Position numbers and translations under genes: made by a program. Below, in pieces: positions 1-64,000 of a stretch of DNA of 64,000 nt (its first letter is position 1; each line of letters starts with the position of its first letter). The stretch spans positions 1 through 64,000 of the forward strand of contig LGRX02035261.1 in assembly GCA_001247695.2 (NCBI GenBank). The letters are read 5' to 3'. The notes beneath the pieces are model-generated. The model saw only the letters and a program-made list of their open reading frames with translations, was not told the origin of the DNA and made no database searches. This DNA comes from Cymbomonas tetramitiformis (Eukaryota > Chlorophyta > Pyramimonadophyceae > Pyramimonadales > Pyramimonadaceae).

Positions 1-118
1 CGTCACTATTTGCTGGCTAACCTCACAGCATCCATCACTGTCGCTATTTGCTGGCTAACCTCACAGCATCCATCACCGTCGCTATTTGCTGGCTACCCTC
101 ACAGCATCCATCACCGGA
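1..118. repeat. 38-bp minisatellite
   Basis: Three copies of a 38-bp unit with core CTATTTGCTGGCTAACCTCA start near 6, 44 and 82. The array recurs with an extra copy at about 567-716 in the second half of the 598-bp duplication. The unit boundaries are visible directly. No function is evident. Confidence 0.85.
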
Positions 119-1161
119 TTTGTTGTCATCCATCATCGCTAGTGTACAACCCTCCCATGTACCCTATGCACCCATGTACCCTATGTGTGATTCGCAGGCG
201 AGTCGTACAGCGGTGACAGTGCCCGCTGCTGCCGGAGCCGCTGGGAATCCAGCAGCTGCTGCCGGAGCAGCTGCTGCGGCAGCTGGGGGTGTGAATCCCC
301 AGTCCACGGAGAACCAGGCGCACCAAGACCCGGTAGGGCCCAGGCCTTCTTATTCCTCGCTTGCTTGCCCACCCTCCCCCTTGCTTTCAGGCCCGAGCCC
401 ACCCAAGATGCATGGCGGAGCGCACCTCTCCACCATCTGCCATCCCCAGCATGCTGTGTTGTGGCGGGAAGAGCTTGGTCTGGAAGCTGAGGAAGTTAGG
501 AGTGATACCCCTCGTGTGCCGCAGCACCACATCTAGAGCCATAACTGCCTCAAACACGGGCGGTCCTATTTGCTGGCTAACCTCACAGCATCCATCGCCG
601 TCGCTATTTGCTGGCTAACCTCACAGCATCCATCACTGTCGCTATTTGCTGGCTAACCTCACAGCATCCATCACCGTCGCTATTTGCTGGCTACCCTCAC
701 AGCATCCATCACCGGATTTGTTGTCATCCATCATCGCTAGTGTACAACCCTCCCATGTACCCTATGCACCCATGTACCCTATGTGTGATTCGCAGGCGAG
801 TCGTACAGCGGTGACAGTGCCCGCTGCTGCCGGAGCCGCTGGGAATCCAGCAGCTGCTGCCGGAGCAGCTGCTGCGGCAGCTGGGGGTGTGAATCCCCAG
901 TCCACGGAGAACCAGGCGCACCAAGACCCGGTAGGGCCCAGGCCTTCTTATTCCTCGCTTGCTTGCCCACCCTCCCCCTTGCTTTCAGGCCCGAGCCCAC
1001 CCAAGATGCATGGCGGAGCGCACCTCTCCACCATCTGCCATCCCCAGCATGCTGTGTTGTGGCGGGAAGAGCTTGGTCTGGAAGCTGAGGAAGTTAGGAG
1101 TGATACCCCTCGTGTGCCGCAGCACCACATCTAGAGCCATAACTGCCTCAAACACGGGCGG
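1..1161. repeat. 598-bp tandem duplication
   Basis: Bases 1-563 and 599-1161 are the same sequence at an offset of 598 bp. I see one difference near the left edge (base 5 versus 603), so the duplication is recent. Each copy opens with a minisatellite, then about 440 bp with an alanine-rich reading frame. Because both copies carry the same frames, the open frames of about 160 codons are not independent evidence of coding. A real exon here cannot be excluded, because a CAG follows a pyrimidine-poor stretch at about 195. Confidence 0.9.
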
Positions 1162-1460
1162 TTGTCGATTGCCGCATCCCGGAACTTCACCCCTCACCTG
1201 AGTAGCGCTGCGAGCTGTGCAAAACTATTGCACAGCTGTCAGCACGCACTCCCTTCAACATGAACCCATTCACTCCCGTCGTATTCAGCCCACTCCCTCC
1301 CTTCATCACCCCCTTACTCACTCCCTTCATCATCCCCCAACTCCCTCCCTTCATCATGTGGTGTGGTGGACATTCATTCATCCGACTTGCAGCCAATGCT
1401 TGCGTGTGTTACCCACAGGCATGTCTTCTGCCTCGTCGCTCGTTTCCCCTCATCCCCTCA

Positions 1461-2325
1461 TACTGGTGCACAAAGCTCTTGGGCGGGACAAAGTGTCGTG
1501 GGAGGGAGAGAGGGTGGATATGGTGGGGTGGATACGGTTGTGTGGTGCCCACATGATTGAGCCAATTCTGCACCCCTTGGTTCGCGCCATACTCGTGCAG
1601 AATGCTCATGGGCGGGACAAAGTGTCGTGGGAGGGAGAGGGTGGATATGGTGGGGTGGACAAGGTTGGGTGGTGCCCACAGGTTTGAGCCAATTCTGCAC
1701 CCCTTGGTTCGCGCCATACTCGTGCAGAATGCTCATGGGCGGGACAAAGTGTCGTGGGAGGGAGAGGGTGGATATGGTGGGGTGGACAAGGTTGGGTGGT
1801 GCCCACAGGTTTGAGCCAATTCTGCACCCCTTGGTTCGCGCCATACTGGTGCAGAAAGCTCCCGGGCGGGACGGGCAACGAGTGGAAGAGGGAACTGGAG
1901 GGTGGATAGATAGGTTCCGGTGGTGCCCACAGGTTTGAGCCAATTCTGCACCCCTTGGTTCGCGCCATACTCGTGCAGAATGCTCCCGGGCGGGACAAAG
2001 TGTCGTGGGAGGGAGAGGGTGGATATGGTGGGGTGGACAAGGTTGGGTGGTGCCCACAGGTTTGAGCCAATTCTGCACCCCTTGGTTCGCGCCATACTGG
2101 TGCAGAAAGCTCCCGGGCGGGACGGGCAACGAGTGGAAGAGGGGACTAGAGGGTGGATAGATAGGTTCCGGTGGTGCCCACAGGTTTGAGCCAATTCTGC
2201 ACCCCTTGGTTCGCGCCATACTGGTGCAGAAAGCTCCCGGGCGGGACGGGCAACGAGTGGAAGAGGGGACTGGAGGGTGGATAGATAGGTTCCGGTGGTG
2301 CCCACATGATTGAGCCAATTCTGTG
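1461..2325. repeat. 127/124-bp two-subtype tandem array
   Basis: The anchor GAGCCAATTCTGCACC occurs at 1559, 1686, 1813, 1937, 2064, 2188 and 2312. The spacings are 127, 127, 124, 127, 124 and 124 bp. The 127-bp type carries GGGACAAAGTGTCGTGGGAG and the 124-bp type GGGACGGGCAACGAGTGGAA, so the order is A-A-B-A-B-B, with part of an A unit in front. The long open frames here, such as a 294-codon frame on the minus strand, come from repetition of stop-poor sequence and are not called genes. Confidence 0.9.
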
Positions 2326-2326
2326 G

Positions 2327-2903
2327 TGTGGTGGACATTCATTCATCCGACTTGCAGCCAATGCTTGCGTGTGTTACCCACAGGCATGTCTTCTGGCTCG
2401 TCGCTCTCCCCACCCTTCATCATGGGTGCGGTGGACATTCATTCATCCGACTTGCAGCCAATCCTTGCGTGTGTTACCCACAGGCATGTCTTCTGGCTCG
2501 TCGCTCTCCCCACCCTTCATCATGGGTGCGGTGGACATTCATTCATCCGACTTGCAGCCAATGCTTGCGTGTGTTACCCACAGGCATGTCTTCTGGCTCG
2601 TCGCTCTCCCCACCCTTCATCATGGGTGCGGTGGACATTCATTCATCCGACTTGCAGCCAATGCTTGCGTGTGTTACCCACAGGCATGTCTTCTGGCTCG
2701 TCGCTCTCCCCACCCTTCATCATGGGTGCGGTGGACATTCATTCATCCGACTTGCAGCCAATCCTTGCGTGTGTTACCCACAGGCATGTCTTCTGGCTCG
2801 TCGCTCTCCCCACCCTTCATCATGGGTGCGGTGGACATTCATTCATCCGACTTGCAGCCAATGCTTGCGTGTGTTACCCACAGGCATGTCTTCTGGCTCG
2901 TCA
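2327..2903. repeat. 100-bp tandem repeat, six copies
   Basis: GTGGACATTC recurs at 2331, 2431, 2531, 2631, 2731 and 2831, exactly every 100 bp. A diverged single copy lies at about 1363-1440, on the other side of the 127/124-bp array. Because 100 is not a multiple of three, one peptide appears in all three forward frames in rotation. This accounts for three overlapping open frames of 200-257 codons, which are artefacts. Confidence 0.93.
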
Positions 2904-3110
2904 ATCATTTCCCCTCATCCCCTCATAGCTGCGTCTCATTCCTCATGCTTGCCCATCACCCCCTCTTCCGTCCGGGGGTCCGTTGTCCGACTGTTTCTCA
3001 CCGTATATTTGGTGTTCTCTGTGCCGTAGCTTGCACACCCAAACCCACAAGCAAATCCAAATTCCTCAAGATCAGCTAGGCGCCGATTTGCACACCGCCA
3101 GCGAAAGGCG

Positions 3111-4229
3111 ATGCTTTCCCAGGCGGCAGCGCAAGATATTCATGCCGCACCCCACCACCACCTCAACACACCTCTGCAGTTTCCTGGTTTCCATCACGAC
3201 CTATCGGTGGAATCCCTTTCAAAACGGTTTCTGAGTGGAGATCCGGATGCATGCCTCAGCAATCTTGACAAAATTGCTAAACAGTGTGGAGTGCCAAGAG
3301 TCTCACGCCAGCAAGTAGTCACGTACCGCGCTCCTCAGGACAGCCAAGCTACAGGACAAGGCTCCTACGGAAGCGTCCTTCTACACTGCACCCTTGACAA
3401 AACCGAGAGGGCCGTTCTGAAGGACTTCACCGACCCTGCCCTCCACCGTCGCCTGCGGCACTGTGCGGTGGAGTTGTATATGAACACCGTGGCCCATTTC
3501 GCGGCTCCCACAACCGTCGTTCCCTGTTTAGGATACGGAGCCCAAATTTGTCCTGATCACTCCGCGTTCCTCGTCATGAAATATGGCGGGGAGACCCTCG
3601 CCGATTTCCTTACTTCCCGCGGATCAGGCATACCAATCCAGGCGATGCGCCATCTGGTCATCGATTTGTTTCGCGGCATTTCAGACCTCCATGCCGCGGG
3701 AATCGTGCACGGGGACCTGAAAGGTAACAACGTGCTTGTGCAAGAAAATCTGCCCGATGTTGGTGGACACAGTCTCAAACTCATAGACTTTGGGTTGGCC
3801 CGTTTCCACCGCACCGATTCAATGGCACCGCTTCCCCCAGTAAGCTTGCCTTCCGCAACATGGCAGCCCTCTCATACAGCTCCAGAGTCATCATTTGCAA
3901 ACAAAACCACTCACAGCGACATCTGGGCGTGTGGCGGGCTCGCTATGCAAATACTCATGGCCAGTCGCCTTTCCTGGAAGGACATGCTGCAGTTGGCTAA
4001 CAGCCAGCTTGACAACAACAGAAAATTTTCGCCTTGGAAAGAAGATAGTAGAGTTTCCAAACAGCTCACCATGCTCGTGAATTCGTGTTTCGACTTCAAT
4101 CCTGCAAAAAGACCGGCTGCCTCCAAGTTACACTCAACGTTCAGCGCCTCTCGGATACAAAAGTGTTCTGTGGGGAAAGGAGTCGATCCCCACGAGCGTT
4201 TAGTCCCTGGACATTTTAACCCTCTGTAA
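3111..4229 (+). CDS. Protein kinase-like protein
   Basis: A 372-residue protein starting at an ATG. Visible kinase landmarks: glycine loop GQGSYGSV (82-89), probable ATP lysine K104 in AVLKDF, helix-C glutamate E121, catalytic loop HGDLKGNN (200-207) with D202, K204 and N206, metal-binding DFG (226-228), APE-type triplet (257-259) and DIWACG (270-275). The set is complete, so it should transfer phosphate from ATP to protein. HGD in place of HRD means it lacks the usual catalytic-loop arginine. The N-terminal 75 residues match nothing I know. It is single-exon, lies just after tandem repeats, and is followed about 200 bp later by a hydrolase gene on the same strand. Substrate and pathway are unknown. 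It could be a gene once carried by a transposon. Confidence 0.82.
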   Translation: MLSQAAAQDIHAAPHHHLNTPLQFPGFHHDLSVESLSKRFLSGDPDACLSNLDKIAKQCGVPRVSRQQVVTYRAPQDSQATGQGSYGSVLLHCTLDKTERAVLKDFTDPALHRRLRHCAVELYMNTVAHFAAPTTVVPCLGYGAQICPDHSAFLVMKYGGETLADFLTSRGSGIPIQAMRHLVIDLFRGISDLHAAGIVHGDLKGNNVLVQENLPDVGGHSLKLIDFGLARFHRTDSMAPLPPVSLPSATWQPSHTAPESSFANKTTHSDIWACGGLAMQILMASRLSWKDMLQLANSQLDNNRKFSPWKEDSRVSKQLTMLVNSCFDFNPAKRPAASKLHSTFSASRIQKCSVGKGVDPHERLVPGHFNPL

Positions 4230-4450
4230 ATAATAATCAGTGTGTGTAGCGCGGTAGTTTGTAATAATAAGTGTCCCTGTATACAATATATTACCGTCTG
4301 GCCGAAAGTCTTGGTTGTGGTAATGCCCGTGTTGTGAGCAACTGTTGATTAAAGTGTGGTCATAGTCACTCTGTGCAATGTTCTGCGTGGTGCGTGTTCT
4401 CGTATTTGGTACAGATAACCCATAGCCGATAACCTTACTGGTTACACAAC

Positions 4451-5752
4451 TTGGGTTCTGCTGGTCAGGTGAATGTCGTGCGAAGCTCGTTCATCCCGGC
4501 TCAACCTGATTGGGTCTGCCCTGATGACAGCCTTGCCGCGCTCAAGGGGAAGGTGGTCTACCGAAAGCTGATGCCTACCTTCCGATACCATGTCGGGTTT
4601 GTCTGTCCGGGCATTCCGGAGGGTCTGCATGTCCTAGACTTGAACACCGTCCGGACAATCTGCCTACTGGAAGCACTGTGGCAGGCGAAGACCGCCAAGG
4701 AGGGCCTGCCCGGGGACCGTCCTTCGAAAGAGGCTGCGATGCAGTTCCTCATTGATAACGACACCCACCTCCGCAAGCATGATCACCACCAACAGCGGGT
4801 GCTGGATGAGGCTTTCGCCGGTCACAGCCTGGTATCCGTGTTAGAAGTCGATTCTAGAAGGGACGATTTCAGCGCCCCGCATCACTTCTACGCATGGTTC
4901 GTGGTTCCAGCCAAGCGGGTCTGGCTCTTTCCAGTACTGTCATTTCCGTTGCGCCACCACCGTGGAACTGTGTATGCCGTAAAGGACTGCGATCTATCGC
5001 GTGGCCGTACTCCCAAATGCGGGTCACGTCCGGTTCCACACCAGCACCCCGGGTATCAAATGTTGCATATCCAGGGCGTTTCTTCCAGCAGTGGCAACGC
5101 AGATCCCCGTTGCCTGTCAGTGCTCGTCCTGGATGCTCAGGCTGCGCATGGCGCGGACTTCAAACCAGAACACCGACAAACGATTCAGAAAGTTTTGACT
5201 GCCTGTCGCCATGCCAACATCCCTATCAATTGGACACAGTGGTATCGGCCATGGCAAACGCAGCCCGCCACAGATGCATTTTTTGATGATGGAAGAGGAT
5301 ACTTGACCTCTTCAGCCGGTGTCGCTCACACCGGAATTCCGCCAGAGTCCGACGATTTTCTGACAGACCTTGGGCCACATTCAGCTGACGAACTACGGAA
5401 CCACGCCTTTCTGTGTGGGAACATGAATGCGTTCGACTCGGAAAACATATCCATGTCTCACGAGTCCTGCTATAGAAACGTGCGAGATGCGGTGTCTTCT
5501 CAACACCCAACACCATCAGCAATTGTTATCATGGGGGCGTATGTCTCACAGTGTGTGCTGCACACGACCCTTGCGGCGGTGCAATTGGGATACAGTGTTA
5601 TCATCGTGGAAGACGCATGTGTGTCATATAGGACCCTGCACAACATTGAGCCGAGTAACTTGGCTGCCACGCTAGACGGACACATGGATCTCCTGCATCG
5701 GTGTGCAGTGGTGTTAGATTCTGCCGACTTCATTAAGAACATCTCGGTATAG
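4451..5752 (+). CDS. Isochorismatase-like cysteine hydrolase domain protein
   Basis: The frame is open from 4433 to 5752. The codon at 4451 is TTG and the first ATG is at 4571, so either the protein starts at 4571 or an upstream exon joins here, perhaps at the AG ending at 4466. The C-terminal half has the isochorismatase-like fold signature: VLVLDAQ with Asp near residue 228 counting from 4451, and GAYVSQCVLHTTLAAVQLG followed by VIIVEDAC, with the nucleophile Cys near 368. The third triad residue, normally Lys before a [SN]AF motif, appears to be Cys in LCGNMNAF. Family members hydrolyse isochorismate, nicotinamide or carbamoyl compounds; the substrate here is unknown. The N-terminal 200 residues are unrecognised. 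Confidence 0.65.
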   Translation: MGSAGQVNVVRSSFIPAQPDWVCPDDSLAALKGKVVYRKLMPTFRYHVGFVCPGIPEGLHVLDLNTVRTICLLEALWQAKTAKEGLPGDRPSKEAAMQFLIDNDTHLRKHDHHQQRVLDEAFAGHSLVSVLEVDSRRDDFSAPHHFYAWFVVPAKRVWLFPVLSFPLRHHRGTVYAVKDCDLSRGRTPKCGSRPVPHQHPGYQMLHIQGVSSSSGNADPRCLSVLVLDAQAAHGADFKPEHRQTIQKVLTACRHANIPINWTQWYRPWQTQPATDAFFDDGRGYLTSSAGVAHTGIPPESDDFLTDLGPHSADELRNHAFLCGNMNAFDSENISMSHESCYRNVRDAVSSQHPTPSAIVIMGAYVSQCVLHTTLAAVQLGYSVIIVEDACVSYRTLHNIEPSNLAATLDGHMDLLHRCAVVLDSADFIKNISV

Positions 5753-6683
5753 TTATTATATTTTAGTTACAACAAATATATTTACATATTATATTAGCAA
5801 TGTGTATATAGATACATATTATACTAGCACAATCGATCAAGATCTCCATTAGGCCGTAATTGATCGTGTTGGCCATGTAAGTCATCATGCAAGCGTGCAT
5901 ACCGGATTACCGATGACGATTCGTTTGCGATGACAGTTTTCCGTTCACGATTCGTTTTCGTTTCATGAGTCTTGGCATCGCTGCGCATCGGCTAAAAATT
6001 TGTGTTCTTTAGGGTCCACCCCTGCTATTTGAATTTATAGCTTGTTTGCAAGACACGCGACAATTTCCCTTCGATCATCACTCACGCTCACGTCGATCAT
6101 GTTCATCCCATCAGAAGTATCCCAAACCTGGTGTTTTGCCATATGATATGGCCTGCGTACTACGTGTTTACAAATAGTATACATTTCTACTAATTATTAT
6201 TAGAAATATATAGCATAATTAGAAATAGTTAACACGAACATTTCGACATGTTATATGATACGGCCTGCGTACTACGTATTTGTACATAGTATGTAAATTT
6301 TTGGGCACGTGATGGGGCCTCGCAGGGTACAATGGATTATGGGCATCGACCTGGGGTTGTGCCCCTAACCCGGCATGTGCACTTTGCCCCAAGCCATATT
6401 CCACGAACGAGCGCGGCGGAGACGGAACCGCCGCAGCAGACCGAGAGCGGTGACATTTCCGCAGCGTCTTGTACGCTGCCGGCGGAGGGAGCCAAACCAA
6501 ATGCAGTAAAAGGTACCCGTTGCTTTCATGCGATGCCTTTGGCCCCATGTTGTGCACAACCTGTGAAGAAGCCCCCTCTTCTCACTCCCAATGATCCCCT
6601 GATGATCTTACGAATACCCTGATGTTCACGCACTGGTGCTCGAATCAGGAAAAAACCGTGTGAGAAAGGGAGGTGGTCCACAT
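5753..6683. other. AT-rich gene-free spacer
   Basis: No convincing gene. TATTATA-type runs lie at 5755-5830. An imperfect repeat of about 45 bp containing GGCCTGCGTACTACGT occurs at about 6145-6187 and 6255-6297. It may hold the promoter of the next gene or the end of the downstream transposon. I could not find a matching terminal repeat. Confidence 0.5.
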
Positions 6684-8694
6684 ATGAAAGTTGAAAGTGT
6701 TATACGGAAATGCCCCGTGGCATACGACGTGGAGGCTAAGCAGATTGTGGACAAAACCACGAGTAAGTATTGGGCAAACAACGCCGCGGCCCAAGAGCGT
6801 TTCGACATGTGCGTGAAAACGCTGCGAGAGCTGCATCCCGAGCTGGATGAAGCCACTGCAAAAACGAAGATCATTCGACGTCTGAACAACCGGCGTAATC
6901 TGGGCCCAAAGGGCACCACAATCGAAATGCGTCAAAACCGTGACATCCAGGCGGTGAACGCATTCAACAAAGAATCCCAGAAAAAACGCCCGGACTTGGT
7001 GATTTCCCTTACTGCATGTGCAACAGAGGTTGTTGGGACACCACCACAGGCGAGCCCAGGCGTACGCCCCGCAGCAGGAGCGCCACTAACGGCAACCGAG
7101 CCTCGGCGGAGCCCACGAAATCACGCCACGGTTAGTATACCCGCAGGACCAGAGGTGGCCAGGACTCCGCAAAGGGGGAGCCCAGGCGTACGCCCCGCAG
7201 CAGGAGCGCCACTAACGGCAACCGTGCCTCGGCGGAGCCCACGAAATCACGCCACGGTTAGTATACCCGCAGCACCAGAGGTGGCCAGGACTCCGCAACG
7301 GGGGAGCCCAGCCACTGCAGGAGCGCCACAACCGGCTACTGTGCCTCGACGGAGCCCACGAACTGCCGCCACGGTTACTGCACCAGCACCAAAGGATGCC
7401 AGGGCACCGCATCGGGGGAGCCCAGGAGCGCGCTCGGAACCAGGAGTGCCACTAAAGGCAACCGTGCCGCGACCGAAAGCAAGGGCACCGGAGGTGACGG
7501 AATATGAAGAGCAGAGGCTGATGAAGATTGCTGGTAGGTGCCCTATCCATGTGTGCCCTTGGCATGTACACATACATGGATGCATACCTGCAAATGTACC
7601 TGCATCGCCGACGGAGCGTTGAGGAAGCGCTGGGGGCGGGTTTGCTTATTGCGGTGTCAGGCAACAAGCGCAGGCTGAGCGTAGCATTCGGTATGGTTCC
7701 AACAGCATACGAGGACTTGATGCGGGAAAAGCAGGTGCTACTCACGCAAGTTCAACAGTTGGATGAAAAGGTATTGATTGAGCACGTGCAGCGCGTAGCG
7801 CGGGAGACTCGGAAACGAGTTCCCATGACAGCCCAGGCCGTCTTCGAGGTGGTACCGATGCCCGGGTATAAACTACTTGGAACGCAAAATGGAACGGAAG
7901 GATGGCAGCAGGAAGCTCTGGGGGAGTTGCGGGAGCAGTGGACTAAGGACCTGCGAAAACGCGCCAAGAAGTGTCCGAGTCTGAAAGCTGCTTTCAAATT
8001 GAGTGTGTCTCAGGCGAACACGCAGAAAGCGACAGCATCTGTTGCACCGCGCCCCAATCGTGCAGCTCGAACGGTGCAAAGCATGGCGGAGGATGCCGAT
8101 GACGACGAGGATGACATGTGCAAGGTGATCCGAACCGGAAGGGGGCTACTCACGAAGAGAATGTCGATGACCGCGACGGCAAAACGTAAGTGTATGGTAA
8201 AAGTGCACACCGATGAGGCAATCGAAGCTTTCGAGACCGATTCGCATGCCACGTTTGGTGACTATTTCGGGGCGGTGGTGAACGATATGCACGGTACCGA
8301 GCGAGAGGTTGATCTCCACGTGGGGAAAACGGTGATTGAACACGAGACCATCGGCGCAGCAGCACAATGGCGCAGGATGGGATTTCCTGAGATAATGCGA
8401 TGCCACCTAGTAGCGGCGGACGACGGAGATGAAGATGGCAGGGTGGAGCCACTGGCAAGGTTCGACTACAGTATTTTCCACGGCGACTTTAAGGTTGAGT
8501 CTTGGACGTTCGAGGAGCTGGTTGGCATGCAAATGAAAGTCGTTCCTGCTATCTCGGTGAAACGGAACTACGAGGTTGCGTGGAGGGACGAGGCTGGTTT
8601 GGAACGCGGCGTGTTGACCGCGGCAGAGTGCCGTGGTCACTTCGGCATGGACCGGATTCCAGCGCTGCGCACGCGGCAATTTTGGACGCCATAG
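6684..8694 (+). CDS. Unknown protein with SPRR-type basic repeats (two exons)
   Basis: Two overlapping open frames fit one gene with one intron: exons 6684-7533 and 7661-8694. The donor is GTAGGT at 7534 and the acceptor TTTGCTTATTGCGGTGTCAG ends at 7660; phase 1 matches on both sides. The first ATG in frame is 6684; the open frame itself begins earlier at a GTG. Exon 1 has a charged N-terminus, then 42-residue Ala/Pro/Arg repeats with RRSPRNH or RRSPRTA. Such S-P-R-R motifs are known in minor-groove DNA-binding proteins. Exon 2 has a basic region, an acidic stretch (DADDDEDD) and no domain I recognise. It lies on the same strand just before the tnp2-like gene and may be that element's second protein. 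Function is unknown. Confidence 0.5.
7052..7460 (+). repeat. In-frame 126-bp repeat coding the 42-residue unit
   Basis: The anchor GAGCCCAG sits at 7052, 7178, 7304 and 7418. Spacings are 126, 126 and 114 bp, and the last unit has lost 12 bp, so all changes are multiples of three. This length control suggests selection on the protein. A decayed copy lies at 9096-9185. Confidence 0.85.
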
Positions 8695-9021
8695 CCCCGT
8701 GCGGAAAGATAAGGAAGGCGTCTGGCCTGGAGCAGTGTGAACAGTTGGCAGTAGTTTATATTGGACGCACCTTGACGCCGTGCCTTCCTCATATGCTGCC
8801 TGCTGTACGTAAGAAGTAGCAGGCAATCATAGTTATGCCAGGGCAGAATGAATACACCGCAAAGTGCTTACCAATCCGTGGGGAAGGAGCCTGCCTTCAG
8901 CAGAAGTGGGAACCTGTAGACTCAAGTTTTTGTTTGTGAATAGTAAGGACAACGTTTGGACCTTCCTGCCTTTTTTTAATATAACTGGAATTGTGAAATA
9001 GTAAGTGCTGACAGTGCTCTA
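8695..9021. other. Spacer between the SPRR gene and the tnp2-like gene
   Basis: About 330 bp with no gene visible. It probably holds the end of the upstream transcript and the start of the tnp2-like transcript. Confidence 0.4.
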
Positions 9022-12000
9022 ATGGAGCGGGGCACATTGATTGCAAATACAGGCAAACAGTTCGAGAGTCGCCTGAATGTCACATCCGTTGCTCGTGGCT
9101 CGATGGAGCCCACAAACTCACGCCACGGTTACTGCATCAGCACCAGGGGTCGCCGGGGCACACCAACGGGGTGGACCAGGAGTGCATTCTGCACCAGGAT
9201 GTACCTAATGTATCATGGAACCATGTTGAGGTGTGGCATCTGCGCAGGAAAACAGGAGTGCTGGGCATCGGTGATGTTCACGGAGGACGAGCTCATGCTG
9301 ATTGTGCAGCGGAGCCAAGAAGCTCACACCAGCATACGAAGCACAATGCGTGCGGTGCGTGAACTACCTGCAGAATGTCGAGGCCCTATACCGGCTGGCG
9401 AAAAAGAAGTGCTGGCGGTGATTAAATCCTGGCTAACGGAACATGGGGGGACCATAGACAATCGGTATCGTGTGATCTTGCAGCCAATGCTTTTGGGGAA
9501 TGGTGTTACCAGCAATGCTTTTGGGGAAGCTAACCCGTCAGCAAACAGCGATTGTGAAGTACATGGACTCCCTCCTAACGTGGAGGTCTTCTTCGACGAG
9601 GAGCTGGCGAAAGGCCGAATTTGTCTAATGGACAACCTTGAGGAGGAGTCGGACGAGGAGGACCATGGAATAAGTGTGCAGAAACTGCTAGATGCAGCTG
9701 AGGCCGCCCCGGATCCAGAGGACGAGGTCACAAGTATATTCCAGCAGGTAGTTGCCAGGCCCCCATGGCCACCGATCGATGTGCCACGCTGTTAGTTTAA
9801 GACTACTCGCTTCCTGATACTGACGACCATTTGGTGTTCACTTGCCATTGGATGTAGATATTCCAAGAACACAACTGCCAGGAAGAAGATCTGTGGAGCG
9901 ATGCCGCCTGGGAGCTGGAGGCATTGCTGCCTGAAAAAACGGAGCTTAACTTCAACGCGGCGGCCGGTGACCCCTTATTTGTGGGGGATACGGAGGCCGA
10001 CTGCTTGACCGTGGGTGAGGCGGTCTGCTACTTTATGGAGCTGCGAAGGGCGCTGAATTGGTCGAGGCCATCATTTGATAGGTTTTTGACGGTCATGATC
10101 ATGCTTATGGGGGGACCCGGAAAGTGCAATCTTCCTCGAAGTCTGTATAGAATGAGGAAGTTTTTGAACACCAGGTCGCACATGGACCACGCGGTGCATG
10201 TATGCGTGAATTGGTGCCGACATTATCCCCCAGGCGAGGATCCAAGCTCTTGGGACAAGAACCAAACCTGTGACACCGTACTAGAAAAGGACTCTGAGGG
10301 TGGCGCGCTGCGTACGTGCAAGGAGAAACGGTTCGAGGTGATACGCACCGTGCATGGAGAGGAGATCCGTCCACGGGATTGGTATTATTACTTTGCACCG
10401 GAGCGCACTATACGACGTTGGATGCGTGACCCGGAGTTCTGCAAGCTACGGGCCCGGCGGGATGCCCGCACTGGACGTGACTTCTGGACGGCAGCGCTGG
10501 CCAAACACATTGATCACGTCACAGGAGGTGCCTTGCTATCGCCGTCATCGTTTACAGCTGAAGATCCTCCTCCGCAGGGGGGGGATCCAGGTGTGGAGTA
10601 CGCGGAGCACCGCTCGATGGTAATCTCGCCCGGGGCGGACGACGCCCAATTATGGGTCTCTGACATCGGGTGCGACATCGGCCGGCACAGTTGCTGTAGT
10701 GTACTGATTTCACTGTTCCTTTGTGTAAATATAGTGAGAAATGTTTTTATTGCGAGCAGGTCATACTCCATGGGCGTTGGTGTGCTTAAGTGCGATGATC
10801 TGCATATCACGGTACGCCCAATCAGAATGTCGATGCAGTGACGCGTTGGTTGGCCTATGGGGTGACAAAGCTTGAATGTAGGCAATACAGTGAGACGCAC
10901 ACACACACACACACAGAACCACAGGATGGATTCATGTGTGCGAGTAGATTCCATGATTCATGTGTGGAACAGTGCATTAGCAATCATGTTCATCGCATGT
11001 ATGTGTAAGCAAACCCAAACTGGATGCTTGCAGGCTCGGCAACGTGACAAGTGGCATCGGAATCTGTGGATCACACGCGGCCCTCGGCAGAAGGAGAAGA
11101 ACCCTCTTGTGATATGGGGGCAATTTGAAAGGGATATGCAACGCCTTGCGACGGGATTTGACGTGTACGACAGTTTCCTCAAAAGGACTTACACGTTGAA
11201 AGTATTCTTAGGAATGGTGCATGCGGATTCGGTGATGCGGATCACAATGGGGCAGTTCATGGGAGTCGGCAGCTACAGTAAGTCGCGGTCTATAAGAAGC
11301 CGGCGAATTTTCGCTAGCGCTAGCGGCTTAATCTGACGGACCGAAATTTTGGGCTTAGCGATGCCGATTTCTTATTGGTGCACATACGAAACTCTTCTTG
11401 TAGCGTGAAATATTTCTTAATCGTGCATCATCCAATTCCCCGATCTGATCTAGCGTGTGCGATTTCTTATTTAAGTATTAATGAATGATGCATTGTTGAT
11501 CAGGCGTACCGTAACGATTTCTTATTGGATGCCAGATTGCCAGTGATGCACCTATATATATAACTTGTCTCAGGCTCGTCCTAGCCTACGTGGTTTCTTA
11601 TTAGGGGCCTTAGACGTCCGGGGTCAACTTCAAGGTCTACTATGGGGTGGACGACCGTGAAGCGAGCCACTGCCTCGATGAAGTGAGGTATGTTGGTGGT
11701 CTGCCTGAAGCTGAAATGGCTAACGCCACAGATGGATCTTGGGTAGCACTGCAGAAGGCAAAGTAGGTTGATGCATGCAACTCACATTGCTGAATGCGAT
11801 GGTTATGCTAAGTGATGTTAGGACGAGACACTCAACTGCACTATAAGACCAGACTGGATGTATGGCTACTGTAAGTCCAGGCTGGATAGTATATGTGCTG
11901 TAAGACCAAACCGAATAGTATATGTACCGTACGACCAAGCTGGATACTATATGTACAGTAACACGCCCGTCTATTATCATAGTCGCATTATCTATGTGCT

Positions 12001-14031
12001 TAAATATTCCCCGCGCGAAATTGCCTTAGTCACAAATTCATAATGCTAATGTGTGATATACCAACCACGATAAAGACCACTATACTTTTCCGTGCTGCTT
12101 AACGTTTCGATAATTTCTTAAAAGATATGCGTAATATGAGTATAGGGTTCGGTGAACCTAGCGTCTCGATTTCTTAATAAGGGGAGTTTTCATATCTCTG
12201 GTTTGAAATTGCTTGCGGGTGGTTTCTTATGGGTTTCTTAGTTTTTGGCGAGGAATCCAGCGGGTGGTTTCTTGTAGGTACCGTTTCTTATAGACCGCGA
12301 CTTACTGTACCGGGCGGATGCGTACAGCCTTTTCGAAGGGACGAGCGGCCCCGGCGGGAAGGGAATGTATTTCAAGGGGTATGCCAAGCCGGTCAAACTA
12401 CAAATGACAACAGTGCAGGGAAAACCTGAGGTATATGCCGATGAACAGCTGCTCATGCTTTCTAAAGAGGGGCATGCAGCGTTGGTTTCGAGAACCATTC
12501 ATGGAGGGGAATCCCCGCAATCTACTGGACGGCACGGGCGTGGCGCGCTCGAGCGAATCCCATACTTCGACCCCATGCATGGTTACGCCGTCCCCTTCGG
12601 CCACTGCGTCTTATACGGGGTGGTGAAGAGATTTTGGAAGCTGCTGATGGGCAAAGTGACAGGGGTACCCGACTCAACCTTAACTTTGCCTATGTAAGAC
12701 GATTCAGGACGAAATGCAAGCTCGGGCGAAGCTCGTGAAACCTCCGCACGACGTCATACGCAAGTACAACGATATAGTGCAGTATTTCGGTGAGTGTACG
12801 AAGTAGGCAGAGCAGGGACGTGTGCCACTTCTTGATGCAGTTTCCGTTGTTGAGCTTGCTATGAGAGGCGTTAGGAGACCTATGCGTAGAATGTCTTATA
12901 CTAAAGCACCTAGTTTGATCCTGAGTGACAGGCATGTACACAATGGAGGATGTCCTGAACTGGGTCGTCTACTTCAGCCCATTGGTGATCGGTGATCAAC
13001 TCGCAAAATGGAATATGGCGATGGAGGATGCCTGGCAGCACCTTCGCCGAGCCGTGCTGCACTATGTGCGAGCTTCGGGCACGCACACTGGGTGGACTAC
13101 TGCGGACGTGGAAGCAGCTAGAGTCGCAGCACGCGAACACCTCCGGGAGCACGCAAATATCCTGGAAAACACAGGTATAATGAAGCTGCTGACATACAAC
13201 TTGAGGCTGGCAGTGGTGTACCTGTTTCGGCAAGAACACTATTTGGGTGAGGTTGGTGCCGCCATGGAGATGTGGGTGGAGCGTGCCATCCAGCGTCTAA
13301 AGGGTGTGGCAAAGGATACGCACGTGAAAAACCGACCTGTGGAAGCTCTCGTGAATTCTATATGTGAGGACGATGCCCTAGATGACTACTGTTACAGATA
13401 TCCAAACTTGCGCAAGTTGGATGTCTTGGCGGCAAAGTTATTTGGCAAGATCGCTGTCAGCCGTGCAACGGATCCCGCGGCAGAAGATGAGGATGCGCCC
13501 TGCTATTTTCTGGGCGCAGGGAGGCACCTATCTCCCACAACTCTTTCATGCAACCTTCGCCTGCAACTTGATGGTCTGGTGTCAACTTACACGAATGTAA
13601 TGCCTGGGGATTATGAAATCATGGTCTACCTCAGGATGTCCCTAGACAAGGAGGTGATGTTTTCTTCCCAATACATGCGAACCACCAAGCGAATCTCCTA
13701 CCACGTGTCTCTCTCTGGTACCGTCAGTGGGTTTGGCGAGCTAGGTCTGCCAGCAGGCTACCCTTACGCACAAATTCTTGCATACTACCTTGTGAGAAAC
13801 TCTGCAACACAGCGGGTGGTGTGTCGCCTAGCACGGGTCGTTGCATACAGAGAAGTCGAAGACGAGTACTACGCAAAGCAAGGGGTAACGGTGGTGGACA
13901 AACAGAACGGTGTAGAGCTCATCGTTCCATGTGCCGCCATCCTCACGAAAGCCATGTTTCTTGATCGCCCTGGCAGTCAGCACTACCACGTCATGCACCT
14001 GTATCATCAAATACGCACAGGCAGTTACTAA
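9022..14031 (+). CDS. tnp2-like transposase, five exons, interrupted by a mariner-like element
   Basis: Frames join cleanly as 9022-9747, 9858-10733, 11034-12655, 12699-12789 and 12932-14031. Donors are GTAGTT, GTGAGA, GTGACA and GTGAGT; acceptors end TGTAG, TTGCAG, TGTAAG and GACAG; all phases agree. The start is uncertain, with an ATG at 9022. Matches to the tnp2/Transposase_21 pattern: a GPRQK block, GFDVYD, a TLKVFLG...AD block, PYFDPMHGYAVPFGHCV..GVVKRFW and TYNLRLAVVYL...EMWVERAIQRLK. The expected role is cut-and-paste transposition of a CACTA/Plavaka-type element. Exon 3 contains the TA-flanked element at 11276-12307. The N-terminal part is acidic (EEESDEED) and poorly matched. Terminal repeats of the parent transposon were not found. 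Confidence 0.6.
9096..9185 (+). repeat. Decayed copy of the SPRR repeat DNA
   Basis: This stretch, with GGAGCCCACAAACTCACGCC and CACCAGGGGTCGCCGGGGCA, resembles part of the 126-bp repeat at 7052-7460, but it lies inside the first tnp2 open frame. It suggests the two genes were duplicated or rearranged together. Confidence 0.6.
11276..12307. mobile_element. TA-flanked Tc1/mariner-like element with splice sites in its ends
   Basis: The left end reads CAGTAAGTCGCGGTCTATAA and the right end is its reverse complement; the match runs about 23 bp. TA lies on both sides (11274-11275 and 12308-12309), as in Tc1/mariner target duplications. The 1,032-bp body has no transposase I can see and many TTTCTTAT motifs, densest near the right end. 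Removing the element plus one TA restores the tnp2 reading frame. Removing 11278-12293 as an intron (GTAAGT to TTTCTTATAG) also keeps the frame and adds six codons. It is either a recent disruptive insertion or an intron donated by a transposon. Confidence 0.85.
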
Positions 14032-14215
14032 TGGGACCACCGGATTCACCTTATCATACCCAGCGCAGCCAGCTTCCAACATCGTCCAGTAAGTTGAGCA
14101 AACCTTCTCTGAAGTATTGCCCAATAGCCTTAGTAGCAAATGTAGAGGAGCACGTGTGTGGAGCCAGTGAAGGACTTTCTCATACAGTATGCACCAATGG
14201 CAGAGCTGCAAATTA

Positions 14216-14565
14216 GGGTTTCCTATATATCTAGCCAATAGCAGTGCACCGTGCCTATGGTTTCCTAAATATTGGACCAATGAAATAGCTGCAAATTAGG
14301 GTTTCCTAGATATCTAGCCAATAGCAGTGCACCGTTCCTATGGTTTCCTAAATATTGGACCAGTAAAATTGCAGTATATTAGGTTTTCCTAAATATCTAG
14401 CCAATAGCAGTGCACCGTTCCTATGGTTTCCTAAATATTGGACCAATAAAATAGCAGTATATTAGGTTTTCCTAAATATCTAGCCAATAGCAGTGCAATG
14501 TGCCTATGGTTTCCTAAATATCTAGCCAATAACAAAGCAGTATGCCTCAGATTTCCTAAATATGA
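14216..14565. repeat. 83-bp dimeric repeats with CCAAT motifs
   Basis: AGCCAATA occurs at 14233, 14316, 14399 and 14482 (83-bp steps), then at 14524 (a 42-bp half step). Each unit is two related halves, TCCTAAATATCTAGCCAATA and TCCTAAATATTGGACCAATA. It sits 200 bp after the tnp2 stop codon and may be the subterminal binding-site array of that transposon. Confidence 0.85.
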
Positions 14566-14724
14566 CAGCGGTTTTATATTATGTCATTTCCCTAAAACTT
14601 GATTTATACGGATATATATATTTACCTTGTCCAATCACTATTTACCCAGCTTTAGGAGGACCCAATGTTTACATACAGTAAGGTTTATACTTAAGTATGT
14701 GTCATAATGTCATATTTAGGAGAT

Positions 14725-14775
14725 TTTAGTAAAACTTTAGGGAAACTTTAGGGAAACTTTAGGGAAATTTAGGGG
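14725..14775. repeat. 11-bp repeats with a TTTAGGG core
   Basis: About three copies of CTTTAGGGAAA at 11-bp spacing, followed by a variant. The TTTAGGG core resembles a plant-type telomere unit, but the period is 11, so it is not telomeric sequence. Confidence 0.7.
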
Positions 14776-14779
14776 ATTC

Positions 14780-16315
14780 TTTGTTCAAGTGTTTAGAGCA
14801 AATTCTGCGTATTTTCTGGAGGCGGCTGCTTACGGCTTTGGGTAATTTCGACGGGGTGGACTGCTACGATTTTTGTTACGTTATTTCATTGTTAGATCTC
14901 GTTTTCTTCGATGGATTCCAAGCAGATTTCTTCGAGTGAGGAGCTTGCAGCTCTTTTAGCATCTATTGACTCTGGTTTTGAGAGGGTTCTTACTCTCAAG
15001 CGTTCTCAGCTGTTATCATCATGCAGCTCTATGGCGCGCTCCCTTTCGCATTTTCGTTGCGCGGATCCTTCGGCTGTTTCATCGGAGCCCATTCAGCCAA
15101 TTTCTTTACACATTGTTGTTTCAGAGACTGGCGCACAGGTTGGTGGTGCCCAGTGCGTTGGGCAATCAACCGTAAAATCCGAGAGTTTTCGTGCTGCGCT
15201 TTGTGAGAATGGAGTTGGCGATGGCATGGCGATCCTGAGTTCGCGATCAATTTCGACTCAAGTTACCACCACTCGACCCTTCCCTAGTGCCACTAGGGCA
15301 AGAGACACTGCCCAACAGGCCCCTCCTGTTAGGACAGAAGTTCATTACATTCATGCACCTCCAGTTGCGCCTTCCTATATGGGCTCTGGGTTGAGCCGCG
15401 ATTTCGAGGAGTGTTTATCTAGTGAAGAGGAGGATGAATCGGAGTACCCACTTGGGTATTTCGACGATTCCGATGGCAGTTGTGAGGAAGAGGAGGAGCA
15501 CCATGGCCACTTGGCCGCTCCGCATTTTTCGTCCGATCGATTGGAACGGGATTCCGAGCTGGACACAGGTTTTCAGCGGGACTCTTATGGCGGAAGTTTC
15601 GAGGCCCCACTTGGGGAAGAGTTTTTACCGCAGAGTGAGTTTCATGTGGGCACAGTTTCTTTTGAGGGTGAGCCTATTGTGGACGATGAGGATGTCTACA
15701 CCGCAGAGGAGTGGGCTGCCTGGGAGGCAGGAGCCCACGATTCCGATGGAACTGGTGGTGCAGAATTTTATGATGAAGATTCTTATTATGAGGAAGATGC
15801 TGGTTACGATTCTGGTGGTGCTTACTATTAATTTTCTTTAAACAGACAGGCGGTGCTCTCTGTTTCATTTCTCCACCACTTGCTGTAGTTTTGGAAGATA
15901 GAATCCTGTTATTCATTTTGACCACTTGCGGGCAGCTTGAACGAATGAGACGAACATTTTATGGCAGCAGACCTATTCCAGTTCACACTGTATTCGAGTT
16001 AAACCGACAGGCAAAATTTGTTTTATGATTCTTCCATCACATGCCGACAGGCGAGTTCTGTGGGGAGCACCCACCACTAGCTGGCAAAGTATTACTTTTA
16101 GCAAACTAGAATGGTCCTAGCAATTTCCTAGGCTTAGCAAGTATTTATTTTGCTAACCTGTACTTTCACCACGCCACTTGTGACTTGACTAGCTAACTAG
16201 AGTTAACATCCTGACATTTATCTCTAATAGCTCTAATAATATCTCTAATAGACATTAAACTCTAGTAGCTAGGGTGGTGAGTGTCACTAGCTGGTCCACC
16301 TCAGATGAGGTGGTG
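14780..16315 (+). mobile_element. 5'-truncated non-autonomous Copia-type element
   Basis: The leader (TTGTTCAAGTGT, then CTGCGTATTTTCTGGA) resembles the leader of the full Copia element near 39356-39410. One open frame follows, then a GATGAGGTGGTG polypurine tract and an LTR-like start at 16316. There is no pol coding sequence and no 5' LTR can be found. Calling it a truncated gag-only relative is inference from leader, tract and LTR start. Confidence 0.55.
14911..15831 (+). CDS. Acidic gag-derived protein of a non-autonomous element
   Basis: A 306-residue protein from an ATG. The N-terminal third is Ser-rich. Residues 170-306 are strongly acidic (EEEDESEY, EEEEEHH, YDEDSYYEEDAGY). SEFHVGTVSFEGEP resembles HIGTLS and VHFGSFG in the gag proteins at 58510 and 39507, and EEWAAWEAG resembles SEWDAWEHE in the latter. 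The capsid-like block (SPARxWV) and the zinc knuckle are absent, so it is a shortened gag rather than a full one. It probably has no enzymatic role. Relation to gag is inferred from these short matches only. Confidence 0.5.
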   Translation: MDSKQISSSEELAALLASIDSGFERVLTLKRSQLLSSCSSMARSLSHFRCADPSAVSSEPIQPISLHIVVSETGAQVGGAQCVGQSTVKSESFRAALCENGVGDGMAILSSRSISTQVTTTRPFPSATRARDTAQQAPPVRTEVHYIHAPPVAPSYMGSGLSRDFEECLSSEEEDESEYPLGYFDDSDGSCEEEEEHHGHLAAPHFSSDRLERDSELDTGFQRDSYGGSFEAPLGEEFLPQSEFHVGTVSFEGEPIVDDEDVYTAEEWAAWEAGAHDSDGTGGAEFYDEDSYYEEDAGYDSGGAYY

Positions 16316-16456
16316 TGCTGGAATTGACACTACGACTAGTTCGTACAGTCTAGTGTCATTCCTGTATGTCATCTTCGGTGGTCAGCCTGTGTCACTCATC
16401 TCGGGTATATATTGTTCTTATATCCGAGTTTAGTGATCCGTTGTTTCACCGTCGGC
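16316..16456 (+). repeat. Probable 3' LTR start (end uncertain)
   Basis: It begins TGCTGGAATTGACAC directly after GAGGTGG and TG, the same junction as at 47923 and 61123. The 3' end is not defined because no second copy exists; TTGTTTCA (to about 16448) and CGGCA (to 16456) are candidates. Confidence 0.5.
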
Positions 16457-16800
16457 AGCGGGTCCCCACTGCCTGAGCTGCTGTTTCCAGCACCTTTTTC
16501 CAAGATATATTAACGATACATTATTGTGTTTTGGGCGTCCTTGTGATGTGTAACATGTTTATTATGATGTGAACATGTGGTGTGGGAGAAGCAAAAAACT
16601 CTGAGACTCAGTAGTCAAAGATTGCGAAAGCAATTTTCCGAAGGGGGTTTTGACGCTTTCGAGAGCTCGCCTCAAAAAATTTTCATGCCCTTAGCTTTTT
16701 AATTGCCCTTAATTGCCGATGGTTTATCGTTCCTTGGGGGTGGTTTTACGGTAAAATTTATCCTACTTGGAACTCATATGGTGCGGAAGTCCATCAACGC

Positions 16801-16845
16801 GACGATCCGGGCTTGTGCTCGAAGAGGGCACAAGTCGGGATCGTC
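16801..16845. repeat. Hairpin-forming inverted repeat
   Basis: GACGATCCGGGCTTGTGC pairs with the reverse complement of GGCACAAGTCGGGATCGTC, about 16 of 18 positions, around an 8-base loop. No open frame depends on it. Confidence 0.75.
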
Positions 16846-17038
16846 AACATTCGCATTCCACCTCAAGGCATACGAACGTCACGCAAGTTGTGATTAGTTC
16901 ACGTAAGTGATACTTCGCAACCTATGGACGTCTCGCGCACCTCCTTAGCGGGGGTGGATGACTCGTGTGTGATCCCATACTTCCGCCTTGGACCGGGAGT
17001 ACGAGAGCACCGCGGATTGCACCATTCCCAACCGCAAC

Positions 17039-17103
17039 ACGCGTTGGGAGCATATATGTCTAAGGAATATATATCCCTAGCTCGTATATGCTCTCATAAC
17101 GCG
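17039..17103. repeat. Inverted repeat around an AT-rich core
   Basis: The arms are ACGCGTTGGGAGCATATA and TATATGCTCTCATAACGCG, with a core containing GGAATATATATCC. A folded RNA or a small inverted-repeat element is possible. Confidence 0.65.
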
Positions 17104-17747
17104 ACGACATCTTCCACAGATGCCTGCGCAGGAATCAACATTTTCCTGGAAAGATTAGGCCTAAAAGAAAAAAGTCAACGAACTGGTCAACGCCCGTAGC
17201 GGTCGATCCAATGGTCCAAATCTAATTCCGAGACCGGTTTTGTGGGGTACCGTACCCCACTCCGCTATATCCGCTTAGCCGCGAGGAAATCTTCATCTGA
17301 GCAGATTTACATCGACCGCCGGAACGATCGCGGTATACACAGGCAGGCGAATAGTCGGACGGGAGGGATCCTTGGAAGAGGCGTTATCCACTGGAAATTC
17401 CACCAGCCTTGCATAATGAAAGTATGCGTGCATAAAAGGTGCGAGCAATTGATGTTCGTCGAGAACGCTCGTCTTATCGACAGGACGTATATCGACTCAG
17501 TTATCGGCACGCCGGCGAGGGGCGCTATGACCGTCACCGCTGAGCGGCGCTGAGCGGCGTCGCCGCGAGCAGAGCAGCGGGCGGGGGGCAACGCAACGCT
17601 CATCGTCATGCGCGCCATCGCCATCGCATGTAAGATGTGTCGGGTGCTCCACGCACCAACCGGAACTCCGAAATCCGAAACCTGAGACCGCGACCGTGGC
17701 GCATATGAGCTGAAACTTAAGGAAGCGTATTATCTAACCAAACGATG

Positions 17748-17754
17748 TATATAA
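17748..17754 (+). promoter_or_regulatory. TATA box of the HSP70 gene
   Basis: TATATAA lies 31-37 bp before the HSP70 ATG. If transcription starts 25-30 bp downstream, the 5' leader is only a few bases, so either the leader is very short or a distal promoter is used. I see no clean run of nGAAn heat-shock elements nearby. Confidence 0.5.
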
Positions 17755-17784
17755 TCACCTTCCTAGCGTAGGAGGCGAACAACG

Positions 17785-19416
17785 ATGAGCGCTGTTGGGG
17801 TAGATCTCGGTTCTACTTACTCGCGGGTAGGTGTGTGGCGGAATGATGGCGTGGACATTATTGCAAACGTGAAGTCATGCGTGACTTTCACGGACACGGA
17901 GACCGCGATAGGAGATGCCACGGGGTCCCAAAAGGCGGGTAACCTGCGCAATACCATTTTTGGCATGAAGCGGCTCGTTGGGAGGAATTTCGGTGATGCG
18001 GAGGTGCAGGCGGACTGCAAGCTGTGGCCCTTCACTGTGAAGGGGGGCGACGCTGGTAAGCCCTTGTTGCAGGTGGAGTATAAAGGGGAGGAAACAAAAT
18101 TTTCACCTGAGGAGATATCCTCTATGATTTTGGGGAATGTGAAGGAGGCCTCTGAGGCGTTTCTCGGCAATAAAGTGACGCACGCTGTCGTCACTGTCCC
18201 CGCCTATTTCAACGACTCCCAAAGGCAGGCGACAAAGGAAGTAGCCTCTATGGCCGGCTTGAAATGCATGCGTATTCTCAACGAGCCTTACGCGGCTGCC
18301 ATGGCATATGGCTTGGATAAGACGGGCGGGGGTGAACGTAACATCCTCACATTTGATCTTGGCGGCAATGCCTTGGATGTTTCTCTTCTGACGGTCGACG
18401 ACGGCATCTTTGAGGTGAAAGCAAATACAAGAGACCCTCACCTTGGAGGTCGTGACTTTGACAGGCATCTTGTGCAGCACATCGTCCAAGAGTTTAACCT
18501 CAAGTATAGGAAGGACATTAGTGGAAATCAGCTTGCCCTTCAGCAGCTTGGAATTGTTTGCGAACGAGCCAAGCGTGCGCTTTCTTCCGCTGAGGAAGCC
18601 TCAATAGAGGTCCATCAGATCGAGGGAGTGGACTTGAAAACGAGCCACATCCGGATGCAGTTCGAAGAAATAAACTGTGATCTGTTTCACAGATGCTTGC
18701 AAACTGTTGAAAAGTGCTTGATCGAAGCTAAGATAGACAAGGCGTCGGTTCACGATATTGTGCTTGTCGGTGGCTCAACCCTAATTCCCAGAGTACAAAC
18801 CCTTCTGACGGAGTTCTTCGATGGCAAGGAGCTCTGTAAGTCTATCAACCCGGAGGAGGTTGTGGCGCACGGGGCAGCGATTCTGGCGGCGACCTTGTGT
18901 TACACGAATGATGAAAGTTCTGAAAGGTTACGGAATTATTTGATGCTTGACGTCACTACTCTCTCACTCGGAATAGAGACTGCCGGCGGTGTTATGACTA
19001 CAGTTATCGCGAGGAACGAGACCATGCCTATCAAGCAGGAGCTAGTATTTTCCACCCATGAAGACGACCAGCCAGGGGTGCTCATCCAGGTCTTTGAGGG
19101 CGAGCGCTCCCTCACCCGTAACAACAAGTTGCTGGGGGCATTCGAGCTCAGCGACATACCCCTTGCACCCCGTGGTGTTCCTCAGATTACCGTGTGTTTC
19201 GATATCGATGCAAATGGTGTTGTGAACGTATCGGCACACGAAAAGTCCACCGGCCAGCAAAACATGATAGCAATCGCCAACGATCAAGGGCGCCTCTCAA
19301 AGGAGGATGCTGAACATATGTTGCAGGATGCTGAGAGACACAGGTATGAGGACGAGGAAGAGAGAAGGAAGGTTGAAGTCAAGAACACCTTGGCGAACTT
19401 TGCCTACAACACGTAG
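17785..19416 (+). CDS. Divergent HSP70-family chaperone, C-terminally short
   Basis: A 543-residue, single-exon protein from an ATG. It begins [14 protein letters not shown] (ATP site) and has [45 protein letters not shown] and the linker-side [15 protein letters not shown]. These mark an HSP70 ATPase and substrate-binding beta domain of eukaryotic cytosol/ER type. Oddities: about nine residues are missing after IIAN; the usual DLGGGTFDVS is [10 protein letters not shown] (191-200), so the phosphate-2 loop threonine is lost; the protein stops after NTLANFAYN, without most of the alpha-helical lid and any EEVD or KDEL tail. It may be a specialised or decaying paralogue with altered ATP cycling. 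The open frame argues against simple decay. Confidence 0.88.
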
Positions 19417-20440
19417 ACTCTGGTGCTGATGTCACTGGCTCTCATATTTAGAAAATGGACGGAAGTCATTTCGGAAAATGACTCTCTTGAGCTTGACCAA
19501 TAGATGAATAGAGAGTGTCTTGTGACATTTATTCATTCCCTGAAACATATGCACGTTATATACCCACTAAGAGCTACTTAAGGCAGTCGCTAAGTGGCTT
19601 ATAATCAATTTGCACCCCTCACGATGCTTCAACTTATTATGTATTGCGAAGAGGCACAATTTAAAGGGTTCTAAAATATTGGGTTTATATACGTCCACAG
19701 ACTGGCAGGTTATGAGCCCACTCACCTGTCGGAGTGCAATTTTATGATTTATGTACATAACTGTACTAGTATAGTTGACAGTCTCGTACAGTTCCGTATG
19801 ACCGGGTTTTCGGAGATGCACAAAAGTATCTCAGCCGGTTCGTGTTTTATCTTAACCGTTTCCGTCTGTCGATTCGTGTTCTTTTACGCTGAATTTTAAT
19901 AATCCCACGTCGCTAATACGTCGTTGGTGTGGCATGCATGTGTATATGGACCGATCCGTCGTTGTTGTGGCATGTCCGAGAATGGCCTTACGCCAAGATT
20001 GTCAGACTTTGCAATTTCCTACTGCTGTCGACCATATACGTGTTTATTTCGTGATGAGCGCCGGTAGGCGTGCTTGGATTTGTGATCAGGTCGCCATTGG
20101 GCGCCGTTTCGACATATGTGGACGTCGTACGAGATTCCAGGTCGGTTACGGTATCATCCATAACGGGAGGCGGGTGGTTTAATACCGTTTTGGGTGTGGT
20201 TGGTACCGCCACTATGTAGTGACACATACCGCGACCACATGAGACATACCGTGATCACATGGGACCTAATTTATATATTGTCCACGACAAGTTCAGTAAA
20301 GGCTCGTGTATTAAATTGTCGATGACAAGTGACACCCGTATCACTACGTAGCGTAGCTCAAACTCTAGTGACGGAAATACGTCCTCGGTATTTCTCAAAA
20401 ATAAGCGAGTGGGCACAGTGTTCACGTCTTGAAGTCTGTT
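19417..20440. other. Gene-free region downstream of HSP70
   Basis: No supported gene. At 19801-19850, CGGGTTTTCGGAGATGCACA and CTCAGCCGG resemble part of the LTR at 61848-61890, so a small LTR remnant may lie here. Confidence 0.4.
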
Positions 20441-20496
20441 CCCAATTCAGCGAAAAACCGTTCGATATTTATCGAACGGTTTTTCGTTGAATTGGG
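20441..20496. repeat. 56-bp near-perfect palindrome
   Basis: Two 27-base arms around TT. The left arm starts CCCAATTCAGCGAAAAACCG; the right arm is its reverse complement with one mismatch. It lies just outside the foldback element. Confidence 0.9.
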
Positions 20497-20504
20497 AAGG
20501 TGGG

Positions 20505-21790
20505 AACAACCCCTTTCGTTCGCTTGCCGGGTCCGATCTGCGATGCCTCCCGTCCGTCGCATGGGACCGTGCGTGCCTGGCGATGGACAAAGAGCAAGCC
20601 GAGTGTTTGAAAGCGAGAAGCTTGCCACGCGTTTGAATACTACGTAAGGTAACCTTGTTACCTGTTACAAGCGTTCACAAGCTTAATATTTGCATTCAGT
20701 AGACTCGTAGCTATTGTTGAGCTCTTGTTTGAGCCATCTGCAGACCCATCGGCTTAGTTTGTAGTCGCGCCTGCAAGCTAAGCTGATATGGCACAAGATG
20801 ATCTCAACCCTGGTCCTCGAAATGCCAAACAGCCGAGGGGTTCTCGTGCGTTCTAACGCGCGAGGCTTGGCACACATATTACTTACAGTAATAGTAGTGC
20901 ACCCTCCAACGCGCAAGGGTTGCAGTCAAGTATACGCGAAACGGTTTGGTGTCTGCATCGCGCATGTGGTTTGGGTTTAAATGTTAATCAAACCTTGAAA
21001 TACCAAACAGCCGGGGGGTTCTCGTGCGTTCTACCGCATGAAAGTTGGACACAAATATTACTTACAGTAATATTAGTGCACCCTCCAAAGCACACGGGCT
21101 GAGGTAAAGCATTGGCAAAACGATCAAGTATTTACGCTATGCTTTTAGTTTCAAAGTTGAATCTTCAAACGCGTGCCGTAGACACGGATATTTTCCGGCA
21201 ATGCTTTACCTCAGACTCTGTGCTTTAGATATTTGAAAGATAATATGTTGATCAATATGCGTGCCAAGTTGAGTTCGCTAGAACGCACGAGAACCCCCCG
21301 GCTGTTTGGTGACACTGGTTCGTGATTTGAATTCAAACCCAAACCAAATGCGTGATGTAGACACGAGACCTTTTCGCGTATACTTGACTGCAGCACTTGC
21401 GCGTTGGAGTCTGCACTAATATTGCTTTAAGGAATATGTGTGCCAAGTCTCACGCGTTAGAACGCACGAGAACCTCTCGGCTGTTTGGCATTTCGAGGAC
21501 CAGGGTTGAGATCATCTTACACCATATCAGCTAAGCTTGCAGGCGCGACTGCAAACTAAGCTGACGCGGCTGCGGATGGACTCAACCAAGCGCTCACAAA
21601 ATAGCTACGAGTCTACAGAATAGAAATATCAAGCTTGCGAACGCTGGTAAAAAAGGTTACCTCGCGTAGCATGAAACGCGTGGTAAGCCTCTCCCTTTCA
21701 AACACTCGACTTGCACTTTCCCAATCGCCAACCACGCACGGTGCCACGGAAGCATTGCACCTGGCAAGGCGAAGGCACGGTGTTGGATAT
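20505..21790. mobile_element. Foldback element: long inverted repeat with arms of about 600 bp
   Basis: The left arm (about 20505-21120) is repeated in reverse complement at about 21190-21790, with a short centre near 21150. Anchors: GCGTTTGAATACTACGTAAG against CGCGTAGCATGAAACGCG, AACAGCCGAGGGGTTCTCGT against its complement at 21469-21490, and GAGGTAAAGCATTG against its complement near the centre. Each arm also holds two copies of a unit of about 190 bp (AACAGCCG...TGCACCCTCCAA). There is no coding content. It fits foldback-type transposons, or a gene for a very long hairpin RNA. Confidence 0.82.
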
Positions 21791-22189
21791 ATCAACAAGA
21801 TATATACAATACGAACGTGGGCATCCGAACGAACGGATAGATGCGATAGCGGAATATGAAAGTAATAAGCTGTCTGTCTAACGGACGCTGTGACCTATGA
21901 CGGGTGACAGTCATAAACCCTAAACCCTGAGATGAGTAGGCTCGTGCGGGCTAAGGCACGGTGCCATATCCAGCACACCACCTAGGGTGGCACTGACTGG
22001 TAGCGGATACAATCGGAGGTCGAAACGGAAAAAAACACCAGTGTACGGTGGAAGAATGCATCTAGGGAGGCCGGTCCATTCTGGCAGGGCTGTCTCGATC
22101 TAGCAGTGCAGTGCTAATACTAGACGGTACAGGAAACGGAGAAAGCACGGCCCGGAGGCCCCTTCTGCACATCTCCCTACAAATTTAGT
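21791..22189. other. Gene-free spacer with short telomere-like motif
   Basis: AAACCCTAAACCCTGAG at about 21915-21931 contains two CCCTAAA units. Nothing else is supported. Confidence 0.4.
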
Positions 22190-22770
22190 ACAGTACACGG
22201 TGTTCTGACGGTACCCGACACGGTTTTTTGACGGTACCCGAACACCGCGGTTTTATGGGAGCGGCGCGGAACACCACGGTTTTCACACGGTGTTACACCG
22301 CGGTTTTCCAACGGTACCCAATACGGTACCTACCTGGTTTTTTAACAGTACCCGGACGGTACCTAGGCCGGTACTTAGGCGGTACCTGGACACCCAAATT
22401 CGGGTTTCCGAATGATAAAACCGCGGTAACAGGTGATAGTTACCGTGGTTTTCGCAAGGTATAATGCATGGGCACCTGTTGGGCATCTAAGTACCCGACC
22501 GGTACTGTACGTAAGTACCGTGGTTTCCGACGGGTGCCTTTAGCATGGACACCGTGGTATTATGACGGTAACCACGATGAGGTACCGCGGTGTTTAGACG
22601 GTAAATATGCTTATTTTTACACGGTACCCAAATACGAAATACCGTCAAAGAACCGCAGTTTTTTAAACATCACTGTGTAAGTACCATGGTTATTTTCGAT
22701 GGGAACTCCCTTATTACCACGGTAATAGGCCAGTATCATATAACACGTACTGCATACATGCCGCGGTTTT
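22190..22770. repeat. Degenerate ACGGTACCC / ACCGCGGTTTT repeats
   Basis: Short words ACGGTACC and ACCGCGGTTTT, with variants, recur irregularly across about 580 bp. No coding frame is convincing. Confidence 0.7.
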
Positions 22771-24819
22771 TATCGTATATATATATATATATGTTGTAGC
22801 GAGAAAGTACCAAACCTAATTTATGTATATAACATCCTCCATACTGTACACTGCGTATAAACGTAACCTTTTAGACATATCCCGATTTATATTCGGACGT
22901 TCACTCGTCACCTTAACAGTACCGCTAAATTATCTAAACTAAAAATCTCGACATTGTTCGACGCTGTCAAAAGCGCCCAGCAAATTGAAATTCGAATTCT
23001 GACCATTCGTGTCTGCCGTTCAGTCGAGTGTCGATGTCGTCCGATGTCGCGGACACTGCCACGACGCGGCGATCATCTGCTTCAGACTTTACCACCATTG
23101 ATTCATGATTGCGACAGTGATATGAGTCTTTCATAGTGAAGATGAAAAGGTGAAAAGACGAAAAGACCTATCTATCTCACAAACCGAAACGAAGTCGAAA
23201 GGTTGCTTTAGTGTGTGTTTGGAAAACTTCATTAGGTTCGATATGTTTCAAATACTGCACTTCTTTTTCAAATTGTCAGCTGCGTGTATGTCTACCAGCT
23301 TGACATCTGGTGCTGGTAAGTGCTCTTCGCTTCTGATGTTCTTTTTCTATATATATACGTGCTTTCACACCCTGTCCCTACGTAGGTGTTTGGGGATATT
23401 CTGACAGGTGGAGTGAGTTGGATGTTAACCAACACTTTCGAGTGCAAAGCACTCGCGGGGATTTTCCCGTTCACTCCCAAGACAAAGTTTCACGCATGCC
23501 AAGGATGAGCGCGCTAAGCACGCACAAAAGAACACATACACATATCGCAAACATATGCTACAAACTGCGCCATATTGCAGCGAGTAAGAATGAAAATATC
23601 ACAGCACGCAATATCACAGCACGCTGATGCACACTGCTGGACGGCGAATTGTGGAGTGTTGACTTCTGTACTGTAGCGGTGAGTTTGAACTCAACAGAAA
23701 TGTATGCCTACCTTCCCTTCCCGTTGGGCGTTCAGAAGTCACGGCACGTCACACGAGCACGATCGACGATGACGAGGACGATCACGAATTCTGACGATCG
23801 AACGATTCTGCGAAAATTCAATCCGACGATCGGAGAGGGAATAATCGACAGCATGCCGCTCACGCTCGCGAGTGGGGAATCGCAGGCACGCAGGTCACAT
23901 ATCGATCGCGATCGTCATCGATTATTCCACCCCACCGCTCTACTCTAACGGTCATCCTAATTGAGGTACGATTTTCTTTCTCTGTTCCGTTTTTTTGGGA
24001 TGCAACACTTTAGCCCATTTTTCGGGCAACTAGAATGTTTTTGGGCTCGTGGTGCACTAGAAGAAATATTGCCCTCGTCGTGCGCATTTAAATGAGCCCA
24101 ACTTGTTTTTGGGGGTTTTGGTGTCTTTTTTTGCGTTTGGTGAAGGTACATGTGCCCCTGGGTTGTACTTGAAGCTGTCGAACAAAGTGCAAAGTTTCTT
24201 GAGATGTACTTGGCGTGTATAGCCTGAGTACCATTGTACCTAGCTACACCCAACTTGGGGGGTCGGTACACGAAAAAGTCAGTCAGCCAGTCGCAATTAA
24301 AGCATTCTCATAGGGATACAGACTAAACTGTAGTACGCATATATACGACTATAGTATAGACTATAGACGACTATAGTATGCGTGCGCTATAGTATGCATG
24401 TAGTACTCATACGGCACCCGTGTTGCGAAAACGCAAGCGGCCCACATTTCATTTGAAATGTGGGCCGCCCGTGTAACGTGTACAGTGCTGCCGACCACAC
24501 CACCGTAGAGCCTACAGTACTCAGTCGTCGACTGCTCGACCACTGCGACGTCCCATCCGATCGTCTCAACGTCCCATCCACGTCCCAATTACTCGTTATT
24601 TAATCCAGCCTCGTCGCAGCCTTGTCCCAGCCTCGATAATTAACTTTGTGAATTGTCGAGAGCTGCAATCGAGGAATCGGAGTTTGTGATTCTGTCATGT
24701 GACACGAAATCACTGATGTCGTCTGGGAGATCAGACTAGATTTCACAGTGGGACGTCCCAGCTCAATTGACATGTCGTCCCAGCCCCTGCTCTAGATCTC
24801 TACAGTATCTCTCCCGTTC
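22771..24819. other. Gene-free, low-complexity region
   Basis: It contains a short (TA)n run at about 22777-22792 and CTATAGTATG-type repeats at 24345-24405. Open frames of 60-104 codons show no recognisable content. Confidence 0.5.
24437..24468. repeat. 32-bp palindrome
   Basis: GCGGCCCACATTTCA, then TT, then its exact reverse complement. It is a 15-bp perfect stem and could be a tiny inverted-repeat element core or a protein-binding site. Confidence 0.85.
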
Positions 24820-25123
24820 ATGACAATGATGAAAAGAGCGGAACATTGGGTAGGAAGAAAGAAAAAACTCAGGCGGCGACCCAGGATGCAGGGAGAGGGA
24901 ACGAAGAAAAAGCCGATACAACTCTCGGGATACAAAATGAGCAAGGTAGTCCGGAACCACAGAAACATATACATGCTAGTAAGAACCAGAAGTCTGAACG
25001 ACGCCAAAGTGATAACGCCAGAAGGACAACGCATACGGCATAAGACATTGATAAAGAAAATAACAGGGCAGGAGAGATTGAAGAAAACCGACGCCAGAGA
25101 ACGGCAGGAAGCATTCAGACGAC

Positions 25124-26177
25124 ATGTATACGGAGGGGGACCGGACCATACCCAGCAACTCTACCACCACAGGCCTCTTCAGGGAAGAAGGACAACTGAA
25201 CATGACACAAATGGATGAGTGCATGCGAATAGTAGGGGAGACAATGAGTACACGCTCGATTAGGGAGGAATGTAACGGGTTAAGCACAGCGGGGAAGGGC
25301 ACAATTCACAAACAGAATGAAAACCGCAATACGACATAAAGGATGGGCCTCACAAGCCATGGTTGGGGGGGGGGCACCGGGTGACACCGTTAGAATAGAT
25401 AAAAAGGGGAGGATAGTAAATTGCAGGCCACAATATACGTATGACTCCCTGGGAGGGGGAAGAGGCAACACAGACAACCTGAAAAGAGCACTTGACATAT
25501 GGGCACGGGAATTCTGTGAGGAGCAGAAGATAACATACGACCCAGTAACGCTCATGGCAGATTCACACCAAACGGATGGTTACAGCTGCGGAATATGGGT
25601 GGTAAAACCACTCAACACTGGAAAAAGATTCCATGCGGAAGGCAACTGCGGGAGACACTGGGAGGCATACCTCAAACAAACTATGCGTGAGGAAGGGGAC
25701 ACCCAGGCAGCAATGCTAAGCATGCGGGCTCGCCTGGGACAAATGGCACTACCCATTGTGATGAGAGGAAACACAGACACCGGAGGACCGGTACGACCTG
25801 GTGAGATGGAGATTACATGTGTGGCAAACACAGAAAGAAGCACAAAAGGACCACAGCAACCACTGTGCGGCAGCGACCAAGACGATGAGGATGCGCTGAT
25901 AGGGAGGGGTACGGAGCGGCAGGGGAAGAAAGGCAAGAAGAGACAGTGCCGGAAACCAAAGCAGCCCAGAAAAGGGGGGGAAACAACAATATTACTGGAG
26001 GACACGGGCACCCAAGAAAACGAAACAAGGGATAAGACAGCGGAGAGCCGACAGGCAATACCCCCACGGGGAGACGAAGACGCACGGGAAGAAACGACAG
26101 ATGTGGCTGGGGAAAGGGGGCCAAATGCAGAACTCCGAACAAGAAAAGCGGGAAAACGCATGAAAAGAGGGACGTAA
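25124..26177 (+). pseudogene. Ulp1 (C48)-like peptidase domain region of the LINE
   Basis: The first frame (25124-25339) has QLNMTQMDECMRIV, like the start of an Ulp1 domain. A second frame (25317-26177) continues with TYDSLGG, then DSHQTDGYSCGIWV, matching the family pattern of Asp, Gln and nucleophile Cys. The catalytic His, normally followed by Trp, is not evident. The C-terminal 150 residues are charged and low complexity. Ulp1 enzymes remove SUMO-like modifiers. At least one frameshift breaks the domain. Whether it belongs to the LINE or is an older neighbour is not settled; shared strand, base bias and spacing favour the LINE. Confidence 0.6.
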
Positions 26178-26361
26178 AAGAACGAACAATGAGAAGGAAG
26201 CCACAGAAGAAAATGCGGAGAAAGTAGATGAGAGAACGGACCAATGGGCAACACAGAAAAAGGCCAAGTACGCACCGCAGGAGACGATAATAACGGCGCT
26301 GCTCCCCAGATGGGATGCGACACAGACAACGAAGGGATGCCAGCAGGACACGGACAGTGAA

Positions 26362-27310
26362 ATGCGGGAGAGGGGAACCGAGGAGGAAAACGAAGGGACC
26401 CTCGGAACACCTATGGAGGAACAAGGGGCAGAACGGACAGTCAAAGAAACGACACGCCAGGAAAAAGCGACACAGAAGAAAGGCACGGACCAGGCAGGGG
26501 GAAACCAACCCACACCATACAGGGGCAAAATATACCAAACGGAACCGAGAGACGAAGGGAGCAACCGAGAGGACAGCCTGAACATGCTAACTTGGAATAT
26601 AGGAGGAAGGAGGGATGCAGGGTACGACATATGCCACATGCTAGAACAGAAGAGGGAAAGGCAGGAGGAGGATGTGCATGTGATAGTACTCACGGAGGTT
26701 AAGACAGCGCACAGGGATATGATGAACAAATTTAGTGACATGGGATACACAGCGGTGGGAACAGAGGTAGCGAATGCTCAGGAGAGAAAAGGGGCAGAAC
26801 AAACCAGAGCCAGAGGAGGAGTGGTCACCCTCCTAGGGGGACCGTACGGGCATGTCCACAACAACCACCATGTGGAGCTTACACCACACCTCGAAGGGTA
26901 CCTGCTGCACACGGTGCTGCACATGCCTGGCAACAGATTCGTACATAATTATAGTGGCAACTTACAGTCCACCACATGCGGAGGAAGCAGACATGAGGGG
27001 CAAAATACAGGACTACATAACAAAAGTCCGAGCCGGAACCAGCGGAGCGGACAATGTAACCATGGTTGTAGGGGGGGACCTCCAGGCAAGCAACACGAGC
27101 AATGAAAGGAGCCGCACAACGGCGGACAGGAGCTGAGACAAACTGACAAAGCGAATGAACATGACAGACGTGGGCACGAAGACAAACACGACTCTGGAGT
27201 TTGCAAGGAACAGGAACATAGACAGATGGATAGCACCAACGGAGCATGAGAAATGGTACACCACCACGGATGGGAGGGAGACTACCCACATGCACACAAG
27301 TGACCACAAG
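26362..27310 (+). pseudogene. LINE AP-type endonuclease domain (frameshifted)
   Basis: MLTWNIGGRR at 26583, VIVLTEVK near 26684, then after a frameshift near 26940, VATYSPPHAE and VVGGDLQAS, and in a third frame TSDHKVISH near 27298. These match, in order, the N, E, Y, D and SDH motifs of the endonuclease that nicks target DNA for target-primed reverse transcription. At least two shifts separate them. Confidence 0.78.
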
Positions 27311-28720
27311 GTCATAAGCCATACCACACTACACCTGAAGCACCTACACACCCACACGCCGCACATTCAAAAGGTCCAGGATGATGAAGTGTGCAAGAAA
27401 TTACAAACACCACTCATGAAACACAACAGGGAAAAACTCACCAAAATACTGCTATACACACATGACAGGGCACGAACTGCAGAATTGGCAGGGGTCATAT
27501 TAACGATAACGGAAAGCAGGGAGAGACAAGATGGGGCAGGGGCGAGATTACTGATAAACAGAGCGGGGGAACTGGTTCAGTACATACTACGACAAGCCAA
27601 CCACGATGCGGTCAGCTCGGAAAGGCTGCCGACAGCCCTAGTAAATGCAAACAGGAAAACAGACATTAACCTGCACCTGAGCGGGAGGTTGAGGAAAAAA
27701 CGAGACAAGGCAATAGTCAACATGCTCAGCATGAAGAAACCAAAAAAGGGAACTCAAGGAAGAGGTCAGAACCGGACAAACGATAGACGCCCTACGAAGA
27801 GGAGGACACCGAGCCCCTCCCCCCAACAAACAAACGGCAACACCGGAGGAATGGATGGGCAGAATGGCTCACACAGGAAACCAAGAAATACAGGGAGGCG
27901 AGAGACTGTGCACAGGAGCATGAACAGGAGCAAAAGCAAAAAAAGAACCAACAGAATAGTCAGAGAGTACTGGAGTAACCAGAAACAATACCACAAAAGA
28001 TATACCAAGCCGCACAGACCAATCAATGGACATGCTCCCACAGCACGGGTGAGGGCGATAAAAGACAAAAGCGGGAAACTGACAGTGGAGGAAACGGAAA
28101 TTCCAAACACGTTCGTGGAACACCTCAGGGGTTCAGACCCCTATAGAATGCAACACAGAGCGACGGGACCGGACACGAAATTCCCATGGACCGACACCGA
28201 TAGAGCGGACCACCTCACGAAAGGGCCAAGACCAAAGATAAGCATGGACCACCTAGGAATACACAAGGGAAAATACGACACAGCAGTATACGAAATGAAC
28301 AACAACAAAGCACCAGGACTCACCAGAGTCCCCAATGAAGTCCTTAAATACATGCCGGCGGAGTTTCACGACGAACTACACGCACTGATGCAGAAAATGT
28401 GGGCAAACAGACACGTTCCAACAAACTGGAAAGAGGGAACATTATGCTTTCACCAAAAAAAAAGAACGACCCCACGGAGCAGGAAAACTACAAACCAATA
28501 GCACCCCTCGAAGGGGTATTCAAGCTGTACACCTCGCTGATAGCAGATATGATAAGAGATTTCTGCGAAACACAAGGAATACTTGCCCAAGCCCAAGAGG
28601 GCTCCAGGAAACAGCGGAACACCCTACGGCAACTAACAAGGATAACAAATGCCATTGAAGATGCAAACCTGTCAGGACAAGAATTGCACGGAATGTACAT
28701 AGATTTCGAAAACGCATAGG
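27155..28720 (+). pseudogene. LINE linker and N-terminal reverse transcriptase (frameshifted)
   Basis: Frame 27155-28501 runs from the end of the endonuclease through a basic linker to APGLTRVPNEVLKYM and VPTNWKEGT. After a shift at an A-run near 28455, frame 28399-28719 gives KKKNDPTEQENYKPIAPLEGVFK and MYIDFENA. These are the conserved fingers/palm blocks before the catalytic YADD. The frame ends at TAG (28717-28719) and the palm is absent, so it is inactive. Confidence 0.8.
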
Positions 28721-29698
28721 ACTTGAACTCAGTCCCCTCTTTCCCACTTGCCGAGTTTTAACCCAAGCGGGATGCTACACTACCCGTATTAGGCACGGGT
28801 AGCGTAAAAAATCGTCGAGAACTTTTCTAAAGCCAAAAATCTCTTAAAATAATAGCACATCTTTCATAATTTTTCGCCGACAGACTATGGAGGCTGAGCA
28901 TGCGTCCAATGATCCAGTAGCACCGTAGCATTATATACAATCATGTTTAGAATAGAGCACACGTCGATAACCTCATAGCGGACATTTAGCTGCACCCCAA
29001 TCAACCTGTCCCATCATTTTTAGTCAAATGTCATAAAATTTAAGGGCCAATTTTGGCTTTGGTCTGAAGTCGGGGATGCTATATTGAATGCGCACATGCC
29101 GCTTACACACTATTACCTCGCTATTGTCGCCATATAGACACAACAATTGAATTTTCGAGCCATCTACATAGGCAGAATGTGCGATATTTTGGCGTGTAAT
29201 CATCGTTGATCCGGACGAAGGGCATTAATATTTTGGGCGATTTAGTGCCTTTTCCAGCTTTGACAATCAAAATTTCCTTCGGCCCGCCTTCGGCCCGCCC
29301 GGTCCGGGCTAGATATCGGTTCGGCCCGCCTTCGGCCCTTCAGGTCATGATATTGAGATGGCTTCGCATGATTTTAAGGTTCGGCCCGATTTCGGCCCGG
29401 TCCACATTTCCCTCAAAATGTGTTTTATCATATTCCCTTGTTTGCAGACATGCCCCCACATATGTTCCTTATGAGAAATACGAATCGTATAACAACGTTT
29501 GATAGCTCAAAATGTCGGGCTCGATGTCCTCTATAAGGATATCAAGATTACGGCTCGAAAATAGATAAGTACTGCGTGAGATATGACCATATTGGTAAAT
29601 ACACGTTAAACAAATCAAAGCCAACATATGTAACAAGTAAGTCTAGTAAATATCAAACGGTCATAGTATAGGTAGCAAAATATCACAATGAACACAAT
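28721..29698. other. Gene-free region with a TTCGGCCC cluster
   Basis: No gene. At 29275-29405, TTCGGCCC and variants recur about seven times, much like the right end of the hAT element at 35365-35650. It may be a remnant of a related element end. Confidence 0.5.
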
Positions 29699-30059
29699 CA
29701 GGGTACATTGCCTACCGTGGCGGGCCGGCCCGGGGCCGCTCGACACCGCTCCGGGCCGCTGGCGGGCCGATGCTTTACCCTGCTCTGGGCCGACGCCCGC
29801 CAAAGGGTAAATGAGGGATACTGGGTCTCAGCCACCCTGGCCGACAGGTGGCCGCTGCTTGAGCCGATCGATATTCGACCTAGGCCGGGTTGGCCGATGT
29901 GTGGCCGCTGGATTCGATAATTCGCGCACAACGACATCGACATCCAACAGTCTTACACACCGCAGAACACCGTCAACCACTTGTTTTCACACCTTCCAAC
30001 ATCTTCAAACTCCGTCGCCAGAACGAACGCAAACGAATTTCTGTCAAAGCGTAAACGAT

Positions 30060-30395
30060 ATGGGACTTTACACTATGCTGGGTGTGCTTCTCACTTTGTT
30101 ATGTGTAGCTCGTTGTGCACCGTTTCAGTGGGGTTCGGATCCTACTAGTTTGTCTAATCAGGGCGCGTGTGCCACCTCTGACCCGTGCGCGTCTTATTCG
30201 CCTGATAACAGCACTGTCGTGGATCCCAACTCAGAGGACAGTCGCAGTCCTCGCATCTATTACGAACTTGTGCGCGTGAGAACGCACCGGATAGTGCGGC
30301 ATGTGAACAATCCCCAAAATCGGGGCGGCTGTCTGTACTTTCTGGAAAATAGTTTTTGGTCGTTTTGGTGGCGACATCATTCGAATTTGGTCTAG
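30060..30395 (+). CDS. Small putative secreted protein inside the hAT element
   Basis: From the ATG at 30060 the frame codes 111 residues beginning MGLYTMLGVLLTLLCVARC, which looks like a signal peptide with a cleavage-type small residue near Cys19. The rest is Ser/Asp/Pro-rich with no known domain. The open frame reaches upstream to 29811. It lies among GGCC-rich subterminal repeats, opposite the transposase. It could be cargo or chance. A 30-bp word (GTGCGGCATGTGAACAATCC plus 10 bases) in its 3' part is repeated at about 30475. Confidence 0.35.
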   Translation: MGLYTMLGVLLTLLCVARCAPFQWGSDPTSLSNQGACATSDPCASYSPDNSTVVDPNSEDSRSPRIYYELVRVRTHRIVRHVNNPQNRGGCLYFLENSFWSFWWRHHSNLV

Positions 30396-32389
30396 CCACC
30401 TTCTTAGATCGATTGCGCATACATCAAAGCCTCTAGGAGCACACTTATACGGCAGGCGACGGCACCCGAGAGTGCGGCATGTGAACAATCCCCAAAATCG
30501 GCATGCGAGTGCGATGGCACGCAAATAATAGTGATGCAAAAAAAAAAGGTTGGCCGATAGTTGGCCGTCGCAAGCGACCATGAGGAAGCGAGGTGAAAGC
30601 TTGGCCACTTCGGCCGAAGGCCGGCTGATGAATTGCCGGCCGTAGGCCGGCTTGGCCGATAGCTGGCCTATGAAAATAGCGAATGCGGGCCGTTGGGGAA
30701 AAGTAAGGCTATGTTCTCTGAACACAATTATTACCATTCAAAACCATAAATCTTATTGAAAAATGTAAAAACATAAGTGATTAGCTAATCACAAAGAGAA
30801 AAACGCAAATATTAATCAAAAACTGAGAAACCTCTTTGAATATGCAGGCTATTAAACTGATATCAATCTGATTTCTTTTTTGTGGGCTCCTTCTTCAAAA
30901 CACACCACATTTTATCCCTGCCATAATCTGCTAAGTCCAAAGAATGAAAATACAGTAACTTATCATCTGAATAGTAGATCGTCTTTAGTCCCTTATTGTC
31001 TCCATGCGCACATATGTACTTGTATTTGCCGATGTACCATTTGTTTTTGAATCGATGAGCAACTTTCGCGGTCTTCTTGAGTATGGCATGTGACAAAGTG
31101 GCAGGCATATCCTGCAGCAGCCATCCCTCTGGCACATCGAAATCGGATGAGAACCACTCATCGGGTGCTTCATCCTCATGCTCCTCATTCTGACTCTGTG
31201 ACTCGGTGGGAGCCTCCTGCTGCACACTTCCTTCTTCGCGCAATCCCTCATTTGTGATCTCATCTGTAGGGTCTGTATCAAGAACTTCGGAAATTAGTGC
31301 AGCCTCGGCAACTCTCCTGGTAATAAGCTTTCCCTTATAGTGGCTCTTTCTGCGCTTGGCCCCAGATGATCGTTGGGAAGTGCGCGCTTTCAGTGCCTCC
31401 CACTTTAGATATGCACGGTAGCACAAGTCCTGTACCGCCCGCTTATCTTTCGTTTGAGGACCATTTATGCTGATCATCATAAGCGCTGAAAGTGTGTGAT
31501 CCAACAATCTGTTCCGAAGCGCAGTCTTAATAATGCCCATCTTTGAAAAGCCTCGCTCACAACAAGCAGCGTTCAATGGTAAGATACAACGAATGCCCAC
31601 AAAAAACTGAATATCTGCATATTCTGAAGGGTCCTTGGCCAGTCTAGGCGCCCAAAACTGCTCAAAGGTGTGCTCCCATATACGGTTGCCGAACATGATT
31701 TCTTTCATAGTGTCCCACTGCTCCTGCACTTTCTGTAAAGATGAAATAGGTACGTCAAACCCACTATGCACTTTTGAGAAATGCTCCACGAGTATAGCCA
31801 ACTTCTCGTCCCCATAATCAGCTAAGTCCTCCGCACTCTTTGGAAACTTGCCAGGGCTAAAAATATCCAACGCTGACATAAGAGGCTGAGAGGGGAAACG
31901 TTCTCCAAGCTCTGCGTGCAGGCTAGAAGCAAAGAGCTTGATATGCAAAAAACATCGGTCGAGACTCTCAGGGTCCTTTTTCACCTGGATGACTCCGTGC
32001 TCGTGAGTGAACTCAAAGGTCGTAGAACTTTCAGGAGTTGTTGCCAAGTTGCGCTGGAGTGCTTTGAGTGCAGTACCTCCTGGCTTTGCAGGCTTCATAT
32101 AATAAGCCTCAAGACCAACTCTAGTTCCAGATATGAGGTCCCCTGCAGCCTCAAAATCAATCGTATCATACAGTAATCACTCACCGTTAAGAAAACAGGG
32201 ATTTTGGGCCAGCCAGCCGTACTCATCGAGTTGGGTACCCCCCCCTCCCCCCCCGCCAGCGTCAGCGTCATAAGAGAACTCGAAGAATAGTAGATCGCTC
32301 ATTTTCAACCAGCCAGCTTATTTCTTCACTCAAGACGTGGACACTCACCTCAGCCCAGCGACTTTCTTAAAATTTTCACACCGCCCGAC

Positions 32390-32677
32390 ATGGACCCAGA
32401 GAGCCGTGCGCAGCTGCGTGACCTGAAACAGGATTTTGTCGACGAGATTATTTCTCAAGAAGACTACTTGCAACTTAAAGAAATAGTATTGAACGCGGTT
32501 AAATCTAAGGCATCAAGCAAGAATGAAGCCCCCCGTGAGCCTCCGTCTCAGCCCACGCAGCCGAGGGAAGTGTCCCCTGAGATCGTGGAGGTTCTAGAGC
32601 TTCGTGATATTTCCGACAAAAACATTTCAGTGGAGGAAAGTGTACAAGCCAGGTACAAGCCAGTACCTCATATATAG
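32390..32677 (+). CDS. Small protein with SHOCT-like helix pair in the mariner-like element
   Basis: From an ATG, 95 residues. LRDLKQDFVDEIISQEDYLQLKEIV near the N-terminus resembles the SHOCT pattern (LxxLKxLxxxGxISxEEYxxxKxxLL). The middle is Pro/Glu-rich. The frame ends in the tandem repeats, so the C-terminus is repeat-derived. Possibly a captured 5' gene fragment. Expression is unknown. Confidence 0.4.
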   Translation: MDPESRAQLRDLKQDFVDEIISQEDYLQLKEIVLNAVKSKASSKNEAPREPPSQPTQPREVSPEIVEVLELRDISDKNISVEESVQARYKPVPHI

Positions 32678-32840
32678 GCTGAATTTCAGCTTGTACATCG
32701 CCTCACATATAGGCTGAATTTCAGCGCATATATAGGCTGAATTTCAGCCTATATCTGAATTTTAGGTCATATATAGGCTGAATTTCAGGTGATATATAGG
32801 CTGAATTTCAGCTCATATATAGGCTGAATTTCAGCTAAAT
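32664..32840. repeat. 22-24-bp tandem repeat
   Basis: About six copies of ATATATAGGCTGAATTTCAG with small spacers, inside the mariner-like element. Confidence 0.88.
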
Positions 32841-35800
32841 TTTACCTAAATTCTATTATATTTTCTTAAATTTCCAGCCAATTTTCTTAAATTTAAGAAA
32901 GTGCATTCTCGGTAGTCAGCCAGCACGGTTATCTCTTATTTCGGTCATTTTCTTAGCCGAAAAAGCCAGCCAGCCGTACTCATCGAGTTGGGTACCCCCC
33001 CACCCCCCAAACGCTGGCTAGTTTCTTAACGTCGGGTTTTCTTAAAGGTGAGTGATTACTGTACTGAAAGCACCGACTCAAAGTGTTAAGCTTGCCCAAA
33101 ATATCCTTATAAAAGCACAAGGTAGCCAAAAACTGAAGCGAAGTGACATGTTCATACAACATTTTGGCAACATCACTCTCGTGTGCAGCCTCTTCGAACT
33201 CTTCAACTAAAGCAGGAAGGGTGCGATACACAGAGTCAGCTGAGATACCCTTCGATAACCAACGAGTTTCTACGTCCTTTTCGACACCAGTTGGAGCAAC
33301 GAAACCAAGGGCCTTTTGTATTTCTAGAAACCGTGATTTCCGCAGTCCTGAACGACAAAAATAAGTAGAAATAGCGTGAAGTGTGACGTCAAAATTCTCG
33401 AAAAACACAATGCCAGAAGCAGCATCTTTTGAACACAAAGCCAGTTTGTGTGCTTGGCAATGAAAAGATAGTAAATATGGCAGACCTGAACGTAATCTAA
33501 CCGCCACACCGGAAGTAGACCCTGTCATAACACTTGCACCATCACTCCCAAAAGCAAAAAAACGCTCATATTCTAGGTCATAGCCGAGAACAGTTTCCTC
33601 AATTTTGCGTGTGATGCTAACCGCGTCAGCTTTTGGCAAACCATGCAACCCAAGAAAACGAACGATCGGCTTTCCTTCACGGATGAACCACACATACATG
33701 ATCATCTGCTCCACAGTAGAAACATCTGTGCTTTCGTCTACACCTATGGAATACGTAGGCGACAGACGAACGTCTTGCAAAATATCGTCACGAACCACAT
33801 CTGCTAAGCACATTATGAACTGGTGGCACATATCTTTGTTCCTGTAAATATCAATTCCGATGTTCATGGTTTTGCCCAAATCATCACAAATATACAGATT
33901 TTCAACAGCGTTTGTGAAACTCTCGAAATTGGCGGTTGCGACATCTGTTTTGGCTAGTGTGTATGCGATATTCATGCAGTTCAAGACTCCCGTCTTCTCT
34001 CGAAGCACCGCATTTTTCTTCGCTATCTCCCACTGCTCACATTCCTTCCTAGCATTCTCTGTGGCGTGTAAGTGCTGCTTCTCAGCCTCGTGCTCTTTGA
34101 TCCGCCCCAATCGAATACTGGAGCAGCCGAGAGTAAAAGAATTCTGAAACCCAAACTGAATGCAAATTGAGCATGTCATCACAGATTTCTCTTCATCATA
34201 ATCGAGCCAAGATCTATTATCCTTCCACATAGGCAAAAACTTACGGTCTTGCTCCTTGCGAGGTTTCTGCTGAACCGTAACAAAATCGGAATGATCATTG
34301 GTCACAGCTCCGTGCTTTCGCTTGTAACCGGGACGGTTTCCCAGATTTTCTGAGGGCACCTCGATAAGTTTGCCTTTCCCTTTAAGATCTGCGACACTCG
34401 CAGAAGTAGAGGCTGCAGGGACACTATCAATTTGTAAAGCTGAAGAATTTGTCGGTGCCTGGGTCTCAGACTGTGCAGCACGTTTCGCTGATTTCGTTTT
34501 CTGCACAGCAAGGCGACTGCGACTAGTTACAGTCCTTTTGGTTGGAGGAGCTGCGGAATCTTTCCAAGACAAAAAGGATTTCGAGGAACGCTGGCTAGAA
34601 CTCGGCTTATCAGCGGATGCGGTTGAAACAACTGTGTCATGTGAGACTGTTATTGGAACCTCATCCACTGTGGTGACTAGAACTGTCTGAGTTTCTGTAT
34701 AGCTGGAATCTGCGTATGGGAAAAAACGGCGGAGTGCGAAATATATCAGGGGCGCAGCAGGAGATGCTGTTTCTGTTTCTGTTTCTGTTTCTGTGATGGC
34801 AGCGTCTTGAATTACAGAAACAGTGTTGTGCTCCCCAGCCCAAGTGAGGCCAGAGACATTCTGCGTGGCGTAAGGAATCTGATCTTCGATAAGATATGTA
34901 TCTGTTTTGCCATGCGAGGGGTCTGAAGAAAAGAATATCGGACGCTGAGCGATGAAAAAATTGTGTTGAAAAGCGGGGATCTCTTCTTCTAAATTAATGA
35001 ACTCCTGTTCTCGCACGGTGAGATCAATCTGTCCGATTGAGGAACCTGTTTCCAAAGCTGAAGAAGAACCACTCCCAGCAGTAGGAGACGCCGAAACGTA
35101 GGAAACTGTAGTAAAGAAAAATAGAGGTTAAAAAACGAGCTCCATTCTGCTTCGTAATACCATACTGCTCCGACGGTCTGCGCTGAAAACCTACTTGTAG
35201 AATGAGTGAATTCTCTCCGCTCGCTGCAACTCGTAGCATGCAACTCGTAGCATATGGCCCTTCGGATGGGAGAAAATCGCGAGTACTCGCGGTCAAGCTC
35301 ACGGTACTCGCGATATGGATCAGATTACGGATCCAGGGGCGTAATTTTTTCTTTTTTCTTTTCAGATTAGGGATCGGCCCCGAGTCGGTCCAATCTCGCT
35401 GAGCCTGATATTTCGAAATACGTTCGGCCCCCAGTCGGTCCAGTCCCGTTCGATTCGGCCCGGCTAAATCGAGGTGGGCATCCAACGATTTGTACGATCG
35501 GCCCGATGTCGGCCCAATCGGCCAGCACCATTTTGGGTCATTTCCAGGGTGAATGCGGTTCGGCCCCAAGACGATTTCTCCATCGGCCCCACGTCGGCCC
35601 GGACCTCTTTTTGGCGACTCAGTTCGGCCCGGGGCCGGCCAATCGCGGTAAGATATCTTCCCTGGCAAAAATGACCGAGCTCCAGGGAGAACCCACAACC
35701 TGCCTGGACCCACCAACTGAAAACAGAGCACATTTTCAGGTGGGAGGCGCACCATGACCAGGCACAACAAACTGAAGAGGAACAAGCGATAATACGGGAC

Positions 35801-36062
35801 CCGATGCCCAACCAGCAGCAACAAGCCGACCAGACCCGGGATGAAGAAGACAGGCAAATAAAGGCCATGATGGAACAAAGGGAGGAAGAGGAGATGCTTT
35901 TTATGCAGGAAACGCAGGAGCAACAAGAATACTGGGAAACAGAGGGCAGAACGGACCTCACTCGACCGAGGAAGCGACCCCAAACCCGCAGAGACACCAC
36001 CCCAACCCTCTGAAGGGGAAGAAATATTTGAGGAACTCAACGAGCTCGCGGAGAGACTTGAA

Positions 36063-37247
36063 ATGCCCCAAGAGGAACACAATGACGAGGAAATCTTTAG
36101 GATGCTCAATGAACTCATTGAACAGCAGGAGGCGCCTCAAGGGGAGCCGGCAAATGAAAGACAAGCCCACCATGACCGGGTCACGGAGGAGTCCAGAGTC
36201 CATGCGATGATGGAGGACCCGATGCCCAGAACAAGATGGAAACAACGAAAGCACGACATGACACACAACAGAACGAAAAACAGGAACGCCCCCCCGGTTC
36301 AAGAGGGCAAGGCCACCGAAAACTGGCTAAACGAAACAATGGGGCACCTCAAGGGAGACAAGCCACCGCACAAAATAGCGAACGGCTTCTGGAAACGAGC
36401 CACCTATGCGGCACGAAAAACAATACTCAAATGCAGACTGAGAACACTGCCAGCACAAGACTATGAGATGGCGAAAAACTCAGCCGGAGGAAGCGGAAAG
36501 TGCACCCTGGAAGGATGTGGACACAAAGGGGTGGACTACGCAAAGGGCTTCCTCATGAGGGTAGGGCACGCCCTAGGTGGATGCAACAACCCACAAATGC
36601 GAGGAATGTTCTCGGATAGGGCGGACGCCCACGCAGACGAACTAAAACACATACTTGACCACCATAGGAAAGGAGGGTGCAAAGTCCTCGCCTACACCGG
36701 AAAAAAGAGGGACCCAGGGGTTAAGCCAAGGGTACTCCCGAATTACATACTCACCAGAGGGCAATGCAGACACGACGGGAAGGACAACCCAGGCAGAAAC
36801 GATGGGCCCGACACCATACCGAGCTTTGTAGACATAGTCATGATAGAGGGCCTGGAAGACCTGGAGGACGGGTGGGAATGCACACAACAGGAAGCACCAG
36901 CAAGAGTCAAAAACCTACACCTCATTGAGGTGGCCCACACCGACGACGAAAAATGGGGACCCAAGCTCTTGGGAAAATACATGAAATACGGACCACTGCT
37001 ACAATTGCTACGTAGACACGGATTCCGTGCCAAACTCCATGTCTTTGCAGTGGGCAGGACAGGCACGGTGTACAAGCACAACCGAGACATACTCGAGCAA
37101 CTTGGACTCGATAGAAAAGAGGCCATGCAGGCACTACAAAGGATACACGACCTGACGGTGAACTACGCACACAGCACCTACCAGCTATACAGAAGACTCA
37201 GACAAGAAAAGCAAGAGGATGAAATAGATGAAAACCACCCAGTGTAA
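36063..37247 (+). CDS. C-terminal region of a LINE reverse-transcriptase protein
   Basis: 394 codons from an ATG that is probably not the natural start. Two parts look like the region after the reverse transcriptase in L1/RTE-like LINEs: a Cys/His cluster (CTLEGCGHKG...RVGHALGGC, about residues 155-185) and a block LHLIEVAHTDDEKWGPKLLGKYMKYGPLL followed by KLHVFAVGRTGTVY. The latter resembles the LIDVxV-D...KYxxL...GxxGxV tail of such proteins. No polymerase motifs are present here. The N-terminal 100 residues are acidic and Gln/Met-rich. Confidence 0.6.
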   Translation: MPQEEHNDEEIFRMLNELIEQQEAPQGEPANERQAHHDRVTEESRVHAMMEDPMPRTRWKQRKHDMTHNRTKNRNAPPVQEGKATENWLNETMGHLKGDKPPHKIANGFWKRATYAARKTILKCRLRTLPAQDYEMAKNSAGGSGKCTLEGCGHKGVDYAKGFLMRVGHALGGCNNPQMRGMFSDRADAHADELKHILDHHRKGGCKVLAYTGKKRDPGVKPRVLPNYILTRGQCRHDGKDNPGRNDGPDTIPSFVDIVMIEGLEDLEDGWECTQQEAPARVKNLHLIEVAHTDDEKWGPKLLGKYMKYGPLLQLLRRHGFRAKLHVFAVGRTGTVYKHNRDILEQLGLDRKEAMQALQRIHDLTVNYAHSTYQLYRRLRQEKQEDEIDENHPV

Positions 37248-37260
37248 ATTGTCCCTTTAA

Positions 37261-37332
37261 GACCGCCACTTGTGGCGGTCCGGCCCAGAGTAGGGCCGGG
37301 GAAATTAATTTACTCATACGCCCGACGGGCGT
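37261..37332 (+). other. Three consecutive hairpins at the LINE 3' end
   Basis: GACCGCCAC-TT-GTGGCGGTC (37261-37280), CGGCCC-AGAGTA-GGGCCG (37281-37298) and ACGCCCG-A-CGGGCGT (37318-37332), then a T-run. They start just after the stop codon. LINE enzymes often recognise 3' stem-loops, and this arrangement fits that use. Confidence 0.65.
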
Positions 37333-37371
37333 GTTTTATTTTTTTCCCCTTTTCAGACAGTCAGTGAACCA

Positions 37372-37425
37372 ATATAGATAAACTCTCATAAGAAATAAAC
37401 CTAAATAAACTCTCATAAGAAATAA
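37372..37425. repeat. Short tandem repeat of AAACTCTCATAAGAAATAA
   Basis: Two adjacent copies, with AAACCTAAAT between them. Confidence 0.8.
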
Positions 37426-37439
37426 GCTAGATATACCCG

Positions 37440-37633
37440 GAACGGTCACGGAGTCGGAACGGTCTCGAGTCTAGCTACCTGTGACACTCGGTGTGTCACA
37501 GCACAGGCTTACGGATCAGTCACGGTCCAATGTTGGCTACCTAGGAATCTGTCATAGGGGCCTGCACCGGGACTCCCGGTCAGGGCTGCCTATACAGATT
37601 TCAGCAACCTAGACCTTCATTCCCCGATCCGTG
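37440..37633 (-). mobile_element. Leader remnant of an older inverted Copia-type element
   Basis: Read on the minus strand, GATCGGGGAATGAAGGTCTAGG near 37609-37630 matches the leader of the younger element (GATCGGGGCATGATGTTCTAGG near 39092). Its other half, leader plus LTR, lies at 48221-48621. The younger element therefore inserted into it. The left limit is uncertain. Confidence 0.6.
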
Positions 37634-37687
37634 TGCTGGATTTGGCACGCCGACAGTGTCATCGTCATCTGTGTCATCACCGATATG

Positions 37688-38768
37688 TGGCTACTACCCA
37701 AATTCATGGTCCTACCACAAGGACCAATGGGCAATTGCGGTTTCGATCACTAAATCGACTATTTGAGGCACAGGCAACATTTGCACATGATATTTATGAG
37801 TTAAATGAATTTTATTTATTATAGTGGCGGCCCCCATGAGACTTTAGGTGTGTGGTTGAACGACACGCTTTAGGGGTGTAATTTCACCAAAAGCTTGAAG
37901 AAAATGGTGGTCCTACCACAAGGACCACCGTTATTTTGAGTATTAGGAGTCACATGAGGGGCTCACGGTGATGCTCATGGTTATACATCTTGAGTTTATG
38001 ACCAAATAAGATAACTGAATCGGTTACTTCGCACCCTCATCATCATTTCCGCTCTATTTCAGCATGGCGCATGTTCAACACAATGCAAATTCCGACTTTA
38101 GTGAATTTCGGACTTTAGAAATTGGCATTCATCCATTCTAAAGTGTACACGCCAGTCGAAAAATAAGATATTTGGATGATGTTAGACTTTCAGAAATTCG
38201 CAATACATATATACTTGAAGATTTGATGTGCCGCACACACCAACCTTGCGATATATGCCCTCTAGCAAGCAATTATGATGGCTGGATGGTCAGCTCGCGT
38301 GACCACTGTTTTAGGGGGGAAACCAACGAGCCAATATATTAGAGGGGAAGCCAACGAGCCAACGAGCCAATATATGCATTCCAACCGGGCCTACCGCCCA
38401 AATATGATTGGGACATATGTATAGGTTCAATTTGATGGTATCCGCGCAGGTGTAGTGTTGATATATGATTGGTAAAAAATTATTGAAGATGAGTCACTAA
38501 TTTGCCACATTTTGAATGTTCCAAAAAATCCGTTTTGAAAAATTTGAGCGTAGAGGTTTGAAATGCGTTCGCCATGGATATATGGGATGGATATCTAGGC
38601 CAAACCAGCGTTCGAATAAATTAATATAGGACCTATATATACCACCTTTCATTGGTTAGACACCACAAATCACGGGAGATGGCCAATTAAATTATCGGAA
38701 CAATGGTCCTCGTGGTAGGACCAAATCGTCGATTTGGTCCTACCACAAGGACTGCGGGGCAGTAGCCA
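37688..38768. mobile_element. 1,081-bp MITE in the 5' LTR
   Basis: TGGCTACTACCC at the left pairs with GGGGCAGTAGCCA at the right (one mismatch in 12). TATG is duplicated on both sides. The empty site is visible in the 3' LTR (GATATGGCTCG near 47973). The inside is non-coding and AT-rich, with GGTCCTACCACAAGGACC-type words at 37712, 37909 and 38706-38752. The superfamily is not clear from a 4-bp target duplication. Confidence 0.85.
38706..38752. repeat. 22-bp-arm hairpin in the MITE
   Basis: GTCCTCGTGGTAGGACCAAA pairs with TTTGGTCCTACCACAAGGAC, with one mismatch, around CGTCG-type loop bases. Confidence 0.85.
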
Positions 38769-39506
38769 TATGGCTCGACTACTATGACTTCTTCACTGTC
38801 ATCAGCGCCATCTCCGAGATCGACTTCGGTAGTCAGACAGTTCATAGCATCTGTCATTTCCACACCTGACACCTTAGGGGCTGTCATCACACTCTTTCGG
38901 CGGAAGCTATAACACATCGTATTATCTTGTGTATAGCTTCACAGTTTCACGGTTGACATATGCGAGCGTAGCACCTGACTTGTAGTGCTTCACTGTGTGT
39001 TTGTTTTCACAGGTTTGCGCCCACCACCGGCCTAAGGTGGTTAATTAAAACCGCCAATTATGGCTGGCTAAAGCCTTTATAGGGGCTCGGGGCTGAAGAT
39101 CGGGGCATGATGTTCTAGGACGCACTAGTCACGAAAGGGGTAGAGTGAGAGAGAGGAAGATTTTCCGTTCGTGAGCACAATTGCTTAGGACAAAGATGGA
39201 CCGGTCTAGCTAGCCGCAGTCTCCGAAGCAGCACGCGCGTCGACATCAAGCCTCACGACACGATCGCCACCCCTCTCTTACCTTACCCTATTTCGCGGCT
39301 GTAAATTTTGAACCTTTGACCCTGAATTTGAAGCCCCTGCCCTTATTTTCTATAGATTGCTCAAGTGTAAATTTAATTTCTCTTGGCGAGAACTTTGCAG
39401 CGTATTTTTTAGAACCTTGATTATCGAACATTTTGAATTCTTGGATTTTCTTGTCTAACGCTCGAGGACCGCAACTGTAAATTTGCCGGCATGGCCTCTA
39501 CGCCGT

Positions 39507-42041
39507 ATGAATCAGCTGATGGCTCCAGCAAGATTGAGAGCGCACCCAGCTGGTGCATCTAAGAGGCAGCTGCAATTTGATCAACTGGTGCCCACACCAG
39601 TCGCCGCGTCTTCACAACAATCAGCAGCTGAGAAGAAGTTTGATTCCGAATCTGCGGCTTTTCTTGATGATCAGCAGAAGATTGAGGCGCTAGTAAGGGG
39701 CGTTAAATCTAAGCTGTGTGGCAAAGGGGACGCCATCGACGAGTGGAGGTTTTGTGGTGACGAGTCTAATGCTCGCTCACTACTTGACTCCCTCGTTGAG
39801 GAGCTTACCTCGCGCCTCACAAGGTTTAACGTTCTTTACGCGCATGCTTTCCGTCTGGACGACGTTACTTCCACAGTGATGCCCAACGCAAACAAACTCC
39901 TAAAGGAGTTGTTGGAGTATCTCTGTGGCGGTCCAGCGCTCGCTTCGGTTTGGGAAGCACATCGTTACTTCCCTGACGACGGCAAGGTTATTTTAACTGC
40001 CTTAGTCAGGGACGTGATGCCTGACCTGGAGGATTTTGACAAAACTGACTTCATCTTTACCCCCACAGTAGAGGTCCCGGCAGGTGTGAACCCCAAACAG
40101 TTCATCAAAGCTTTCACTGACGCTGTCAGTAACGCTGCGACGGACTTGGGGCAGCACTCCAGCCTTGACATCTCGAGGGAAGATGCGGTACGGTTGTTCC
40201 TTCGTCGTACATGTCCCGTCACCTACAAACAGGTGCACGAGGACTACGCGATTGAAAAGGTCAAGACACAGGCAGAGCTGACCCTGGTGAGCTGTGGACT
40301 CGCGATTCAGCGGGTCTACAACACACTAGGGAAGGCGAAACCACTGACAAGCGCCTTTTACAATGATGCAGGGCACCGCCACGGTGAACGTGGCGGTCTG
40401 GACCCCAGGGGAGCCCCTGACCTACGCCCTACCCGCCCGCGTGATGTTTACTACCCTGGACGGTCTTCCCACCCCTTTAAGGGGAAGGGGAAGAATTTCC
40501 GTTTTGCTGCCTCCCCCTTGCCGAAGGGGGGGAATTGGCCGCAGGGAATCCGCAGGAAGGGGAAAGGCAAAGGCAAAGGCAAGAAGGGCAAGGGGCAGAA
40601 GCAGAAGGCCCGAGTCACCTTCCACCCGGGTTCCAAACAGTTCTACGGGAGCTGTTGGTCCTGCGGTGGAAGGCACCGCCAGGCGGACTGTACACACATG
40701 CAGCACCTGGCGGCACACTCCATGCGGCTTGACCCCGAGGCTCTGGCCGAAGGGGCCTTCACCGATGTTCTGGCAGCTCGCTACCAAGCAGCTTACGAGG
40801 ATTCGGAGGAGGCCTTTCAGGCAGTCTGTTGGGAGCACGGCACACCAGACATTTGTGACTCCTCGGAGTCGGTGTGCACGTACCCGGACGACGGCTCCCT
40901 GTCCTTTGCTGCCTATCTCACCCAGGGGGATGAGGCCTCTCATGCACCCGCTTGGGCACCACAGGAGTGGACTGACTCTGAGTGGGATGCTTGGGAGCAT
41001 GAATCCTACACTCAGGAACAACATGACGAGTGGGATCGACTCCAACGGAAGGCTTCTGCAAAGTTCCAAGCCTTTTGCTATGCAGGGGACGAAGCGGGCT
41101 ACGATGAGCAAGATCTTCAGGAGCCGTACTCCTCCTTTTCACTAGGGAGAGTTCATTTTGGCAGCTTCGGGGTGGGTGGTGTCGATCGTGACACCACGCC
41201 AATCCCACCGGTCGATGCCCGCATGGACCCTGTCACTGCCACTGAGACACCGCTTGATCTTTCGTCGTTCTACCGTGCGGACCCGAGCATCACATGCTCA
41301 CCGTGTGACCCACAGCCTGCGTCTATCCAGTCGCATCTCGACGCAGGTGTGGTGTTAGACGGGACCGCTCAGACGTTGGATCCTACCGCGCCGTTCTCGG
41401 GTGACACACCGGGCGATGCCGAGCATGGAGACACCTGTATGCATCCCGTGTCAGCGCTCTTCGCACACGAGGCACCCCTGGAGCCTGGCTCCGGGTTGTT
41501 CGCTGACATGGTGTTGGCAGGTGATCTTCGGTCCCAATCAATGACCGAACAACATCTCAGTGAGACCCGGGAGTCGCAAGGGGCTTGGGGGCCGAGGTCT
41601 TGGAGCTCACAGCTGGAGTCTGTGGCTGGACCGGAGCCCGGCCCTTTTGAGGAGCTTCGGCGTGGCCTTCGCGGCACTCCTCCCGGCCTCACCGACAGGG
41701 AGCAGGACCACTGGGACAGGCTGTGGGGTGAGGATCACACCCAGCCCACCCAGTGGTACGACACCCTGCCGGCTTCGGCCGCAACGACTTCGAGGGAGCC
41801 ACGAGCACCACCTCCGGTAGTGCCCTTCCCTCCCAGCTCTGGCCCGTACTCTGTCACCGCAGGAGCTGGACTATATGCCACGGCTATGGACCTCCCTGCC
41901 AGTGGACACGGGGTGTCTGCGGGGTCCGTAGTCGGGGCCTCGGACGAGCCCGACAGCCCTGAGACCCGTGGCTCAGGGGAAGGACAGTACTTTGACCCCC
42001 CACCGCCCGTCACTGGACCTGCCCTGGACCATCGTGCGTAG
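39507..42041 (+). CDS. Gag-like polyprotein of the Copia element
   Basis: The open frame starts earlier at a TTG (39483); the first ATG is 39507. Residues of roughly 40-270 form a helix-rich capsid-like region with no trusted sequence match. A Lys/Gly-rich stretch follows (KGKGKGKGKKGKG), then a zinc knuckle CWSCGGRHRQADC near residue 383, with three rather than four residues before His. The C-terminal 450 residues are acidic and Pro/Ser-rich, including SEWDAWEHE and VHFGSFG. The long acidic tail is unusual for Copia gag. It overlaps pol by 74 bp in the +1 frame. Confidence 0.75.
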   Translation: MNQLMAPARLRAHPAGASKRQLQFDQLVPTPVAASSQQSAAEKKFDSESAAFLDDQQKIEALVRGVKSKLCGKGDAIDEWRFCGDESNARSLLDSLVEELTSRLTRFNVLYAHAFRLDDVTSTVMPNANKLLKELLEYLCGGPALASVWEAHRYFPDDGKVILTALVRDVMPDLEDFDKTDFIFTPTVEVPAGVNPKQFIKAFTDAVSNAATDLGQHSSLDISREDAVRLFLRRTCPVTYKQVHEDYAIEKVKTQAELTLVSCGLAIQRVYNTLGKAKPLTSAFYNDAGHRHGERGGLDPRGAPDLRPTRPRDVYYPGRSSHPFKGKGKNFRFAASPLPKGGNWPQGIRRKGKGKGKGKKGKGQKQKARVTFHPGSKQFYGSCWSCGGRHRQADCTHMQHLAAHSMRLDPEALAEGAFTDVLAARYQAAYEDSEEAFQAVCWEHGTPDICDSSESVCTYPDDGSLSFAAYLTQGDEASHAPAWAPQEWTDSEWDAWEHESYTQEQHDEWDRLQRKASAKFQAFCYAGDEAGYDEQDLQEPYSSFSLGRVHFGSFGVGGVDRDTTPIPPVDARMDPVTATETPLDLSSFYRADPSITCSPCDPQPASIQSHLDAGVVLDGTAQTLDPTAPFSGDTPGDAEHGDTCMHPVSALFAHEAPLEPGSGLFADMVLAGDLRSQSMTEQHLSETRESQGAWGPRSWSSQLESVAGPEPGPFEELRRGLRGTPPGLTDREQDHWDRLWGEDHTQPTQWYDTLPASAATTSREPRAPPPVVPFPPSSGPYSVTAGAGLYATAMDLPASGHGVSAGSVVGASDEPDSPETRGSGEGQYFDPPPPVTGPALDHRA

Positions 42042-45000
42042 GGGTGTAGGCAGGGGAGGTGTACCCTTCTACAGACATGCCCTCGTCTCCACACTTGTTG
42101 TCCTCGGCTTCCTGGGCTGTGCCATGGCAGATGTGAGCATGCTTGTGGGACAGGAGGATGCCTCGGACAGACTGAGACTGCTGTCACCTGGGGGCCCACG
42201 GGGAGGGGCCCAGGGGACGGGGACGGGGATACTGTATGATGGGGGCTCTGATGGTGGCACTTGGGCTGGTGACAACGGGTACAGTGGTTCTTGTGATTGG
42301 GAATGGTCAGATTCTGGGGCTGGACACTCTTCATCTGGACCTGGCTCAGAAGACCCGCACAGTGACCACGGTCAGTTCACCAGCTATGGTATGCCGCCCG
42401 ATGCCGCCTCTCAAATTCAACTCTTCCGAGCAACTATGACAGCGGACAGTGAGGACCGCCGCAGGCGGACACGACACCTCACGGCTCTGGCCCTGGCAAC
42501 CATTCTGGCAATTATCATTCAGTGTCTGTTTCTATTCTTCATGGACTTCCAGTCACTATCGGGCGACAGTACAGTGGACACAGGTTTCGGTGGTGTCGGC
42601 TCGGTGGCTTGGCATGAGACAGGCAGTGTCCTCCAGACCACTTCACACCTGGCAGAGGTCATGATCACCGTCGGTGGTGCCCTGGTGCACATGCCATGGT
42701 GGCTCGGCTTCACCTGGACGGCACACGGCACACCACCACCTGGGCTAGTATTCACCTGTAGTCCAGTTGTCTCGGCCTATGCACTATCACGGGACGGTGA
42801 CGGCATCGTAGTAGACTCTGGTGCCACTGGCAACATCACAGGCACCAGGTCTAGGATCTCGGCCTTGGATACCTCCTCCACTATTGGTTTCTCCACGGTG
42901 ATGACAGGTCCTGTATCCCGAACTGACGGGACCTGCACACTACACCTATACGGCCGAGAGATACTATCAGGGGAGATAGATGAGTACTCTATTCCCGGCT
43001 GCCACTTCAAAGAAGGCGCCAGGACTCTTCTATCTACCCGGGTTATGCTCAGACACGGCTTCAGTTCACCAGACTTCATCAACATGACTTACACTCACTT
43101 GGACTCAGGCAGGACATACCGTATCACAGACAATCAGGTGGATTACCTCTGGGATGAGCCACAGCACCCGCATACTCACCACTTTGGCTCAGCAGCTGTC
43201 AGGACCCGCACAGGAGACTCATCAGACTGGCAGTGGAGTAATAGCGAGTACACTAAATGGGCTACTACTCACGGCTCTCCTACAGCTACAGCTAAACTTG
43301 GTACTCCGGCTTTTGATGTATCTATGTATGGGGACTCTCTGCCTGTTGGCGAGGGTAACAATCATCCGGCTCTTGAGCACTGGTCCATATCAGATGATTG
43401 TCACACCAAGCAGTGGACGGGTCAGTTCTTCTATGGCAACATTCCCTTCAGTATCAGTATGATTGACAGAATGTTGACTAAGGGCAACCATGACTTTCTC
43501 CTTGACCCGCATAACACCACCTACTTCTGGATTGTCCCGTATATGCCACAACACCAGATATGGCACAAGACATGTACTATGGAGGTACTGCACATCTATC
43601 CTAAAGGCAGTAAGAAGATATTCAGTTTCTCACGGAAGCACACATATGCTTCCAGTCACCCACTGACACCGGCTGGCTCAGATGGCGGACCTGACAGAGT
43701 ATTCATTGATGGCACTCCCTTTGAGATCTGTATCCTGTTCAGGAACAGAAACACACCTGTTCGGGTCAGTCCCTTTGTGGAGTTCCATGCAGTCATGGGT
43801 CACGGCTCTACGGCCAGTCTGCTTAAGCTCTACGACCTGCCTGGCATCCAGCTCGGTCGGCCTCTGCTGTCTAGGCGAGCTATAGCAGCTATGCCGACCT
43901 GCTCTCAGTTCTGTGCAGTATGCTGTACAAGTAAGCTGAAGCAGAAGCCCTGTGGACACCATGACCAGCTGAGATCAGTTACCATACAGCCCGGCCAAAA
44001 GTGGGCTGCTGACATGACAGGACCTATTACACCAGCTGGCTACAACGGCCACCTGCACCGATGTCAGTTCATTGACTATGTCAGCAGATTCGTATTTGTA
44101 TATACCTTCGTACAGAAATCAGAATACTACACCTGTCTGGTTCATTTCTACGGCAGCTTACATGCAATGGGATATGCACCACAGTCCATTACACTCCGTA
44201 CAGACTGTGCTTCAGAGATGGGTGACCCTCAGTGTGTTGCTTTCTATCAGAAGCATCGTATATTACACCAGAAATCATCACCTACAGTACATACAGACAA
44301 TCCTCACGCAGAGAATGCCATTGGCAAGATATCCGACATGACTAAGGCATTACTTCTGGCAGCTGGCATGCCCGAGGACTACTGGCCTCTGGCTGCCACC
44401 CATGCTGGCTTCATATGGAACCTCTCTACTCACAAGAACATCTCTTCTACACCATTTCATCAAATCAGAGGCTACCACTATGGCTATGCAAAACTGAAGG
44501 CCCTCGGTCAGAATTGCTATGTCATTATGTCTCAGCAGCAGAGGAACTCCAGACAACCCGGCATGTCTAGGAAGTCTCAGCGGGCGGCCTGGTCAGGCCG
44601 TCTTGTTGGTGTATCAGTCAGCTCTATGGCATATAAGATCTTGGATACAGAGACAAATATGGTACACTATGTCGGCAAGCCTCACTGGATTCATAATCAT
44701 CAGGACATGGGAGAGATATTGGGCTCCTTTCCGGACCCACATCAGGCAGAGCGGGAGTTTGATGCATCCTATGACAGACCGCAGCCGTTCAGTGACAGCT
44801 TTGACACAGCAGGCTCGAGGATTCATGGTATTGGTTCTTTCTTTGACGGAGAGGAGTCACACGCATGTGTTCAGCTTATTCAGACAGATGGCACAGTTAC
44901 CTGGACTATGGCAGTCAGATATGTATCACAGACATCAGATGGTCAGCACTATCGGGACCTACTGCACTATCTGGACTGCTACAGAAAGCTGAATGGCATT

Positions 45001-47306
45001 AATGAACACTACCCTATCTGGACTATTGTGAAGGCTCGTCAGACAATCAGAGCACCTATCTACAGTGCACTTCTCATCTCCACCCACAGAGGCAACAGGA
45101 GGCCCTACGGTGTTATCCTGGAGCCCTGCCCCGACGAGCCGGCTGGCTGGCACATCGATCTCCCGGCCAACCTGATAATCTTCCCATCTACTCATTCAGC
45201 AGCTTACCTGCCCTTCTCTGACACCCTCAGCAGTGACCTCAGAGCAGAGTACATATTTGGCAGCTTCAGCAGCATGGAGCAGTTTCTCTCTGATGCTCCT
45301 ACCTCTACTATTACCCATATGCTTGAGGTCTCGGCACCAGAGATTAAGCTACCTCACGGTGTCAAACAGGCCCTATCATCACCACAGTCTGAAGACTGGC
45401 TAAAAGCTATGGATCAGGAGGTTGGTGATATGGTTAATCAGGAGAAGCTCAAGCTGGGAACACCTCCGGCTAGTGCACAGTACCTTACTACACTATTTGT
45501 ACTGTCTATGCCATTCAAACCTGACCCTACTGGGGCAGGCAAGCCCTATCAGATATTTAAAGCCCGTATGGCTGGTGACGGCAGCAGAACTACAGGCTAC
45601 CTTCCGTGGGAGACCTCTTCAGCTACCCCAGAGATATCAGCCTTCAGACTGCTGTTCATATTTGCAGCTCTATTCCAGCTGGTGGTGTCACATCTGGATG
45701 TGTCTCAGGCCTTTATGCATGCTAAGCTTGAGTTCCCCGTGTGGATTCAGTTTCCCTCTGGCTATACTTTTAAGGGCTACAGCTATGCATTACTCTCATA
45801 TGCGCTGTACGGCCTCAAGATTGCCGGTGCATCATGGCAGAGAATGGTTAAACAGTTTATGCTCAGTTTCAAATACATGGGACAATCATTCAGGCAGTCT
45901 ACACATGATGCCTGTATCTATTTCATCTACACGCCTACGGTTAAGGCTATGTGTGTGGTATATGTGGATGACTTTGGTATGGCCTGTTCCTCTTTGGTAT
46001 GGCTCTTGAGAGGGCCTTCTGGACTGCTTTCAGAGCAACTTTTAAGGCCAAACACTTGGGTCCTATATCCTCTATCCTTCAGATGACAGTACAGCATGAT
46101 GACCAGGGGGTGTACCTCAATCAGTCTCGGCAGATTAAGGACCTTATGACAGCTAATAACATACCCGAGAGACCCTTCCGCACACCTATGGACTCTAAAC
46201 TTGTGATATCGAGGCCAGCAGACCCTGACCTCACTCTGGTAAAGCCCTATCGGTCTATCCTTGGGTCTCTGCTCTGGCACAGCAGGACTTCACGGCCAGA
46301 TATCTACTATGCAGTTATCTATCTATCACAGTTTGTGGCCTGTCCCTCAGAGGACTCAATGAAAGCTCTTATCAGAATTGCACAGTATCTGGACTGCACG
46401 GCACACTACAGAATGGCCTTCTATTACCCTGAGAGGCCAGCACGTGTGCTCACCCTGTTTGTGTACTCCGATGCTGACCTGGCCAGAGACTTGGAAAACT
46501 CAGCTAGGTCATACTCTGGCATGGTGATATTCTTCTGTGGCATGATTCTACAGTATGGTACAGTCCGGCAGACTATCACAGAGACAGCTTCTACTGGTTC
46601 AGAATATGTTGCAGCATCTACTGCAGCTCAGCGGGTAGTATCTCTCATGTTTATGCTGACGGAAATATTCGGCTATATCCAACACCCTATTCAAGGACAG
46701 CCACCCTCTACTACTGGACTTGATTCTGAGATCACTGAAGCAGAGAGGGTCGCCACTGACATTGCATTCAGTTACCCTGGATTACAGCCGGGCACTCTCC
46801 TTACTAAACTCCTGGACTACACTACACCTACGGGTACAGGAGTCGGTGGTGTCAGGCCTGATGGCAAGTCAGTGACAGATGAGCTCGAGATTTATTCAGA
46901 ATCAGACCGCAGGCCAATAGACTATCAGAATATGAGAAGCACAGAATACCTACCAGCCTCAGCAACCTGCCCCAGATTGGAGCTTCCAATTCCTCTTCTC
47001 CTGGATAATGATGCATGCAGATCTATTGCTGAGAACATTCCACTATCCCAGAAAATCAAGCATGTTCTGGTCAGATTCCATATGCTCAGAGACTTTGTCA
47101 GACTGGGCTGGATCATATGCTGGAGGGTACCTTCGGAGAAGAACTTGGCTGACCCCTACACTAAGCCGGTTCCTCCCACCAAGAACACCGTGCCCTACTT
47201 CAACATGCTCTTTGACAGCTACATGGATATGCAAAAGGCAGTGATTCAGGCTGCCAGATCTTTTGGATTTTCGACATGGAGGCCTACTCAGAAAGCAGCA
47301 GCATGA
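41968..47306 (+). pseudogene. Copia pol polyprotein with one frame-breaking insertion
   Basis: Frame 41968-46086 then frame 45999-47306. Counting from 41968: two hydrophobic segments (about 38-60 and 171-192), protease DSGA (D283), HHCC zinc binding (FHAVMGH...CSQFCAVC), integrase D682, D746 and E782 (35 residues between the last two), reverse transcriptase with HLDVSQAFMHA and YVDD (1332-1335). The second frame has the RNase H blocks YSDADLA, TASTGSEYVA and DNDACRS. The frame break lies at 45972-46003, where CTTTGGTATGGC is duplicated 20 bp apart. There is no ATG near the start, so it is expected to be made by +1 frameshifting from gag. Membrane-like segments before the protease are unusual. 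Confidence 0.88.
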
Positions 47307-47922
47307 TCTGACTGTGAGTACCCTCTGTTTTGTCCTGTTTTGGGTTTTGTATCTGACTGTGCTTTGCAGGTACTTTGTTGCAGGTACTTTATGATTTGGT
47401 TTTGAAAATATGTACAGAATACAACCAACCGATAGATTGACAGTTAGCCTAGAGGTTTAGCAAGCATGCACAAGACCTGTTATGTGAATGTTGCATGCCG
47501 TACCTTGACTCCTACGACCTTATGTACCCTTCGGGGACCCGTGACCGGCACCTGTCTCGTACGTGAGAGCCTCTGCCTCCACCCGCTGTGACCCTCCCTA
47601 CATCTTCCTTTGTCTGTAAGTCTGACGGTGACGGGGTGACCTGGACCTGCCTTCGGGTACTCCTTGTCATTTCCCTGACGAAGCATCCGGCTGCATGGCA
47701 CCGCGGTGTGCGGACCCTCAGGGCACCGCAGCACACTATTCCCCCGGTGGAGGAGTGGCACTAGAGACAGGGAGCTGATAGGCCTGCCAGGACCGTGTGG
47801 ACTTTGTCCAGCTTTTTGGGGGTTTTCAGCCCTGGCAGGCATGATTGTGGTTCCTTCTGGTCTGGACTGGATTTTGGTATGAGTGTATGCATTCTGGTCT
47901 GCCCACCTCACTCGAGGTGGTG
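47307..47922 (+). other. 3' untranslated region and polypurine tract of the Copia element
   Basis: Non-coding, ending CTCGAGGTGGTG, the likely plus-strand primer, directly before the LTR. Confidence 0.7.
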
Positions 47923-48215
47923 TGCTGGATTTGGCACGCCGACAGTGTCATCGTCATCTGTGTCATCACCGATATGGCTCGACTACTATGACTTCTTCAC
48001 TGTCATCAGCGCCATCTCCGAGATCGACTTCGGTAGTCAGACAGTTCATAGCATCTATCATTTCCACACCTGACACCTTAGGGGCTGTCATCACACTCTT
48101 TCGGCGGAAGCTATAACACATCGTATTATCTTGTGTATAGCTTCACAGTTTCACGGTTGACATATGCGAGCGTAGCACCTGACTTGTAGTGCTTCACTGT
48201 GTGTTTGTTTTCACA
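47923..48215 (+). repeat. 3' LTR of the Copia element
   Basis: 293 bp, from TGCTGGATTTGGCACGCC to TTGTTTTCACA. It is followed by the target duplication CCGTG. Confidence 0.93.
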
Positions 48216-48220
48216 CCGTG

Positions 48221-48621
48221 CGTGGCCCCACGCCCTTATAAAGGCGTTTAGCCAGCCATAATTGGCGGTAAATTAATAACCACCTAATAAGGCCGGTGGT
48301 GGGCGCAAACCTGCAAGAACACACACAGTGAACGAAGCACTGCAAACGGGCATGCAACTCTCGCATATGTCAACCGTGAAACTGTGAAGCTATACACACG
48401 ATAATACGAAGTGCAATAGCTTCCGCTGAAATGAATGTGACGACAGCCCCTAGGAAGTCAGGTGTGAAAATGACAGATGCAAAAATGAACTGTCTGACTA
48501 CCGAAGTCGATATCGGAGATGGCGCTGATGACAATGAAGTAGTCAGAGTAGTCGAGCCGTATCGCGGTATCGGTGATGACACAGAAGACTATGACACTGT
48601 CGGCGTGCCAAATCCAGCACT
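48221..48621 (-). mobile_element. LTR and leader of the older inverted element
   Basis: On the minus strand, 48621-48312 is a diverged LTR (GTGCTGGATTTGGCACGCCG...) and 48311-48221 is its leader, GGTTTGCGCCCACCACCGGC. The younger element split this leader. Together with the 3' LTR it makes an inverted repeat with arms of about 300 bp across 47930-48620. Confidence 0.85.
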
Positions 48622-48659
48622 ATTTGCATACAAATAAAGATTCTGAAAAATGATTTTAA

Positions 48660-48774
48660 GCGAAAGTTATCGAACCCTTTTCGAGAAATATTTTATTTTA
48701 GCAGAAAGTTCCAGAATCTGGGACCATCAAGCGGATCGACGGAGCTTTTTCAAAAATGGTTCGATAACTTTCGC
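48660..48774. repeat. 115-bp segment with 17-bp perfect inverted ends
   Basis: GCGAAAGTTATCGAACC at 48660-48676 and its exact reverse complement at 48758-48774. It may be a very small MITE. I see no target duplication. Confidence 0.7.
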
Positions 48775-50183
48775 TCTCGATTTTTTTATACTCATAACAC
48801 ATATATGTTGGGCACAAGCACTTACGAAAAATGGGGGCCATGTTGCATTTTTGCAAGTTGTAGGCCCATTAGCAAGGCAGAAATAATCTGTAGATCTGCA
48901 CACTTTGGACGAGAAAGGGCGAAGTAACAAACCCTAAAAATGGTCATTACACCACTTTTGAAAATTTTGCCCAAAATTATGGCTAAGCTCCAACCTCCAC
49001 AAAACAATTCTCGAAAATTCGAAATACCCAATTACTAATGATTTAATACATTAAATAGGCAAAAATACCTCAAATTAGCCGGCACCCTACCCTTAAATGA
49101 ACAAAATACATATAATAGATATAGTAATTTATGGCTGCGCCGTTCCTATTAAAATAATAATTGAAATAGTCCCCCCTCTGCAAGCCGCAGAATTAAGCGA
49201 CTTAAATAAAAAATGAATTAGATAAAATTAAAAATAAGAATTAAACAAAAAACCCTCCCCTTCCCCCTGTTCTGCCCCCCCCCATAAAATAATATATACC
49301 CGCGATACACCCCCGTCAATTCAAATGCACCTAGGACGCAGAGACGTTTTCGATTTATAATCTGCGACGTTCGATTCATCGGGGGCGCGAGACATAAAGT
49401 GAAACTGAATATAATTTATATAACAATAATTCAGATGCACAGTCGATGCATAGACGTTATCGATTTATATAAATTATATCCATCGCATTTTCGTGGTGAC
49501 TCTGCAAAACGTATCTAAGACCAAAATATATAAAAGTGACTCTGCTATGACTCTGCAATATATGCCACTGCGTGGTGTGCGGGAATAACCATGTAATATA
49601 AAGCGCCTTCGGTGCGTCGGCTGGGAGCGCATGCACGAGCAGCGTTTATTATAGGGGGTACGTGAACGTACAGGTGGGGAAAAATCCAAATTCCCCAATT
49701 CTAAATTTGCATTGTTACCATCAAATTGTGAGTGAACCGTGTGGTGCAAAAAGGAATGTTGTGAAGTATTGAATAACAAAAGTTTAGAAAAGCAAGTGGC
49801 ATTGGCAATTAAAATGTAATGAACACAAGGATATTAATTGGGATACTTGCAGAATCAAGATATTGCTATGTTGTCCAACCATATTGACACTGTTAATATA
49901 AAGGTCAGGCTGAATATAATTTGGAAGCATAATTGGAATGTAATGTTATTAATTAAATCAAAGTATTGAATAAAGGAATAGTATTATAGTTGTAATCTCA
50001 AATTTAAGGGCACATTAACAATAACAAGCAAGATAAATAGTTGGGACATTTGAAGACATTCGAAGCAATCACCAATTGGCAGATTTACTGTCAAGGCTAG
50101 GAATTGGAAATTAAGGTTACCCTATTAAGAATATACTCAGATTTGAGGTGTTGGCAATGTAGCTAGGGAAACTAAAATGTTCT
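48775..50183. other. AT-rich gene-free region
   Basis: No gene is supported. AGACGTT(T/A)TCGATTTATA is repeated at about 49341 and 49451. Confidence 0.5.
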
Positions 50184-51103
50184 CTATTTACTACAGGTCA
50201 TTAAGATATCGAATGCAGGATTCCTCTGTTGACAGCGCCCTTTTCTCGCAACTTCTGGAGAGCGGGAGGAATGTGGGAACTCCTGGATCTTTGCATTCAA
50301 TGATGAGATAGCAAGTCTTCTGACCCTCAGCTCTTCAACACGAAGTGATTTCAGGAAGTTATCCTGATCGATTGCATGTCCTCCGAAGTGAGGCCCAACG
50401 AGAGGATTGCTGTGCTTGTCAGTGCGAAACGATTTGAAAAAAGGCAGTGCACTACTAGGTGTGGCTGACATGTTTGAACCTGCCAAGCGGTATGATACAA
50501 TCTGATCTTGTAGGATGTGAGTGAGGTTGCCATCCCTCCAGATTACAACATACAATTGCTCGTTGACGACACGCTTGAGGTCAAGACTATCTCTGAGGGC
50601 TCTGACTTTCTGAATTGTTGAAAGCTTAGAGAACGGTATGACCACACCAAAAGCTGGAATGCCTCTGGCGCCACCTGTAAGCCAAAGGAGCAAAATAGAA
50701 GGATATCAAGGTAACCTGGTTAATGTGATGTCAAGGATGGGAATTGTTAGATGGCAACAAATTACAAAATCGAAAATAACAAACTCACCTTCAGAGAAAA
50801 ACATGCGAATCGTTTGCCCTTCATATCCGACTGGAATTGGGTGCCCAGCCGGGTTTTGCGAAGTGTGAGAATGTTGAGCAAGCAGAGTTTCAATCTCTTT
50901 TGGTGCATGGTACCTGTTGATGAATGAGATAAGTGATTGCATATTAACAAATACAAAACTAGGCGAAAGGTAATATCTAAGATAAATTTACCTTAAGGGT
51001 CCAACGCCAATGTCCTTCTTGAGAAATAATGACATCGGTCTAAGTTTTTTGGCCAATCTCAATATCTCATAGGAATGGATGGTTTGCCGAGTCTTCGATT
51101 CTC
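50184..51103 (-). CDS. Unknown multi-exon protein, C-terminal exons
   Basis: On the minus strand, exons 51103-50992, 50913-50789 and 50674-50184 join in frame through introns of 78 and 114 bp, with donors GTAAAT and GTGAGT and acceptors ATCAACAG and GGCTTACAG. Phases are consistent. The joined product has RLAKKLRPMSLFLKKD, a YHAPKEIETLLAQH block, GYEGQTIRMFFSEGGARG and a longer exon with DSLDLKRVVNEQLYVVIW. I recognise no family. The first listed exon may extend upstream. Absence of repeats in the exons and clean splicing favour a host gene. Confidence 0.55.
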
Positions 51104-52658
51104 CTTATTCTTTGCTGAATTTGCAATTTTTTGCAGAGGAAGAGGAAACCGGTGTTGATCGCTGCCGTGATTTTCATGATACGGAAGAGGTAGCACCTGA
51201 AAGCAAAAAATGGTCGAGATTGAGTTCGATGAACTATATGAAAATGAAAGACCAGCCAATCTGGAATAATATGCTAGTGAGCATACCTCGCCTGCAATGG
51301 TTAAGGTAGTTAGACTGCAAATAGTTTAGACAGTTGCCCCGACAAGCAATAGTTAGACTGTTGCAATCACCAAAGCATGACTCACCAAAACTAGTTTGCA
51401 AATTGAGAAAATTTTTAAGGCAGTGGCTCTTGCAATACTAAGAACAACATCTGACTGCACGATTAAGGTGTTGAACTGCTTGGAGTTTGCAAGGGGTTCA
51501 CACCTAAATCGCGTTTGGTTTCAGTTTGAATTCTCCTTGGAGCAACGCTTGCGACACTTCAATCCTGCGTTCTCAGTCAACCGACGTGATATTAACCTTT
51601 TCAAGTAAACTTGTAGAACAAGTAATACTAGTAGCAAGCAAAATTGAGGCAAAGACAAAGTGTACAAGCTAGAAAGTTATAGTGCAACACCTGTGAAAGC
51701 TTGATTAATTTGGAGTTGTTCTCTTCAAAACAAGCGCGCAACTTTACTGCGCAACTCCGCTGTTGAAAGCTGCAAAATAAGCAAAGAATTCCACCTTCAA
51801 CCGCTGACACGTCCGAATTGTTGTTTAAAGCTGGCATCTCGTATCACAACAAGCCTTCAAGGCAATAATCAGTATGAAAGATAGAACCCGCAGAAACGAT
51901 TCCGATGTGTAGGCTCGTGCTGAATGCGGTTTGTAGTGCAGGCCTGGAACTTTAGACTGAGGGAACGAAGGACATGATGCACACCGCTTGGTTATCTTCA
52001 GAAAGAAAATTCCATCAGCACGGAGGTGTTCAATAAAATCCTGGAGAAAACACGCAAATAAAAATATATTTGAGGTGCTCTTTCCTCTTTGTTGCGGAAA
52101 CATGGGAAGTTTAAAGTAGGTGGTTTTCTGAGAAAGTGCATAAGCGGATAGAACAGCTTAGGCTGTAGGCTTTGTGCCAGCCGCCGGTATAACATTTGCG
52201 TGCCTGAAAGTAAAAAATAAGCACCTGTGGCAGGTCGAAGACCTAACTTCGAAATGCATGTATCTTAAACTGAGGGCCCCAACTTTTGAGACTACAGCTG
52301 ATCACATCAGCGACAAGAGGTGCTGGAATCTCTCTTCGTTTCTCATAGCAAGCATGATTTCCATGAATTTCACTACCTCACCCTGCCTTCGCCCCCCCCT
52401 TCGCCCCCGCTCCCCTTACGACCTCAAGACTTCGTCGGGTGGGCAAATTAAGTTGATATTTGGATTCCTCGCTAAAAAGTGATTAATTTATGTCACCACC
52501 ACGCTGATCAATACACCTTCGATGACTGTTTCCAGCCCCTTCCGCCGCACCCACCCGAGTTAGCCACATCCGCATTTCGCACCCCTCCGCCCCGCAGGGA
52601 AGCTCAGAGCGCCCACGCGCATTCGAACAACCAATCCGGCCTCAATCCACACCCCACC
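51104..52658 (-). other. Probable upstream exons and introns of the minus-strand gene
   Basis: Acceptor-like sites followed by short open stretches occur on the minus strand, for example GTGTTTTCTCCAG then DFIEHLRADGIFFLKI near 52045, and a stretch around 51700-51840 with QQRSCAVKLRACFEENN. I could not fix a unique exon chain. A C-rich run lies at 52388-52416. Confidence 0.35.
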
Positions 52659-53084
52659 TTATATATAACTTGTACATGACCTAATGCAGCTTAGGGTACC
52701 GACGGTACCCTCCACAACGACGAACAAGTCGTCACTCAGCAACGCTTCCGCACGGCACCAGGTTTCCCCATAAGGAACTGGGGAAGACACCATGCTTGCT
52801 ATGACGTGCACACTAGGAAGTTGCACCCTGCCATCATTGTCACTGCTTTCAACGTTACTTTTAGGCAGTGAATTTCTCTTGGCGATATAGCGATTTTTGT
52901 TCTGAGCCACTATCCGACGTTTTTTTTGCGCATCAGGCCAAATGTTTTGGCAAGCCCTCTTGTATTTGCCGTCACTAAGATGCTTTAAAGGGTCTGTGGT
53001 ACCGAATTTTTCTCGAACCACTTGAATCTCGCCACTTTCCGTCTCCGTAGGATTGCGACTTTCCGTTTCATTAGGACTTTCCAT
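52659..53084 (-). CDS. Possible 5' exon of the minus-strand gene
   Basis: From an ATG at 53084 the frame gives 141 residues starting MESPNETESRNPTETESGE, with a basic middle (RACQNIWPDAQKKRRIVAQNKNRYIAKRN) that could be a nuclear signal. The end LSDDLFVVVEG is followed by GTACCG, a possible donor, so it may be the first exon of the gene ending at 50184. No domain recognised. Confidence 0.4.
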   Translation of the reverse strand: MESPNETESRNPTETESGEIQVVREKFGTTDPLKHLSDGKYKRACQNIWPDAQKKRRIVAQNKNRYIAKRNSLPKSNVESSDNDGRVQLPSVHVIASMVSSPVPYGETWCRAEALLSDDLFVVVEGTVGTLSCIRSCTSYI

Positions 53085-53144
53085 GGATGAGAATAAAAAC
53101 TGTGTCAAAACAAACAAATTCGCATCTGCACATATATCTGTCAC

Positions 53145-54298
53145 ACACAGTCAGAGGCAAATATACGTAAGCCCAGGTGGTGGCTCAATCTAGATCACAG
53201 CGTGCACCAATTCTGTGTACTAATTTTACGTCAGGCTCTGGTAATTTTGGCTCTGATGTTGTTGTCCCTTTCTGCAGCTTCGTCTGTAGCCCAACTCTAG
53301 TTCCACCTAACAGGTGGGCCAGGTCCCTAAATGCCGGAGCATAGAGGTTAGAGGGTTGGCAAGGGCGCAGACAGAAGCGGCCGACAGGGACAACTTACAT
53401 CATCGTCGGTTTTCTAATGAGAGCATCAATCAGTGTCGCAATCGGGTTCGGTTCCAAACCGAAACCGGTACCGGTTCCAAGATTTTCATTCGGTCCTGAA
53501 CCTGTCGGGACATCAGGACTGTTGGATCCGAACGGACCCAGTCCCGACGAGATCCTGTTTGCAATGGATCCGATCGGTGCCGAACTTGTCGGGACTTTTG
53601 TGCGATTGGAACCGGACTCATCGAGGCCATGTTTCCATTGGATCCGATCGGAACCGGACCCATCGAGACCACCTTTTGAATGGGTCCGATCGAACTGAAA
53701 CTCGTCGGGTCAAACCTGACACTAGGCGAAGTACAGTTGGAGTACGTAGAATGGGACTTGCCAAGATGCCAGAGTGAACGTAGAAACAGTGCATGGCTCT
53801 CCAGCTAGTGTAGAGTCCCCACGTCTCCACGTCTCGTGCGTCAGATAATAAAATATGAAGTCTGGACGGTTCGATTAAAAAACAAGCGGGCTGGGATTTC
53901 TTGGACAGTGCTTTCTGGACAGTGCTTTCTGGACAATGCTGTACGCGGCTAAGCGAATTGCTCTCCCGCTCTGCACGCATATCATGATATTATTTTGAAA
54001 TCAAGCTACGTGTTTTACTCTAAGGTATTTGCTCCCTTGTCAGCTTCCCCACGTACGTGATATATAGGGAGCGAGATGTGTGTGCGGGTAATATCGATCA
54101 CTCAAACATGAATAGAGTCACGTTTGAGGAACACTTTGTGAAGTTTTATCCTGGAAAAGAGCAAGTTGACCTGAGCGTGCAAATTCATTCAGATTCCAGG
54201 GTCATGGTTTAACAACATGTCTGCGGCTGAACGTCGTAAATCATTTTCTGCAGTGGCCGTGGAATATCAGGCCCTTAGAGTATTTCCTGGATGCAATC
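53145..54298. other. Gene-free region with short repeats
   Basis: At 53430-53715, TCCGATCGG, GAACCGGA and TGTCGGGAC recur about three to four times in both orientations. At 53902-53942, GGACAGTGCTTTCT is repeated at 17-bp spacing. It may be a DNA-transposon end. Confidence 0.5.
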
Positions 54299-54549
54299 TT
54301 ATAAGAAAGTAGATATATAGCAATATATGTACTGCCAGAAGAATGTCAAAAGCACAGTGAGATAGGGTTCTCGGTTGTCTAAAGTCGGATTAAACTGAAA
54401 GATAATTGAGTTTAAGCTGGCGGACGGACCGTGACACACGAGCGGAGCAAACAGCAGGCACTGCAAGTGACATCCGAGCAGGCGAGGGGTGACACAGGGC
54501 ACCACAGACCTCCCCCCTTATGGGGGGTGAAAGTCAGTGTTCCCATGAC
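54299..54549 (-). repeat. 3' LTR of the minus-strand element
   Basis: Matches 55828-56080 almost throughout, including TGACATCCGAGCAGGCGAGG and CCCCCCTTATGGGGGG. Its outer end is TTATAA where the other copy has TGATAA, so the terminal CA has been lost by mutation. Confidence 0.82.
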
Positions 54550-54744
54550 ACCACCTCACCCCGAAGGTGGGAGGTGCACTGCAGGGCCAGCCGGTACTCC
54601 CGGGCAGGCGGCTAGGAGAAATGTAATGTTTCCCTAGTTACTAGCTAACTCGTGATGTGTCAATTGAGGGTTTCAATCTAAGCAGGCTAAAAACGGCGGC
54701 GGCGGCGCTCTCAATGATGTGAAGCACCCGCCCATCGTCGTGGA

Positions 54745-55419
54745 TCAACCGATGCCCAAGCGAGGCCAAAGCCCACAACGGCGTGGCACCACCAGAGCGG
54801 ATGAGCCGAAGTAGGGGGGGCGAGAAGGGCGAAGGTGGAAAATGCGGTGAGTGTGCCCAACGAACGCGCTGCACACAGCAAAGGTGAGGATCGAGGAATT
54901 GGAATGGGAGTGGGCGGTGGTGATAACACCACCACACACCACCAGATGACGGCCAAGGGATGCGTCGGGTGAAAGCGGAGAATGCGGAGAGGCGAGGTCG
55001 TAGGAGTCAAAGTCCTTGTCGTCGATCAAGCCGAAAATGTCGGAGTCGAGGTTGGTGCCTGGCGAACAAGCTCCACCAGACACCACTAGGTCGCAACCAG
55101 GGGTAAGATGTTGTCGATGTAGTCGTAAAGATACCAACGCTGAACGTGTAGCGGCCATACGTACACGCTGGAGTGAGGCGGCCATGGCCACAGACTGCAG
55201 ACTGCAGAATCTGCAAACCCAATGATAGGGTTCCCAAGCGAAGAAATAACTTTTCGTAAAACCAACCGAATCCAGCGATGGAAGGGTCAATTGGGGGTAG
55301 ATTTTCGCGGGGAACACGGCGGTGAGGTCAAAAACGTCGTGCGGAAAGCCAATTTTCCGGCAGCAGAGGTGCTGCTGGCCAGAGTGTCGAAGGCGTAACG
55401 TAAAATCTCGTAAAACCAA
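54745..55419 (-). CDS. Open frame inside the minus-strand element
   Basis: A 224-codon frame with LDSDIFGLIDDKDFDSYDLASPHSPLSP, acidic like the tails of the other gag proteins here. No zinc knuckle or capsid block. It may be a relic gag or chance. The sequence at 55257-55395 is a diverged tandem copy of 55408-55547. Confidence 0.3.
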   Translation of the reverse strand: MVLRDFTLRLRHSGQQHLCCRKIGFPHDVFDLTAVFPAKIYPQLTLPSLDSVGFTKSYFFAWEPYHWVCRFCSLQSVAMAASLQRVRMAATRSALVSLRLHRQHLTPGCDLVVSGGACSPGTNLDSDIFGLIDDKDFDSYDLASPHSPLSPDASLGRHLVVCGGVITTAHSHSNSSILTFAVCSAFVGHTHRIFHLRPSRPPYFGSSALVVPRRCGLWPRLGIG

Positions 55420-55693
55420 CCAAATCAGATGATGAAAAGGTCAAATTGTAGTAGAATTTCGCGGGGGAAACGTCGGTGAAGTCAAAATAGGCGTAAGGTA
55501 AGCCACTTTTGCTGCAGTTCAGGTGCTGTCGTCCAGAGGTTGAAGAACACAAAGGAATTGTCGGTTATAAAGTAGTGTCGGTCCAGCTGAAATTTGACGC
55601 ACGGAAAGTGCGTTAATTTGGAAAATGTCGGATTGTCGGTAAAAAAATGACGGAAGCGACCGATGTGAAAACAAGCCGGTCGTTGTCAGAAGT

Positions 55694-55757
55694 GTCGGTT
55701 AGTAAGTGTCGGCTAGTAAATGTCGGCTAGTAAATGTCGGAATTGTCGGCTAGTATA
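55694..55757. repeat. GTCGGCTAGTAAAT short tandem repeats
   Basis: Three to four copies of TGTCGGCTAGTAAA near the leader of the minus-strand element. Confidence 0.75.
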
Positions 55758-55827
55758 GAATCACAGGGCGCGAAGCGGACGGAAGACTGACGAAAACACC
55801 ACCACTGAACGTGGGTGGGCTATAACC

Positions 55828-56080
55828 TGATAAGAAAGTAGATATATAGCAATATATATACTGTCAGAAGAATGTCAAAAGCACAGTGAGATAGGGTTCT
55901 CGGGTTGTCTAAAGTCGGATTAAACTGGGAGATAATCGGGTTTAAGCTGGCGGACAGACCGTGACACACGAGCGGAGCAAACAGCAGGCACTGCAAGTGA
56001 CATCCGAGCAGGCGAGGGGTGACACAGGGCACCACAGACCTCCCCCCTTATGGGGGGTGAAAGTCAGTGTTCCCATGACA
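55828..56080 (-). repeat. 5' LTR of the minus-strand element
   Basis: Partner of 54299-54549. It contains a GC-poor TATATAGCAATATATA stretch and the hairpin CCCCCCTTATGGGGGG. Confidence 0.82.
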
Positions 56081-57798
56081 ATCCCCGCAGTAATAATGTA
56101 CTAGGGTACATCACGAGTCAGTACGAGAGACAGGCGTGTCAGAATGACGAGTGACAGAAACGATGACAGTCACCAACCGGAAATGACGACAGTCACCAGC
56201 ATGACCGAATGACACAGGTGACTGGCAGAATTGACAAAGGTGACCGACAGAAGTGACTGACTCAAATGTGACATTTGAATATCTGCACCTACAGCAGATC
56301 AGACTTGAGAGAATTGGTGGGAAACCATTTAGGATTCGATCAGTCGAACATAACTGGAGGGAATCGAGGAGGACCTCAGTTATACAGTCACATAAGCAGA
56401 TCTGTGAGTATTCAAATGAGAGACTTGGGAGGTGACAGTCAGAAACATTTAAGTACTGATGACAGATCCCAGCTGATTGGTTGTTGCAGTCAGCGAATGA
56501 CTGAACACATGAAGTGGCATGGTAAGGACGAGTTACCTTAAGTAGAGAGCTGTGCAAGCTCTCGGGGTTGAGTTTAAATTTGTCGTACATGGCAGCCACC
56601 TCTGTGGCTGTTAGGCAACTTGACCAAAAGAGTAATTAAAAAGATCCGATTCCGATATTATCCATGTACTGTCTGTAATCCTATGATCATGGCATCATAT
56701 TACCTGTAAGTGAACATTTGCTTACATACCTGTGAGACTGGTTCAGTCCTCACACCCCGAACAACTGGTATCAGCGTGGTTGCGTTAGACGCGGCCTGTC
56801 TGTGCCGGCAGTAGCGGGTGAACAACAATTGCCGGTACGTAAGTTCCGGGAGGGTTTTCCACGGAAACCCGCAAAGATTCTGAAGACGTCGACGTTAAAA
56901 ACGCGTTGGTCGCGTCCGCCTTTCGTCAAGGCTGCGAATATTGTCGAATATTGCGAACGAATATCTACACGTCGTCAATCGGTATAATCGATGAACTGCG
57001 TGCCATTCTCGATTTTATTAGCGTCCCCTGTGGGAGAGTATTCGAGTGCTGTTGCACGACTGGAGGCGCATGTATTGCACGGACGGACTGAATGCCAAAC
57101 GGATCCTACACTATGCCTATTCCACAAGGGACTACACACTTGCTATGGCTATTGACCCTGCAGCACCCCAGCTCACCGCGTTCTGTGACTCAGACCATGC
57201 AGGAGACACTGCCACACGGAACTCAGTTTCCGGCTACTGTCTCTACTTTCACGGTATGCTCATTGACTGGTGGTCAAAGAAGCAGAAGTCATGCACTGCC
57301 CTTCACTCTACAGAGGCAGAGTATGTTGCCATGTCAGAGGCCTGCACCTCCGCCCTGGCCATCTATAACACACTAACAGAGTTCTTTCCCTCAGCTGAGC
57401 CCATCACCATCAATGTAGATAACTCAGCAGTTCAGACTCTAGTCACTCAGCGGGCACTCTCTTCTAAGCTCAAACACATTGCGGTTCGGTACCACGCGGT
57501 TAGGAACTGGTGTCAGGGGCCCCTCAGGAAGTTTACACCGGTCTGGATTCCGACTGATGACAATCAGTCTGACATTTTCACAAAAGCCCTTCCTATCACC
57601 AAACACGGGGTTCCCATTATTGACAAGTTCACTGCCCGCCTATTGGATATTAAGGACCGGCGTGTTAAGCTGGTTGAGAAGCTACGAGCAGCTGAAGCAC
57701 AGCAGCTGCATGCCCAACAACAACAACTACAACAACAGCAACGACAGGATCAGATTGTATTAGCATCACTGCAGCGGCAGAACTTGATAGGCGGGTGA
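56081..57798 (+). mobile_element. Internally deleted Copia remnant
   Basis: A TGAC-rich region (56120-56270), perhaps its LTR, leads to a primer site TGGTATCAG at 56766, complementary to the 3' end of initiator tRNA-Met as in plant Copia. Only the RNase H part of pol remains after that. Its 3' flank is split by the element at 57948-61313 and resumes at 61319 with GTGGTGG and a TGTCACGGG LTR-like start at 61355. Confidence 0.6.
57046..57798 (+). pseudogene. Copia RNase H fragment
   Basis: Shows FCDSDHAGD, ALHSTEAEYVAMSEA and VDNSAVQTL, the three acidic-residue blocks of Copia RNase H, then HIAVRYHAVRNW and DIFTKAL. Protease, integrase and reverse transcriptase are missing, so this is the end of a polyprotein left by internal deletion. 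The C-terminus is Gln-rich (57700-57760). It is more plant-like than the RNase H at 46450-47100 and so belongs to another Copia lineage. Confidence 0.85.
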
Positions 57799-57947
57799 CC
57801 CGAGGCGAGGGAAGGTGGGCCTCTGCGAGCATGTCTATTTCTAAAGACCCGGAGGCACCAGTAGGACCAGTTCTTGCCAATGCAAATGCCTGTATCTCTG
57901 CTGGCTCCGTTTCTGAGTATTATGATATATTGCTTGTCTGACATTAT

Positions 57948-58138
57948 TGCTGGATTCAGTGACCCGTAGGTCATAACTATTCTGACTCCCGTTAGCTGTA
58001 CCAGTACTCGTACAGTACTAGGTGACAGCTCCCTAGGTCACAGACACCTTATATTCGTTTATCTTTATAATCAGTTTACACTTGTATGAGAACTTATCAG
58101 TGACCACCCCGATATAATACATTATATTATATCTCACA
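57948..58138 (+). repeat. 5' LTR of the gag-only element
   Basis: 191 bp, TGCTGGATTCAGTGACCC to ATATCTCACA. I count about four differences from the 3' copy, suggesting a fairly recent insertion. Confidence 0.92.
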
Positions 58139-58155
58139 GGTTATGGGGTATTACC
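58139..58155 (+). promoter_or_regulatory. Primer binding site of the gag-only element
   Basis: GGTTATGGGGTATTACC. The first nine bases complement the anticodon arm of initiator tRNA-Met (the CCCATAACC region), the internal priming site known for Drosophila copia. Confidence 0.6.
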
Positions 58156-58509
58156 CCGCTTTTATCACTGCTGACTTTGCCATGACTGGCTAAGCTTTTC
58201 CGCTTGGCGGGGCGTTGGGACCTCGCGAGATGTTGAATTGGCCACTTTAGGGCGCGCGGTTTGCGCTATGTTGCGGTGAGATTGCGAGTTGGGATTTTCG
58301 GCAACTTCTACGGGTGTCCGCGTTGGATTTTGTTTTAGACTGGACTTGATCACCCCTGTCAACAACTCCTTGGCCGCCGCGTATTCGACTCCGTTGATTT
58401 CGTTCGACCCCTTCTTCTCCTCACTCCGCAACTGCATTACGGTCGCCCGCCACCTTACAATTTGACGCTCGCCTTTTCCCCAACCCCCCTCCTATAAGAA
58501 TTTATTCTG

Positions 58510-60918
58510 ATGACTTCATCCTCAGTTGGAACACCGGCCATGGGCGCTAGGATGCGCCTAGATTCAATTTTTGCTAGGAACGTGGGTGCTCGCTACAAGA
58601 GCACCCCGCAGTCAGCGAATGTCGCACTCGCTGCTGCTGACAGCACACGCAGCAATGCCGTTTTGCAATCGTCTTGGGACATTGACGTTGTGAAGCGTGT
58701 TGCGAAGGACACCTTAGGTACTAAGGCGTCCTCATTTTCCGGGAGTGAACCTCATCGACAACTCCTTTGGGACTCCTTGGTGACTGCCTTGGAGGCTTCT
58801 TTTGTCAACAAGGACACCGCCAACGAGGACATCTTTGACCTCGTGGACGTCACCAAAGAGGTTCACCCGATCTTCAACGACATCTTACTTCGTGCGTTGG
58901 TCTCTTTGACCACGCCCCACTCTCCAGCTCGAAGGTGGGTTGACGCTTCGTCTCGGATCTCTCCGCGCGACGGTAAGCGTGCCCTCCTTGAGGTGACCAA
59001 GCGGTTGCTGCCACCTGGGCATCGGCCGCTCCGCCATCACGAAGAACTCTTGAGCATTTCTTTTGGTTCGTGTGATGACCCTGAACCCTTGGTCGCGCAA
59101 TTTGACGAGTGTCTAAAAGCCATCGCGGCTAGCGGAGCGGGCCCCCTGGACGACGAGGCCGCCAAGAGGCAGCTGCTGGCGGCACTGGACGTCGAGTTCT
59201 ACAAGGAGGTGGTTACCCCACTTCGCCTCGACACTGAGCTGGCTAAGGTGGGCATTGAGGAGATTTACACACACGTCCTAGAGGTTTGGTGGTGTGCGAA
59301 CCCTAATGGCCCTCCCACCCGCCCCAAGACGGCCGCGCCTATCCCGACGCACACGCCTCTCGGATTGGCTTACGCAGGTGACGGGCAGGGTGGCATCTCG
59401 GACTTCCTTGAGGAGTTCGCTCGTATCATTGGTGAGGCCTCTGCCCTACTCACCTCCCTCCGTCATGACGAGCGCAAGGTTGCACCCGACACACCGCCGC
59501 CACGGAGTGATTTTCACCGTCCGCATGGAGGCGGTGGTGTGAGATTCCCGCCGTCCAAGTGGCGTGACGAACGGAACCGTCGGACCGACGGTAAGTTTCA
59601 CGGACGAAATCGTCACGTGGGATGGAAGCAACGCTTCGCGGCATCCCCGCTCCCGAAGGGCGGGAATTGGCCTCAAGGCATGAAGCCGCTGGGTGCTAGG
59701 AGCGTTTCTTTTCACTCCGCATCCTCGGTCTTCGTTCAGGAGTGCCCCCTCTGCCCTGGGCACTTTCACGACACTGCACGTTGCCCTGAGGTGTGTGGTT
59801 CGTGCGATGTGGACCTACGGGATGCCGCCATGGACCTGGACGAGGTCGTTTCGGCCTTTCAAACCGCCTTCGACAACGAGAACGACGAAGAGTTCGCTGA
59901 CTTGTGCCATGAGCACGAACAACCACTGGTGCGTACCGATCCTGAGCCTTTCACCTACCCGGTACGGCACGACGTGGGATTGCGTGCACACTATGCGGGC
60001 TTGGGTCATGGTGCTTCGGGCGCCGGCATGGGAGATGTGCTGTCAGATGCACGGGGAGTACTCGAGTCCCTGCGGTCTGCGGCTACGGCTGCACAGGTCG
60101 GTGGTGCTACCACAGCTGGTAAGCAACCACCACTGCACATCGGCACTTTGTCTGTGCCGCAGGTGGTGTGCGATGCGCAACCACCACCTGCCAATCGCGA
60201 GATCGACGCTGGACTTTACCCTGTTTCGGCATCGGACCCCGCTTCTTTCGATTCTCCTTTCGAGGAACCGCTACGAGTGTCTTTTATGGACCGGGTGATG
60301 CCCGGATGCCCTGACCCTTCCCTTCATTTGTGTTCGATTGAGCCTTCTCACAGCTCAAATCACCCGGGAGAGCTTTCCGTGATCGACGATGACGACGGCT
60401 CCGACAGCTATTCCTTTTCCGGAGACGAGATTCCCTCGGCCCCACCGGCTACACGGTCACGTGTCGGTGTGGCAACATTGCCGAGGTTCTTTTCTTTTGC
60501 ATCTCTGGCCCTGCCCGCACTCATGTGTCTTACATGTGTGTCAGCGGTTCAGGGTTCGGTGGTGCTCGATCGAGCCCCTGAATTCACCGCAGCAGTACAT
60601 CCCACTGGGGTGGCTGCCAACAGTCTGCCTGCCTTGCCGTACTGTTTTACTTTCGGCATTTCTTTTCCATCTTTGGTTTCGGCGGGTTTGGATTCTGATT
60701 TTCAATTTTCGGAATTTCTGATTTTGCTCCGCAAATCTTTTCCTGGCTCTGACTTCTGGACTCTGGCTTCTGGCTTCTGGTTCTGGACTCTGGCTTCTGG
60801 ACTCTGGTTCTGGATTATGACTTCTGGGCTCTGGTTCTGGTTGAACTTCTTTGACACTGACAACTTCTTCAACTCTGGTGAACTCTGCAACTTTGTAGAC
60901 CACTTTCAAAGTGGCTGA
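58510..60918 (+). CDS. Gag protein of the non-autonomous element
   Basis: 802 residues from an ATG. Capsid-like N-terminal half with SPARRWVDASSRISPRDGKRALLEV, shared with the gag at 62337 (SPARNWVEASGADVPADGKRATLEV). Basic Arg-rich linker, then a standard CCHC zinc knuckle (CPLCPGHFHDTARC, about 411-424), then an acidic region with HIGTLS. Near residues 655-685 comes a hydrophobic segment (FFSFASLALPALMCLTCVSAV). The C-terminus, from about 755, is a Trp-rich repeat (ASGFWFWTLASG), made by a TCTGGCTTCTGGTTCTGGAC-type DNA repeat. Expected to form the particle that packages element RNA. Confidence 0.78.
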   Translation: MTSSSVGTPAMGARMRLDSIFARNVGARYKSTPQSANVALAAADSTRSNAVLQSSWDIDVVKRVAKDTLGTKASSFSGSEPHRQLLWDSLVTALEASFVNKDTANEDIFDLVDVTKEVHPIFNDILLRALVSLTTPHSPARRWVDASSRISPRDGKRALLEVTKRLLPPGHRPLRHHEELLSISFGSCDDPEPLVAQFDECLKAIAASGAGPLDDEAAKRQLLAALDVEFYKEVVTPLRLDTELAKVGIEEIYTHVLEVWWCANPNGPPTRPKTAAPIPTHTPLGLAYAGDGQGGISDFLEEFARIIGEASALLTSLRHDERKVAPDTPPPRSDFHRPHGGGGVRFPPSKWRDERNRRTDGKFHGRNRHVGWKQRFAASPLPKGGNWPQGMKPLGARSVSFHSASSVFVQECPLCPGHFHDTARCPEVCGSCDVDLRDAAMDLDEVVSAFQTAFDNENDEEFADLCHEHEQPLVRTDPEPFTYPVRHDVGLRAHYAGLGHGASGAGMGDVLSDARGVLESLRSAATAAQVGGATTAGKQPPLHIGTLSVPQVVCDAQPPPANREIDAGLYPVSASDPASFDSPFEEPLRVSFMDRVMPGCPDPSLHLCSIEPSHSSNHPGELSVIDDDDGSDSYSFSGDEIPSAPPATRSRVGVATLPRFFSFASLALPALMCLTCVSAVQGSVVLDRAPEFTAAVHPTGVAANSLPALPYCFTFGISFPSLVSAGLDSDFQFSEFLILLRKSFPGSDFWTLASGFWFWTLASGLWFWIMTSGLWFWLNFFDTDNFFNSGELCNFVDHFQSG

Positions 60919-61122
60919 GTATCTGCAAGATTGAGCTGTAGGAACTTAGCTTGTTAGCAGTTACCTAGCAGCAGTTTTAGGAAGGGACCGCCCTGGCTAA
61001 AGCACAGGCCTCCCTCTAGCAGTTTCCAGCTCTTAGCTGTTTGTTGTTTCGGAACAATTTGCTTTGTCTGTGCTCCGCTCTCTGCCACCTGTAACAGCAC
61101 TATGTACAGTCACAGGGTGGTG
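60919..61122 (+). other. 3' untranslated region of the gag-only element
   Basis: Non-coding, ending CACAGGGTGGTG before the 3' LTR. Confidence 0.6.
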
Positions 61123-61313
61123 TGCTGGATTCAGTGACCCGTAGGTCATAACTTCTCTGACTCCCGTTAGCTGTACCAGTACTCGTACAGTACTAGGTGA
61201 CAGAGCCCTAGGTCACAGACACCTTATATTCGTTTATCTTTATAATCAGTTTACACTTGTATGAGAACTTATCAGTGACCACCCCGATATAATACATTAT
61301 ATTATATCTCACA
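61123..61313 (+). repeat. 3' LTR of the gag-only element
   Basis: 191 bp, equal in length to the 5' LTR, followed by the target duplication ATTAT. Confidence 0.92.
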
Positions 61314-61318
61314 ATTAT

Positions 61319-61706
61319 CATGCCACTGCCACACACATCCGCAGAATGTGGTGGTGTCACGGGGGACTAGATATACCGTACTGCCCCCTGTATGACATTC
61401 CTCGATGCATGTGACAGATGACTGCATTATTATTCGGCTCGAGACAGCGAGTCATAGCGACAGAGACCGCGAGTCACAGCGATAGTGACTGCGAGCCACG
61501 TGTTAGAGTACTCGAGCATCACCGTAGCCGTACTCGTACAGACTTACACAGCGCACGTAGCATAAGCTACTTAGACTCTCAGACTCTCATATGTGATATC
61601 TTTACAGACATATTATCACCGTTTCAGCCTCATATTTTTGCGTACAGCGATAGTATTAAAACACGGATATATAGAATATTCTACCCTATATGTGTTTCAA
61701 ACTATC
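61319..61706 (+). mobile_element. 3' end and partial LTR of the internally deleted Copia remnant
   Basis: The sequence continues the remnant interrupted at 57942. GTGGTGG, then TGTCACGGGGGACTAG at 61355, looks like a polypurine tract and LTR start. The LTR is cut at 61707 by another element. It holds TGACTCGC-type repeats at 61440-61500. Confidence 0.5.
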
Positions 61707-61942
61707 TGCTGGACTTTAGGTTCAGGGTTATTATTATGGGCTCTGATAGCCCCTAGCCTGACCCGTCTCTGATCGGAACCGTGACTTCGCTAGTAGCTAG
61801 GATGACAGTACAGTAGTACTGTACTGTCAGTCATCACTTCGTATTATCCGGGTTTCCGAGATGCATGATAAAAGCACTCGGCCGGACTGATTATGGGAGC
61901 TTAGCCAGTTTGTTTTACCCGAGCGGAACACCTGTTCTCGCA
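61707..61942 (+). repeat. 5' LTR of a Copia element running off the window
   Basis: Starts TGCTGGACTTTAGG and ends TTCTCGCA, about 236 bp, followed by GGTTATGCGCG (primer site). The 3' copy is outside the window, so the limits rest on family resemblance. Confidence 0.6.
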
Positions 61943-62336
61943 GGTTATGCGCGTCACCACTTCCCTAGTAATTCTGATGGCACAGCGCCGAGCTGTTGCC
62001 ATGATTGGCTAAGTTTTGACACGGAGATGGGGTGGGCGCCCCCTTAGACAGTAGCTTTCTCTCCGCAGTATGGCCTACTTTTGAAGTGGAGATCGGTTTT
62101 TTCGGCATTTATTCGGCAGAGTATCGTCGCTGAGTATGGTTACATTTTACGTTCCGTTTGATCAGCGGGCAGGACACTCCGCGTTTTGTGGGTCGCTCCC
62201 ACGGTTAGCCACTTGGCTCATGACCTGCTTGATTGTGCTATTGCTTGCTGAGGCTCCTGCAGGAAATGGCCGCTGCGAGATTGTCCATTACTGTCGCACC
62301 GCTAGCCCGCAATCCCATCTCACCGTCATTTTAAGA

Positions 62337-63479
62337 ATGGACACAACGCCAAGACCACGTACACGCGCTAGAGCGCGTAAATTAGCGACTATTTTCGATG
62401 ATGTTGGGGCATTGAATTCGGCTACCCCCACGACGCCGCATTTGGCTTCGGCTGACGAATCGGCTGCGGCTGCAACGCTCGTTCAGCGATTGCGAAAGGA
62501 TTCTTTCGATGTTCAATGTGCGAAGACAGCAGCCACTAAAGTTCTGGGAGACAAGACAGCAAAATTTCATGGCAATGAATCGTCGGCTTCGGACATTTTT
62601 TCGCAGCTGGTTTCCGAGATTCAGCAGCTTTTCACGCTGCAGTCGCAGGCACTTGCACCCCTGTTTGAGCTGTCTGCTGCCAATGTCCCTGTCATGACTG
62701 CTGCAAATGAGCTATTGTATTCTGTGCTGTTGCTGCTGACTGCGCCAGGGTCTCCTGCCCGTAATTGGGTGGAGGCTTCTGGGGCTGATGTTCCTGCTGA
62801 CGGCAAACGTGCCACCCTCGAGGTGGTGCGTATGCTCGCTGATGATTCGACTCCGTTCGAGTCTCTGACTGAGCTGCTTGACGTGAGGATCTCGGATGAC
62901 AGTGACCCTGACTCTGGCATTCGTCTTTTTAACAGTTGTCTTCGGGATGCGCAGCGTCTGCAGACGCTGCCCGAAGACGCTGTTAAAAGGCAATTCCTCT
63001 CTGCCCTGTCTGGACCGGCTTACGCCACGCTGGTTGACTCGTTTGCTCGAGCTGACCAGCGTGCGGCTGTAAGTCTGCTCACCCTGCAGGCGCGCGTGCG
63101 CGAGCAGTACCGCTGCGGGCGGCTCTCGGGCAAGCGCACTGCGGGGCGCCCCATGTCCGTAGCATCTTGCACCACTGACACTGGCCTGGCTTCGGCCATC
63201 GAGCGGCTCAGTTCTCAGTTGGTCAAGTTGCAGCGGGATGTGGATTCCCTTAAGAAGGGTGGCTCCAAGCCACCTCATGGGAAGCACGCTCCGCGCGACT
63301 TCCACCGACCTGGAGTGCAGCCGCTTGCTCATTCCGCCTCTTCGGAGGTGGCTTTTGACAAGCGGTCTGGCACCTTTGTCCCAACGCAGGGGAGAAGTCC
63401 TGTCGCGATTGACCGGCCCCTGGCCGAGAGAGTCTCCCAAAAAGAGGGTTTGGCCGAAGATTGGCCGAAAGAATTTTGA
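62337..63479 (+). pseudogene. Gag of the right-edge Copia element, broken
   Basis: The frame is open from 62136, but the ATG at 62337 (MDTTPRPRTRARARK) fits the other gag starts. It shares SPARxWVxAS and DGKRAxLEV with the gag at 58510. The frame ends at 63479 after a stretch with repeated TTGGCCGAA. Gag-like coding resumes in another frame at 63563 with a Cys/His cluster (CPVPTCRHEKC...H...C) and LSIGRIAFAE, running to the window edge. An insertion of about 190 bp between about 63375 and 63563 best explains this. Confidence 0.68.
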
Positions 63480-63562
63480 CCCTTAAGTATGCAAAAAGAT
63501 GTGAAAACAAGAGAAAAACACATGTTTTCTCGAAAATTGGCCGAAATGCCTCCGGAGAGGAC

Positions 63563-64000
63563 TTCTGCCCTGTCCCAACGTGCAGGCACGAGAAGTGCCG
63601 CGCCGTTGGGTCGAAGCATTGGCTGAGTGAGTGTCCTCACAAGGACACTCACCCGATGTCCATTTCGGCGTCCTACTGCCAAGCCGTCGAGTCTTATGAC
63701 TCCGACGTGCTTGCCCTTCGTTTTCAGCGGTACTATGACGCTGGGGATGAGGGGTCCATGGAGCACTTGTGTGCTCTCGTGGGGCAACCTGAAACCTGTG
63801 AGCTGTCTGCGCATTCCTTTGCTCCAGAGCCTACGGCTCTGCAGCAGTTCAAGGATGCTGCTGCCTCTGCTGAGACTGCACCTGCTGAGCATCTTTCCAT
63901 TGGCCGTATTGCATTTGCTGAGGTCAGCGGTCCGCTTGCTGGTGGTGTCGCTGAGCCGACTGCCAACAAGCAGCTGCTGCCGAAGGCCTCTGCACCCGTG
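63563..64000 (+). pseudogene. Gag C-terminal part, continuing past the window
   Basis: Open in frame 2 from 63563 to the edge: zinc-knuckle-like cluster, then an acidic part with HLSIGRIAFAE, matching HIGTLS and FHVGTVSFE of the other gag proteins. It is the continuation of the gag at 62337. Confidence 0.55.

Follow-up and report, generated by a model that had tools for sequence, protein, structure and literature searches.

The window, i.e., the whole stretch of 64,000 nucleotides that was analyzed, contains an exon of a mobile-like gene interrupted by an element with inverted ends. The following features were delineated at this locus:

11034-12789, + strand: exon of the interrupted mobile-like gene, broken at 11275/12308 (extent according to P0012; uninterrupted siblings read as DNA)
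11274-12309, + strand: probable non-autonomous pogo-type element, flanked on either side by its duplicated TA target (direct reading; further genome matches)
11276-11298, + strand: left terminal inverted repeat, CAGTAAGTCGCGGTCTATAAGAA, with the donor-like GTAAGT at 11278-11283 (direct reading; exact genome matches)
11368-11600, + strand: left subterminal array of five TTTCTTA on a single strand (motif count against shuffles)
11614-11766, + strand: remnant of a transposase gene, its last 50 codons and TAG stop (protein matches, alignment)
11840-11961, + strand: 29-bp tandem repeat of 4.2 copies, containing two TGTAA, 3' of the transposase stop (repeat and motif reading)
12114-12290, + strand: right subterminal array of five TTTCTTA and one TTTCTTG, on the same strand as the left array (motif count)
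12285-12307, - strand: right terminal inverted repeat, with the acceptor-like TTTCTTATAG ending at 12293 (direct reading; acceptor scan)
12691-12696, + strand: TA-TG-TA where siblings have TA, a frameshift private to the window copy (genome search, sibling comparison)

Direct reading of 11274-12309 confirmed the TA-flanked 1,032-bp element described in the sequence-only reading: the element proper occupies 11276-12307, with TA at 11274-11275 and 12308-12309. The inverted ends are perfect over 23 bp; including the TA, 25 nt are exact reverse complements, and the first mismatch appears at position 26. When up to three mismatches are allowed, the window contains two occurrences of the 17-nt end, a number reached in 0 of 100 shuffles. 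The genome search for copies of the terminal repeat, which had been proposed as a check, returned 424 exact matches of the 25-nt TA-plus-end sequence (208 + 216), compared with 0 for the reversed control. Among 506 candidates, 40 matches were scored, comprising the window copy and 39 further ones; both ends were intact in 35 of these 39, giving 36 complete copies. TA directly flanks both sides in all but one of the complete copies (35 of 36), the exception being L149, where a 10-nt repeat of the end precedes the TA. Nearest-neighbour identity among complete copies is 97.7-100%, with at least 99% in 31 of 36, and the family has apparently been active recently. No match to the 25-nt end was found in bacterial and archaeal genomes. 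Viral contigs yielded 11 stretches with the 15-nt end and none with the 25-nt end (nearest, 22/25 in three); these were dismissed as chance, no inverted partner above 13/18 being present among the 11.

A full-length relative (L179, 4,151 bp) carries a single stop-free transposase frame of 1,001 codons, matching P0016 at 100% (293 residues), P0017 at 98.5% (472 residues) and P0018 at 90.4% (583 columns), both of the latter scoring above the Pfam threshold for DDE_1. Searches with P0018 produced no match in viral contigs and none among PDB sequences. The ends of this element are identical to those of the 1,032-bp element over 23 nt, and the overall match is 87-93%, which makes the full-length copy a relative rather than the direct parent. 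The transposase remnant in the window is 94% identical to CYMTET_54912 and CYMTET_37166 and 90% identical to CYMTET_44798, the latter two carrying Pfam DDE_1; a Pfam search with the 52-residue remnant itself gave no matches. TTTCTTA is present ten times on one strand of the 1,032-bp element and never on the other (mean of 0.12 and maximum of 3 in 2000 shuffles), and the 4,151-bp element has the same 10 to 0 distribution. The window contains 22 TTTCTTA in total, 18 of them inside two elements (11276-12307 and 32171-33061). A role of the array in splicing was considered and rejected, as the array is also found in the full-length transposon and in the second element. An Rfam scan of the window gave no matches at gathering scores.

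Taken together, the feature is very probably (we estimate about 0.87) an internally deleted, non-autonomous transposon of the pogo group, within the IS630-Tc1-mariner assemblage, nested in the exon of a mobile-like gene. The locus shows a duplicated TA target, inverted ends starting with CAGT and a DDE_1 transposase in the full-length relative; the earlier label of Tc1/mariner-like was borne out in that the element targets TA and belongs to the Tc1/mariner-pogo assemblage. We take the PF03184 (DDE_1) transposase to point to pogo rather than to another branch, a placement made from the domain and general knowledge of the group, not from a tree. As a short non-coding element with ends like those of an autonomous one, it also answers to the description of a MITE, and its 1 kb size and coding remnant make 'deletion derivative' the preferable term. 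The likeness to the pogo group covers the TA target, CAGT-type inverted ends, the DDE_1 (PF03184) transposase, non-autonomous deletion derivatives and perhaps a short excision footprint, whereas the 1,001-codon stop-free transposase frame, the same-strand TTTCTTA arrays by both ends and the end layout CAGTAA-N11-TAAGAA set the elements described here apart.

This layout was found at 7,399 ends genome-wide (control, 1), including those of the second element of the window, 32171-33061; at least 120 stretches of viral contigs also match the pattern. Movement would be by cut and paste, with transposase from full-length relatives acting in trans, and the element may still be mobile. The transposase presumably recognizes two blocks conserved in the ends: CAGTAA, where the cut is made, and TAAGAA/TTTCTTA further in. 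The splice-like signals can be traced to these blocks: CAGTAA places GTAA at the donor position, and the TTTCTTA block on the inner side of the end provides the pyrimidine tract and, in some families, the AG as well.

The interrupted gene is itself mobile-like and of high copy number, with 96 exact uninterrupted target sites in the genome; all five siblings read at the DNA level lack the element, and the uninterrupted sites hold one TA. The insertion had been placed in a tnp2 exon; the exon stands, whereas the tnp2 identity found no Pfam support. The modelled host protein gave one unrelated Pfam match (E = 0.2) and four exon pieces none, and of six relatives one, P0006, has a sub-threshold DUF4218 match (E = 0.098). 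An intron at 12665-12707 was also considered and rejected, since P0012 and the siblings read through it. P0012 (CYMTET_29403) was likewise not accepted as proof of a second allele here, being more simply one of many sibling copies. The TA-TG-TA variant at 12691-12696 is unique in the genome, all five siblings having only TA, and probably represents an excision footprint of some TA-target element. Its private 4-nt insert (12693-12696) produces a stop at 12695-12697, ~385 nt past the insertion, in both the spliced and the empty-site readings; the gene copy would consequently stay broken even if the element were spliced out.

Both splice-like signals reported earlier could be read directly: GTAAGT at 11278-11283 in the left end, and TTTCTTATAG at 12284-12293, with TATAG, in the right. 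Removal of 11278-12293 reads ...GSYNRDLLYRADAYS... and adds six codons; the 18-nt remainder of this splice pair is CAACCGCGACTTACTGTA, with the junction sequences CA/GTAAGT and TATAG/ACC. The remainder is identical for both orientations of the element and open in all three frames, and a potential donor and acceptor are offered at or near the element ends in either orientation. Removing the element with one TA gives the empty-site reading ...GSY/RADAYSLFEG..., with no stop near the junction. The claims that either removal keeps the frame hold locally and fail downstream, at the stop at 12695-12697. We did not accept frame-keeping as strong evidence, as one splice pair in three keeps the frame by chance; an empty site in frame is, moreover, expected for any exonic TA insertion.

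Two fates of transcripts are compatible with the transposon reading. In the first, transcripts would end early in the element or be degraded unspliced, a simple knock-out to which we give roughly even odds. In some green algae UGUAA directs polyadenylation, and the element retains the transposase stop and the region downstream of it, with TGTAA at 11870 and 11899. However, TGTAA is short, two copies per ~1 kb are near chance, and in this algal lineage the signal is putative. In the second, rather doubtful, transcripts through the element would be partly spliced at these sites without the element being an introner: if the host gene is transcribed, the spliceosome may occasionally use them, incidentally and without rescuing the gene copy. 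GTAAGT conforms to the usual consensus for the intronic side of a donor, the acceptor combines a pyrimidine tract with TAG, and among the 16 AGs past 11330 with at least 9/15 pyrimidines upstream only 12293 gives an open product. Yet ACA, not the usual CAG, precedes the donor in the exon, the stretch from the donor to 12293 contains 15 further pyrimidine-rich AGs, and the donor and the 3' remainder could pair through the inverted ends.

On the introner reading, the family would spread as introns, its genic copies being spliced at GTAAGT/TATAG with six in-frame codons left, so that insertions in genes would be tolerated and build up. The presence of both signals within the ends, whatever the orientation, and the open remainder favor this, and GTAAGT, TATAG and the 18-nt remainder are kept in 36/36 complete copies, as an introner would keep them (the pyrimidine tract of L160 has one change). 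The same signals are, however, those of the full-length transposon, and the needs of transposition suffice to conserve them. In favor of the introner reading, empty-site frames of at least 200 codons hold 17 of the 36 copies; these, 9 in sense and 8 in antisense, show no strand bias, which speaks against it. With long ORFs as a stand-in for genes, such frames contained 20 of 45 copies compared with 422 of 1,009 TA sites, which is no significant enrichment (p = 0.76), although with only 45 copies and this high background a modest enrichment would escape the test. At each threshold the point estimate for the 45 copies marginally exceeded that of the control (p 0.18-0.76). A comparison with the TA sites of the window gave p = 0.06 at 150 codons, and one with neighbouring TA sites showed no significant enrichment (p 0.49). 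A Pfam match in the adjoining frame was obtained for seven copies, four of which lie in frames of retrotransposon type; an ordinary host gene was recognised for none of the seven. The host gene here is mobile-like, and its window copy remains broken by the 4-nt insert. A search for the spliced scar across the 852 Mb genome gave no matches, and the sister subfamily with the donor GTAAAA (171 exact ends), which lacks a consensus donor, behaves alike. The introner proposal is therefore not supported and appears very improbable.

Splicing of transposons from transcripts has been reported for Tc1 in C. elegans and for Ds and dSpm in maize. As in these, the terminal or subterminal sequence of an exonic insertion offers splice sites, but splicing was shown there, whereas the sites described here are putative ones read from sequence. 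The introners of Aureococcus, in the main text of Gozashti et al. 2022 (PMC9860276), have terminal repeats and 8-bp target duplications and combine splicing with recurrent genic occurrence. Both splice sites lie within the element there as here, with four codons added there and six here; the 8-bp duplications contrast with TA, and reported splicing with signals read from the genome. That main text does not contain 'mariner', 'Tc1' or 'Cymbomonas'. Amoebophrya introner elements, in the sections of PMC7789003 that describe them, similarly have inverted repeats at both ends without an internal transposase gene, but most of their splice sites are non-canonical and their direct repeats measure 3-5 nt, unlike the canonical signals and TA found here. 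A literature search on introners with Tc1, pogo or TA targets gave no introner paper among the matches listed, and for introners and mariner elements together a single fungal genome paper came up; TA-target introners may nevertheless have been described. Transposon classes behind introners are reportedly the subject of a 2025 paper. PMC5741210 and PMC10675990 refer to C. tetramitiformis transcriptome data.

Every member of the CAGTAA-N11-TAAGAA group has a GT donor, and 2,856 of the 7,399 ends also have an AG acceptor placed so that exactly 18 nt remain. With this spacing, the blocks presumably recognized by the transposase would become a donor and acceptor with a constant in-frame remainder, and the GTAAGT/TATAG family could be the best-equipped branch, acting in either orientation as a facultative introner with TA targets; we regard this as highly unlikely. 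For introner calls made from sequence, a caution follows: a transposon with GTAA-bearing inverted ends can mimic an intron wherever it inserts into a reading frame. The GTAAAA sister subfamily was amplified in insertion contexts like those of the GTAAGT subfamily, and the two constitute a natural experiment on splice signals and the fate of transposons in genes. Both reside in one genome, with ends differing by two bases.

The 1,032-bp TA-flanked element at 11276-12307 (the main element) is a non-autonomous element of pogo type that has amplified recently and lies inside another mobile-like gene; sequence comparison indicates that its resemblance to an intron is most probably incidental. Direct reading of the window bore out the element, TA borders and inverted ends described by the sequence-only reading, as well as its two local claims that the frame is kept both after splicing and in the empty site (element plus one TA removed). 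The inverted ends match perfectly over 25 nt, TA counted. Predicted splicing of 11278-12293 leaves 18 nt (CA + ACCGCGACTTACTG + one TA), stop-free in all frames and identical in either orientation because the ends are mutual reverse complements. Among 16 candidate AGs (beyond 11330, with at least nine pyrimidines in the preceding 15 bases; stretch tested to 12664), the AG at 12293 gives the sole open product.

Features of the window and the full-length relative
9858-14031: high-copy, mobile-like gene without a Pfam family, 96 exact 27-nt sites; hosts the main element
12691-12696: TA-TG-TA in place of the siblings' TA, once in the genome
32171-33061 (TAs: 32169-33063): second TA-flanked element, 891 bp, antisense to its host ORF, CAGTAA-N11-TAAGAA ends
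3030-4229: protein kinase-domain ORF
4433-5752: isochorismatase-domain ORF
17767-19416: HSP70-domain ORF
G000 C1730:33262-38016: L179, full-length relative, 4,151 bp, ends and TA borders as in the main element

By its genomic copies, the interrupted gene is a high-copy, mobile-like gene. A 481-nt piece returned 271 candidates and 40 scored matches, and all 39 listed matches other than itself were 477 nt long and 99% identical; the empty 27-nt target site occurs 52 + 44 times genome-wide (reversed control, 0). The Cymbomonas tetramitiformis gene models CYMTET_29402 and CYMTET_29403 match the host-gene protein at 99% (72% of the query covered) and 93% (93% of the queried region covered), and a Pfam search of the gene around the element recognised no family. 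Downstream, 83-bp tandem repeat units occupy 14190-14563.

The genome search covered the 851.7-Mb assembly of 25,745 contigs that contains the window; PMC10675990 and PMC5741210 give, respectively, 914 Mb for a published C. tetramitiformis assembly and genome size estimates for the species. The exact 25-nt TA-plus-end sequence occurs 208 + 216 times (reversed control, 0). From 506 candidates, 40 matches to the element were scored, itself included; of the other 39, fetched with flanks, 35 keep both ends (missing in L172, L176, L177 and L178), giving 36 complete copies with the window copy. TA directly adjoins both ends in 35 of the 36; in the exception, L149, a second CGACTTACTG, the 10-nt end repeat, precedes the right TA, as if the end were duplicated. 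Nearest-neighbour identity among complete copies is 97.7-100%, reaching at least 99% in 31 of 36.

Followed by TAG, 11614-11763 matches the C-terminal 50 residues of three Cymbomonas proteins at 90-94%; Pfam DDE_1 scores above cut-off in two, and the Pfam search of the third, shorter protein gave no hit. L179 carries a single stop-free transposase frame of 1,001 codons, matching the Cymbomonas proteins P0016, P0017 and P0018 at 100%, 98.5% and 90.4%, and TAAGAAA arrays at both ends on the same strand. Judged by alignment, the main element is a deletion derivative of an L179-like element, because it keeps both ends (92-93%) and a C-terminal coding piece (87.5%) and lacks ~3 kb between its positions 340 and 341. 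Presumably it was mobilised in trans.

The second element has nine other full-length genome copies at 99-100% identity. It interrupts a minus-strand ORF, presumably hAT-like, with zf-C17orf113 above and DUF4371 below Pfam cut-offs; without the element and one TA, the ORF runs through 1,123 codons with no stop. The two elements share CAGTAA (position 3) and TAAGAA (position 20) at all four of their ends, although the 11 intervening bases differ. Both elements also bear TTTCTTA arrays: 10 motifs on one strand in the main element, 6 plus 2 in the second element. The pair account for 18 of the 22 TTTCTTA in the window. The pattern TACAGTAA-N11-TAAGAA occurs 7,399 times genome-wide (control, 1), and the two blocks may correspond to cut-site and transposase-binding motifs. 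A further TA-flanked inverted repeat of 259 bp, at 48136-48394, has perfect 24-nt ends (TATAGCTTCACAGTTTCACGGTTG).

This layout bears on the splice-like ends. Every member has GTAA at the donor place, supplied by CAGTAA, and with CT as the ninth and tenth of the N11 bases, TTCTTAnAG stands at the opposite end, so that splicing would leave 18 nt. Such ends number 2,856 of 7,399, and 548 have the full GTAAGT. In 100 of the 7,399 ends, first by contig number, we distinguished 27 end types, which are related sequences rather than independent events: AG occurs in nine (47 ends), GTAAGT in two (14 ends) and both in one (13 ends), the main-element family. AG exceeds the 1/16 random-base expectation, an excess that could reflect common descent or function. 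We read the main element's splice-like pair as the strongest example of a graded by-product that runs through the layout group. Read along its own strand, the second element likewise has TTTCTTAAAG positioned for an 18-nt remainder, but two of the three frames of that remainder contain stops. Relative to its host gene the insertion is antisense, and in that direction the closest AG would leave 13 nt.

The sequence-only reading had proposed that the ends could supply both splice sites and so turn genic insertions into introns. Joining the flanks gave a frame of at least 200 codons for 17 of the 36 copies; the rate was 40% at 690 TA sites from the same flanks (p=0.49) and 37.5% at 1,500 window TA sites (p=0.30); the lowest p of six tests was 0.06, at 150 codons against window TA sites. 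Enlarging the test by ten further ~1-kb copies, picked by contig order after setting aside shorter and longer pairs, and using 590-nt flanks gave 20/45 versus 422/1,009 (p=0.76); with the threshold set at five values between 100 and 300 codons, p ranged from 0.18 to 0.76, all point estimates lying slightly above control. Of the 17 copies in long frames, nine were sense and eight antisense. The introner claim was not supported: the copies showed neither significant long-frame enrichment nor strand bias.

A Pfam scan of 20 of the 37 located neighbouring ORF pieces, from 17 of 20 copies, gave hits in eight pieces (seven copies) and none in 12.

Pfam domains in frames neighbouring genome copies of the main element
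L156: RT
L162: RT, RNase H, protease, H2C2, Dam-like domain
L153: integrase core, just under cut-off
L170: chromodomain
L151: PIF1 helicase
L168: DUF7869
L155: Herpes_ori_bp

Four of these seven copies lie in retrotransposon-type frames, and none in a recognised ordinary host gene. An exact-match search of the 851.7-Mb genome found no 20-nt spliced scar, although RNA from the four retrotransposon-type frames could be copied back; this is weak evidence against the introner reading. A GTAAAA subfamily with 171 exact ends, called sister from its ends and ~1-kb spacing rather than from aligned bodies, has a similar insertion context (ten copies, one 236-bp pair skipped, versus 45; Mann-Whitney p=0.97, with low power at n=10). 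The layout argument and the GTAAGT/GTAAAA pair make the introner question cheaply testable, the chief reason to keep the main element listed.

The window copy of the host gene is broken regardless: spliced and empty-site translations alike terminate at ...LTLPM*, at a stop (12695-12697) introduced by a 4-nt insert. At the DNA level the window has CCTATGTAAGACG, found once in the genome, and five siblings, all uninterrupted, have CCTAAGACG. The TA-TG-TA at 12691-12696 is a probable excision footprint, because excision of a TA-target element whose ends read ...TG would turn TA into TA-TG-TA; PMC7913693 gives a range of 2-4 bp for Tc1/mariner footprints. This copy has thus probably met TA-target elements twice. 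The same TA-TG-TA also creates a donor-like GTAAGA.

Elsewhere in the window, the HSP70, protein kinase and isochorismatase-domain ORFs are possible host genes amid mobile elements. Two identical 171-codon ORFs form a tandem duplication (21-536 and 619-1134), followed by repetitive ORFs up to ~3000.
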